This document shows positions 1 to 36,213 of a stretch of 36,213 nt of DNA, one piece after another. The notes beneath the pieces are model-generated. The model did no database searches. It had not been told where the DNA came from and was given only the letters and a program-made list of their open reading frames with translations. Position numbers and translations under genes: made by a program. This DNA is from Erysipelotrichaceae bacterium (GTDB taxonomy: Bacteria > Bacillota_I > Bacilli_A > Erysipelotrichales > Erysipelotrichaceae), in contig JAUNCS010000009.1 of NCBI GenBank assembly GCA_030526485.1, forward strand, positions 2,466 through 38,678, written 5' to 3'. Positions within the stretch are counted from its first letter, which is position 1, and the number at the start of each line of letters is the position of its first letter.

Positions 1-618
1 GTAGTACAAAGCTCTGGTAATAATATCAATGACAGCTTAATTCGAACTATTACTTTAAATGCGATTCTATTCTTAATTGTCGTTTTAGTCTTTGTGGGCT
101 TTAACCATTCTAATAGAAGAAGAACTAAGCTCTTACTTCATTCTTCTTATCATGATCAGCTTACTGGTTTAAAGAACAGAAGAGCTTATGAAGAAACTAT
201 TGCCGGTCTAAGCATGGAAAAGATGAAGAATGACTTTGTCTTCATCATTGCTGATATCAATGGTCTAAAGAAGTCTAATGATAATATTGGACATCTGGCA
301 GGTGATGAAATGATTATGGGTGCTGCTGACTGTTTAAGAATGGCCTTTGGTGAAAATGCTGATATCTTTAGAATCGGTGGCGATGAGTTTGCAGTAATTC
401 TTAGAACTGATGAAAAGCAGTTAAAGAAATATCTGGCTTCTTTAAAGAAACATTCTAATGCCTGGAGAGGTGAAATTGTGGAAGGTTTATCAATGTCTGT
501 TGGCTATATCGCTCAATGGGACAATCAGGATAAAACACTGCATGAAATGATCAATGAGGCTGATAAGAAGATGTATGATGACAAGAAGGCCTTCTATAGT
601 AATCTTGAAAATGAATAA
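1..618 (+). CDS. Diguanylate cyclase (GGDEF), membrane-anchored, 5' partial
   Basis: The reading frame is open from base 1, so the gene begins upstream and only the last 205 residues are visible. A hydrophobic helix spans visible residues about 17-34, followed by a basic stretch (NRRRTK) and a GGDEF domain opening with HDQLTGLKNRR. The catalytic GGDEF signature is intact at visible residues 126-130. The domain makes cyclic di-GMP from two GTP. The RxxD product-inhibition site expected five residues before GGDEF is absent (GENA stands there), so feedback inhibition is probably lost. The N-terminal sensor is outside the window. A GTG at 94 could serve as an internal start but would cut the membrane helix, so I treat the whole stretch as one truncated gene. 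A terminator follows directly. Confidence 0.9.
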   Translation, partial: VVQSSGNNINDSLIRTITLNAILFLIVVLVFVGFNHSNRRRTKLLLHSSYHDQLTGLKNRRAYEETIAGLSMEKMKNDFVFIIADINGLKKSNDNIGHLAGDEMIMGAADCLRMAFGENADIFRIGGDEFAVILRTDEKQLKKYLASLKKHSNAWRGEIVEGLSMSVGYIAQWDNQDKTLHEMINEADKKMYDDKKAFYSNLENE

Positions 619-623
619 TTTTA

Positions 624-653
624 AAAATCTTCACTTTATGTGAGGATTTTTTT
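624..653 (+). terminator. Rho-independent terminator after the GGDEF gene
   Basis: Arms at 624-634 and 640-650 pair around a five-base loop and run into a T tract. It separates the diguanylate cyclase from the pseudopilin operon, so the latter should have its own promoter between about 640 and 680; I could not pick a convincing one. Confidence 0.75.
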
Positions 654-690
654 ATACATTTTCACAATAAAGATATAGGGGGTGTCTTAA

Positions 691-990
691 ATGATAAACA
701 AAAAAGCTTTTACTTTACTGGAAATGGTTGTGGTAGTCATGATTATTTCTATCTTATTTTTACTTACTATTCCCAATGTCTCCAAGGTCATAAACAGTGT
801 TGATGACAATGCCTGTGATGCCCTAAGCAGGGTAGTTGATTCCGCTATAGTCCAATATAAGCTCAACTATGGCCAGTATCCATCCAGTGTCAATGATTTA
901 ATTGCAGCCGGACTAATTGATGAAAAACAGGCCAGCTGTTCCAATGGCAAGAATATCTATATTTCCAATGGTCAGGCCTATCACGAATAG
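691..990 (+). CDS. comGC: ComGC-like major competence pseudopilin
   Basis: A 99-residue type IV pilin-like protein. It has a short basic leader (MINKKA), then FTLLEMVVVVMI, the hydrophobic N-terminal helix with Glu at +5 after the prepilin peptidase site. Ala sits at -1 instead of the usual Gly; streptococcal ComGC proteins also have KAFTLVE, so this is not a defect. The C-terminal part (YGQYPSSVNDLIAAGLI) matches the globular end of ComGC. ComGC is the main subunit of the transformation pseudopilus that carries DNA through the cell wall. The start is supported by a strong ribosome binding site (GGGGGTG, 678-684). The next gene overlaps the end, so translation is probably coupled. Confidence 0.88.
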   Translation: MINKKAFTLLEMVVVVMIISILFLLTIPNVSKVINSVDDNACDALSRVVDSAIVQYKLNYGQYPSSVNDLIAAGLIDEKQASCSNGKNIYISNGQAYHE

Positions 991-1273
991 AAGGGGTTAT
1001 ACCTTACTGGAAGTACTGATAGTGGTCTTGATTCTATCTTCAATGGCTGTTGTAAGTTTATCTAAGAATGTCTTTGTGGAAGTGGAACACTATGAATTTA
1101 TGAATGAATATCTTAAAGGACAGATAGAGGCGATGGTTAACAGGGAATATGTCCATCTTGATAATGGTATCTACTTTAATGAAAATGGCCATGTGAATAT
1201 GGCTAATACTTATTGTTTTGATAGACATAAGGTCATCAGCCATCTGGGCAATGGCTATTTAAGTTATGAATAA
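968..1273 (+). CDS. comGD: ComGD-like minor pseudopilin
   Basis: A pseudopilin-type protein with leader MVRPITNRRG followed by YTLLEVLIVVLILSS, giving a prepilin peptidase site between Gly10 and Tyr11 and Glu at +5. The frame stays open upstream to 917, but a start there would give an unusually long leader inside comGC; the ATG at 968 gives a normal leader, although the upstream sequence has no clear ribosome binding site. It overlaps comGC by 23 bases, so reinitiation or coupling is likely. Position in the operon and the pilin N-terminus support ComGD; the C-terminal domain is too divergent to prove it by eye. Confidence 0.7.
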   Translation: MVRPITNRRGYTLLEVLIVVLILSSMAVVSLSKNVFVEVEHYEFMNEYLKGQIEAMVNREYVHLDNGIYFNENGHVNMANTYCFDRHKVISHLGNGYLSYE

Positions 1274-1487
1274 GGGTTTTATCTTGAGTGATGCCTTAAT
1301 CAATGTCCTGATTGTTTCAAGTCTCTGTTTACTTACAATGAGTATCTATAGGGGTGTAAATAACTTTGATGAAGGCTTTATTAAATATCAGGAAAGAATT
1401 AATGAGAAGTATGAGTTACTGCATAATTCACTTGCTGAGTGTAAGAGATGCTTAATCGAAGAGGAAGTATTTCCCTTAGAACCATAA
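1266..1487 (+). CDS. comGE: ComGE-like minor pseudopilin
   Basis: A 73-residue protein starting MNKG/FILSDALINVLIV: a very short leader, Gly at -1, Phe at +1 and an acidic residue (Asp) at +5 in place of Glu, then a hydrophobic helix to about residue 26. It overlaps comGD by 8 bases and comGF by 40 bases. The assignment to ComGE rests on order within the operon and small size; the sequence alone only says pilin-like. Confidence 0.6.
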   Translation: MNKGFILSDALINVLIVSSLCLLTMSIYRGVNNFDEGFIKYQERINEKYELLHNSLAECKRCLIEEEVFPLEP

Positions 1488-1927
1488 TAGCTCTGCTTAT
1501 TACGATGTCTGTCTTGCCATTAGCCGTAAGTGCGATGAAACTGGTCTATAACTTAGACTTCAATTATCAGCTTATCAGCAACGAAATAGCCTTAATGGAT
1601 TTAAGAAGAGTACTGCTTATTAGCTATGACTTAGAGATTTATGATAAGGAACTTAAGTTCATCTATCATGGTTCCGATTACAGTCTTTCAATGGTCAACA
1701 ACAAACTGATACTTAGTCCTGGCACACAGATTTATCTGATGGACATTGATGACTTAAACTTTAGTGTCAGGAATGAATCAATCTATCTGAACTATCAAAG
1801 TAGGGGAAGAAATTATGAAACAAATATTGGCAAGGAAAAGGGGATTTATCTCGATGACTTTTCTTTTGATTCTAATCAACTGCCTGAGTCTGATATTAAT
1901 GATGAGCAGCTTTCTTATAAGAGCTAA
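1448..1927 (+). CDS. comGF: ComGF-like minor pseudopilin
   Basis: A 159-residue protein with a basic leader MLNRRG, then SISLRTIIALLITMSVLPLA, a hydrophobic helix. The +5 acidic residue of class III signal peptides is missing (SISLR), so processing by prepilin peptidase is uncertain. The remainder is predicted soluble and extracytoplasmic. It starts inside comGE and its last 113 bases overlap the next gene. The fourth position after ComGC and the length match ComGF of other Firmicutes. Confidence 0.6.
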   Translation: MLNRRGSISLRTIIALLITMSVLPLAVSAMKLVYNLDFNYQLISNEIALMDLRRVLLISYDLEIYDKELKFIYHGSDYSLSMVNNKLILSPGTQIYLMDIDDLNFSVRNESIYLNYQSRGRNYETNIGKEKGIYLDDFSFDSNQLPESDINDEQLSYKS

Positions 1928-2162
1928 TGAGACCTTTTATATGCTGGAAGACTTCTATGAGGATTATTGTATAGAATCTGCCATTATCAATGAAGCTAAG
2001 TGTTTACTGGTCAATTATGACAAGTTGGATGACTTTGTTGTGAATGGGATAAGTGTAAGTGTATACCCTTATGGCAATGGTTATAGGCTAGAGAGTGGGG
2101 AAGTTAAACTTGATATTAAAGTAAGTGATAAGATGATTACTTATTGCAGTATTTATAGTTAA
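1815..2162 (+). CDS. comGG: ComGG-like minor pseudopilin
   Basis: A 115-residue protein: basic leader MKQILARKRG, then FISMTFLLILINCLSLILM, a single hydrophobic segment, then a short polar domain with several Cys residues (YCIESAI, AKCLL, TYCSIYS). It overlaps comGF by 113 bases, the longest overlap in the operon. ComGG is the most variable pseudopilin, so the call depends mainly on place and architecture. It is the last pilin gene before efp; no terminator was seen between them, so efp may receive read-through. Confidence 0.55.
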   Translation: MKQILARKRGFISMTFLLILINCLSLILMMSSFLIRANETFYMLEDFYEDYCIESAIINEAKCLLVNYDKLDDFVVNGISVSVYPYGNGYRLESGEVKLDIKVSDKMITYCSIYS

Positions 2163-2197
2163 TTCTGTAAAATAGTAAGGTAAAAAAGGAGATAAAT

Positions 2198-2758
2198 ATG
2201 ATCAATTGTACAGAAATTAAACCTGGTCAGTGCTTTACTTGGGAAAACGAATTATATCAGTGCATCGATATCGCTTTAAACAAGACAGCAATGGCTAAGA
2301 TGAAAGTTAAAGTAAAAGTAAAAGTTCCTAGAACTGGTGTAGTAAAAGAATTAAGCTTAATCTCTGGTGATAAAGTAGGTGAAGCTTCAATCGATAAGAG
2401 AAGCATGCAGTACCTTTATGATGAAGGTGAAGCATTAGTTTTCATGGATAGTGAAACTTATGACCAGATTGAAATCCCTAAGGAAAGACTTGAATGGGAA
2501 ATGAAGTTCTTAACTCCTAACATGGACGTTAACGTTCTTGTTTATGAAGAACATGAAATCTTAGGTGTTTCTTTACCAGATAAGGTAACTCTTGAACTTG
2601 TTGAATGTGAAAACGCTGTTAAGGGTGATACAGCTACTTCAGCTTTAAAGAATGCTGTATGTGAAACAGGTCTTCAGGTTAAGGTGCCAATGTTTATTGA
2701 AAATGGTGAAAAGATCATCGTTTCAACAATCGATGGCAAGTATTCTTCAAGAGCTTAA
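2198..2758 (+). CDS. efp: Translation elongation factor P, unusual tip loop
   Basis: A 186-residue EF-P with the usual three-domain length. KOW-like domain 1 starts with KPGQCFTWENELYQC; domain 2/3 signatures include VTLELVECE and GDTATSALKNAVCETG, and the end (VSTIDGKYSSRA) is typical. EF-P binds between the P and E sites and relieves stalling at polyproline. The odd part is the domain 1 tip: where most bacteria have PGKG with the modified Lys, this protein reads NKTAMAKMKVKVKVKV, so by my alignment Met falls at the Lys position. The ribosome binding site (AAGGAG, 2186-2191) is good. It lies downstream of the comG-like operon and is followed by a strong terminator. Confidence 0.93.
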   Translation: MINCTEIKPGQCFTWENELYQCIDIALNKTAMAKMKVKVKVKVPRTGVVKELSLISGDKVGEASIDKRSMQYLYDEGEALVFMDSETYDQIEIPKERLEWEMKFLTPNMDVNVLVYEEHEILGVSLPDKVTLELVECENAVKGDTATSALKNAVCETGLQVKVPMFIENGEKIIVSTIDGKYSSRA

Positions 2759-2776
2759 TAAAATACATCAAGAAAC

Positions 2777-2808
2777 AGAACATATCAAGTACGATATGTT
2801 CTTTTTTT
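2777..2808 (+). terminator. Terminator after efp
   Basis: A perfect 10-bp stem (2777-2786 with 2793-2802), six-base loop and a run of T. It ends the pseudopilin-efp unit. Confidence 0.9.
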
Positions 2809-2869
2809 ACATTAAATGAAAGAATTTACATTTTTATTGAAAAAAATATAAAATATATACATTTTTGTA

Positions 2870-2898
2870 TTGACTCTTCATTTTTTCGGCCATACAAT
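2870..2898 (+). promoter_or_regulatory. Promoter for T-box operon 1
   Basis: TTGACT at 2870-2875 and TACAAT at 2893-2898 with an ideal 17-base spacer. Transcription would start near 2905, just before the T-box leader. Confidence 0.8.
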
Positions 2899-2902
2899 AA
2901 CA

Positions 2903-3136
2903 GCATATTCAAATTCGATGATCAAGAGAGTAGTTCATCCGATTATCAAAGCGAGTCAGGACAGAGTGGAAGCCTGATGATAAAGAGTTGAATGAAACGC
3001 ACTTGTTAGAATCTTGGCTGAATAAAATAGGTCAAGACGTAGTCAGTACGTTACACGATAGAGTTGGTAGTCTTTTTGACTACAACTAGGATGGTACCGC
3101 GATAATAGTCGTTCCTGGATTGGGAACGACTTTTTT
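2903..3136 (+). promoter_or_regulatory. T-box riboswitch 1 with terminator
   Basis: The leader has T-box hallmarks: an AGTA loop-E strand at 2929-2932, a distal loop GAGTGGAAG near 2964-2972, a GAA strand (2994-2996) next to the specifier, and the antiterminator bulge core TGGTACCGCG at 3092-3101. A terminator follows: arms 3108-3115 and 3123-3130, then T6. The bulge TGGT would pair with a tRNA ending ACCA (discriminator A). The specifier is ambiguous by one base: ACG (2997-2999, Thr) or CGC (2998-3000, Arg). C-ending specifiers are commoner in T-boxes and the operon encodes a polar amino-acid importer, so I lean to Arg, weakly. Uncharged tRNA would switch the downstream operon on. Confidence 0.88.
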
Positions 3137-3203
3137 ATTTATCGAACTTGAAATTGAAGCTTCAAACAAAAAATAAAAAACTCATTTTAGAAAAAGGGGA
3201 GAT

Positions 3204-4163
3204 ATGAAAATGAAAAAATTATTAGTTGTCTTATTAAGCTTATTAATGCTTACAAATCTATGTGCTTGTGGATCTAAAACTGAAGATACAAACAATACTG
3301 GTACTGATGATGAACCAGCCTGGGTATATGAGGGTGTTGGTTATGACAAATTAATGGAAACTATGGGTAAGAGTGAAATCGACTTATCAAATGCTGATGG
3401 TACTTTAGCTAAAGTTCTTGAAAAAGGTGAACTTGTAATGGCAACCAGTCCTGACTATCCACCTGCTGAATTCGTTGATGCGCTAACTGGCGAAGTAAAG
3501 GGTTCTGATATCCTTCTAGGTCAATATATCGCTAATAGCTTAGGCGTAACTCTAAAGGTTGAATCAATGGATTTTGGTGCCGTATTAACATCTCTTGATA
3601 CTGGTAAATCTGATATCGCTATTTCTGGTTTCGGTTATAAAGAAGACAGAGCTGAAGTATATGAACTATCTATTGGCTACCAGGCTAAATCAAGCGCTGC
3701 TCATCACACAATTCTTGTAAGAGCTGAAGACGTTGATAAATATAACTCACTTGCTGATTTTGCTGGTAAGACTATTGATGCGCAAGCTAACTCTTTACAG
3801 CAGATGTATGTTGAAGATCAGTTAACTGAATCTAATCTGCAGTTAGTATCTACACTTGATATCGCACTTCTTGAACTAAGTTCTAAGAAGGTTGATGCGG
3901 TAGCTCTTGATTCTACTACAGCTAAAAACCACGCTGAAAATTCAAATGGCATGTTTGTAAGTCTATATTCTGAAAAGGGTATTGAATTTGACTTATCTCA
4001 ATATAAAGATGTAGCTGGTAACGTTGTTGCCTGCAAGAAGGGTGAAACTTCTTTAATCAATGCAGTAAATGAAATCATCACTGACATCATGGAAAAGGGC
4101 ACATATGCTGATATGTACTACGCTGCTTGTGATGCTGCTGGTGTTGTTCCAAGTGAAGAATAA
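3204..4163 (+). CDS. Amino-acid ABC transporter substrate-binding lipoprotein
   Basis: A 319-residue extracellular binding protein. The signal peptide ends in lipobox LCAC, so Cys22 or so is lipidated and anchors it outside the membrane. An extra segment of about 50 residues (to ADGTLAKVLEKG) precedes the SBP_bac_3 fold, which opens with the family motif LVMATSPDYPPAEF and includes DFGAVLTSLDTGKSDIAISG. This places it in the polar amino-acid (PAAT) family; exact substrate cannot be read from sequence. It is the first gene after T-box 1, with AAAGGGGAG as ribosome binding site; ATG 3210 is an alternative start two codons later. Permease and ATPase follow at 17 bases and by overlap. Confidence 0.9.
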   Translation: MKMKKLLVVLLSLLMLTNLCACGSKTEDTNNTGTDDEPAWVYEGVGYDKLMETMGKSEIDLSNADGTLAKVLEKGELVMATSPDYPPAEFVDALTGEVKGSDILLGQYIANSLGVTLKVESMDFGAVLTSLDTGKSDIAISGFGYKEDRAEVYELSIGYQAKSSAAHHTILVRAEDVDKYNSLADFAGKTIDAQANSLQQMYVEDQLTESNLQLVSTLDIALLELSSKKVDAVALDSTTAKNHAENSNGMFVSLYSEKGIEFDLSQYKDVAGNVVACKKGETSLINAVNEIITDIMEKGTYADMYYAACDAAGVVPSEE

Positions 4164-4180
4164 TAGATCGGAGTAATTAA

Positions 4181-4849
4181 ATGGGTGTAGGTGTTATCGA
4201 AGTCTGGATAAAATACTACCCAATCTTCCTCAAAGGTGCACTCGGCACGCTGGAAATCGCAGCGATCGCCGTCTGCATGGGGTCGATTCTGGGTACCTTA
4301 GTAGCTATCCTGCAGTTATCTAAAAATAAAATTATTAACGCAATTGCTGTTGTCTATGTAAATGTTCTAAGAGGTACGCCCTTACTTGTACAAATGTACA
4401 TTGCCTACTTCTTTATTCCAATGGCTGTCCCAGCTTTAGATTTCTTAAGCAAGGAACAGACTGTTATGCTGGCATTGATACTAAACTCAAGCTCATATGT
4501 AGCCGAAATCATCAGAGGTGGTATCAATTCAGTAGATAAGGGACAGACTGAAGCAGCCAGATCACTTGGTATGAGTTCTAAAAATACGATGTTTAGAATC
4601 ATCCTGCCACAGGCCATCAAAAACATTCTGCCATCTCTTGGTAATGAATATATTGCGATGATCAAGGAAACATCTCTGGCAGGTACATTTATGATGTATG
4701 AGCTGATGTATACAAAAACACTGCTGGCTAATCAGTACTTAATTTGGCAGCCATTATTTGTAATCGCTGGCATGTATCTGATTATGACCTCGGTATTATC
4801 GTTTTTAGTAAATGCGTTAGAAAAGGAGTTTGCGAAGAGTGAAAAGTAA
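4181..4849 (+). CDS. Amino-acid ABC transporter permease (HisM/GlnP family)
   Basis: A 222-residue inner-membrane permease with about five hydrophobic helices. The N-terminal amphipathic helix and [16 protein letters not shown] are typical of PAAT permeases. The EAA loop that docks on the ATPase is visible as [20 protein letters not shown] (residues about 126-145). Probably works as a homodimer, since only one permease gene is present. It lies 17 bases after the binding-protein gene and its end overlaps the ATPase gene. Substrate is unknown, presumed the amino acid sensed by T-box 1. Confidence 0.92.
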
Positions 4850-5588
4850 TGATGTATTGATTGAAGTAAAAGATTTGCATAAGTCTTTTGGCAAACTTCA
4901 CGTATTAAAAGGCTGTAATGAAGTAATTCATAAAGGCGAAGTAGTAAGTATTATCGGACCCTCAGGTGGTGGTAAGTCAACATTTCTAAGATGCCTAAAT
5001 CTTTTGGAGCAGCCAGAAGAAGGCTCAGTTATCTTTGAAGGTGTTGATATCACCAAGCTAAAAAAGAATTCCGACTTAGATAAACACAGACAAAAAATTG
5101 GTATGGTCTTCCAGCACTTCAATGTGTTTCCACATTTAACAGTACTGGACAATATCACTATTGCCCCAATTCTTGAAAAGGGCGTTAAAAAAGATCTAGC
5201 TGTTAAAAAAGCTATGGAACTATTGGAAATGGTTGGTCTACAAGATAAGGCTAATGTCTATCCAAACAAGCTCTCTGGTGGTCAGAAACAGCGTCTGGCA
5301 ATTGTTCGTGCCATGGCTATGGAACCGGATGTCATGCTCTTTGATGAACCAACATCAGCCTTAGACCCAGAAATGGTAAAAGAAGTACTGGACGTTATCA
5401 AATCACTGGTAGATGGCGGCATGACTTGTGTTATCGTAACCCACGAAATGGGCTTCGCTAAGCAGGTGAGCGATAGAGTATTATTTATCGCTGATGGCAA
5501 CATCGTTGAATCTGGTACACCAGAACAGGTATTTGAAAATCCAAAGAATGAACGTACAAAAGAATTCTTAAGTAAGGTTCTGTATTAA
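4839..5588 (+). CDS. Amino-acid ABC transporter ATP-binding protein (GlnQ family)
   Basis: About 249 residues with all ATPase motifs: Walker [11 protein letters not shown]-loop VFQHFN, signature LSGGQKQR, Walker B VMLFDEPT, and the switch His in VTHEMGFA. I place the start at GTG 4839: the ribosome binding site AAAAGGAG (4821-4828) leaves a 10-base spacer to it, whereas the in-frame TTG at 4830 is only one base away. The gene therefore overlaps the permease by 11 bases, suggesting coupled translation. It energises the importer encoded by the two genes before it. Confidence 0.92.
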
Positions 5589-5605
5589 ATGAAAGTGAGA
5601 CTCTT

Positions 5606-7288
5606 ATGAAAACAACATTTAATTATGATCATTATTATAAATATGAAGAATTGAAAAGCTCTATTGAACAACTGGCTAATGAGCATCCTGACATTGTGGA
5701 AGTAGAAAACATCTGCACCACTTTAGAAAACCGTCAGGTCTTAGCTATAACTGTTACAAATAAGAAAACTGGTGCTGCAACAAGCAAGCCAGGTTTCCAT
5801 ATTGATGGCAATACCCATGCAGGTGAAGTAACTGGTTCAATGGCTGCTTTACATACTCTTGACTATGTAGTGACAAATTATGGAGTGGATGAAGAAATCA
5901 CCAAGATGGTCGATGAAAATACTCTGTATTTTGTACCTCGTATCTCTCCTGATGGTGCGGAAACTTATCTAAGTACTCCCTATACTTTGCGTTCAGTAAA
6001 TAGAGACTATCTTCCTGAAGATGGTGGTCTATATGGCAAGGATCTTGATGGCGATGATGTCATTAGAATGATGAGAATCAAAACGCCATATGGTGCCTGG
6101 AAGAAAGATAATGACAATCCTAATCTAATGGTCCATAGAGCCCCAGATGATAAGACTGGTGACTTCTATCAGATTTATACTGAGGGTATGATTGAAGACT
6201 ATGATGGCGTTCATATCGCTCCTAAAAAATCTTCTTGGGGACTAGATTTCAATAGAAACTATCCGATGGGCTGGTTCCCAGAATCTCGTCAGTCTGGTGC
6301 TGGCAAATATCCTTTAAGTAATCCCGAAAACAAGGCTATGGTTGAATGGGTATTAAACCATGACAATATCTGTGGTGTATTAACCCATCATACCAGTGGT
6401 GGTGTGATACTATATCCACCAGGTACTAAGCCTGAGGCCAAGGCCCACTTTGAAGATATGAAGATCTTTAAGGCTGTTGGCCAGATGGGCAAGGAAGAAA
6501 TGGGTTATCCGGCAGTTAATATTTTCGATAATTTTATGATTGACCAGGAAAACTATTCTTCAGGTGCCTTTGATGACTGGTGCTATCAGAACCAGGGTAT
6601 TTATGCCTATACAGTAGAACTATGGGACTTAAATTCCAAGATTGGTATGCCTACTGATTGGACAAAAAGAGAAATCCCTAGTCCTAAAGAACAGGAAGTT
6701 AAGTTTGCAGCTGTAGTAAAATGGGCAGCGGAAAATGCTCCAGAAGCCTTCGCAGAATGGAAAGAATTTGATCATCCGCAATTAGGCAAAGTGGAAATTG
6801 GTGGCTTTAACTATAAGTTCCTTTTCCAGAATCCACCATGTAACTTATTAAAAACAGAAGTAGAAAATACTACCAAGTTCTCATTAAGATTTATTAAGAC
6901 TTTACCACAGCTGGTAATTGATAATGTTAGTGTTAATGAAGTAAGTGAGGGAGTATATAAGGTAGAAGCCCTGGTATCAAACAGTGGTTATATGCCTACT
7001 TACCTTAGCAAGGAAGCCAAGAGCTTAAAGGTAGCTAAACCAGTTACTGTAAGTATTAGTGGAATTGATGAAGTAGTGATGGGTGAAGAAGTAACGAATA
7101 TTGGTGATTTAAATGGCTTTGCTCATATTAACAGCGGCGCCTTCTTCTACGGCAATATCACTACTGGCAAGTATGATGATATTACTAAGAAGGTAAGCTG
7201 GATTGTAAAGGCTAAAAAGGGCTGTGAAATCACTGTTACTGCTACTCATAATAAGAGTGGACAGGCTTCTAAAACTGTAATCTGTTAA
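5606..7288 (+). CDS. M14-family zinc carboxypeptidase-like metallopeptidase, cytoplasmic
   Basis: A 560-residue protein without signal peptide. The zinc site is recognisable: His71 and Glu74 in NTHAGE, and a third His at 261 or 262 in LTHHTSGG. Glu338 in YTVELWDL fits the catalytic glutamate of M14 enzymes. Residues about 1-370 form the peptidase; roughly 430-560 look like a separate beta-rich C-terminal domain. M14 enzymes remove C-terminal residues or hydrolyse related amides. It lies 17 bases after the ATPase with no terminator between, so it should be under T-box 1 control; a role in releasing the same amino acid from peptides or conjugates taken up by the cell is an inference. A terminator follows. 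Confidence 0.85.
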   Translation: MKTTFNYDHYYKYEELKSSIEQLANEHPDIVEVENICTTLENRQVLAITVTNKKTGAATSKPGFHIDGNTHAGEVTGSMAALHTLDYVVTNYGVDEEITKMVDENTLYFVPRISPDGAETYLSTPYTLRSVNRDYLPEDGGLYGKDLDGDDVIRMMRIKTPYGAWKKDNDNPNLMVHRAPDDKTGDFYQIYTEGMIEDYDGVHIAPKKSSWGLDFNRNYPMGWFPESRQSGAGKYPLSNPENKAMVEWVLNHDNICGVLTHHTSGGVILYPPGTKPEAKAHFEDMKIFKAVGQMGKEEMGYPAVNIFDNFMIDQENYSSGAFDDWCYQNQGIYAYTVELWDLNSKIGMPTDWTKREIPSPKEQEVKFAAVVKWAAENAPEAFAEWKEFDHPQLGKVEIGGFNYKFLFQNPPCNLLKTEVENTTKFSLRFIKTLPQLVIDNVSVNEVSEGVYKVEALVSNSGYMPTYLSKEAKSLKVAKPVTVSISGIDEVVMGEEVTNIGDLNGFAHINSGAFFYGNITTGKYDDITKKVSWIVKAKKGCEITVTATHNKSGQASKTVIC

Positions 7289-7293
7289 TAAAT

Positions 7294-7324
7294 AAGAACA
7301 TATTCTAATAGGATATGTTCTTTT
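7294..7324 (+). terminator. Terminator after T-box operon 1
   Basis: Arms 7294-7306 and 7310-7322 with one T-G wobble and a three-base loop, followed by T and A/T-rich sequence. The complementary strand also ends A-rich, so it may act both ways. Confidence 0.8.
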
Positions 7325-7343
7325 AATTTTTATTGAATATAAT

Positions 7344-7417
7344 AAAAGTGTGAGAAAATACACGAAATTATATATAAAAATGTGAGAAATTACACATAAT
7401 TATATATAAAAGTGTGA
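7344..7417. repeat. Three direct repeat copies with 32-bp period before the AAA ATPase
   Basis: Units start at 7344, 7376 and 7408, exactly 32 bases apart. Units 1 and 2 are near-identical over their whole length; unit 3 keeps only the first ten bases, AAAAGTGTGA. Each full unit also contains an inverted pair (GTGTGA...TACAC). There are no unique spacers, so it is not a CRISPR array. The array covers the likely promoter zone of the next gene and may be a multi-site operator. Confidence 0.75.
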
Positions 7418-7429
7418 TTGAGGTGTTTT

Positions 7430-8770
7430 ATGGAGCGATTAATAATAAATAAACTGATTGAATGGAAGGAATCTAAATATCGCAAACCTTTGATACTTAA
7501 GGGCATCAGACAGGTAGGCAAGACCTGGCTGCTTAAGGAATTTGGCAAGCGTTATTATGAAAACGTTGCCTACTTCAACTTCGATGAAAACAAGGACTAT
7601 AAACAGTTTTTTGAAAGTAGCAAGGATGTAAAACGTATACTTGATAATTTGATGTTGGTGAGTGGTCAAAAGATTAAGGCTGAGAAAACATTAATCATTT
7701 TTGATGAAATTCAGGATTGTCCTGATGTTTTAAACTCTTTAAAGTATTTTTGCGAAAACGCTCCTGAGTATCATGTAGCTTGTGCTGGTTCTTTGCTTGG
7801 TATTGCTTTAGCTAAGCCTAGTTCTTTCCCTGTTGGCAAAGTTGATTTTTTAGAAATTAATCCCTTGTCTTTTTCCGAATTTCTAATGGCAACAGGCGAT
7901 GACAATCTTTTGGAATATCTAAACGGCGTAAATGACATCAATCCAATACCTGATGCTTTCTTTAATTTATTAAGCGAGAAACTGAAAATGTATTTTGTGA
8001 CTGGTGGCATGCCAGAACCGGTTCTGATGTGGACCAAGGAAAAAGATATCGCTTTAACTCAAACTGCTCTAAGCAATATTGTGAACGCTTATGAAAGAGA
8101 CTTTGCCAAGCATCCTGATTTAAAAGAATATCCCAAGATTTCTATGATCTGGAATTCTATTCCTTCGCAACTGGCTAAGGAAAATAAAAAATTCTTATAT
8201 AAGGTGGTAAAAGAAGGTGCCAGAGCCAGAGAATATGAAGATGCCTTACAATGGCTGGTGAATGCTGGCTTAATCTATAAGATTTATCGAAGCTCTGCTC
8301 CTAAAGTACCAGTTAGTGCCTATGATGACCTTGCTGCCTTTAAATTATATTTAAGTGATGTGGGTTTACTTAGAAGTCTGGCTAATCTAAGTCCGAGTAT
8401 CTTTGGAGAAGAAAATAAAATCTTTGTGGAATTTAAGGGTTCTTTAACCGAAAACTTTGTCTTGCAGTCTCTAATAAATCTGTATGGAAATGTTCCAAGA
8501 TACTGGTCACAGATTAATCCTTCATATGAGGTAGACTTCTTGGTTCAAAGAGAAAATGACATTATTCCAATTGAAGTAAAGGCTGATAAAAATGTATCGG
8601 GCAAAAGCTTAAATAAGTTTAAAGAACTCTTTAATGAAGATGTAAAACTGCGTGTAAGGTATTCATTAAAGAATTTAAAACTGGATAATGATGTCTTAAA
8701 CATTCCTTTGTTTATGATTGATCAGACTGATAAATTAATCGAAATAGCCTTGAACGAAATAAAAGTGTGA
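7430..8770 (+). CDS. AAA ATPase with DUF4143 C-terminal domain
   Basis: A 446-residue protein of the widespread AAA_14/DUF4143 family, accessory ATPases whose physiological role is not established. Walker A is GIRQVGKTWL near residue 25 and Walker B is LIIFDEIQDCP near 90. The second half includes VTGGMPEPV and a C-terminal YEVDFLVQ...IIPIEVKAD pattern, reminiscent of a PD-(D/E)xK nuclease core. The start is ATG 7430 because GAGGTG at 7419-7424 is a good ribosome binding site; the frame also opens at TTG 7418. The gene is bracketed by the 14-mer ATAAAAGTGTGATT at 7406-7419 and 8759-8772, which may mark an insertion. Confidence 0.85.
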   Translation: MERLIINKLIEWKESKYRKPLILKGIRQVGKTWLLKEFGKRYYENVAYFNFDENKDYKQFFESSKDVKRILDNLMLVSGQKIKAEKTLIIFDEIQDCPDVLNSLKYFCENAPEYHVACAGSLLGIALAKPSSFPVGKVDFLEINPLSFSEFLMATGDDNLLEYLNGVNDINPIPDAFFNLLSEKLKMYFVTGGMPEPVLMWTKEKDIALTQTALSNIVNAYERDFAKHPDLKEYPKISMIWNSIPSQLAKENKKFLYKVVKEGARAREYEDALQWLVNAGLIYKIYRSSAPKVPVSAYDDLAAFKLYLSDVGLLRSLANLSPSIFGEENKIFVEFKGSLTENFVLQSLINLYGNVPRYWSQINPSYEVDFLVQRENDIIPIEVKADKNVSGKSLNKFKELFNEDVKLRVRYSLKNLKLDNDVLNIPLFMIDQTDKLIEIALNEIKV

Positions 8771-8790
8771 TTAACTCACACTTTTATTGT
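8758..8790. terminator. Bidirectional terminator shared by convergent genes
   Basis: A perfect 13-bp stem, arms 8758-8770 and 8776-8788, with a five-base loop. A-rich left arm and T-rich right arm allow use from both sides: by the ATPase gene (whose stop codon is in the stem) and by the minus-strand gene ending at 8791. The left arm repeats the 7341-7353 sequence exactly. Confidence 0.85.
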
Positions 8791-9027
8791 TCATAGCATT
8801 TCTACATACCATTTGCCTCTATCGTAATAGAGATGTTTAATCTGATCATTTTTGAATAGACAGGTATATCTTAAACCGGTTCCTCCAACTGTTAGAGAAG
8901 CCCCGGGGCAGATGTCTTTGACCTTTAAGATAGGTACTCTTCTGTTATTGTCCCAGATAAGAAAAAGAGGTTTAACATTGCCATACTGGTCGTTTAGACA
9001 TATCACATCAACAAATCTTTTCTTCAT
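8791..9027 (-). CDS. Small conserved-looking protein divergent from LexA-like repressor
   Basis: A 78-residue protein rich in beta-forming residues, with core motifs FVDVICLNDQYG, FLIWDN and GGTGLRYTC. It resembles, from memory only, short conserved Firmicute proteins found beside SOS-type regulators or Y-family polymerase genes; no function is known to me. The start at 9027 is preceded by TATAAT (minus strand, 9039-9034) only six bases away, so the transcript is probably leaderless. A perfect palindrome at 9040-9056 overlaps its promoter spacer, so the adjacent repressor probably controls it. It converges on the ATPase gene and shares its terminator. Confidence 0.7.
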   Translation of the reverse strand: MKKRFVDVICLNDQYGNVKPLFLIWDNNRRVPILKVKDICPGASLTVGGTGLRYTCLFKNDQIKHLYYDRGKWYVEML

Positions 9028-9039
9028 ACCTTCATTATA

Positions 9040-9056
9040 CTTGATTTGTAATCAAG
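9040..9056. promoter_or_regulatory. Operator 1 (perfect palindrome)
   Basis: CTTGATT-TGT-AATCAAG, seven-base perfect arms. It lies just upstream of the minus-strand -10 box, inside that promoter's spacer. A -35 candidate for the minus-strand gene (TTGCAC, 9061-9056) partly overlaps its edge. Confidence 0.75.
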
Positions 9057-9067
9057 TGCAATAAAAA

Positions 9068-9084
9068 CTTGATTATTATTCAAA
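9068..9084. promoter_or_regulatory. Operator 2 (imperfect palindrome)
   Basis: CTTGATT-ATT-ATTCAAA repeats the left arm of operator 1 exactly and its right arm in five of seven positions. It covers the -35 box (TTGATT, 9069-9074) of the repressor gene. Centres of the two operators are 28 bp apart. Confidence 0.65.
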
Positions 9085-9097
9085 TGAGGCATACACT
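9069..9097 (+). promoter_or_regulatory. Promoter of the LexA-like repressor gene
   Basis: TTGATT (9069-9074), 17-base spacer, TACACT (9092-9097). The ATG at 9104 is six bases beyond the -10, so transcription would begin at or next to the start codon. Confidence 0.75.
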
Positions 9098-9103
9098 AAA
9101 AGT

Positions 9104-9694
9104 ATGAAATTCAAGGAGAACTTACGCTTCCTTAGACGAAGCAACCACATGTCTCAAAATGAGCTTGCTGACCTATTGGGTTACAAGTCATTCACTACAG
9201 TTCAGAAGTGGGAAGATGGTACAACATTTCCGGTAGTTGAGAATCTAAACCGTTTAGCGCAGATTTTCAATGTGGACCTGGATCATCTCTTAAATGTTGA
9301 TCTGACTAATGACAATGTCGAGGTTCCAATCCTTGGTGAAGTAAAGGCTGGTTATAACCTTTATGTAAACCAGGAAATCATGGGTTATGAATATATGAGT
9401 AACCATGAGTATAAGCCAGGCGAATACTTTTACTTAAAGGTAAAGGGTGATTCAATGGTGGATGAGAGAATCTGTGAGGGCGATATTGTTTATGTCAGAA
9501 AGCAGGACTACATCAATGATAATGAAATTGGTGTCTTCCTTTTGGACAATAATGAGGTAACAATTAAGCGTTTCAGAGTAATGAAGAATGGTCCTGTACT
9601 AAGAGCAGGAAATAAGAACTATGCCGATGTAAAACTGAAAGAAGGCGAATATAAGGTGCTGGGTAAGGTCTTACACAGCAAGATAATGTTTTAA
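9104..9694 (+). CDS. XRE-HTH / S24 self-cleaving repressor (LexA/CI-like)
   Basis: A 196-residue repressor: XRE-type helix-turn-helix at residues about 1-65 (LRRSNHMSQNELADLLGY), linker, then an S24 LexA-like autoprotease domain. The cleavage site is Ala82-Gly83 (GEVKAGYN); the catalytic dyad is Ser117 (GDSMVD) and Lys155 (VTIKRF). Spacings of 35 and 38 residues are almost those of E. coli LexA (84/85, 119, 156), so the protein should cleave itself when RecA filaments form. Its DNA-binding domain is CI-type, not the LexA winged helix. It probably binds the two palindromes upstream, repressing itself and the divergent small gene. There is no Shine-Dalgarno sequence; a leaderless start is likely. 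Confidence 0.9.
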   Translation: MKFKENLRFLRRSNHMSQNELADLLGYKSFTTVQKWEDGTTFPVVENLNRLAQIFNVDLDHLLNVDLTNDNVEVPILGEVKAGYNLYVNQEIMGYEYMSNHEYKPGEYFYLKVKGDSMVDERICEGDIVYVRKQDYINDNEIGVFLLDNNEVTIKRFRVMKNGPVLRAGNKNYADVKLKEGEYKVLGKVLHSKIMF

Positions 9695-9954
9695 TGAAGG
9701 CACAGTATCGTTTCCTTTATATCATTACTTCAATGGTCGTCTATGTCTTGATAGGCTTAATAGAATTCTTTTGTCTGAATGACTTGCTGGATATTATTTC
9801 CACAAGATATTTCTTCCATGTCTTAATGGCTTTAGGATGTCTATTTATAATTAATCCCTTATTAAGTTATGCGATCGTTGATAAACTGCCAATTAAACCT
9901 AATCTGAAACTGAAGGGTGGAATCAAAGAAGATTTGAAGACTGTAAAAGAATAG
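9694..9954 (+). CDS. Small membrane protein coupled to the repressor gene
   Basis: An 86-residue protein with two or three hydrophobic segments (residues about 5-27, 35-65) and a basic, Lys-rich tail. No family recognised. Its ATG shares a base with the repressor stop codon (TAATG), so it is translationally coupled and must be co-expressed with the repressor. It may report or act on the membrane when the repressor is inactivated, but that is only a guess from position. A terminator overlaps its stop codon. Confidence 0.65.
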   Translation: MKAQYRFLYIITSMVVYVLIGLIEFFCLNDLLDIISTRYFFHVLMALGCLFIINPLLSYAIVDKLPIKPNLKLKGGIKEDLKTVKE

Positions 9955-9972
9955 CGAAGGCTATTCTTTTTT
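9945..9972 (+). terminator. Terminator after the repressor operon
   Basis: Arms 9945-9955 and 9960-9970 form a perfect 11-bp stem with GAAG loop and T6 run. The next gene's -10 box (TACAAT, 9980-9985) begins eight bases beyond. Confidence 0.88.
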
Positions 9973-9994
9973 CATGGTGTACAATAGAAAGGCT

Positions 9995-11338
9995 ATGTTA
10001 AATAAGAGAGTAGACATGTTAAATGGGGCGCTCTTGCCCAATATTATGGCCTTTGCCATTCCATTAATGATTACTAATTTATTACAGATGATCTTTACAG
10101 CTGCCGATACGATAGTGGTGGGTAAGTTTGCTGGTCAGATTCCCTTAGCGGCTGTTGGAGCAACAGGTTCCATCATCTTTTTATTTACTGCCTTATTGCA
10201 GGGCTTATCCACCGGTACTAATGTAGTGGTAGCCCAAAGAATTGGCGCCAATGATAAAGAAGGGGTAAGTAGAGCGGTTCATACTTCAATATTAATGGGC
10301 TTAATTGGTGGCATCTTTATTTCGATATTGGCTTTTATCTGTGCCAGGCCCTTATTAACAGTTCTTTCAACACCAGGTGACATCATTGAGTATTCAATCA
10401 CTTATATGCGTGTCTATTTAAGTTCAGCGGTTTTTATTTCGGAATACAATTTCCTCTCTGGTATTTTAAGAGCCAAGGGTGATACCAAAAGACCGATGTA
10501 TTATCTGATGATTGCCGGTGTAATAAATGTCTTATTAAATCTTGTCTTTGTGATTGTCTTTAAGTGGGCAGTAGTCGGTGTAGCCCTGGCTACAGCGATG
10601 AGCCAGGTGATAAGTGCCGTTTTATGTTTTATTGCCCTATGCAATGATAAAGATGATACTCACTTTGAATTTAAGTATTTAGTAATTGATGAAGCATTAT
10701 GTAAAGAGATAGTCCGTATTGGTATTCCGGCCGGTTTACAGGGTATGGCCTTCTCTTTTACCAATATTATTGTCCAATCAGCTATCAACAGCTTTGATAG
10801 TTCAAGTATTGTTGCTGGTAATACGGCTGCAGCAAATATCGAAAACTTCATCTATATCGGGATGATGGCTTTCTGCAATGCGACAGTTACTTTCACATCA
10901 CAAAATGTGGGTGCCAATAAGAAAGAAAGAATACTGCCGATCTTTAATATCACTATGCTTCTAAGCTGTGTATCAGCCTTTGTGATAGGCTTTTTAGCCT
11001 GGTATAAGGGACGTTTCTTCCTAAGTTTTTATACCAGTGAAGAAGCCGTAATTGACTATGGTATGATTCGTCTTTTCTACCTGGCAGTCTTCTTATTCTT
11101 AAATGCCTGTCTTGATGTCTTTGCCGGTTCTTTAAGAGGTATGGGCAAGTCGACAAGTCCAACACTGATTATGATGATTGGTATTATTGGTACACGACTA
11201 TTATGGATTTCAACTGTCTTTAAGCAGTATGGAACACTAGAGTCTTTATATATCTGCTTTCCAGTTTCCTGGTTTGTAACGATAGTTATTTATCTTGTAG
11301 TGTATATATTCCATATGAAAAAATTTCTTAGAAATTAA
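9995..11338 (+). CDS. MATE-family efflux transporter
   Basis: About 447 residues with twelve predicted helices in two similar halves, the multidrug and toxin extrusion fold. N-terminal MLNGALLPNIMAFAIPLMI and the helix with AADTIVVGKFAG are typical of the DinF/NorM-like MATE group; it would export organic cations or drugs using an ion gradient. The frame opens at 9974, but the ATG at 9995 gives the usual short polar stretch before the first helix, and 9974 lies upstream of the -10 TACAAT at 9980-9985. Transcription would then begin about three bases before the ATG. It ends 23 bases before murG. Substrate unknown. Confidence 0.85.
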   Translation: MLNKRVDMLNGALLPNIMAFAIPLMITNLLQMIFTAADTIVVGKFAGQIPLAAVGATGSIIFLFTALLQGLSTGTNVVVAQRIGANDKEGVSRAVHTSILMGLIGGIFISILAFICARPLLTVLSTPGDIIEYSITYMRVYLSSAVFISEYNFLSGILRAKGDTKRPMYYLMIAGVINVLLNLVFVIVFKWAVVGVALATAMSQVISAVLCFIALCNDKDDTHFEFKYLVIDEALCKEIVRIGIPAGLQGMAFSFTNIIVQSAINSFDSSSIVAGNTAAANIENFIYIGMMAFCNATVTFTSQNVGANKKERILPIFNITMLLSCVSAFVIGFLAWYKGRFFLSFYTSEEAVIDYGMIRLFYLAVFLFLNACLDVFAGSLRGMGKSTSPTLIMMIGIIGTRLLWISTVFKQYGTLESLYICFPVSWFVTIVIYLVVYIFHMKKFLRN

Positions 11339-11361
11339 GGGTAATGATAAAATAAGAAGGT

Positions 11362-12420
11362 ATGAAAATTGCAATTGTCGCAGGTGGCACTGGTGGCCAC
11401 ATTTATCCAGCACTAACTTTAGCGGAAAGTTTAAAGGAAAGAGGACATGAAATTGTCTTTTTTGGCTCAAACGACCGCATGGAAAAAGATATAATCCCTA
11501 ATACTCAATTCCCGTTTATTGGACTTGATGTCGTATCAACACAGGGTGGTATTGTAAATAAGGGCCTTTCTTTATTGAGCATGGTCTCTACTTATTTAAA
11601 GTGTCTAAAGCTTTTAAAGGGCTATGATTTAGCCATTGGCTTTGGTAACTATATTTCAGTACCAGTTATGCTGGCGGCTAAAAAACTGGGTCTAAAGACA
11701 GCGGTTCATGAACAGAACTCTTTTGTGGGCAAGGCTAATCGTTATCTCGATGAAAAGGTGGATCTGGTTATTGGCTCATACAAAGAGGATAAGGAACAGT
11801 TTAAAAATCCTAATACCAAGATTTTAGGTAACCCGCAGGAACATCGCGCCTTAACTATTGAAAAAGATGTTGATGCCCTAATAAAGCTGGGTTTAGATCC
11901 TGATAAGAAGACCGTAGTCATCTTTATGGGTTCTTTGGGTTCAGAAACTGTTAATAAGATTATTCTTGATTATTTTAAGATTAAAGATGGTGATTACCAG
12001 GTTGTTTATGCTACTGGTAAAAACTACTATAAGGAAGATAAGGAAAAGCTTGAAGAAAGAGAAGATATCCGTATCTTTGAAAGAATTGATGGTATCCGTG
12101 TTATGAAGGCTTCTTCATTACTGATTTCTCGTGCGGGAGCTACAACCCTTTGTGAAATCACTTCTTCTGGTACGGCAGCAATTCTGGTTCCTTCACCATA
12201 TGTGCCAAACAATCATCAGTTTTTTAATGCCAAGTCTTTAGTTGATGAAGAAGCGGCAATGATGATTGAGGAAAAAGACTTAACGGCTGAAAGATTGAAT
12301 GAAACAATTAACTGCTTAATTAATGACGACAAGAAATTAACTGAATTAAGAGAAAATGCCCGTAAACTGGCTAATGATTCAGTTATTGAAGATATTATTA
12401 GTGAAATTGAAAAAATATGA
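11362..12420 (+). CDS. murG: MurG, lipid II-forming GlcNAc transferase
   Basis: A 352-residue GT28 glycosyltransferase. Motif GGTGGHIYPAL near the N-terminus binds lipid I and the phosphate; HEQNSFVGKANR and SRAGATTLCEI are the other hallmark loops, the last in the UDP-GlcNAc site. It adds GlcNAc to lipid I at the inner face of the membrane, completing the peptidoglycan precursor lipid II. The start ATG is preceded by GAAGGT with only a one-base gap, and by TAAAAT eight bases away; a leaderless transcript is possible. The murB ATG overlaps its stop codon by four bases. Confidence 0.95.
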   Translation: MKIAIVAGGTGGHIYPALTLAESLKERGHEIVFFGSNDRMEKDIIPNTQFPFIGLDVVSTQGGIVNKGLSLLSMVSTYLKCLKLLKGYDLAIGFGNYISVPVMLAAKKLGLKTAVHEQNSFVGKANRYLDEKVDLVIGSYKEDKEQFKNPNTKILGNPQEHRALTIEKDVDALIKLGLDPDKKTVVIFMGSLGSETVNKIILDYFKIKDGDYQVVYATGKNYYKEDKEKLEEREDIRIFERIDGIRVMKASSLLISRAGATTLCEITSSGTAAILVPSPYVPNNHQFFNAKSLVDEEAAMMIEEKDLTAERLNETINCLINDDKKLTELRENARKLANDSVIEDIISEIEKI

Positions 12421-13304
12421 TTAAAAGCTTTTTAGAAAAACATGGCGATTACCGCTCTGACAGAAAGTTTTCAGAAATGACGACTGTCAAAATGGGTGGG
12501 GATATCGCTCATTATGTAGAACCATATAACCTGGATGACTTAAGAGAAATCATTTCCTTTTTAAAAGCGAATATGATTCCTTTTAAAGTACTTGGCAATG
12601 GTTCGAATATGATTTGTGGCTCAAGTACATATGAGGGTGTCGTAATCTCTTTAAAACACTTTGATAACTATGAATTATCAAATGACAGAGTCTATGTTGA
12701 AGCAGGAGTCTTAGCTCCATACTTTGCGATTGTGACTGCCAAAAATGGCTTAAGTGGCCTGGAATTTGCCTCAGGCATTCCTGGAACCATTGGTGGTCTT
12801 ATTTATATGAATGCTGGTGCCTATAAAAGAGAAATGGCGGATATTGTTGAAGAAGTTATCGTCTTAAGAAGAGATGAAATCGTTACTCTTAAAAAAGAGG
12901 ACTTAAAGTTTTCTTACCGCTATTCCATCTTTAAGGAACATCCACGTTGGGTCATCATTGGCGCTTATCTGAAAATGGAAGAAGGCAACAGTGAAGAAAT
13001 CATGCAGCTGATTGCTGATAGAGCTAGCAGAAGAAAGGAATCTCAGCCTTTAGATAAACCATCAGCTGGTTCTTGTTTTAGAAATCCGGAAAATATGGCT
13101 GCCTGGAAACTGATTGATGATGTCGGTTTAAGAGGCTATGAAATTGGTGGTGCCAAGGTAAGTGAAAAGCACTCTAATTTCCTGATTAATAATGGAAATG
13201 GCAAGGGTGAAGACTATCTGGCTCTGGCTTTAAAGATTCAGGAAGAAGTAAAAGAAAAGTTTAATGTCAAACTGACAATGGAAGTGGAGAAATTTAATTG
13301 CTAG
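12417..13304 (+). CDS. murB: UDP-N-acetylenolpyruvoylglucosamine reductase MurB
   Basis: A 295-residue flavoprotein that reduces UDP-GlcNAc-enolpyruvate to UDP-MurNAc. FAD-binding motifs are KVLGNGSNMI (residues about 57-66) and ASGIPGTIGGLIYMNAGAY; the catalytic Ser lies in SAGSCFRNPE. The length fits the Firmicute type II enzymes that lack the Tyr loop of E. coli MurB. It begins at ATGA overlapping the murG stop and ends overlapping the next start, so murG, murB and divIB are one translationally coupled unit. Confidence 0.95.
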   Translation: MIKSFLEKHGDYRSDRKFSEMTTVKMGGDIAHYVEPYNLDDLREIISFLKANMIPFKVLGNGSNMICGSSTYEGVVISLKHFDNYELSNDRVYVEAGVLAPYFAIVTAKNGLSGLEFASGIPGTIGGLIYMNAGAYKREMADIVEEVIVLRRDEIVTLKKEDLKFSYRYSIFKEHPRWVIIGAYLKMEEGNSEEIMQLIADRASRRKESQPLDKPSAGSCFRNPENMAAWKLIDDVGLRGYEIGGAKVSEKHSNFLINNGNGKGEDYLALALKIQEEVKEKFNVKLTMEVEKFNC

Positions 13305-14122
13305 ACGAAAGTAAGAAGGACATCCTTAAGGAAAACTACTTATTAAAAAAACGTAAAGACGCCCATAAGAAGACAGTGTTTACTGCTATTAAGCATCACT
13401 GTTTCCTGTTAGGTGTTCTTTTTGGTTTCTTTATTTTAGTGGCCCTATACTTTGTGTCTGATTATTCAGATATTTACCATATCAGTGTTGAAGGCAATAT
13501 CTATCTAAGCGACAGTGACATCATTGAACTAAGTGGCATCAGTGAAGATGACAAGTATCTGTTATTAATGAGTACAGCCGTTTCTTCAAAGCTGGAAAAG
13601 TCTCCATATATTGATGAAGCTAAGGTTGAAAGACTGGAAAATAGACTTGTCAGAATTACGGTTAAAGAGGTAAAACAGATTGGTTATCTTTTTGAAGATA
13701 ATGAATCTTTAATTCTTTTACAGACTGGCGATAGAGTACCACTTAATGAAGATAATGCCTATCTGTTAAAGAATATTCCACTGCTTGAAGGTTATAACAA
13801 GGATCAGATTACGGAGATTTTAAGAGGCTTTAAGCAGATTGAAGCCAAAACAATCAATGAGATCAGTGAAATTCATCGTTATCCTTTCTCATATGATGAA
13901 AATATGATGGAAGTCATCATGCGTGATGGCAACTACTGTTTTGTATCTTGGACTGGTTTAAAGATGCTAGAAGAGTATTATTCAATTGAATCAGGCATTG
14001 ATAAGAGTAATGGTTTATCTTGTATCTATCTTGATGAATTAACTAATTCGGGTTTTATCTCGGTTTGTCCTTGGCAGAATGTGCCAGTGGTAGATGAAGT
14101 AGGTACGGAAGCTTCAGAATAA
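13298..14122 (+). CDS. ftsQ: Cell-division protein DivIB/FtsQ
   Basis: A 274-residue bitopic protein: basic cytoplasmic tail of about 40 residues, one helix (CFLLGVLFGFFILVALYFV), then a POTRA domain beginning IYHISVEGNIYLSDSDIIEL and an FtsQ/DivIB C-terminal domain. It helps assemble the divisome with DivIC and FtsL. The start is TTG 13298, with GTGGAG eight bases upstream; it overlaps murB by seven bases. The last 20 residues are acidic and probably flexible. No terminator was found after it; the next promoter starts at 14168. Confidence 0.88.
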   Translation: MLDESKKDILKENYLLKKRKDAHKKTVFTAIKHHCFLLGVLFGFFILVALYFVSDYSDIYHISVEGNIYLSDSDIIELSGISEDDKYLLLMSTAVSSKLEKSPYIDEAKVERLENRLVRITVKEVKQIGYLFEDNESLILLQTGDRVPLNEDNAYLLKNIPLLEGYNKDQITEILRGFKQIEAKTINEISEIHRYPFSYDENMMEVIMRDGNYCFVSWTGLKMLEEYYSIESGIDKSNGLSCIYLDELTNSGFISVCPWQNVPVVDEVGTEASE

Positions 14123-14143
14123 AAATGTAAATGTTTTCATAAA

Positions 14144-14166
14144 TGTGAAAATTTTGTGAAAATTTT
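14144..14166 (+). repeat. Two TGTGAAAATTTT copies abutting the T-box 2 promoter
   Basis: Copies at 14144-14155 and 14155-14166 repeat with an 11-base period, one helical turn, and end two bases before the -35 box. They may be an UP element for RNA polymerase alpha subunits or a regulator site. Confidence 0.5.
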
Positions 14167-14167
14167 A

Positions 14168-14196
14168 TTGACTATGGGTATACAGAAGACTAGAAT
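14168..14196 (+). promoter_or_regulatory. Promoter for T-box operon 2
   Basis: TTGACT (14168-14173), 17-base spacer, TAGAAT (14191-14196). The -35 hexamer and spacing equal those of the T-box 1 promoter. Confidence 0.8.
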
Positions 14197-14202
14197 AAAC
14201 TC

Positions 14203-14466
14203 ATAGGCAATGAAAAGAAGTAGTAACATCTGACTTCTATTAGCGAGCTGCGAGTGGTGAAAGGCAGTTAGTAAGAAAGATGTGAACGTGTCTTGGAGCT
14301 ATTGGATAAAAACAATCGGGTTCTCCCGTTATAGAGTCCGGGTAAATCTTACCTGTTAAGGCTGGCTACAGTGATGAGTCAGTGAAATAAAGGTGGCACC
14401 ACGTTGCAATTATCAATTCAACGTCCTTTAGTCAACTAGGAAAGTTAGACGAGAGGACGTTTTTAT
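14203..14466 (+). promoter_or_regulatory. T-box riboswitch 2 with terminator
   Basis: Stem I shows AGTA at 14222-14225, then ACATCT (14226-14231) pairing perfectly with AGATGT (14278-14283), a distal loop GAGTGGTGAAA, and GAA at 14284-14286. The triplet after GAA is CGT (14287-14289, Arg); reading one base later gives GTG (Val). The antiterminator bulge is GGTGGCACC (14392-14400): TGGC would pair with tRNA ending GCCA, discriminator G. That disfavours tRNA-Val, normally A. The terminator uses arms 14420-14427 and 14454-14461 with an inner stem, then T-rich sequence. It controls the MBL hydrolase and ABC importer genes. Confidence 0.88.
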
Positions 14467-14498
14467 TTTTAGTCCTAAGTCTAGTAGGGGAGAAGCAG

Positions 14499-15338
14499 AT
14501 GAAAGAATGGGAAGGTGTAAGAGAACAATACAAAGAGTTTAAGCCGGTTGAACAAAGTCAGCCCTGGTTTAAGGTCTATGATATTGGCAAGAACATTTTG
14601 GCTATTTATGAGCCCTATCACTTCCAGGAAGTTATCTCATATCTGATCAAGGGTGAAGATAAAGCTCTGTTATGGGATACAGGACTTGGTATTGGTGATA
14701 TGAAGAAGTGTGTTGAAGAATTATGGGACAAGGAAGTAATTGTCGTTAATTCACATCATCATTTCGATCATATCGGTTCTAACTGGCAATTCGATGAAGT
14801 TAATATCTTCGATCATGAAGAAATGATTAAGGCCGTAACAGTTCCTTTGGCTGACAGCTATGTAGGTCCTGAATATGCGGAAGATCAGTTCTCAGATGAG
14901 GCGCCAATTAAGGAACATACCTATGAATTTAAGCCAGTGAACTATGTAACTTTTAAAGAAGGCAAGGTCTTCGATTTAGGTAATCGTAGTTTTAGAGTAA
15001 TTCATACTCCAGGTCATGCGAAAGATGAAATCATGCTGGTAAGTGATGAGGAAAAACTGCTTTTCACTGGTGACGAGTATTATCCAGCCCCAATGTACTG
15101 TTTCGAAAATACTTTCGATACCTACATTGAAGTAATGGATGATCTAGCAAAGAAGTACAGCGATTATACACTGGTTACTTCTCACAATGAGCCATACCGC
15201 CATGGCAGTATCTTCATTGATATCGCAAAGGGTTTTAAAGAAATTGCTGAGGGCAAGAAAGAACCTAAGTGTGAAATGAGGAATGGCGAAAGAGAATGGT
15301 TTGTCTTTGATACATTCTCAGTAATAAAAAAGAAATAA
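14499..15338 (+). CDS. MBL-fold metallo-hydrolase
   Basis: A 279-residue cytoplasmic metallo-beta-lactamase-fold enzyme. The metal motif HHHFDH (consensus HxHxDH) follows VIVVNS; further ligands are HTPGH, the Asp of FTGDEYY and the His of VTSHNEPYR. No signal peptide and no extra domain are present, so the reaction is not predictable; hydrolysis of a thioester, lactone, amide or phosphoester is possible. It is the first gene behind T-box 2, ribosome binding site GGGGAG at 14487-14492, and lies 14 bases before the binding-protein gene. The context suggests handling of an imported amino-acid derivative. Confidence 0.82.
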   Translation: MKEWEGVREQYKEFKPVEQSQPWFKVYDIGKNILAIYEPYHFQEVISYLIKGEDKALLWDTGLGIGDMKKCVEELWDKEVIVVNSHHHFDHIGSNWQFDEVNIFDHEEMIKAVTVPLADSYVGPEYAEDQFSDEAPIKEHTYEFKPVNYVTFKEGKVFDLGNRSFRVIHTPGHAKDEIMLVSDEEKLLFTGDEYYPAPMYCFENTFDTYIEVMDDLAKKYSDYTLVTSHNEPYRHGSIFIDIAKGFKEIAEGKKEPKCEMRNGEREWFVFDTFSVIKKK

Positions 15339-15352
15339 GAGGGAGACTTAAA

Positions 15353-16162
15353 ATGAAAAAGATTATTACTTTATTATTAGCTGTCTTAATGTGCATGTCA
15401 CTTGCAGCTTGTGGTTCTAAGGAATCAAACAACACTAATTCAAACGACAACAATACAGTTGCTAATCCATTAGACGCTGCATTAATTTCTGAAGGTACTA
15501 TCATTATCGGTACTTCTCCAGACTATCCACCATTTGAAACTTTATCAGCTGCTGGTGAACTAGAAGGTTTCGATATCGATATGGTAAACGCTGTTGTTTC
15601 ATTATTAAATGAACAGAACGGTACAAACTACACTGTAACTTTCAAGCAGATGGATTTCTCAACTATCATCTCAGCTTTACAGGCTAGCCAGATTGACGTA
15701 GGTGTTTCAGGCTTCACATACAGCCCAGATAGAGACTGCATCTTCTCAACTCCTTACATTGGTTCTAACCAGGTTGTAGTAACTAGAGTTGACACAGGCA
15801 TTACAACAAGCGAAGACTTAGTTGGTAAGAAGGTTGCTGCTGGTACTGGTACTACTGGTGCTGAAGCTTTAGCTGAAATCATTGGTGAAGGCAATGTTCA
15901 GCATCCTGGTGATTACACAGTTATGTTCCAGGCTTTAGCTGCTGGTCAGTTAGACGCTGTAGTATGTGATGAAGCTGTAGGTGTTAACTATGTTAACGAA
16001 ATGAACCTTGTTATGTTAGCTGAACCACTAGTAGACGAACAGATGTCAATTGTTATCAAGACTGGTAATGACACTTTAGCTGCTGCTGTTAACGCTGCTG
16101 TTGAAGCATTTGTTGCTAGCGAAGACTACAACACTTTATTAGCTAAGTGGGAATTAAACTAA
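15353..16162 (+). CDS. Amino-acid ABC transporter substrate-binding lipoprotein
   Basis: A 269-residue SBP_bac_3 protein with signal peptide and lipobox LAAC, so Cys20 is lipidated. After a low-complexity Asn/Ser linker, the fold starts TIIIGTSPDYPPFETL and shows MDFSTIISALQASQIDVGVSG and the second-lobe VAAGTGTTGAEAL. The length is normal for the family, without the extra N-terminal segment seen in the paralogue at 3204. Codon use is very even and T-rich, as in highly expressed genes here (pfp, adhE). Permease and ATPase follow. The substrate is likely polar or basic; the T-box 2 specifier reading of Arg is compatible but unproven. Confidence 0.92.
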   Translation: MKKIITLLLAVLMCMSLAACGSKESNNTNSNDNNTVANPLDAALISEGTIIIGTSPDYPPFETLSAAGELEGFDIDMVNAVVSLLNEQNGTNYTVTFKQMDFSTIISALQASQIDVGVSGFTYSPDRDCIFSTPYIGSNQVVVTRVDTGITTSEDLVGKKVAAGTGTTGAEALAEIIGEGNVQHPGDYTVMFQALAAGQLDAVVCDEAVGVNYVNEMNLVMLAEPLVDEQMSIVIKTGNDTLAAAVNAAVEAFVASEDYNTLLAKWELN

Positions 16163-16180
16163 TAAGAGGAACTAAATAAA

Positions 16181-16864
16181 ATGTGGGCAACTATTGTTAA
16201 AATATTTACCCCAGATAACATTAAATTCATGCTACAAGGGGTGAAAATTTCGCTTCTTGTAGCTGTTCTTTGCACGATATTTGGTACCCTGCTGGGTATC
16301 ATGATTGCCAGCTGCAAGATTTCTCGTTCTAAGTTCCTTAATGTTATTGGCAATATTTATGTTGAACTGATCAGAGGAACACCAATGTTACTTCAGCTGA
16401 CATTCTTCTATCTTGGTATTCCAATGATTTATCAGATGATTACTGGTAAATATATGTCTGTCAGTGCAATTATGATGGGTATTATCGCTATCTCTATTAA
16501 CTCGGGTGCTTATAGCTGTGAATTAATCAGAGGTGCTATTAATTCAATTGACAGAGGCCAATGGGAAGCTGGTAAGGCTATTGGACTTAATCATACACAG
16601 ATTATGCGTAAGATTATTCTTCCACAGTCTTTCAAACGTATCATTCCTTCATTAGCCAATGAATTTATTACACTTATTAAAGACTCAAGTTTAGTATCGA
16701 CTATTGGTGTAGTTGACTTAATGAAGACTTCTACAATTCTTGGTGCTAAATACTATAACTACTTCTTCCCAATGATTGGGGCTGCTGTGATTTATCTGAT
16801 TCTGACATTAATTACTTCACAGTTTACAACTAGAATAGAAAGGAAACTGGCAGAAAGTGATTAA
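16181..16864 (+). CDS. Amino-acid ABC transporter permease
   Basis: A 227-residue PAAT-family permease with about five helices. The EAA loop reads [20 protein letters not shown] and is followed by [15 protein letters not shown], the standard ATPase-docking region. It lies 18 bases after the binding-protein gene, with AAGAGGA as ribosome binding site, and overlaps the ATPase start by eight bases. Being the only permease gene, it probably forms a homodimer. Confidence 0.92.
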
Positions 16865-17585
16865 GGTAGAAAACTTATATAAGAACTTTGGCAAGGTACA
16901 GGCTCTTGATGGCGTTAGCTTAAGCATTAATGCCGGTGAAGTTGTTTGTCTTATTGGACCTTCAGGTTCTGGTAAATCAACATTATTGAGATCTATTAAT
17001 GGTCTGGAAATTCCTGATGCTGGTGAAATCTATGTCGATGACTTAAAGATTGATCCAAACAATGAGGAAATGATGTGCAAGGTAAGATCAGGCATGGGCT
17101 TTGTCTTCCAGCACTTCAATTTATTTCCACATCTTACAGTATTAGATAACATTACTCTTTCTCCAATTATGGTGCAGGGTGTTGATAAGGCAACAGCTGA
17201 AAAAGAAGCTATGGAATTACTGAAAATGGTAGGCCTGGAAGAAAAGGCTAACGAATTCCCTAATAAGCTTTCAGGTGGTCAGAAACAGAGAGTGGCAATT
17301 GCCCGTGCTCTGGCTTTAAAACCTGAATATATGCTGTTTGATGAACCTACTTCCGCTCTTGACCCAGAAATGGTTAAGGAAGTATTAAATGTTATTAAAT
17401 CTTTAGCTGATAAGGGTATGACAATGGCTATCGTAACTCATGAAATGGGTTTTGCGAAAAATGTTGCTGACCGTATCGTCTTCTTTGAAGAAGGCAAGAT
17501 TGTTGAAGAAGCAAGTCCAAAAGACTTCTTTGAAAACCCTAAGTCAGATAGAGCTAAAGACTTCTTAAGCAAAGTAATGTATTAA
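16857..17585 (+). CDS. Amino-acid ABC transporter ATP-binding protein
   Basis: A 242-residue ATPase starting at GTG 16857. Motifs: Walker [11 protein letters not shown]-loop [13 protein letters not shown], signature LSGGQKQR, Walker [14 protein letters not shown], switch His in VTHEMGFAK. It is closely similar to the ATPase at 4839, including the C-terminal FLSKVMY against FLSKVLY, so the two operons arose by duplication or share a recent common source. It completes the importer encoded just upstream. Confidence 0.93.
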
Positions 17586-17591
17586 TTAATG

Positions 17592-17625
17592 AATAGTCTT
17601 TTCTTTGGAAAAGGCTATTTTTTTA
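17592..17625 (+). terminator. Terminator after T-box operon 2
   Basis: Arms 17592-17603 and 17608-17619 with one wobble pair and a TTTG loop, then a T run. Confidence 0.88.
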
Positions 17626-17630
17626 GGAAT

Positions 17631-17703
17631 TTGCATTTTTCCAACCAAAATTTAATAAAAAATTGCATTTTTCCAACCTTGCAAATTAAACGAGGACTAT
17701 AAT
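17631..17703 (+). promoter_or_regulatory. Promoter region with twin 16-base direct repeats
   Basis: TTGCATTTTTCCAACC occurs identically at 17631-17646 and 17663-17678, exactly 32 bases apart (about three helical turns). A shorter TTGCAAATT follows at 17679. The -10 is TATAAT (17698-17703) but no good -35 sits 16-18 bases before it, which suggests activator dependence or repeat-bound control of the hydrolase gene that follows. Confidence 0.65.
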
Positions 17704-17726
17704 AGTGAGAAAAAGGAAGAAAGAAT

Positions 17727-18242
17727 ATGAAACTTTTACTTGTAATTGATATGCAGAACGACTTCATTGATGGAAGTCTGGGTACTAAGGAAGCAGTAGC
17801 TATTGTGCCTAATGTCGTAGAAAAAATTAAGAACTTTGAAGGTGAAGTATTATTCACAAGAGATACCCACTTTGAAAATTATCTTGAAACAATGGAAGGT
17901 AAGAATTTACCGGTTGAACATTGTATTAAAGGTACTGATGGTTGGCAGATCAGAAAAGAAATCGATGAATTAAGAAAGAGTGAAGCTATCGATAAACTGA
18001 CTTTTGGTTCTGTTGAACTTGTTGAAGTATTAAAAAGCTTAAATGAGAAAGAAAAGATTGAAAGTATTGAACTTGTTGGTTTATGTACTGATATCTGTGT
18101 TATCTCTAATGCATTATTAGCCAAGGCTACTTTACCGGAAGTAGAAATTACTGTTGATAGTAACTGTTGCGCTGGTGTTACTGTCGAAAGTCACAATAAC
18201 GCTCTAAATGCCATGAAAATGTGTCAGATCAAAGTCATCTAA
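17727..18242 (+). CDS. Cysteine hydrolase of the nicotinamidase/isochorismatase family
   Basis: A 171-residue enzyme with the family triad: Asp8 (VIDMQNDF), Lys90 (IDKLTF) and Cys124 (TDICVISNA). Nicotinamidase-like elements are RDTH for the metal-binding Asp and first His, and EHCIKGT where PncA has PHCVQGT; the second metal His (H57 of PncA) is not obvious. Deamidation of nicotinamide to nicotinate in NAD salvage is the likeliest role, so I call it nicotinamidase-like without the symbol. It stands alone between terminators, next to uridine phosphorylase, with a ribosome binding site AGGAAG at 17714. Confidence 0.82.
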
Positions 18243-18256
18243 TGATGGCTTTTTTC
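18231..18256 (+). terminator. Terminator after the nicotinamidase-like gene
   Basis: Arms 18231-18239 and 18244-18252 with one wobble, TAAT loop including the stop codon, then T6. The -10 of the next gene follows at 18261. Confidence 0.85.
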
Positions 18257-18291
18257 TTTGTATAATGAAGGTATACAAGGAGATATATAAT

Positions 18292-19071
18292 ATGGCATTC
18301 TTAGATGCAAATCGTAAACAGTTCCATATCGGACTGGACGCAAACGATGTAGGTGAATATGTAATTATTCCCGGCGATCCTAAACGTGTTCCTAAAATTG
18401 CAGCCTATCTTGAAGATGCGAAGTATTTAAATGACCAGCGTGAATACATGTCTTATTCCGGTTATTTAAATGGAACTAAAGTAACTGTCTGCTCATCAGG
18501 CATTGGTGGACCTAGTGCAGCCATTGCTATGGAAGAGCTGGTAAAGTGTGGTGCCAAGACTTTTATTAGAGTAGGTACCTGTGGTGCTATGCAGATTGAA
18601 CAGATGGGTGGTGACGTTGTAATTGCCACAGCTGCAATCAGAAATGAGGGTACAAGCAGAGAATACGCACCAATGGAATTTCCAGCGGTAGCTGACCTTG
18701 ATGTAACTAACGCTTTGGTAAAGGCGGCTAATAATCTGGGCTATACCAAGCATGTGGGTGTTGTACACTGCAAGGATTCTTTCTATGGTCAAAATGATCC
18801 GGAATCTATGCCAGTTGATTATGAACTGTTAAATAAGTGGAACGCTTATATCAGATTAGGTGCGCAGTGCTCAGAAATGGAATCAGCTGCTCTATTTACG
18901 GTTGCTGCTGCCCGTAAGGTAAAATGTGGTTCTATTTTCCTAGTTATTCATAACCAGGAAAGAGCCAAGGTTGGTTTGCCTGATCCGGAAGCTTACGATA
19001 TGGAAGCACCTATCAAGTGCGCAATTGAAGCTTTAAAGATTCTAATTGAAAATGATAAGCAGTCACAATAG
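18292..19071 (+). CDS. udp: Uridine phosphorylase
   Basis: A 259-residue nucleoside phosphorylase. Signatures: [12 protein letters not shown] (phosphate loop), [25 protein letters not shown], and [11 protein letters not shown], the ribose/base-site motif. The pattern fits uridine phosphorylase more than hexameric DeoD. It cleaves uridine with phosphate to uracil and ribose-1-phosphate for pyrimidine salvage. The start is ATG 18292, with AAGGAG at 18277-18282; an in-frame ATG at 18265 would overlap the -10 TATAAT (18261-18266) and is rejected. A terminator overlaps the stop codon. Confidence 0.88.
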
Positions 19072-19082
19072 TGGCTGTTTTT
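19060..19082 (+). terminator. Terminator after uridine phosphorylase
   Basis: Arms 19060-19066 and 19071-19077 with AATA loop and T5; the stem includes the stop codon. Confidence 0.8.
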
Positions 19083-19093
19083 AAGGGGGATAT

Positions 19094-19897
19094 ATGGAAG
19101 AAAACAAGAAAGTTGAATTAAGTGAAGAAAATAAGGAACTGGCAAAGGCGATAGCCAAGGAAGTAAACAAGTTCAGCTGGAAGGATATCAGTGTTAAGGA
19201 TATTCTTACAATTGCGATACTGGCTGTCTTACTGTTTGGTGGTTTTACCATCTACAACAATATCCAAAACCAGTTTACTAATCTAAAAGAAGGCTTAAGT
19301 TCACTGGTATCATTTGATGATCCGGCTGATGACCACGATAAGGTCTTAGATAATAATGGTTTCCTGGGTTATACTGCAGCCGATTTTGAAGAAGCTATTC
19401 TGGGTGATGCGTCTCAAAAGAAAGAAATAGTTGTTTATACCCAAGAAGTATCAGATGTAGCTACTTTAACCCAAACCGGTTTATTCAACTGGTCAGCTTT
19501 AACCAAGAGCCAGGTAATTACCTATAAGGGCAGTGCTGATTACTATGTAGACTTAAGCAATTTCTCTAAATCTAATATCAGATATGATGAAGAGTCTAAG
19601 ATTGTCACAATGACTATTCCGCATGTCCTAAGAAAAGATATCAATATCAATGAAAATGACATCGCTTTCTCTGATCCGGATAAGGGTTTACTGGCCTTTG
19701 GCGATATTAAAATTACTCCTGAACAAATGACCGAGATTCAAAAAGAAGTCAGAATCAAGATGGAAGAAAAGCTATCTGATCCTGTAATCAGTGAAACAGC
19801 AGACCGTTTTGCGAAACTGACAGTCTGGGAAATCTATTCACCAGTCATCAAGGGCATTGGTAAGGATGTATCACTGGAAATAGTTTTTATTGACTAG
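19094..19897 (+). CDS. DUF4230 membrane-anchored protein
   Basis: A 267-residue protein: acidic/basic cytoplasmic N-terminus, one helix at about residues 37-56 (ILTIAILAVLLFGGFTIY), then an extracytoplasmic domain matching the DUF4230 pattern (LTQTGLFNWSAL, ADYYVDLSNF, VTMTIPHVLRKDININ). Function unknown. The ribosome binding site AAGGGGGA lies 19084-19091. It is followed after 13 bases by the phosphatidyltransferase gene, but that gene has a -10 box inside this one's last codons, so co-transcription is optional. Confidence 0.75.
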   Translation: MEENKKVELSEENKELAKAIAKEVNKFSWKDISVKDILTIAILAVLLFGGFTIYNNIQNQFTNLKEGLSSLVSFDDPADDHDKVLDNNGFLGYTAADFEEAILGDASQKKEIVVYTQEVSDVATLTQTGLFNWSALTKSQVITYKGSADYYVDLSNFSKSNIRYDEESKIVTMTIPHVLRKDININENDIAFSDPDKGLLAFGDIKITPEQMTEIQKEVRIKMEEKLSDPVISETADRFAKLTVWEIYSPVIKGIGKDVSLEIVFID

Positions 19898-19910
19898 TAT
19901 AATTTTCTCT

Positions 19911-20444
19911 ATGAGAAAAGAATATGTAAGTCTTCCTAATGCGATAACGTCATTTAGAATTATTGGTGCCATACTGATAATATTTATAGATCCAAAAACT
20001 GCATCTTTCTTTATGGTTTATGCCTTAGCTGGACTATCAGATGCGATAGATGGCTTTGTAGCCCGAAAGACTAACAGTGTATCGGAATTTGGTTCCAAAC
20101 TGGATAGTGTGGCAGACTTGCTGTTTTATTCAATAATGTTCTTTAAGATGCTGCCATACCTAAAAGAGAGTCTAAGTCATGAAATCTGGTATTGTGTAGG
20201 GATTATCTTTATCATGCGCATCATTGTTTATCTGGTGGTGGCAATCAGAAATAAGGAATTTCATTCGCCACATACCTACTTAAACAAGGCTTCTGGCTTT
20301 ATGATGTATCTTTTACCTTTTGTGACTTTTACCAAATATATTCCTTCCTATGCCTGGGCACTAATTGGAATATGTGCAGTAGCAGCTATTGATGAGGTAT
20401 TAATAATTCTGTTTAAGAAAAATATTGGTGAATCTTTAAGATAA
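19911..20444 (+). CDS. CDP-alcohol phosphatidyltransferase (PgsA-like)
   Basis: A 177-residue integral membrane enzyme with the complete CDP-alcohol phosphotransferase signature DAIDGFVARKTNSVSEFG followed by SKLDSVAD (DGxxAR-x8-GxxxDxxxD). Such enzymes transfer phosphatidyl from CDP-diacylglycerol to an alcohol; phosphatidylglycerophosphate synthase is the commonest in this size class but I cannot exclude another acceptor. The start is ATG 19911 because the earlier in-frame TTG at 19890 would precede the -10 TATAAT at 19898-19903. That box is only seven bases from the ATG, and no Shine-Dalgarno sequence is present, so a leaderless mRNA is likely. Confidence 0.85.
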   Translation: MRKEYVSLPNAITSFRIIGAILIIFIDPKTASFFMVYALAGLSDAIDGFVARKTNSVSEFGSKLDSVADLLFYSIMFFKMLPYLKESLSHEIWYCVGIIFIMRIIVYLVVAIRNKEFHSPHTYLNKASGFMMYLLPFVTFTKYIPSYAWALIGICAVAAIDEVLIILFKKNIGESLR

Positions 20445-20445
20445 G

Positions 20446-20472
20446 AAGTCTGTTTAATAACAGGCTTTTTTA
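20446..20472 (+). terminator. Terminator after the phosphatidyltransferase gene
   Basis: Arms 20446-20454 and 20459-20467 with one wobble, TAAT loop, T-run to 20471. Confidence 0.85.
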
Positions 20473-20487
20473 ATGGATAATGAAGGT

Positions 20488-21174
20488 ATGAATATCTTAG
20501 AAGAATTATTCAATCATCAGGATTTAAAGTATAGAGACTTTGAGGCTAATCTTACACCTACTGTTAATAAAGAATGTTTTATAGGTGTTAGAACACCAAT
20601 ACTTAGAGAAATGGCTAAAAAGATTGATATCAATGATGCCTTTTTAGATGAACTACCTCATAAATACTTTGAGGAAAATCAGCTACATGCCTTTGTAATA
20701 TCTAATATCAAGGATTATGATTTAGCCATTAAACGACTGGAAGAATTTCTGCCCTATGTCGATAATTGGGCAACCTGCGACCAGATGAAATTTAAGGTCT
20801 TTAAGAAACATAAGAAAGAAGTGTTACTTAAGGTTAAGGAATGGCTAAAGAGCAGACATGAATATACCATCCGTTTTGGTATTGAAGTCTTAATGAATTA
20901 TTATCTGGAAGATGATTTTGATATTAAACATCTGGAACTGGTAAATAAGCTTAAAAAAGATACTTATTATGTAAATATGATGATGGCCTGGTATTACGCC
21001 ACAGCTCTAGCTAAGCAAAGAGATGCTGTCTTGCCTTTTATCCTGGAAGATAAAATCAATAATCCAGAAGTAAAGAGGATGACAATCAGAAAGGCTATTG
21101 AAAGCTTTAGAATCAGTGATGAAGATAAATGTATATTAAGGGAATTTTATTATGGAAATAAGACAAGCAAATAG
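20488..21174 (+). CDS. AlkD-like DNA alkylation repair protein
   Basis: About 228 residues of HEAT-like helical repeats, with motif VDNWATCD in the middle, the characteristic active-site region of AlkD-type glycosylases that excise positively charged alkylated bases without base flipping. The frame opens at ATG 20473, but GATAAT at 20476-20481 looks like the -10 box and the ATG 20488 six bases later is preferred; GAAGGT before it is too close to act as a ribosome binding site. The next gene overlaps the end by 23 bases. Confidence 0.78.
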   Translation: MNILEELFNHQDLKYRDFEANLTPTVNKECFIGVRTPILREMAKKIDINDAFLDELPHKYFEENQLHAFVISNIKDYDLAIKRLEEFLPYVDNWATCDQMKFKVFKKHKKEVLLKVKEWLKSRHEYTIRFGIEVLMNYYLEDDFDIKHLELVNKLKKDTYYVNMMMAWYYATALAKQRDAVLPFILEDKINNPEVKRMTIRKAIESFRISDEDKCILREFYYGNKTSK

Positions 21175-21592
21175 GAATGATTTGGGTAGAATCTCTGAAA
21201 TCATGGTTTTTAATAATCGCATAAATTATTTACCAATCTTCAATGATGAAGACTTTTCTTTTAATGTGATGAGAGTTGATAAACTGATTCCTGAATATGA
21301 AAAGCTGATTGATAATCTATATGTCCTGATTGATAAAGACATACTTAGAGGCTTTATGGAAATAGATGATGAACGCTTAGTAAAGCTCTATGTTGATCCT
21401 TTCTTTCAGAGAAGGGGATATGGCGATAAATTAATAAACTACGCAATTGATAACTTTGATATTAAGTATTTATGGGCCTTAGAAAAGAATGAAAAAGCTA
21501 TTAAGTTCTATCAAAGACATGGCTTTAATGTGACAAATGAAAAGAAGTTTGAAGAAGATACAACAGAGTATCTAATCAAACTTCTTAGATAA
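21152..21592 (+). CDS. GNAT-family N-acetyltransferase
   Basis: A 146-residue acetyltransferase. The acetyl-CoA pyrophosphate loop is QRRGYGDKL, preceded by the beta-strand RLVKLYVDPFF and followed by ALEKNEKAIKFYQRHGF, the standard C-terminal motif. Substrate unknown; it could modify an amino acid, a ribosomal protein or a drug. The start overlaps the AlkD-like gene by 23 bases, so translation is probably coupled. It converges on the minus-strand membrane-protein gene, overlapping its 3' end by eight bases. Confidence 0.85.
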   Translation: MEIRQANRNDLGRISEIMVFNNRINYLPIFNDEDFSFNVMRVDKLIPEYEKLIDNLYVLIDKDILRGFMEIDDERLVKLYVDPFFQRRGYGDKLINYAIDNFDIKYLWALEKNEKAIKFYQRHGFNVTNEKKFEEDTTEYLIKLLR

Positions 21593-22328
21593 ATAAGTTA
21601 ATTATCAGGGTTACTAAGACATTGAATAAGTAACAGATAAACATTGGTGGCAGTGTGAATAAAAATGGATGGGGAATATATTTATAGATTGCTTCCATCA
21701 CAAAGTTGCCATCAGGAAAATAATTATAGAAATAATTGGACTTGGGATTAAGTCCAGTTTTTATTAGTACCACATTTAAGAGATAACAGATAAAGGAGAA
21801 AACTGCATAAACCAGCATGGCAGGTAATACATCTCTTACATTTGGGATATATTTTCCAGTTACTACAAGTAAAAATGCACAGATGATTATCATGTAGTGA
21901 TAGAAATAGAAGGTAAATACTCTAAATCTATAGATGTAGTCGTCGTTAAAGCCCAGTGGAGGAAACAATATCGCCAGTATCGGACAGGTCATTGCGGCAT
22001 GGAAGCAGAAACTTAATAAGAGTTTTGAATCTATTAGCAGGGCAATGAACAGGACAATAATAATCACATTGCAGGGATAAAGAATAAATTCACTGTAGAT
22101 ATTGAATTCTTTTCCCATGATTCTTTTATATTCCTTATCAAAGGGCAGATAAAGCTTGTAGATAAGAAAATGTATCAATAGACCTGTAACAATAATAAAC
22201 AGTATCTTTTGAGCTAGTATTGGTTCTAAATCAGCTAACAAGAAGGAAATGATAGTTCCTGTTAAGATAGCTGATAAACCATATATTTTATAAATGCCAT
22301 TGTAGGGCTGAATTTTAAATTTAGTCAT
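21585..22328 (-). CDS. YwaF/TIGR02206-like integral membrane protein
   Basis: About 247 residues with seven or so hydrophobic helices. The arrangement (charged YIYRFRVFTFYFYHYMI, then NYFYNYFPDGNFV and a final IPHPFLFTLPPMF helix) resembles the YwaF/TIGR02206 family of unknown function; the match is from memory and moderate. The start is ATG at 22328; a longer TTG start at 22346 would begin upstream of the TATACT -10 box (22341-22336). That -10 is seven bases from the ATG and no ribosome binding site is visible, suggesting a leaderless mRNA. It lies downstream of the LysR gene but past a terminator. Confidence 0.6.
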   Translation of the reverse strand: MTKFKIQPYNGIYKIYGLSAILTGTIISFLLADLEPILAQKILFIIVTGLLIHFLIYKLYLPFDKEYKRIMGKEFNIYSEFILYPCNVIIIVLFIALLIDSKLLLSFCFHAAMTCPILAILFPPLGFNDDYIYRFRVFTFYFYHYMIIICAFLLVVTGKYIPNVRDVLPAMLVYAVFSFICYLLNVVLIKTGLNPKSNYFYNYFPDGNFVMEAIYKYIPHPFLFTLPPMFICYLFNVLVTLIINLFI

Positions 22329-22344
22329 AATGAAAAGTATACAC

Positions 22345-22373
22345 AAAAAAGGCTGATAGTGAAACTATCAACC
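22345..22373 (-). terminator. Terminator after the LysR gene
   Basis: On the minus strand, arms 22373-22364 and 22360-22351 pair (one wobble) around a three-base loop, followed by a T6 run. It includes the LysR stop codon. Confidence 0.88.
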
Positions 22374-23258
22374 TCGCTTACCACATAAGATATCAATAAA
22401 TTCTTCAATATGATTGGCATTTTCATCCTTGCGATACATGACTGAATATGTACAGTCCAGATTATTAATAGCCGGGTCAACAAACTTAATCTGCTTATAT
22501 TTTGAACTTGGCTTAAAACTGTAGTTTGTAGAAATGGTAATACCAATGCCAGCTCTTAGATATACTTCCTGTTCATCAGTAGTGGTGCAGGAAATATACT
22601 TGGCATCATCACATTTAAAGAGAATTCTTCTAAACATCGCTTCAATCTGGGTAGACATGGCACTTGAATTAAGCAACAGAATATCCTGACCATTTAGCAT
22701 ATCAGGGGTGATGAATTCTTTCTCGCTTAGAGGATTGCTGACAGGGATGGTAGCTACAAATTCACCCTTATAGATATCTCTTACACAGTCACCTTCTTCA
22801 GGATTTAATACCGTCTTTACGGCAAACATACAATCAAGCTGACCATTGTGATACATCTTGTTTAAGTTGTTTAAGTTAGCCTGATGAATTTCGGGTGAAA
22901 CATGAGGGAACTTCTTATGGAACTTGCCAATGGCATCAGGAATATTTTTTAAACTGGCAATGTGATAAAAGCCCATACGAATAGTTGATTTTCTAACATC
23001 ATCCAGATTCTTGATGCGGGAAACCACCGTATTCATACTGTTAAGAAGTGGGGTAATCGCATCTTTGAATTCCAGACCATTCTTGGTTATTTCTACTGAA
23101 TGAACAGATCTTCTAAACAGTTTAAAGCCCAGCTCGTTTTCCAGAGCCTTGATTTCACGGGTAACTGTTGACTGTGACATAAACATCAGCTCCGCTGTTT
23201 TAGTAAAGCTCAGGTTATCACATAGTCTTATAAAGCATTCCATTTGTCTAGTATCCAT
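22368..23258 (-). CDS. LysR-family transcriptional regulator
   Basis: A 296-residue regulator. The N-terminal winged helix is clear: MDTRQMECFIRLCDNLSFTK, then AELMFMSQSTVTREIKALEN and LGFKLFRR. The effector domain begins about residue 90 (IRMGFYHIASLKNIPDAI). A ribosome binding site GGAGAGAG precedes the ATG. It is divergent from the lipoprotein esterase at 23423 with 164 bases between, the usual LysR arrangement, so that gene is the likely target. Effector unknown. Confidence 0.92.
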   Translation of the reverse strand: MDTRQMECFIRLCDNLSFTKTAELMFMSQSTVTREIKALENELGFKLFRRSVHSVEITKNGLEFKDAITPLLNSMNTVVSRIKNLDDVRKSTIRMGFYHIASLKNIPDAIGKFHKKFPHVSPEIHQANLNNLNKMYHNGQLDCMFAVKTVLNPEEGDCVRDIYKGEFVATIPVSNPLSEKEFITPDMLNGQDILLLNSSAMSTQIEAMFRRILFKCDDAKYISCTTTDEQEVYLRAGIGITISTNYSFKPSSKYKQIKFVDPAINNLDCTYSVMYRKDENANHIEEFIDILCGKRG

Positions 23259-23309
23259 AATCTCTCTCCATAAACTTATCTATATTGTACGCTATATTCT
23301 AAATTATCA

Positions 23310-23327
23310 TATGTTAACGCTTACAAA
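23310..23327. promoter_or_regulatory. Candidate cre (CcpA) site between LysR and esterase
   Basis: TATGTTAACGCTTACAAA matches the consensus WWTGNAARCGNWWWCAWW with one mismatch. If real, the divergent pair is under carbon catabolite control. Confidence 0.5.
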
Positions 23328-23387
23328 GTGAATTGGTATTTCATTTTGTGCATAAAGAATATAAAAATGTGGTGTTAGACTAAAACT

Positions 23388-23404
23388 GTTGGCAGGCCTG
23401 CAAC
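23388..23404. promoter_or_regulatory. GC-rich near-palindrome before the esterase gene
   Basis: GTTGGCAGGCCTGCAAC: perfect ten-base core GCAGGCCTGC (23392-23401) with GTTG/CAAC outer arms. It stands out in A/T-rich sequence about 20 bases before the esterase ATG and could be an operator or a leader hairpin. Confidence 0.4.
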
Positions 23405-23422
23405 TAATAATGGAGAAATGAA

Positions 23423-24709
23423 ATGAAGATGTTTAAAAAACAGATGCTTTTGTTATGTGCATTACTTTTAGCCATGACACTTGTAGGATGTTCAACAAAT
23501 AATAATACGGAGAAAGTTGAAGTAACACCTACTTATTCACTAGTACAGAATGTATACGGCTGGGGCTCAAGCTACAGTAAGGTAATTGTTCCAGTTAATT
23601 ATGCAAATGGAAAAGATTATGTAAATCCAGCTGATTATACAGTTTCAGTTGAAAGATTTGATACTGCTGGTAATGCCTTAGATAAGGGTAACCGTGTAAT
23701 CACTGCTGCTTACAGATCAAACGCGGAAGGCAAGAGTGATGATAAGGGCTCTTATGTCTGCTTAGACTTAGCAGTTACAGCTACTATGCCTTTAGCTCAG
23801 CCTTACTATACAGATCCTAATTCGTATGGAAAGACTTTAAAGGCTTGGGCTGATTGCAAGTACACAGTAACTAATAAGACTACTGGTGATACCTGGAATG
23901 AATTAAATACTGTATATCATCCAGATGAAGCAAAATTTGCAAGTGCAGTCTTTGAAGGTGATAAGACTATCCCATACGCTTACTATGAAGTGACTGATAC
24001 TACTGAAAAACATCCACTAGTTGTATGGCTACATGGAGCTGGTTCAGGTGGTACTGATATCGGTTTTGTAACAGGTGGTATGCTGGTTACTAACTTTGTA
24101 AGTGATGAAGTACAGGACATCTTTGGTGGCGCTCATATCCTGCTTCCACAGTCAGAAACAATCTGGATGGATGATGGCACAGGTAACTATGCGGTAGATG
24201 GTAACAGTGGTTATACAAGTTCAATCATCGCCTTAATCAATAAGTATATTGAGGAACATGATAATGTGGATGCTTCTAGAGTTTACTTAGGTGGCTGTTC
24301 AAATGGTGGTTATCTGACTCTTGAACTGGCTAGAAAGTATCCTGATACTTTTGCAGCTATTTTCCCAATTTGCGAAGCTATGTATGATGTATGGGTAAGC
24401 GAAGATGATATCAATGCCCTAAAAGATATTCCTACCTGGTTTGTACACTGCGTAAATGACCCGGTAGTAAATATCCAGGCTACAGCTGATGCAACTTATG
24501 CAAGATTATTGGCAGCTGGTGCAAAAGACTTACACTTTACTAGATATGAGTCAATTAATGATCCAGACTACGGCAATGCCTATGGCGGTCACTTCTCTTG
24601 GATCTACTCTTTAAAGAATCTTTGCACTACTGACTATGATGGTTCACCAGTAACTGTTAATGGCAATGCAGTAACTTTATATGAATGGTTAGCAAGCAAC
24701 ACTAAATAA
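23423..24709 (+). CDS. Secreted lipoprotein esterase, alpha/beta hydrolase
   Basis: A 428-residue protein with signal peptide and lipobox LVGC, so it is anchored outside the cell. Residues about 30-170 look like an Ig-like N-terminal domain; the hydrolase follows with oxyanion loop VVWLHGAGSGG, nucleophile Ser293 in GGCSNGGYL, Asp in CVNDPVV and His390 in GGHFSW. This is the layout of bacterial phospholipase/carboxylesterase or feruloyl-esterase-like proteins. It probably removes acyl groups from dietary or host polymers. The start is supported by ATGGAGAA upstream and the divergent LysR and cre-like site suggest induction plus catabolite repression. Confidence 0.82.
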   Translation: MKMFKKQMLLLCALLLAMTLVGCSTNNNTEKVEVTPTYSLVQNVYGWGSSYSKVIVPVNYANGKDYVNPADYTVSVERFDTAGNALDKGNRVITAAYRSNAEGKSDDKGSYVCLDLAVTATMPLAQPYYTDPNSYGKTLKAWADCKYTVTNKTTGDTWNELNTVYHPDEAKFASAVFEGDKTIPYAYYEVTDTTEKHPLVVWLHGAGSGGTDIGFVTGGMLVTNFVSDEVQDIFGGAHILLPQSETIWMDDGTGNYAVDGNSGYTSSIIALINKYIEEHDNVDASRVYLGGCSNGGYLTLELARKYPDTFAAIFPICEAMYDVWVSEDDINALKDIPTWFVHCVNDPVVNIQATADATYARLLAAGAKDLHFTRYESINDPDYGNAYGGHFSWIYSLKNLCTTDYDGSPVTVNGNAVTLYEWLASNTK

Positions 24710-24728
24710 TTTAGTCATTATAGTAGAG

Positions 24729-24756
24729 AGTCCAGATATCAAACTGGGCTTTCTAT
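24729..24756 (+). terminator. Probable terminator after the esterase gene
   Basis: Seven-base stem, arms 24729-24735 and 24744-24750 with one wobble, then a T-rich but interrupted tail. Confidence 0.5.
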
Positions 24757-24763
24757 TTATTTG

Positions 24764-24772
24764 TGTTATACT
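24764..24772 (+). promoter_or_regulatory. Extended -10 promoter of the orphan RNA
   Basis: TGTTATACT: TGn followed by TATACT at 24767-24772. No good -35, as is usual for extended -10 promoters. Transcription would start near 24779. Confidence 0.5.
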
Positions 24773-24778
24773 AAGGAT

Positions 24779-24860
24779 GTAAAGATTGGCGACCCACAGC
24801 CAAAGTCGTAGAATGGTGGAACCTTAAAGTTTAAGAGGAAGGCGACTCTTCCTCTTTTAT
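24779..24860 (+). ncRNA. Orphan short structured RNA with terminator
   Basis: About 80 bases from the predicted start to a strong terminator (arms 24833-24841 and 24848-24856, then TTTATTTTT). The 5' half can fold: TGGC (24787-24790) with GCCA (24799-24802), whose loop contains CCCAC that can pair with GTGG at 24816-24819, a possible pseudoknot; CGAC and GTCG offer an alternative. CCTTAA (24823-24828) can pair with TTAAGAGG (24831-24838), which would disrupt the terminator as an antiterminator would. No plus-strand gene follows: the next gene is convergent. I recognise no known riboswitch or sRNA family. It lacks a plausible ORF. Confidence 0.5.
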
Positions 24861-25020
24861 TTTTCTCTTTTAGCAAGAATTATAATTAAGCAAAATGCGA
24901 AATAAATGTAACAAATATCGATATCGTTATATAAAAAACAGTCAATAAGAATAAAGCCTTAAAGTTTTGTTGTAACTTTCCTTTACTGGAAGAAAAAATG
25001 AAATATTTCATGTAGAAAAT

Positions 25021-25060
25021 AAAAGAACTTTCCATTCCTTGTGGTTTGAAAAGTTCTTTT
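25021..25060. terminator. Terminator after the MATE gene (minus strand)
   Basis: Eleven-base arms at 25021-25031 and 25050-25060 with an 18-base loop. On the minus strand it follows the MATE gene. The stretch 24861-25020 between it and the orphan RNA is A/T-rich and I see nothing else in it. Confidence 0.6.
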
Positions 25061-25063
25061 TTC

Positions 25064-26422
25064 TTATTTATCGTAGTAAGCAAATTTAGTTTTATAAGCC
25101 TTGATAGCGATAGGTATAAATACCAGCAGCATTACAAATTCGGCAATAGGATAAGCAAAGAAAGTCTGTCTTAAGCCAAATCTTGATAGGAAGATAGCTA
25201 GCGGTAATAAAACGATTAACTGTCTTGAAATTGACTGAATCATTGAATGAGTACCCATGCCAAATGACTGTAGAATTGTTGTAATGACAATATTTGGGGC
25301 AACAAAGACAAAGCTTATGCCGATAGTTGAAATAACGATTTCCGCTGTTCTTAATAATTCCGCATCAGTTTCAAAGAATGAAAGTGGAATATCAGGAGTT
25401 ACTGCAAACAGTATCATACCAGCTACACAGATTGTTTCCGCTACAGCCCAGAACAGTTTAACGGCCTGCAGGTATCTCTTTCTATCGTTGGCACCATAGT
25501 TAAATGACAGGATAGGTAGAGCACCCTGGTTAAAGCCAAAGACTGGCATTAAGACAAAGGACTGCAACTTGAAGTATAGCGATAATGAGGTAATGGCGTC
25601 TTCTGAGAACTTAACCAGAATGCCATTCATTGCGGTAGTAGTAACCGAGTTAATCATATTCATAACCATTGCTGGTAGGCCAACGGCATAGATATCTTTA
25701 ACTCTTTTAGCTTTTAGGCCTTTCTTTAGATATGAAAGTCTTAGTCTTACTGTTGGTTTCTTAATTAAGACACAGGCAATTAAGAAGATTAATGATAAGA
25801 TCTGACCAACAACAGTTGCGACAGCGGCACCCTTAATGCCCATTTCAGTGAAACCGTATTGTCCAAAGATTAGAATTGGGTCAAGGATAATATTGGTGAT
25901 AGCACCAATTAACTGACCAAACATTGGGATTTTCATTTCACCCTGAGACTGGAATAGTCTTTCAAAGTAGATTGAAAACTGCTGGCCAAAGGAAATGATT
26001 AAGACAATAGATAAGTAGATATAACCATATTCGATGATTTCTGGTCTATCAGTAAATAATGCCAAGAATGGTTTAGCTACAAATAAGCCCAGGCAGACAG
26101 TAATAATTGTATGGAATCCTGTCAGGATAAAGCCATTGGCTGCTACCTTGTTGGCTTCATCGATATCGCCTTGTCCCAGTCTTCTTGCCAGCAGGGTACT
26201 TGTACCAACAGCACTGCCAAGGGCAATTGATAGGCCGATTAACTGCAAGGGATTGGCGATACCTATCGCAAACATACAGTCTTTGGAGTAGTTTGAGATA
26301 TAGATGGAATCGACAACGTTATACATGGCCTGTATCAGCATCGAGAAGACAGCTGGAAGGCCCATAGAAAATAATAGTTTTGGTATTGGCCAGGTGGCCA
26401 TTTTATTCTTTTTTTCACTCAT
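25064..26422 (-). CDS. MATE-family efflux transporter (MepA-like)
   Basis: A 452-residue, twelve-helix MATE transporter. LPAVFSMLIQAMYNVVDSIY and FNQGALPILSFNYGA are typical of the MepA branch, multidrug pumps of Firmicutes. It shows only distant similarity to the MATE protein at 9995. On the minus strand TATTAT (26435-26430) is seven bases from the ATG and there is no ribosome binding site, so a leaderless start is likely. It is divergent from pfp and converges on the orphan RNA. Substrate unknown. Confidence 0.88.
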   Translation of the reverse strand: MSEKKNKMATWPIPKLLFSMGLPAVFSMLIQAMYNVVDSIYISNYSKDCMFAIGIANPLQLIGLSIALGSAVGTSTLLARRLGQGDIDEANKVAANGFILTGFHTIITVCLGLFVAKPFLALFTDRPEIIEYGYIYLSIVLIISFGQQFSIYFERLFQSQGEMKIPMFGQLIGAITNIILDPILIFGQYGFTEMGIKGAAVATVVGQILSLIFLIACVLIKKPTVRLRLSYLKKGLKAKRVKDIYAVGLPAMVMNMINSVTTTAMNGILVKFSEDAITSLSLYFKLQSFVLMPVFGFNQGALPILSFNYGANDRKRYLQAVKLFWAVAETICVAGMILFAVTPDIPLSFFETDAELLRTAEIVISTIGISFVFVAPNIVITTILQSFGMGTHSMIQSISRQLIVLLPLAIFLSRFGLRQTFFAYPIAEFVMLLVFIPIAIKAYKTKFAYYDK

Positions 26423-26486
26423 GTATCTAATAATAACACTTTAAAATTTACTGTATAAGTTATAAGTGATAAATAGAGTGAAATTA

Positions 26487-26515
26487 TGTGCAGTTTTCTT
26501 TCAAAATGTTAGAAT
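26487..26515 (+). promoter_or_regulatory. Promoter of the phosphofructokinase gene
   Basis: Weak -35 TGTGCA (26487-26492), 17-base spacer, TAGAAT (26510-26515) preceded by TGT (extended -10). Confidence 0.6.
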
Positions 26516-26539
26516 ATTACGGGAAGGAGAATTTTTTTA

Positions 26540-28189
26540 ATGAATTTATCACCATTACAAAAAGCAAGATACCAGTACAGTCCAAAGCTACCTGGAATGT
26601 TAAGAAACGGTATCGCTGAAATCTCTGTTAAAGAAGGTTCAGAAACTCAGAGCGTAGCAGATCAGGAAAAGATCAAAGAATTATTCCCAAATACATACGG
26701 TAAGAAGGAAATCACTTTCACAAAGGGTGCTAATACATCAGTTGCTAAGAAGCACGTTGTAGGTGTTATCCTATCTGGTGGTCAGGCTCCAGGTGGTCAT
26801 AACGTTGTATCTGGTTTATATGACGCTATCAAGGCTACAAACAAGGAAAATGAATTAATCGGTTTCAAGGGTGGTCCAAGCGGTCTTCTTGAAGATGATT
26901 ACATCGTTTTCACTGATGAATACATCAACGAATACAGAAACACTGGTGGTTTCGATATCATCGGTTCTGGTCGTACAAAATTAGAAACTGAAGAACAGTT
27001 TGCTGTTGCAGTTGAAACTTGTAAGAAGCACGGTATTACAGCTATCGTTATCATCGGTGGTGATGACTCAAACACTAATGCTGGTGTATTAGCTGAATAC
27101 ATGGCTGCTCACAATACAGGTGTTCAGGTTATCGGTTGTCCTAAGACTATCGATGGCGACTTAAAGAATGAAGACATCGAAATTTCTTTCGGTTTTGATA
27201 CAGCTACTAAGACATATTCTGAATTAATCGGTAATATCGAAAGAGACTGTAACTCAGCTAAGAAATACTGGCACTTCATCAAGGTTATGGGTAGATCTGC
27301 ATCTCACGTAGCTCTTGAATGTGCTTTAGAAACACAACCAAATATCTGCTTAATCTCTGAAGAAGTTGCTGCTAAGAAGATGAGCTTATCAGAAATTGCT
27401 AACTATATCGCTGATTCTGTAGAAACTCGTGCTGCTAAGGGCATGACTTTCGGTGTATGTGTAATTCCTGAAGGTGTTGTTGAATTTGTTCCTGAATTCG
27501 GTTCACTAATCGCTGAAATCAATGAATTATTAGCTGGTGAAAAGGCTAATGCGTTCAACGAACTTCCTACTTGGGCTGACAAGTATGCATTCATCGAAAA
27601 GGGTTTAACTAAGGAAGCTATGGAAGTATTCGCAATTCTTCCTCAGTCTATCCAGCAGCAGTTATTCCTTGAAAGAGACCCACATGGTAACGTACAGGTT
27701 TCTTTAATCGAATCTGAAAAATTATTCTCAGCTCTAGTTGGTGATGTATTAAAGGCTAGAGGCTATAAGGGCAGATATGCTGCTTTACATCACTTCTTCG
27801 GTTACGAAGGCAGATGTGCATTCCCATCTAACTTCGATGCTGACTACTGCTACTCATTAGGTTACAATGCATTCATGTTAATTCAGTACGGTTACAATGG
27901 TTACCTTTCAAAGGTTTCTAACCTAGCTAAACCTGCTGAAGAATGGGTTGCTGGTGGTATGCCAATCACTAAGATGATGAACATCGAAAGAAGACATGGT
28001 CATGACAAGCCAGTTATCAAGAAGGCTCTAGTTGAACTAGAAGGTAAGCCATTCAAATACTTCGAAGCACACAGAGAACAGTGGGCAGTTGAAACTTGCT
28101 ACACATTCCCAGGTGCTATCCAGTACTATGGACCAAGCGAAGTTTGTGATATCACAACAAGAACTCTTGCATTAGAAAAGGGTGAATAA
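26540..28189 (+). CDS. PPi-dependent 6-phosphofructokinase, long form
   Basis: A 549-residue enzyme of the long PFP group (plant beta-subunit-like). Motifs: [11 protein letters not shown] near residue 80, [11 protein letters not shown] with Asp175-Asp176 (the GGDD form that selects PPi over ATP), [10 protein letters not shown] with the catalytic Asp, and MGRSASH for sugar phosphate. It interconverts fructose-6-phosphate and fructose-1,6-bisphosphate with pyrophosphate, saving ATP in glycolysis and allowing reversal. Strong ribosome binding site GGAAGGAG; uniform codon choice implies high expression. Single-gene unit ended by a strong terminator. Confidence 0.95.
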
Positions 28190-28196
28190 TTAAATT

Positions 28197-28223
28197 AAGC
28201 CGTTTGAAAAAACGGCTTTTTCT
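28197..28223 (+). terminator. Terminator after phosphofructokinase
   Basis: Perfect nine-base stem, arms 28197-28205 and 28210-28218, GAAA tetraloop, T5. Confidence 0.93.
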
Positions 28224-28228
28224 ATGCA

Positions 28229-28258
28229 TTGGATAAATATAGGGTTTATATATAGAAT
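28229..28258 (+). promoter_or_regulatory. Promoter of the hybrid kinase gene
   Basis: TTGGAT (28229-28234), 18-base spacer, TAGAAT (28253-28258), 17 bases before the ATG. Confidence 0.5.
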
Positions 28259-28275
28259 ATTCTGAGGACCTGTTT

Positions 28276-31200
28276 ATGAAAGCTTTTAAAACAATCAAAA
28301 TTCTATTGCTAAGTTTGTTTGTTTTGATATGTTCAATTACAGGTCCTTTTAATTATGTTTATGCCAAAGAAGAAAACAAGACAGTTAAAGTAGCTTACTT
28401 TGAATCAAGTCACTTCTTACAGGGTGCCAGTGATGAAGATGTTAAATCGGGATATGCCTATGAAATCCTTCATGAAATTTCTAACTATACTGGCTGGAAG
28501 TATGAATATGTCTATGGTAGCTGGGCTGATCTGTTTTCAATGTTTATGGCAGGGGAAATCGACTTATTCCCAGGTGTTGCCTATCGAAAAGACAGGGAAC
28601 CTTATATGGAATGGTCAGATCTTACTATTGATGTGGAATATCATTCCATCTTTGTAAGAGAAGATGATGAAAACTTTGATTCAAATAAGCCTTCAAGCAT
28701 TAATGGCAAAAAGATTGGTGTTATCACCAATAACAATATGACTGACGAATTCATCAGGTGGGCTAATTCCAAAGTGGTTACACCAGTCTATGTCTACTTT
28801 GATGAAATCAATGATATGGTTTCGGAACTTATGCTTGGCAATATTGATGGCTTTGTAAGTTCTGAAAATAATGTTGACTATACTAATCCAATCAGAATTT
28901 TTAACAGGATATCAGAAACAAGTTCTTATATCGCAGTTAAGAAGGGTGAAAGTGAACTAAAGGCTCTATTGGATGAAGCTATGAAGTCAATAGAACACGA
29001 TAATCCAGACTTCTATAAGGAATTAAAACATAAGTACTATAATACCCGTTTAGCTAATACAACACTTTCTAAAGAAGAAAGAGAATGGCGGGATGAACAC
29101 AGCACAATCTATGTTGGCTATACTGATAACTACCTGCCTTTCTCAGGTTCAGATGCCTTTGGCAATCCAACTGGTGTAGTTACTGATGTTGTATCAGGCA
29201 TGTTTAATGAACTCAAACTTGATAAACAGCCAAAGATCAGATATATCCGTTATTCTTCTTATAATGAAATGCTATTGGGCTTAAAGAATGAAGAAGTAGA
29301 CTTTGCCTTCCCATTAATGAAGAGTGTATGGCATGCTGAACAAAGCGGTATCGTTGAAACTGAAGCAATTGTCTATTCATCAATTTCGGCTATCTATAAG
29401 GGAAAATTCAGTTCTTCCAAGCTGGATAAGGTTGCCATTGGTGACTTCGCTATCCTGCAGGAAGTTTTCCTAAAGGAAAATTATCCAAATACAGAGATAC
29501 TGCATTATCCAACAATGGATGACTGTCTAAGAGCCGTCCTTGAAGGGGAAGCAGGTTCTACACTGTTTAACTCAACCCGTGTACCAAGCGTCCTGGTTGG
29601 TGATTATGCATCGCTGTTAGAAATTGGTATCGGTAAAACTGTTGGCTTCTCTATTGGTGTTAAAAAGGGTAATTCAGCTGTAATTGATTTAGTAAATCGT
29701 GGAGTCAATCTGCTTGATTCCAGTCATTATACAAATCTGATGTATAAGTACATCGAAAATGATGGAAACTTTACATTCCGTGATTTTATAAGAGAAAACT
29801 CTTTAATCATCACATTTGTAATGCTGGCCTTCTTAACATTAATAATCACAGTATTCTCTTTACTGTTAAATAGAGCTAAAAAAGCTGAATCAAGCAATAT
29901 AAAAGTTATTAATGAACTGGCAGAAACCGACGATATTATCGCTACTGCCAAAATGGGTATCTGGCGTATTATCCTAAATGATAATGAAGAACCTCTGATG
30001 TATGTAAGTGAAACTATGAGACACTTATTATCATTACCAGAGGATATGAATGATCCTAAAGAAATCTATAAGCAATGGCATTCACGTATTAAGCCGGAAG
30101 CTCTGGAATCGGTTAATAAGTCAGTAGAAGCCATGCTTACAGGTAAAAGAGATGAAAATACTTACTTATGGATTGATCCAGCTTTAGGTGAACAATATGT
30201 AAGATGTGGTGGTGTTGGTGAAAAGACCAAGACCGGTTATATTCTTAGAGGTTACCACTACAACGTCAATGAAGAAGTTTTAAAGGAACAAAGAAATGAA
30301 GTCAGACTGGAAGCTGCTCTGGTTGAAGCTGAAAAGACAGCATCTGAACTGGTTGTAGCTTTAGAAGCTGCCAAGGTAGCAGATAAGGCTAAAACTGATT
30401 TCTTATTCAATATGTCCCATGATATTCGTACACCGATGAATGCCATCATTGGTTATACCGAATTATTAAAGTCACATTACGATGAAAAAGAACTTGTTAA
30501 GAATTACTTAAGCAAGATTGAATCAAGTAATGCCTATTTGTTGTCAATCATCAACAATGTCCTGGAAATGGCCAGAGTTGAAAGCGGTAAGGTCTATCTT
30601 GAAGAAACAGTCTGTGATTCAATGGAATTCTTTAGTGAAATACAGACACTGTTTGATCCACTGACCAAAGAAAAGAATATTGACTTTAAGTGTAATGGAA
30701 ATATTAAACATCGTTACTTCTATACTGATAAGACCAAGATGCGCGAAGTCTTCCTGAATATCGTAAGTAATGCGGTTAAGTATACACCAAATGGTGGAAA
30801 GGTAACTGTAACTTATGATGAATTTCCAAGTAATATCGAAGGCGTATCAGACTGTCAGATAGTTGTTGAAGATACTGGTGTTGGTATCTCTGAAGACTTC
30901 TTGCCACATATCTTTGACTCTTTCAGCAGAGAAAGATCAAGTACTATTTCCGGTGTAAATGGTACAGGCCTTGGTATGGCTATTGTTAAGAAATATGTCG
31001 ATATCATGAATGGCACTATCAACATCGAAAGCGAAGTAGGCAAGGGTACTAAGGTTACACTATTAATTCCTCATCGCTTTGTTGAAGAAGAAGTAGTAAA
31101 GGAAATTAAGGAAGTTGAAAGTGAAGAAGCTTCAATTGACTTTAATGGCAAGCGCATCCTGATGGCTGAAGATAATGAACTCAATGCGGAAATTGCGATG

Positions 31201-31530
31201 GAAATCTTAAAGGAACATGGCTTTATCGTAGACTGGGTACAGGATGGTTTGAAGTGCTTTGATAAGTTAAATGAAATGGAAGCAGGTCATTATGACTTGA
31301 TCATGATGGATATTCAGATGCCAGTTCTTGATGGCTATAAGGCTACAAAGAAAATCCGAAATATGGAAGACAAGGCCAAGGCCAATATTCCAATTATTGC
31401 GATGACTGCCAACGCCTTTACTGAAGATAAGAAGAATGCTTATGAGGCTGGCATGAATGAACATGTAGCTAAGCCAATTGATATAGCTAACTTATTATCT
31501 GTGCTTGCGAATGTTTTAAACAGTAAATAA
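28276..31530 (+). CDS. Hybrid sensor histidine kinase with two solute-binding domains
   Basis: A 1084-residue membrane sensor. Signal peptide to about residue 30; two SBP_bac_3-type domains (about 36-255 and 275-500) outside the membrane; helix at about 512-534; PAS-like domain (545-660); coiled coil (675-710); HisKA with phospho-His715 in NMSHDIRTPMNA; HATPase with NIVSNAVKY, DTGVGIS and GTGLGMAI; and a C-terminal receiver with Asp1012 in MMDIQMPVLDG. The layout resembles BvgS/EvgS, which sense small ligands through tandem Venus-flytrap domains. BvgS passes phosphate on to an Hpt and a separate regulator; neither an Hpt nor a response regulator is seen here. The ligand is unknown but amino-acid-like by homology. 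Confidence 0.92.
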   Translation: MKAFKTIKILLLSLFVLICSITGPFNYVYAKEENKTVKVAYFESSHFLQGASDEDVKSGYAYEILHEISNYTGWKYEYVYGSWADLFSMFMAGEIDLFPGVAYRKDREPYMEWSDLTIDVEYHSIFVREDDENFDSNKPSSINGKKIGVITNNNMTDEFIRWANSKVVTPVYVYFDEINDMVSELMLGNIDGFVSSENNVDYTNPIRIFNRISETSSYIAVKKGESELKALLDEAMKSIEHDNPDFYKELKHKYYNTRLANTTLSKEEREWRDEHSTIYVGYTDNYLPFSGSDAFGNPTGVVTDVVSGMFNELKLDKQPKIRYIRYSSYNEMLLGLKNEEVDFAFPLMKSVWHAEQSGIVETEAIVYSSISAIYKGKFSSSKLDKVAIGDFAILQEVFLKENYPNTEILHYPTMDDCLRAVLEGEAGSTLFNSTRVPSVLVGDYASLLEIGIGKTVGFSIGVKKGNSAVIDLVNRGVNLLDSSHYTNLMYKYIENDGNFTFRDFIRENSLIITFVMLAFLTLIITVFSLLLNRAKKAESSNIKVINELAETDDIIATAKMGIWRIILNDNEEPLMYVSETMRHLLSLPEDMNDPKEIYKQWHSRIKPEALESVNKSVEAMLTGKRDENTYLWIDPALGEQYVRCGGVGEKTKTGYILRGYHYNVNEEVLKEQRNEVRLEAALVEAEKTASELVVALEAAKVADKAKTDFLFNMSHDIRTPMNAIIGYTELLKSHYDEKELVKNYLSKIESSNAYLLSIINNVLEMARVESGKVYLEETVCDSMEFFSEIQTLFDPLTKEKNIDFKCNGNIKHRYFYTDKTKMREVFLNIVSNAVKYTPNGGKVTVTYDEFPSNIEGVSDCQIVVEDTGVGISEDFLPHIFDSFSRERSSTISGVNGTGLGMAIVKKYVDIMNGTINIESEVGKGTKVTLLIPHRFVEEEVVKEIKEVESEEASIDFNGKRILMAEDNELNAEIAMEILKEHGFIVDWVQDGLKCFDKLNEMEAGHYDLIMMDIQMPVLDGYKATKKIRNMEDKAKANIPIIAMTANAFTEDKKNAYEAGMNEHVAKPIDIANLLSVLANVLNSK

Positions 31531-31541
31531 TTAAATTATAA

Positions 31542-31588
31542 GGGTTCGGGTTTATACCGTAGTATGGTAAACCTGGACTCTTTTCTTT
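31542..31588 (+). terminator. Terminator after the hybrid kinase gene
   Basis: Long imperfect stem: outer arms 31542-31547 with 31575-31580, inner GGTT/AACC and TACC/GGTA, loop near 31560, then TTTTCTTT. Confidence 0.65.
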
Positions 31589-31655
31589 ATTTGCGGAGAT
31601 TAAAATACCTGGCTTACAAAAAATAAAAGTAACATTGTATGATGTTGGTGTACGA

Positions 31656-31766
31656 ATGATAAGTTATCGTATCAGAAAATATATAGATCCTGAATCGGAA
31701 GAATGGTTCAAAGATAAACTTATATTTTTGGAGGAAAGAAATGAAAAAACCATTGGTTGCGTTTGA
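31656..31766 (+). CDS. Possible 36-residue small protein overlapping the next gene
   Basis: An ORF from ATG 31656 to TGA 31764-31766 encoding a charged peptide (MISYRIRKYIDPESEEWFKD...). The frame is open upstream back to 31563, so the present ORF could be the tail of a gene that lost its start, and no ribosome binding site precedes the ATG. Its last 26 bases overlap the next gene, whose ribosome binding site lies inside it, so it could also be a coupled leader peptide. Residue composition looks protein-like but nothing is recognised. Confidence 0.3.
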   Translation: MISYRIRKYIDPESEEWFKDKLIFLEERNEKTIGCV

Positions 31767-32145
31767 TTATATTTTTATTTATTTGGTGTCATTTGTTTTT
31801 GTAAAAGCTTTATTATTTCTGTTTGCAAGTCAATACAAAAGCTTTGGCTTTGCATTGTTTGAAATTGCAATTTTAATATCAGTAGATCGTCCGCTTATTA
31901 ATAAAGAAAAAACGATTACAAAAATAGATGATGATGGGAATATTAAAGAAGCTAATACGTTATACTATATTATCTTGTTTGTTTTTGCACTTGTGATGTA
32001 TCTATGCTTGGATGGTCTCTTATTTGAAGAAAACTTTGTCGGGAATTTAGGTAATATTCTAATCATCTCGATAGCGTGTATGGCGTTGTGGACAATAATT
32101 TCCAATACCAGAATTCTGGATATGTTGAATTGCTATAAAAAGTAA
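31741..32145 (+). CDS. Small four-helix membrane protein, unknown function
   Basis: A 134-residue protein with about four hydrophobic helices (residues about 10-28, 36-50, 74-92, 104-124) and a polar loop with DDDGNIKEAN. No family recognised. Ribosome binding site TTGGAGG is strong. Codon and base use differ from neighbours: many T-rich codons, GCG and CGT, fewer of the GCT/AAG codons common in flanking genes. Together with the odd small ORF before it, this suggests a recently acquired or fast-evolving patch. A terminator follows. Confidence 0.6.
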   Translation: MKKPLVAFDYIFIYLVSFVFVKALLFLFASQYKSFGFALFEIAILISVDRPLINKEKTITKIDDDGNIKEANTLYYIILFVFALVMYLCLDGLLFEENFVGNLGNILIISIACMALWTIISNTRILDMLNCYKK

Positions 32146-32155
32146 ATGATTGAAT

Positions 32156-32188
32156 AAAGGTTTTTCTTGAAACAAGGAAAGCCTTTTT
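32156..32188 (+). terminator. Terminator after the small membrane protein
   Basis: Fourteen-base stem with two wobble pairs, arms 32156-32169 and 32173-32186, AAA loop, T-run. Confidence 0.8.
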
Positions 32189-32253
32189 GTTTAGAAATAA
32201 AAAATGTAATATAGGTGGTTACATCTAAAATAGCCCTTTAATAAAGAATTATT

Positions 32254-32287
32254 TTGCGTTTTAAGAAAAACATAGTATAACTATGTT
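32254..32287 (+). promoter_or_regulatory. mscL promoter with palindrome over the -10
   Basis: Weak -35 TTGCGT (32254-32259), -10 TATAAC (32276-32281). The -10 lies inside AACATAG-TATAA-CTATGTT (32269-32287), a perfect seven-base inverted repeat that may be an operator. Confidence 0.5.
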
Positions 32288-32308
32288 ATTAATACGAAAG
32301 GGACATTT

Positions 32309-32893
32309 ATGAAAAACCTTTTTAAAGAATTCAAAGAATTTGCCGTAAGAGGAAATGTTCTTGATATGGCAATTGGTGTAGTTATTGGTTCTGCATTCAC
32401 TGCAATCGTTAACTCACTTGTAAATGACATTGTTACACCTGTTCTTGCTTGCTTAACAAGCAATGTAAATTATGAAAGTGCTGCTTTACCTTTAAAGGGT
32501 GAAATCGTACTAAGCTATGGTAAGTTTATTCAGGCTGTATTAAACTTCATCTTAATCGCCTTTGTAATCTTCCTTGTTGTAAAAGCTATTAATGCAACTA
32601 AGAAGAAAGAAGAAGCTCCAGCTCCTGAAGAACCAAAGGAAAGCGAAGAACTTAAGACTCTTAAGAATATTGAAGCTTTACTAGCCGGCAAGAAGGAAAC
32701 TCCTGTTAAGGAAGAAAAGGTTGCTCTAGTTAAGGAAGAAGCTAAGGTAGCTGTTGAAGCTAAAAAGGCTCCTGCTAAGAAGGCTCCAGCAAAGAAAGCT
32801 CCTGCTAAGAAGGCTAGTAAGCCTGCTGCTAAAAAGGCTCCAGCTAAGAAGCCAGCAGCTAAGAAAGCACCTGCTAAAAAAGAAGCTAAATAG
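32309..32893 (+). CDS. mscL: Large-conductance mechanosensitive channel MscL with basic repeat tail
   Basis: The first ~95 residues are a normal MscL: amphipathic MKNLFKEFKEFAVRGNVLD, first helix AIGVVIGSAFTAIVNSLVND with the pore-lining Gly/Ala pattern, periplasmic loop, and second helix FIQAVLNFILIAFVIFLVVK. A charged linker and the cytoplasmic bundle helix LKTLKNIEALL follow. Unusually, residues about 150-194 are a low-complexity tail built of KKAPA and PAAKK units: the last 43 residues contain 18 Lys and one Glu. Family members are normally about 130-150 residues. The channel opens under membrane tension to release solutes in osmotic downshock; the tail resembles histone-H1-like DNA-binding tails and would face the cytoplasm. 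Confidence 0.93.
   Translation: MKNLFKEFKEFAVRGNVLDMAIGVVIGSAFTAIVNSLVNDIVTPVLACLTSNVNYESAALPLKGEIVLSYGKFIQAVLNFILIAFVIFLVVKAINATKKKEEAPAPEEPKESEELKTLKNIEALLAGKKETPVKEEKVALVKEEAKVAVEAKKAPAKKAPAKKAPAKKASKPAAKKAPAKKPAAKKAPAKKEAK
32763..32890 (+). repeat. Low-complexity coding repeat (Ala-Lys-Pro tail)
   Basis: Short units around GCTCCTGCTAAGAAG repeat through the mscL 3' end. Codon variation between units shows selection or age at the protein level instead of a fresh DNA expansion. Confidence 0.7.
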
Positions 32894-32898
32894 TGAAT

Positions 32899-32930
32899 AA
32901 AGATCTCGATAAAAAGAGATCTTTTCTTTT
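32899..32930 (+). terminator. Terminator after mscL
   Basis: Perfect nine-base stem, arms 32899-32907 and 32916-32924, eight-base loop, T-rich tail. Confidence 0.85.
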
Positions 32931-32968
32931 TGTCTTTAATTAAAGTGAAAAAAATAACAAATATTGTT

Positions 32969-32986
32969 AATGTAACCGTTATCATT
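32969..32986. promoter_or_regulatory. Candidate cre (CcpA) site upstream of adhE
   Basis: AATGTAACCGTTATCATT matches WWTGNAARCGNWWWCAWW with one mismatch and lies just upstream of the -35. Confidence 0.5.
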
Positions 32987-32996
32987 GAAAAAACTA

Positions 32997-33026
32997 TTGA
33001 CATGTTATAATATTCACAAGTAATAT
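32997..33026 (+). promoter_or_regulatory. adhE promoter
   Basis: Consensus TTGACA (32997-33002), 18-base spacer, TAATAT (33021-33026). Confidence 0.8.
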
Positions 33027-33049
33027 ATTAATTGTGAAGAAAATCACAT
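33002..33049. promoter_or_regulatory. Two Rex-like operators at the adhE promoter
   Basis: Downstream site 33032-33049: TTGTGAA-gaaa-ATCACAT, twelve of fourteen positions of TTGTGAA-N4-TTCACAA. A weaker site on the other strand, 33019-33002, reads TTGTGAA-tatt-ATAACAT and sits in the promoter spacer. Rex senses NADH/NAD and commonly represses adhE. Confidence 0.6.
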
Positions 33050-33060
33050 AGGAGAAACTT

Positions 33061-35700
33061 ATGTCAAAGAAAATTGAAACTGTAGAAATCAGTCCTGCAC
33101 AGCAAGAAGTAAATGAATTAGTAGAAAAGGCTCAAGTAGCTTTAAAAGAATTCTTAGAACTTGATCAGGAAAAAATCGATTATATCGTAGCTAAATGTTC
33201 AGTAGCTGCACTAGATAAGCATGGCTTACTTGCTAAGGAAGCAGTAGAAGAAACAGGCCGTGGTGTCTTAGAAGATAAGGCTACTAAGAACTTATTCGCT
33301 TGTGAATATGTAGTAAATCATATGCGTCATTTAAAGACTGTAGGCATCATCAAGGAAGATGAAGTTGAAGGTTTAAGTTATGTCGCTGACCCAGTAGGTG
33401 TTGTAGCTGGTGTTACTCCAGTAACTAACCCAACATCAACTGCTATCTTTAAATCATTAATCTGTTTAAAGACAAGAAACCCAATCATCTTTGGTTTCCA
33501 TCCAAATGCTCAAAACTGTTCAGTATCTGCAGCTAAGGTTGTATATGAAGCAGCAGTTGCTGCTGGTGCTCCAAAAAACTGCATCCAGTGGATTGAACAT
33601 CCTTCAATGGAAGGTACTAGTGCCTTAATGAATCACCCAGGTGTAAGCACAATCTTAGCTACTGGTGGTAATGCCATGGTTAGAGCAGCATACAGCTGTG
33701 GTAAGCCAGCTCTAGGTGTTGGTGCTGGTAACGTTCCTGCCTATATTGAAACAACAGCTAACTTAAGACAGGCAGTAAACGATATTGCAATGTCTAAGAA
33801 CTTCGATAATGGTATGATCTGTGCTTCTGAACAGGCTGCAATTATTGACAAAGAAATCTATGATGATGCTAAGGCTTTATTTAAAGAATACAAAGTACAT
33901 TTCTGTACAGCTAAAGAAAAGGCTATGCTTGAAAGCTTCTGCTTTGGTGTAAACAACCCTAAGGAAGTTGACAATGCTCGTCTAAATCCAAATATCGTTG
34001 GTAAGCCAGCTGCTTGGATTGCTGAACAGGCTGGTTTCAAGGTTGATCCTGAAACTTCAATCCTGGCTTGTGAATGTAAGGAAGTAGGACCTAAAGAACC
34101 TCTAACTCGTGAAAAGCTTTCTCCAGTATTAGCTTTCTTAAAGGCCGATTCTGTTGAAGATGGTTTCAATAAGGCTGAGGCTATGGTTGAATTCAATGGT
34201 TTAGGTCATACAGCTGTAATCCATACAACAAATGAAAACTTAATCAAGGAATATGGCAGACGCTTAGAAGCTTGCCGTATTATCGCTAACTCTCCAGCAT
34301 CTCTTGGTGGTATTGGTAACGTTTATAACTCTATGATTCCATCTCTTACTTTAGGTTGTGGTTCATATGGTCATAACTCAGTATCAGATAACGTTAGTGC
34401 TATTAACCTGTTAAATATTAAAAAGATCGCTAGGAGAAGAAACAACATGCAATGGTTTAAGATTCCTTCAAAGATTTACTTTGAAAAGAACTCAATTGAA
34501 TACTTACAGCAGATGCCAAACATTGATCGTGCAATGATCGTTACTGACCGTTCGATGGTTGACTTAGGCTACGTTAAGATGGTTACTGAACAGTTAGAAA
34601 AGAGAAGACATAAAGTTCAGGTACAGTTATTCTGTGATGTTGAACCAGATCCATCTATCCAGACTGTTAAGAAGGGTCATGAACTAATGGTTTCATTCAG
34701 ACCTGATACAATCATCGCTCTAGGTGGTGGTTCAAGTATGGATGCTGCTAAGGGTATGTGGTTATTCTATGAAAACCCAGATGTTGACTTCAATGACTTA
34801 AAACAGAAATTCATGGATATCAGAAAGCGTGCTTTCCGTTACCCTGAATTAGGTAAGAAGTCTAAGCTAGTATGTATCCCAACAACTTCTGGTACAGGTA
34901 GTGAAGTAACACCATTCGCTGTAATCACTGATAAGGTTGAAAATAAGAAGTATCCATTAACTGACTACTCTTTAACTCCAACTGTAGCTATCATCGACTC
35001 TAACTTAACAATGAACTTACCAGCTGCTATCACTGCTGATACTGGTATGGACGTATTAACTCACGCTACTGAAGCATTCGTTTCAGTTATGGCAAATGAC
35101 TATACTGATGGTCTTGCTATCCAGGCTATCAAGATGGTATTCGAATATCTTCCAAGAGCTTACGCTAATGGTAAGAACGATCCAGAGGCAAGAGAAAAGA
35201 TGCATAACGCTTCTGCACTTGCTGGTATGGCTTTCGCTAATGCCTTCCTAGGTCTAAACCACTCAATTGCTCATAAGATTGGTGGCGAATTCCATGTACC
35301 TCATGGTAGAGCTAACGCTATCCTGATGCCTTGGGTAATCAAGTACAACGGTACTAAGCCAACTAAGCCAGGTGTATGGCCTAAGTACAACTACTACAGA
35401 GCTGATGAAAGATATGCTCAGTTAGCTAAGGAAATCGGCTTAAAGTTCAACACTGTTGAAGAAGGTGTTAAGGCTTATGCTGATGCTTGCTACAAGCTAG
35501 GTAAAGAAGTAGGTATCCAGATGGCATTCAAAGACCAGGTTAAGGTTGATGAAAAGACTTATATGGATACAAGAGAAAAACTGTCTTTCTTAGCATATGA
35601 AGATCAGTGCTCTCCAGCTAACCCTAGAGTTCCAATGTTAAAGGATATCAATCAGATTCTAACTGATGCTTACTACGGTGATTGGAAAGTTTCTAAATAA
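33061..35700 (+). CDS. adhE: Bifunctional acetaldehyde/alcohol dehydrogenase AdhE
   Basis: An 879-residue fusion: acetylating aldehyde dehydrogenase (about 1-440) with catalytic Cys254 in NGMICASEQ, and an iron-dependent alcohol dehydrogenase (about 460-879) with [13 protein letters not shown] for NAD and metal ligands in [20 protein letters not shown] and HVPHGRANA. It converts acetyl-CoA to acetaldehyde and then ethanol, consuming two NADH; such proteins form spirosomes. The ribosome binding site AGGAG (33050-33054) is strong and codon use is that of a highly expressed gene. Regulation by redox (Rex-like sites) and carbon supply (cre-like site) is suggested by the promoter. Confidence 0.97.
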
Positions 35701-35711
35701 TTAATTACATC

Positions 35712-35740
35712 AAGCCAGCGAGGAAACTCCTGGCTTTTTA
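35712..35740 (+). terminator. Terminator after adhE
   Basis: AAGCCAG (35712-35718) pairs with CTGGCTT (35730-35736), inner GAG/CTC with GAAA loop, T5. Confidence 0.88.
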
Positions 35741-35741
35741 T

Positions 35742-35797
35742 TTGACTGACTGGTTTATTCAGAATAAACTAAAGGTGTGGTTTATAATGGATAAACC
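35742..35797. promoter_or_regulatory. Promoter and twin BlaI-type operators
   Basis: Two inverted repeats with one design, GGTTTAT-N5-ATAAAC(C/T): 35752-35770 and 35779-35797, centres 27 bp apart. TTGACT (35742-35747) and TAAACT (35765-35770, 17-base spacer) form a promoter containing the first; a TATAAT (35783-35788) lies in the second. Confidence 0.65.
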
Positions 35798-35812
35798 TTG
35801 GTGGAAATCGTT

Positions 35813-36175
35813 ATGAAAGAAATAGAATTAGGAGATGTACAAGCTGTCTTTGCTGATATCATCTGGGAAAATGAACCCATTGCTTCAGGTGAACTGGTAA
35901 AGATTTGTGAAAGTAAATTAAAGTGGAAAAAGCCGACAACTTATACAGTATTAAGAAAACTGTGTGAGAAGGGTTTATTTAAAAATGAGAATGGTGTTGT
36001 ATCTTCATTAATTTCAAAATCAGACTTTAATGCATCTAAGAGCAGACAGTTTGTAGAAGAAACCTATAATGGTTCCTTACCGGCTTTTATTGCGGCTTTC
36101 ATGTCTAATAAAAAATTAAGTAAAAAAGAGATTGATGAAATCCAAAAGATGATTAATGAGTATAAGGGGAAATAG
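35813..36175 (+). CDS. BlaI/MecI-family repressor
   Basis: A 120-residue winged-helix protein: DVQAVFADIIWENEPIASGEL, then WKKPTTYTVLRKLCEKGLF (recognition helix region) and a C-terminal dimerisation part with ASKSRQFVEETYNGSLPAFI. Members repress beta-lactam resistance or other genes until cleaved by the paired BlaR1-type protease. The start is ATG 35813; the TTG at 35798 gives a longer form but GGTGG at 35800-35804 fits the ATG. Twin operators upstream indicate autoregulation, and the partner gene starts two bases after its stop. Confidence 0.88.
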   Translation: MKEIELGDVQAVFADIIWENEPIASGELVKICESKLKWKKPTTYTVLRKLCEKGLFKNENGVVSSLISKSDFNASKSRQFVEETYNGSLPAFIAAFMSNKKLSKKEIDEIQKMINEYKGK

Positions 36176-36177
36176 TT

Positions 36178-36213
36178 ATGAATGAATTATTTACCAGAAT
36201 TCTAAATATGAGC
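36178..36213 (+). CDS. Start of a BlaR1/MecR1-like M56 peptidase, 3' partial
   Basis: Only twelve codons are visible: MNELFTRILNMS. This opening and the position two bases after a BlaI-type gene (stop 36173-36175) fit the sensor-transducer that cleaves the repressor. The rest lies beyond the window, so the call depends largely on context. Confidence 0.55.
   Translation, partial: MNELFTRILNMS

Follow-up and report, generated by a model that had tools for sequence, protein, structure and literature searches.

The S24 repressors, among them LexA, CI and HdiR, cleave themselves at an Ala-Gly bond upon RecA filament formation (PMC8565304). In hosts that lack LexA, this role has been assigned to HdiR in Streptococcaceae and to a non-canonical LexA in Bacteroidetes, both of which act as SOS repressors (PMC8565304). 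HdiR binds operators with the consensus tttATCAGtTtttCTGATaaa (PMC1592510) and is stated to control cinA-recA in S. thermophilus (PMC8565304); an earlier study reported no HdiR site before recA in that species (PMC1592510). The Bacteroidetes protein carries a CI-like helix-turn-helix (HTH) and an S24 domain in place of LexA (PMC8565304). The literature that we examined contained no SOS description for the gut lineage considered here, and LexA, SOS and recA are not discussed in the literature on its class. Here we describe a locus of this lineage whose best reading is a new lineage and variant of the same known kind of system.

The window, that is, the whole stretch of DNA analyzed, comprises 36,213 nt of Erysipelotrichaceae bacterium GCA_030526485.1 (contig JAUNCS010000009.1, positions 2,466 to 38,678 of the forward strand). 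Its genome, G000 in our genome set, is a 1.95 Mb assembly. Those of its relatives that bear a name are metagenome-assembled genomes of Erysipelotrichaceae and Solobacterium, ruminant guts being the source of many. Elsewhere in the window, 917-2162 contains small open reading frames whose N-termini resemble those of type IV pilins; they probably form a competence pseudopilin operon and precede an elongation factor P-like gene. Two amino-acid ABC transporter operons that resemble each other, each with binding protein, permease and ATPase, lie 10 kb apart (3204-5588 and 15353-17585), and 32309-32893 encodes what appears to be an MscL-like channel protein with a long lysine/alanine/proline-rich C-terminal tail of AKKAPAKK repeats, unusual for the family. 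At the locus itself, the three open reading frames of a preliminary description of this DNA were recovered with unchanged boundaries, and phage genes are, as it had claimed, absent nearby, the neighbors being a DUF4143 ATPase, a MATE transporter and murG. The features are as follows.

8791 to 9027, minus strand: 78-aa polymerase-companion protein, predicted all-beta; its gene lies downstream of a Y-family polymerase in most relatives.
9025 to 9027, minus strand: deletion junction, a start codon common to the lost polymerase and the 78-aa gene, from comparison with four polymerase-bearing relatives.
9034 to 9039, minus strand: leftward -10 element TATAAT, 6 nt before the ATG, read from the sequence and conserved in relatives.
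9039 to 9057, no strand: predicted operator 1, ACTTGATTTGTAATCAAGT, filling the -35/-10 spacer of the leftward promoter.
9056 to 9061, minus strand: leftward -35-like element TTGCAC, read from the sequence.
9067 to 9085, no strand: predicted operator 2, ACTTGATTATTATTCAAAT, over the -35 element of the rightward promoter.
9069 to 9074, plus strand: rightward -35-like element TTGATT, read from the sequence.
9092 to 9097, plus strand: rightward -10-like element TACACT, 6 nt before the repressor ATG, read from the sequence.
9104 to 9694, plus strand: XRE-S24 self-cleaving repressor of 196 aa (Pfam HTH_3 and Peptidase_S24; A82-G83 scissile bond, S117, K155).
9694 to 9954, plus strand: 86-aa membrane protein with about two TM segments by hydropathy, its gene overlapping the end of the repressor gene.

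The 196-aa protein matches Peptidase_S24 at 1e-23 (Pfam) and combines the S24 domain, the Ala-Gly bond and the Ser-Lys dyad by which self-cleaving S24 repressors are recognized. The XRE HTH and the A82-G83/S117/K155 protease set proposed in the preliminary description are thus borne out, since both domains were found and the residues are kept in orthologues: across 38 rows of repressor orthologues Gly83, Ser117 and Lys155 are invariant, and residue 82 is Ala in 32. Orthologues with 60-74% identity occur in 30 of the 35 other genus genomes (31/36 with G000), and across the genus they keep one genomic place, upstream of murG; such genus-wide counts include near relatives that are non-independent of one another. 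The closest solved relative is T. maritima LexA (3k2z, E 5.5e-16), over the S24 half only. The protein falls short of canonical LexA, scoring 88 bits against the TIGR00498 cut-off of 110.95, and no LexA winged helix was found at its N-terminus, which carries HTH_3 instead.

Between the divergent genes, the palindromes previously noted at 9040 and 9068 are both real, but the motif in relatives is CTTGA-N7-TCAAG and not, as first written, CTTGATT-N3-AATCAAG, which 9040-9056 matches perfectly and 9068-9084 with two mismatches. Under an operator model trained on 52 sites, the window's two palindromes among them, they score 21.6 and 19.9 bits, the two highest values in the window, where the third-best hit reaches 6.9, and genome-wide in G000 (1.95 Mb) only two other places, one of them a tRNA gene, match ACTTGA-N7-TCAAGT with at most one mismatch; the palindromes thus exceed chance. 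The latter consensus was derived from the aligned genus promoters. All 29 genus divergent promoters compared contain operators, in two copies in 23, spaced 28-30 bp apart, and in one copy in the remaining six; lack of such conservation had been named as grounds for abandoning the switch, and the conservation found favors a real one. The promoter elements were read by eye, and a consensus promoter scan listed neither promoter. TATAAT and its spacing to the polymerase ATG (see below) are kept in relatives. The leaderless look ascribed to both flanking genes holds here, with 6 nt between TATAAT and the leftward ATG and 6 nt between TACACT and the rightward one; before the repressor, many relatives instead carry a short leader with a ribosome-site-like stretch.

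In most relatives the leftward promoter faces a different gene. There the order is small gene, polymerase, divergent promoter, repressor, membrane protein, murG, with a 414-aa Y-family polymerase between the repressor and the 78-aa gene. Of the three-gene order noted in the preliminary description, the repressor/membrane protein pair beside murG is conserved, but in most relatives the polymerase intervenes before the 78-aa gene. IMS and IMS_C domains were found in this polymerase, and DNA polymerase IV models match it best, with scores short of their cut-offs. In other members of the family and in two plasmid records from Clostridia, genes for relatives of the 78-aa protein likewise lie either immediately after a Y-family polymerase gene or one gene further along. 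The ancestral leftward transcript encoded a Y-family DNA polymerase together with the 78-aa protein, and the output of the switch, earlier called unknown, is accordingly not wholly so. In an Oscillospiraceae phage (PV036438.1, 44489-49271; L238), a gene for a relative of the 78-aa protein lies close to those for a DNA polymerase and a transcriptional repressor, and phages may therefore be vehicles for the cassette.

This polymerase has been lost in G000, where the sole Y-family gene found encodes a different, 491-aa protein with a weakly YolD-like neighbor (L130:1997-3876, G000:C24, on the same contig as recA). The junction reads TATAAT-GAAGGT-ATGAAGAAAAGATTTGTTGATGTG in the window, and in the relative G014 TATAAT-TAAAGT-ATGAAAAAG before the polymerase and ATGAAAAGAAAATATGTCGATGTG at the small gene. 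On these sequences, the simplest account would be a deletion from start codon to start codon, by which the 78-aa gene would have taken over the polymerase promoter and its leaderless start; it is now first in the leftward transcript. In a repressor+MurG tree, G000 groups with the polymerase-bearing G014, G001 and G002 (100% support). G024, G027 and G031 cluster as a further group without the polymerase; parsimony on this tree, several deep nodes of which are weak, gives five changes among three states. In other polymerase-less genomes a leader precedes the small gene and the exact fusion of G000 is absent. The clade of G005, G010 and G017 has lost both polymerase and small gene; repressor, membrane protein and a single operator remain.

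The operator recurs upstream of recA. An unguided exact-motif scan of the 36 genus genomes returned matches at this locus, just upstream of pgsA-recA in six genomes, and at one additional site, in G025, that precedes a second Y-family polymerase gene. When a weight matrix was trained on the divergent-promoter locus alone and then applied upstream of pgsA-recA, it scored 11-26 bits within 100 bp in 29 of 32 genus genomes (shuffle control: median -6 bits, 99th percentile 7.7 bits); 178 kb of cassette-bearing contigs contain only two sites of at least 11 bits outside the divergent promoters. An operator upstream of recA, a mark of the non-canonical LexA, is thus present in those 29 genomes, with a weak site in G000, which scores 11.1 bits, departs from the motif at two of the 12 fixed bases and is displaced to -18 (per-region p ~0.01). 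An RNase P RNA gene lies upstream of pgsA-recA in G000 and G001. In other genera of the order, where pgsA-recA is arranged differently, no recA operator was seen, nor was the motif seen by eye in order-level repressor-polymerase promoters, a comparison in which several regions were off target.

LexA exceeds its curated cut-off in one of the 61 genomes searched, and not in G000. The exception, G004, is among the three genomes without a pgsA-recA site: it has a true LexA but neither a repressor orthologue nor a recA operator, and this suggests either that LexA has taken the repressor's place or that the assembly is mixed or misplaced (LexA at L098, G004:C61:3442-4035; 6% contamination). The second, G023, is 69% complete and its repressor was not found; the third, G025, has the repressor. 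The recA site is retained in three of the five genomes where the repressor was not found, in assemblies 70-80% complete, and the association between repressor and recA site is loose (Fisher p = 0.056).

A broad regulon in G000 was considered and rejected, as near-consensus matches do not exceed a reversed-pattern control; the scan with CTTGATT-N3-AATCAAG that had been advised for defining the regulon returned two one-mismatch matches, in a ribosomal-protein cluster and in a tRNA gene. Further members in six genus genomes were likewise dismissed, with no excess over the reversed control beyond this locus and pgsA-recA, and the extra sites examined there are scattered, mostly within unrelated genes. 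Without such an excess elsewhere, the regulon looks minimal. Operator-like sites also occur just upstream of TnpB-like transposon genes in G002 (L124:1501-1517), G019 (L126:1470-1486) and G006 (L253:1501-1519), and the repressor may therefore also control a few insertion elements. The picture of a switch confined to local genes probably does not hold for the genus, given the pgsA-recA operators, but agrees with the weak recA site of G000 itself. Since the predicted regulon takes in pgsA-recA besides this locus, the output can for the most part be read as an SOS response.

Taken with the intact catalytic residues, recA and a translesion polymerase as targets make it most likely that the repressor runs a minimal SOS response, and we are largely confident that it is an HdiR-like LexA substitute controlling itself with the membrane protein, the polymerase cassette and recA. 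We infer operator binding, repression, RecA-dependent cleavage and induction by DNA damage. As a plausible mechanism, the repressor, presumably as a dimer, would bind CTTGA-N7-TCAAG operators, two of which would shut the back-to-back promoters of the translesion-polymerase cassette on the left and of the repressor and its coupled membrane protein on the right, while another would act before pgsA-recA. Upon DNA damage, RecA filaments would promote self-cleavage at Ala82-Gly83 and thereby release the promoters. In G000, induction would increase the levels of RecA and PgsA as well as those of the 78-aa protein, the repressor and the membrane protein, with no polymerase from this locus. The preliminary reading as a domesticated CI-type switch, probably a damage-responsive one, is well supported, judging from the orthologous locus at the same place in the genus, its conserved operators and the same operator before recA.

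The weak recA site of G000, and near-consensus sites elsewhere in its genome that do not exceed the reversed-pattern control, would also suit a self-contained local switch, a domesticated phage immunity region acting on its own two transcripts only, with recA outside it in G000. We regard this as quite unlikely, since most of the genus has a strong and conserved operator at recA and G000 keeps an above-background site there. The locus does recall lambda-type CI immunity regions in its CI-type repressor, paired operators and divergent promoters; phage repressors are 30-35% identical to the protein, whose N-terminal half resembles phrog_4, and the polymerase-companion pair also occurs on Clostridia plasmids and phages. 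A prophage or mobile-element remnant in place of a host regulator is nevertheless very improbable: the repressor has a fixed place beside murG and an orthologue in 31/36 genomes, the window is without phage genes, operators stand at recA, and the ancestral divergent gene encodes a DNA polymerase where lambda-type regions have cro.

Two further alternatives were considered. The leftward transcript of G000 may be decaying, with the 78-aa gene a relic and the switch now devoted for the most part to recA and the membrane protein; the tree shows recurrent loss of the polymerase, and the G005/G010/G017 clade has kept repressor and membrane protein without polymerase and small gene. However, the G000 small protein is intact and 75% identical to that of G014, against 74% for the repressors, and the small gene is also intact in the polymerase-less G024, G027, G031, G016 and G008, so that we find decay somewhat unlikely. 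Alternatively, recA could be a target and not the trigger, the repressor responding to, for example, a different stress or a partner; the coupled membrane protein, with which it is nearly always paired, might be such a partner, acting as a sensor or modulator. A precedent is IrvR of S. mutans, a LexA-like protein reported to be under RecA-independent control (PMC7101444). A non-RecA signal is distinctly improbable in view of the full Ala-Gly/Ser/Lys set, which RecA-responsive S24 repressors also have, and of recA and a translesion polymerase as targets.

The two small proteins are potential effectors of the proposed SOS response. The claimed coupling of the membrane gene to the repressor is confirmed by a TAATG/TGATG overlap that is conserved in relatives, where a hydrophobic open reading frame of 67-95 aa follows nearly every repressor orthologue, and it is retained even where polymerase and small gene are gone. 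The 86-aa protein has no family match. In other Gram-positives SosA and YneA, small single-TM membrane proteins encoded beside lexA, are SOS division inhibitors (PMC6851548). The 86-aa protein is likened to them by position, as a conserved small membrane protein adjoining an SOS repressor gene, but it has about two TM segments in place of one, no LysM, and lies in the same operon and not divergently. This position makes it a candidate SOS effector and a candidate for a division-inhibitor role. The 78-aa protein also lacks a family match, has no HTH and no phage family match, and is not cro-like; its fold is confidently predicted to be all-beta (pLDDT 90.7), with no fold relative found in the PDB (best E 1.2). 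Like YolD-type companions it is small and, in most relatives, encoded directly after a Y-family polymerase, but it has no match to PF08863 (YolD) at E up to 1, and the weakly YolD-like gene of G000 stands separately, beside the other polymerase. A tentative joint proposal, and one we think unlikely, is that the 86-aa protein represents a novel type of brake, induced in the SOS response and acting on cell division or wall synthesis, and that the 78-aa beta protein is a polymerase-independent damage-response effector kept after repeated polymerase loss.

Compared with the described systems, the locus resembles HdiR of Lactococcus and Streptococcus as published: both have an XRE N-terminus with an S24 autocleavage domain in a LexA-less host, and operators at the repressor itself and at a umuC-type (here Y-family) polymerase. 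They differ in the operator (tttATCAGtTtttCTGATaaa against CTTGA-N7-TCAAG) and in the recA arrangement (cinA-recA against pgsA-recA), and the present lineage adds the coupled membrane protein, the fixed place beside murG and repeated polymerase loss. The Bacteroidetes repressor has a similar architecture but belongs to another phylum, with operators GGA-N5-TCC and CTAA-N5-TTAG and a broad regulon in contrast to the minimal-looking one here. Canonical LexA shares the S24 half and targets that include recA and translesion polymerase, but has a winged helix where this repressor has HTH_3.

Our data point to an SOS circuit in a LexA-less gut lineage. In G000 the polymerase appears to have been lost by a start-to-start deletion, with the switch retained and its promoter passed to the companion gene. 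The analysis gives a concrete predicted operator and names the uncharacterized 78-aa and 86-aa proteins as damage-response candidates. After Streptococcaceae HdiR and the Bacteroidetes repressor, it would add one more independent example of a phage-type S24 repressor whose reach extends past an error-prone polymerase to recA itself.

What the first reader, a model, noticed from the sequence alone, without database searches (positions are those of the whole stretch)
24764..24860. Orphan structured RNA with promoter, possible pseudoknot, antiterminator and terminator but no downstream gene
An extended -10 (TGTTATACT) starts an ~80-base transcript. Its 5' half can form a hairpin whose CCCAC loop pairs with GTGG downstream. 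CCTTAA can pair with TTAAGAGG and would compete with the terminator stem. That is riboswitch logic, yet only a convergent MATE gene follows. It may be a free-standing regulatory RNA, a displaced riboswitch, or an antisense regulator of the MATE 3' region by read-through.
Basis: seen in the sequence. Interest (0 to 1): 0.55.

Follow-up and report, generated by a model that had tools for sequence, protein, structure and literature searches.

The report
Toxin-less type III antitoxin RNA
A small bacterial RNA that looked like a stray riboswitch is most likely the antidote half of a toxin-antidote defence system whose poison gene has almost wholly decayed.

Summary
A short RNA with an H-type pseudoknot and a strong terminator is encoded at about 24779-24862(+). 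The extended -10 is weak on its own and the proposed antiterminator is not supported. It is not a riboswitch, T-box or antisense RNA. A model built from this one sequence finds, in other genomes of the family, tandem pseudoknot arrays followed by a terminator and a ToxN toxin gene (PF13958): type III toxin-antitoxin loci. Both pseudoknot stems show compensatory changes across nine units. The window has one complete unit (45 nt from AAAG to AAAG). The toxin gene is gone: between terminator and MATE gene, in the right place, strand and order, lies only a C-terminal ToxN remnant (24923-25021), the best ToxN-profile match in all six frames of the window. The genome has no PF13958 match. Best reading: a decayed ToxIN locus with an intact-looking antitoxin. 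Five other toxin-less ToxI loci turned up (one or three units), so solitary type III antitoxins may recur, as leftovers or as antidotes against incoming ToxN; that function is untested. My searches found no report of chromosomal solitary type III antitoxins; a phage one (PhiTE pseudo-ToxI) is known.

The parts
24722..24757 (+). Terminator of the upstream esterase gene; overlaps where a -35 would lie
24764..24772 (+). Extended -10 like TGTTATACT (weak evidence on its own)
   Evidence: 331 of 5000 shuffles as good
24779..24862 (+). Predicted antitoxin RNA, about 84 nt (start inferred from the -10, end from the terminator)
   Evidence: no expression data
24781..24829 (+). One complete ToxI-like pseudoknot unit, AAAG to AAAG
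   Evidence: R2 60.4 bits (window is in the training set); profile without the window E 7.7e-7
24786..24803 (+). Stem 1 (24786-24790 with 24799-24803) and its loop
   Evidence: inner 3 pairs counted
24794..24819 (+). Stem 2 of the pseudoknot: CCAC 24794-24797 with GTGG 24816-24819
   Evidence: 4 pairs, 36 of 36 cells paired, 2 pairs with changes on both sides
24833..24856 (+). Rho-independent terminator between antitoxin and former toxin gene
24923..25021 (+). Remnant of the ToxN C-terminus (profile positions 133-166 of 169; stop at 25013-25015)
   Evidence: 0 of 2000 shuffles reach its score

Best explanation
The feature is the antitoxin RNA of a type III (ToxIN-like) toxin-antitoxin locus whose toxin gene has been lost. 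It encodes one complete pseudoknot unit and the terminator that in intact loci separates antitoxin from toxin; downstream only C-terminal codons of ToxN survive. Shown: the pseudoknot with compensatory changes, homology to arrays that precede ToxN, a ToxN remnant in the right place, and no PF13958 match elsewhere in the genome. Inferred from the family: if transcribed, the unit folds into a ToxI-like pseudoknot that would bind and block a cognate ToxN ribonuclease, which would itself trim the unit near the flanking AAAG sites. With its own toxin gone it is most likely a relic (toxin lost first, as is safe), or it may still protect against a cognate ToxN that arrives on a mobile element.
For: R1, built from the window sequence alone, finds G240 (47.7 bits, E 7.4e-9), G055 (6.0e-8) and G056 (3.1e-6) in 315 genomes; G056's array is followed by a 190-aa ToxN (PF13958 152.9 bits, cut-off 25; PDB ToxN 4ato E 6.5e-16). 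R1 also matches ToxN-linked arrays L143 (1.1e-7), L176 (0.0015), L158 (0.0077) and L152 (0.016) (ToxN beside each). A profile of the window's sub-family run over 33 ToxN sequences (one locus held twice) put all 10 matches with E up to 1 inside ToxI arrays, 2 of the 10 being duplicates, though none was significant alone (best E 0.066). Covariation. ToxN remnant. No PF13958 match in G000, 97.8% complete. Single units beside ToxN exist (L158; L152, whose ToxN has an internal stop), and a single CptI repeat gave full antitoxicity in E. coli (PMC4627078, passages).
Against: R3, trained only on ToxN-linked units, does not match the window unit at E up to 10, and a profile of the four closest ToxN-linked units ranks it only fourth at E 1.3: the tie to ToxN goes through G240/G055 and through whole-element scores that include the terminator. 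The toxin remnant is short (26-36 aligned positions, 12.9-16.4 bits by framing). None of the 35 other genomes of the genus holds the element with a convincing score (best 27.6 bits). No expression data; the promoter is weak. For ToxI_Pa and antiQ more than one repeat was needed (PMC5086642).
Confidence: 0.87

Rival explanations
1. A selected, free-standing RNA antidote: the solitary antitoxin is kept because it neutralises cognate ToxN from incoming plasmids, phages or defence islands (anti-addiction). It has the same identity as in the best explanation but a present function.
For: Toxin-less ToxI loci in six genomes, three units kept in G240 and in G601; stem 2 intact in all five toxin-less units counted (window, three of G240, one of G055); a toxin-less copy in G081 beside a ToxN locus with nearly the same unit; PhiTE pseudo-ToxI shows that a toxin-less ToxI can suppress ToxN action (PMC3475682, passages).
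Against: The window copy has a ToxN remnant, as expected of simple decay; compensatory changes may date from when the toxin was present; no clear match in 35 other genomes of the genus; antitoxins are highly specific (PMC4627078, passage).
Confidence: 0.24
2. A displaced riboswitch or attenuator, T-box-like included: GGTGGAACC followed by a terminator resembles the T-box sequence (resemblance recalled).
For: GGTGGNACC occurs at only 2 places in the window, one of them in the T-box at 14201-14431.
Against: No Rfam match, no lower antiterminator helix can be drawn, antiterminator not competitive, homologues precede ToxN, no gene behind the terminator.
Confidence: 0.02
3. Chance: a tandem terminator with an accidental hairpin and no RNA gene.
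For: Fold z-score only -1.5; promoter no better than 331 of 5000 shuffles; element absent from the genus neighbours.
Against: Homologues with compensatory changes and a profile without the window finds it at E 7.7e-7.
Confidence: 0.03
4. Antisense regulator of the MATE 3' region by read-through.
For: The MATE gene is convergent and ends at 25064.
Against: A strong terminator lies 200 bases before the MATE stop codon; G240 has a non-convergent neighbour and G601 a different convergent gene.
Confidence: 0.02

Closest known systems
ToxIN / AbiQ-antiQ type III toxin-antitoxin systems (ToxN, PF13958)
   Same: H-type pseudoknot unit, A-rich unit boundaries, Rho-independent terminator after the unit, ToxN (remnant) downstream on the same strand; homologous arrays precede PF13958 toxins
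   Different: one unit (published systems 2.8-5.5, PMC5086642), longer loop between stem 1 and stem 2, 45-nt pitch in place of 34-36, toxin gene reduced to a C-terminal remnant
CptIN of Eubacterium rectale
   Same: 45-nt unit; a single repeat reported as fully antitoxic (PMC4627078, passages)
   Different: the CptI repeat printed in that paper's primer table does not resemble this unit to my eye; the linked toxin matches ToxN/AbiQ chains and no CptN chain in the PDB sequence search
Phage PhiTE pseudo-ToxI
   Same: ToxI-like RNA with no toxin gene beside it
   Different: phage-borne, 1.5 repeats that hold no complete unit and must expand to work (PMC3475682, passages); the window element is chromosomal, with one complete unit

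Membership tests
Type III TA antitoxin (ToxI-like RNA) | H-type pseudoknot unit conserved with compensatory changes | tested here: met
   9 units, 7 pairs, 62 of 63 cells paired
Type III TA antitoxin (ToxI-like RNA) | tandem repeats | tested here: not met
   one unit in the window; homologues have 1-3. Single units beside ToxN occur (L158, L152), so I file it as an antitoxin unit, not as a typical array
Type III TA antitoxin (ToxI-like RNA) | Rho-independent terminator directly after the repeats | tested here: met
Type III TA antitoxin (ToxI-like RNA) | homologous units beside ToxN in other genomes | tested here: met
   L119, L143, L176, L158, L152 with R1; toxin by PF13958 or ToxN profile. 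R3 did not reach the window
Type III TA antitoxin (ToxI-like RNA) | binds and inhibits a cognate ToxN and is cut into units by it | not testable with these tools
   needs expression and rescue assays
Complete type III TA system (ToxIN) | intact toxin gene downstream of the terminator | tested here: not met
   only a short C-terminal match; no PF13958 in the genome
CptIN sub-family | CptN-type toxin | tested here: inconclusive
   the linked toxin of L119 matches ToxN/AbiQ chains; no CptN profile was run
Rfam families, T-box and riboswitches included | match to a curated covariance model | tested here: not met

The most novel reading that the evidence does not exclude
Solitary type III antitoxin RNAs, one to three pseudoknot units with their own terminator but no toxin, are a recurrent, selected element in this bacterial order and its class: RNA antidotes that make cells immune to ToxN-based addiction or abortive-infection systems brought in by mobile elements.
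Probability: 0.22. Interest if true: 0.68.

Novelty: new variant of a known kind. Interest (0 to 1): 0.45.

Why it matters
Type III antitoxins are normally found by looking for the toxin gene first (PMC5086642 section 7 of its text), so toxin-less copies escape the usual surveys; the loci here also have no Rfam match. If they are kept by selection they would be RNA-only antidotes, a cellular counterpart of the phage pseudo-ToxI mimic, and would change how the spread of ToxIN defence is read. If they are relics, they show how such systems die: toxin first, antitoxin last.

Tried and rejected
Riboswitch, T-box, MATE antisense and chance readings: see the rivals. Synteny: the one close homologue of the upstream esterase (68% in G025; 67% in the named MAG contig L048, which looks like the same contig) is followed by a terminator and a different gene, with no such RNA. 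DNA searches: 101 relatives gave the window itself and one look-alike terminator, L003; phages and plasmids gave no match. The exact 16-mer of the hairpin in viral contigs gave 21 matches; the two best, L075 and L078, were read and look like coding sequence without the rest of the unit, the other 19 align over 16-19 bases only. Two gapped patterns in viral contigs gave 0. A 14-mer with up to 2 mismatches in 36 genus genomes gave scattered matches, the reversed control as many or more. R2 matches L169 and L175 lie inside reading frames and were dropped as chance. R3 match L212 looked like coding sequence and was dropped by eye; the G081:C82 pieces lie beyond the toxin's 3' side and were set aside; G083:C63 is cut by a contig end. 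A type I toxin reading of the minus-strand 65-aa ORF at 24886-25083 was considered and not pursued, since the plus strand holds the ToxN remnant. The 98-aa ORF after the G055 unit matches DUF6575 only below its cut-off (15.7 against 26.6 bits), so no new toxin type is claimed. Literature: eight searches (61 was on DUF6575 and 83 on CptIN; some had no hits); in the listings I saw no paper on chromosomal solitary type III antitoxins, but the library lacks most subscription papers.

Full report
What the sequence holds. The spacer between an esterase gene (23423-24709, plus; Pfam) and a convergent MATE-type gene (25064-26422, minus) has two plus-strand terminators, 24722-24757 and 24833-24856. Between them is TGTTATACT and then the element. 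Taken alone the region is modest: fold z-score -1.5 with 14 of 200 shuffles as good, an extended -10 matched in 331 of 5000 shuffles, no Rfam match at gathering score and only far sub-threshold ones in a relaxed search.

Homologues. BLAST against 101 genomes (own and relatives) found only the window and a look-alike terminator. A covariance model built from the window sequence alone (R1, two identical rows) and run on 315 genomes of the order gave three clear outliers: G240 (two places), G055 and G056. In all, 35 of 315 genomes had some match at E up to 0.1; the twelve weaker loci I printed showed no such unit to my eye, several being plain terminators. In G056 two units sit before a terminator and a 190-aa protein that is ToxN by Pfam (152.9 bits), AbiQ by PADLOC and ToxN by PDB sequence. 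In G125 the same unit type precedes another ToxN. R1 also reaches ToxN-linked arrays L176, L158 and L152 (run on 12 chosen loci).

Structure. Nine units were aligned (A5). For S1 (3 pairs) and S2 (4 pairs) 62 of 63 cells pair; every departure from the commonest pair but one is a change on both sides; no one-sided change occurs; 0 of 500 shuffles reach the covariation score or the percentage paired. MAFFT made the alignment without the structure. The units are related, so the shuffle count is not a probability; the slid controls, which keep relatedness, reach at most 61.9% paired and a score of 0.071 against 0.317. S2 is CCAC/GUGG in the window, UCCC/GGGA in G055, UCAC/GUGA in the second G056 and G125 units. 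One measure, the number of further pair types, was not above shuffles (3 against 3.2).

Independence checks. A DNA profile of the eight other units finds the window unit as the only significant match in 36 kb (E 7.7e-7). The profile of the four toxin-less units of G240 and G055 gives E 4.4e-9; the profile of the four ToxN-linked units of G056 and G125 does not find it (rank 4, E 1.3). A broader ToxN-linked model, R3, does not match the window unit at all. So the window unit belongs to a sub-family with a long loop before the second stem-2 strand, and its tie to ToxN rests on the R1 hits, the shared pseudoknot register and the toxin remnant below.

Toxin remnant. tblastn of ToxN proteins gave repeated short matches of ToxN C-termini to one place downstream of the terminator. 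A profile of the ToxN proteins (L152 and those outside 140-270 residues left out) ranks that place first among all six frames of the window: full-sequence E 0.0011 and 0.0013 for two overlapping pieces, the next other place 0.19. It aligns profile positions 133-166 of 169 to 24923-25021, plus strand, with a stop codon at 25013-25015. Of 2000 order-1 shuffles of 24863-25063 none reached the real score (16.4 bits; best shuffle 14.6). The match is short, but place, strand and order are those of a ToxIN locus. No such remnant was seen near the toxin-less units of G240, G055, G081, G243 or G601.

Toxin elsewhere. PF13958 matches 54 of 315 genomes of the order and not G000. Decay of ToxN is frequent: at least 13 match rows carry internal stops, one of them (G099:C197) just after a ToxI array found by R3. 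Toxins too far from PF13958 cannot be excluded.

How common are toxin-less units? R2 (window plus eight units, so biased towards the window's kind) on 315 genomes: 5 loci below E 1e-6, of which G056 and G125 are ToxN-linked and G000, G240 and G055 are not; of three weaker loci one (G112) is ToxN-linked and two (G210, G056:C100) lie in coding sequence. On 395 genomes of the class: G000 and G125 again, G446 (ToxN-linked) and G601 (three units and a terminator, then a convergent gene that I read as threonyl-tRNA synthetase; no ToxN in the 4 kb fetched). R3 (ToxN-linked units only) on 315 genomes at E up to 0.0042: 17 loci, 12 with a PF13958 match next to them, 2 toxin-less with one unit and a terminator (G081:C112:2743 and G243:C6), 1 at a contig end (G083), 1 beyond the 3' side of a ToxN (G081:C82), 1 judged coding by eye (G059). 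Toxin-less in all: G000, G240, G055, G081, G243, G601, with 1, 3, 1, 1, 1 and 3 units. Only 15-21 of up to some thousand candidates per genome were scored in the R2 and R3 searches, so these are lower bounds and not rates.

Mechanism. From the family (PMC5086642, four sections read; PMC4627078, passages): the antitoxin RNA is cut by its own toxin into pseudoknot monomers that bind head to tail and cover the active sites. In E. rectale CptIN a single repeat gave full antitoxicity; ToxI_Pa and antiQ needed more than one. The window unit is complete and flanked by AAAG on both sides at 45-nt spacing (24781 and 24826), so a full monomer could be released. That it is transcribed, folded and active is inference. 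What it does now is either nothing (relic, my first choice) or protection from a cognate ToxN.

Literature. The searches named in Tried and rejected listed no report of solitary chromosomal type III antitoxins. PhiTE pseudo-ToxI (PMC3475682, passages) is the nearest known toxin-less ToxI; orphan antitoxins in general are in print (PMC10305079, passage). The review PMC5086642 does not use the word orphan.

Noticed in passing
window 2909-3119 and 14201-14431, plus strand: Two T-box leaders (Rfam RF00230, 123.1 and 97.6 bits); the genome has 17 T-box matches at E up to 0.001, 11 over the cut-off.
   Followed up: partly
L133 (G055:C41:57000-64000): The toxin-less G055 unit sits among other TA-like genes (read by eye): a RelE/HigB-like and XRE pair on the minus strand at 800-1439 and a HicB-like protein at 3066-3539, with a 98-aa ORF weakly like DUF6575 (below cut-off) between.
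   Followed up: partly
L210 (G081:C112:1500-5000): A toxin-less single ToxI unit with terminator lies about 25 kb from an intact three-unit ToxI-ToxN locus with nearly the same unit on the same contig.
   Followed up: partly
PF13958 matches of the order: At least 13 ToxN match rows carry internal stops, so decayed ToxN genes are frequent in this order.
   Followed up: no
window 24886-25083, minus strand: A 65-aa ORF with a hydrophobic C-terminal half overlaps the ToxN remnant on the other strand; probably chance.
   Followed up: no
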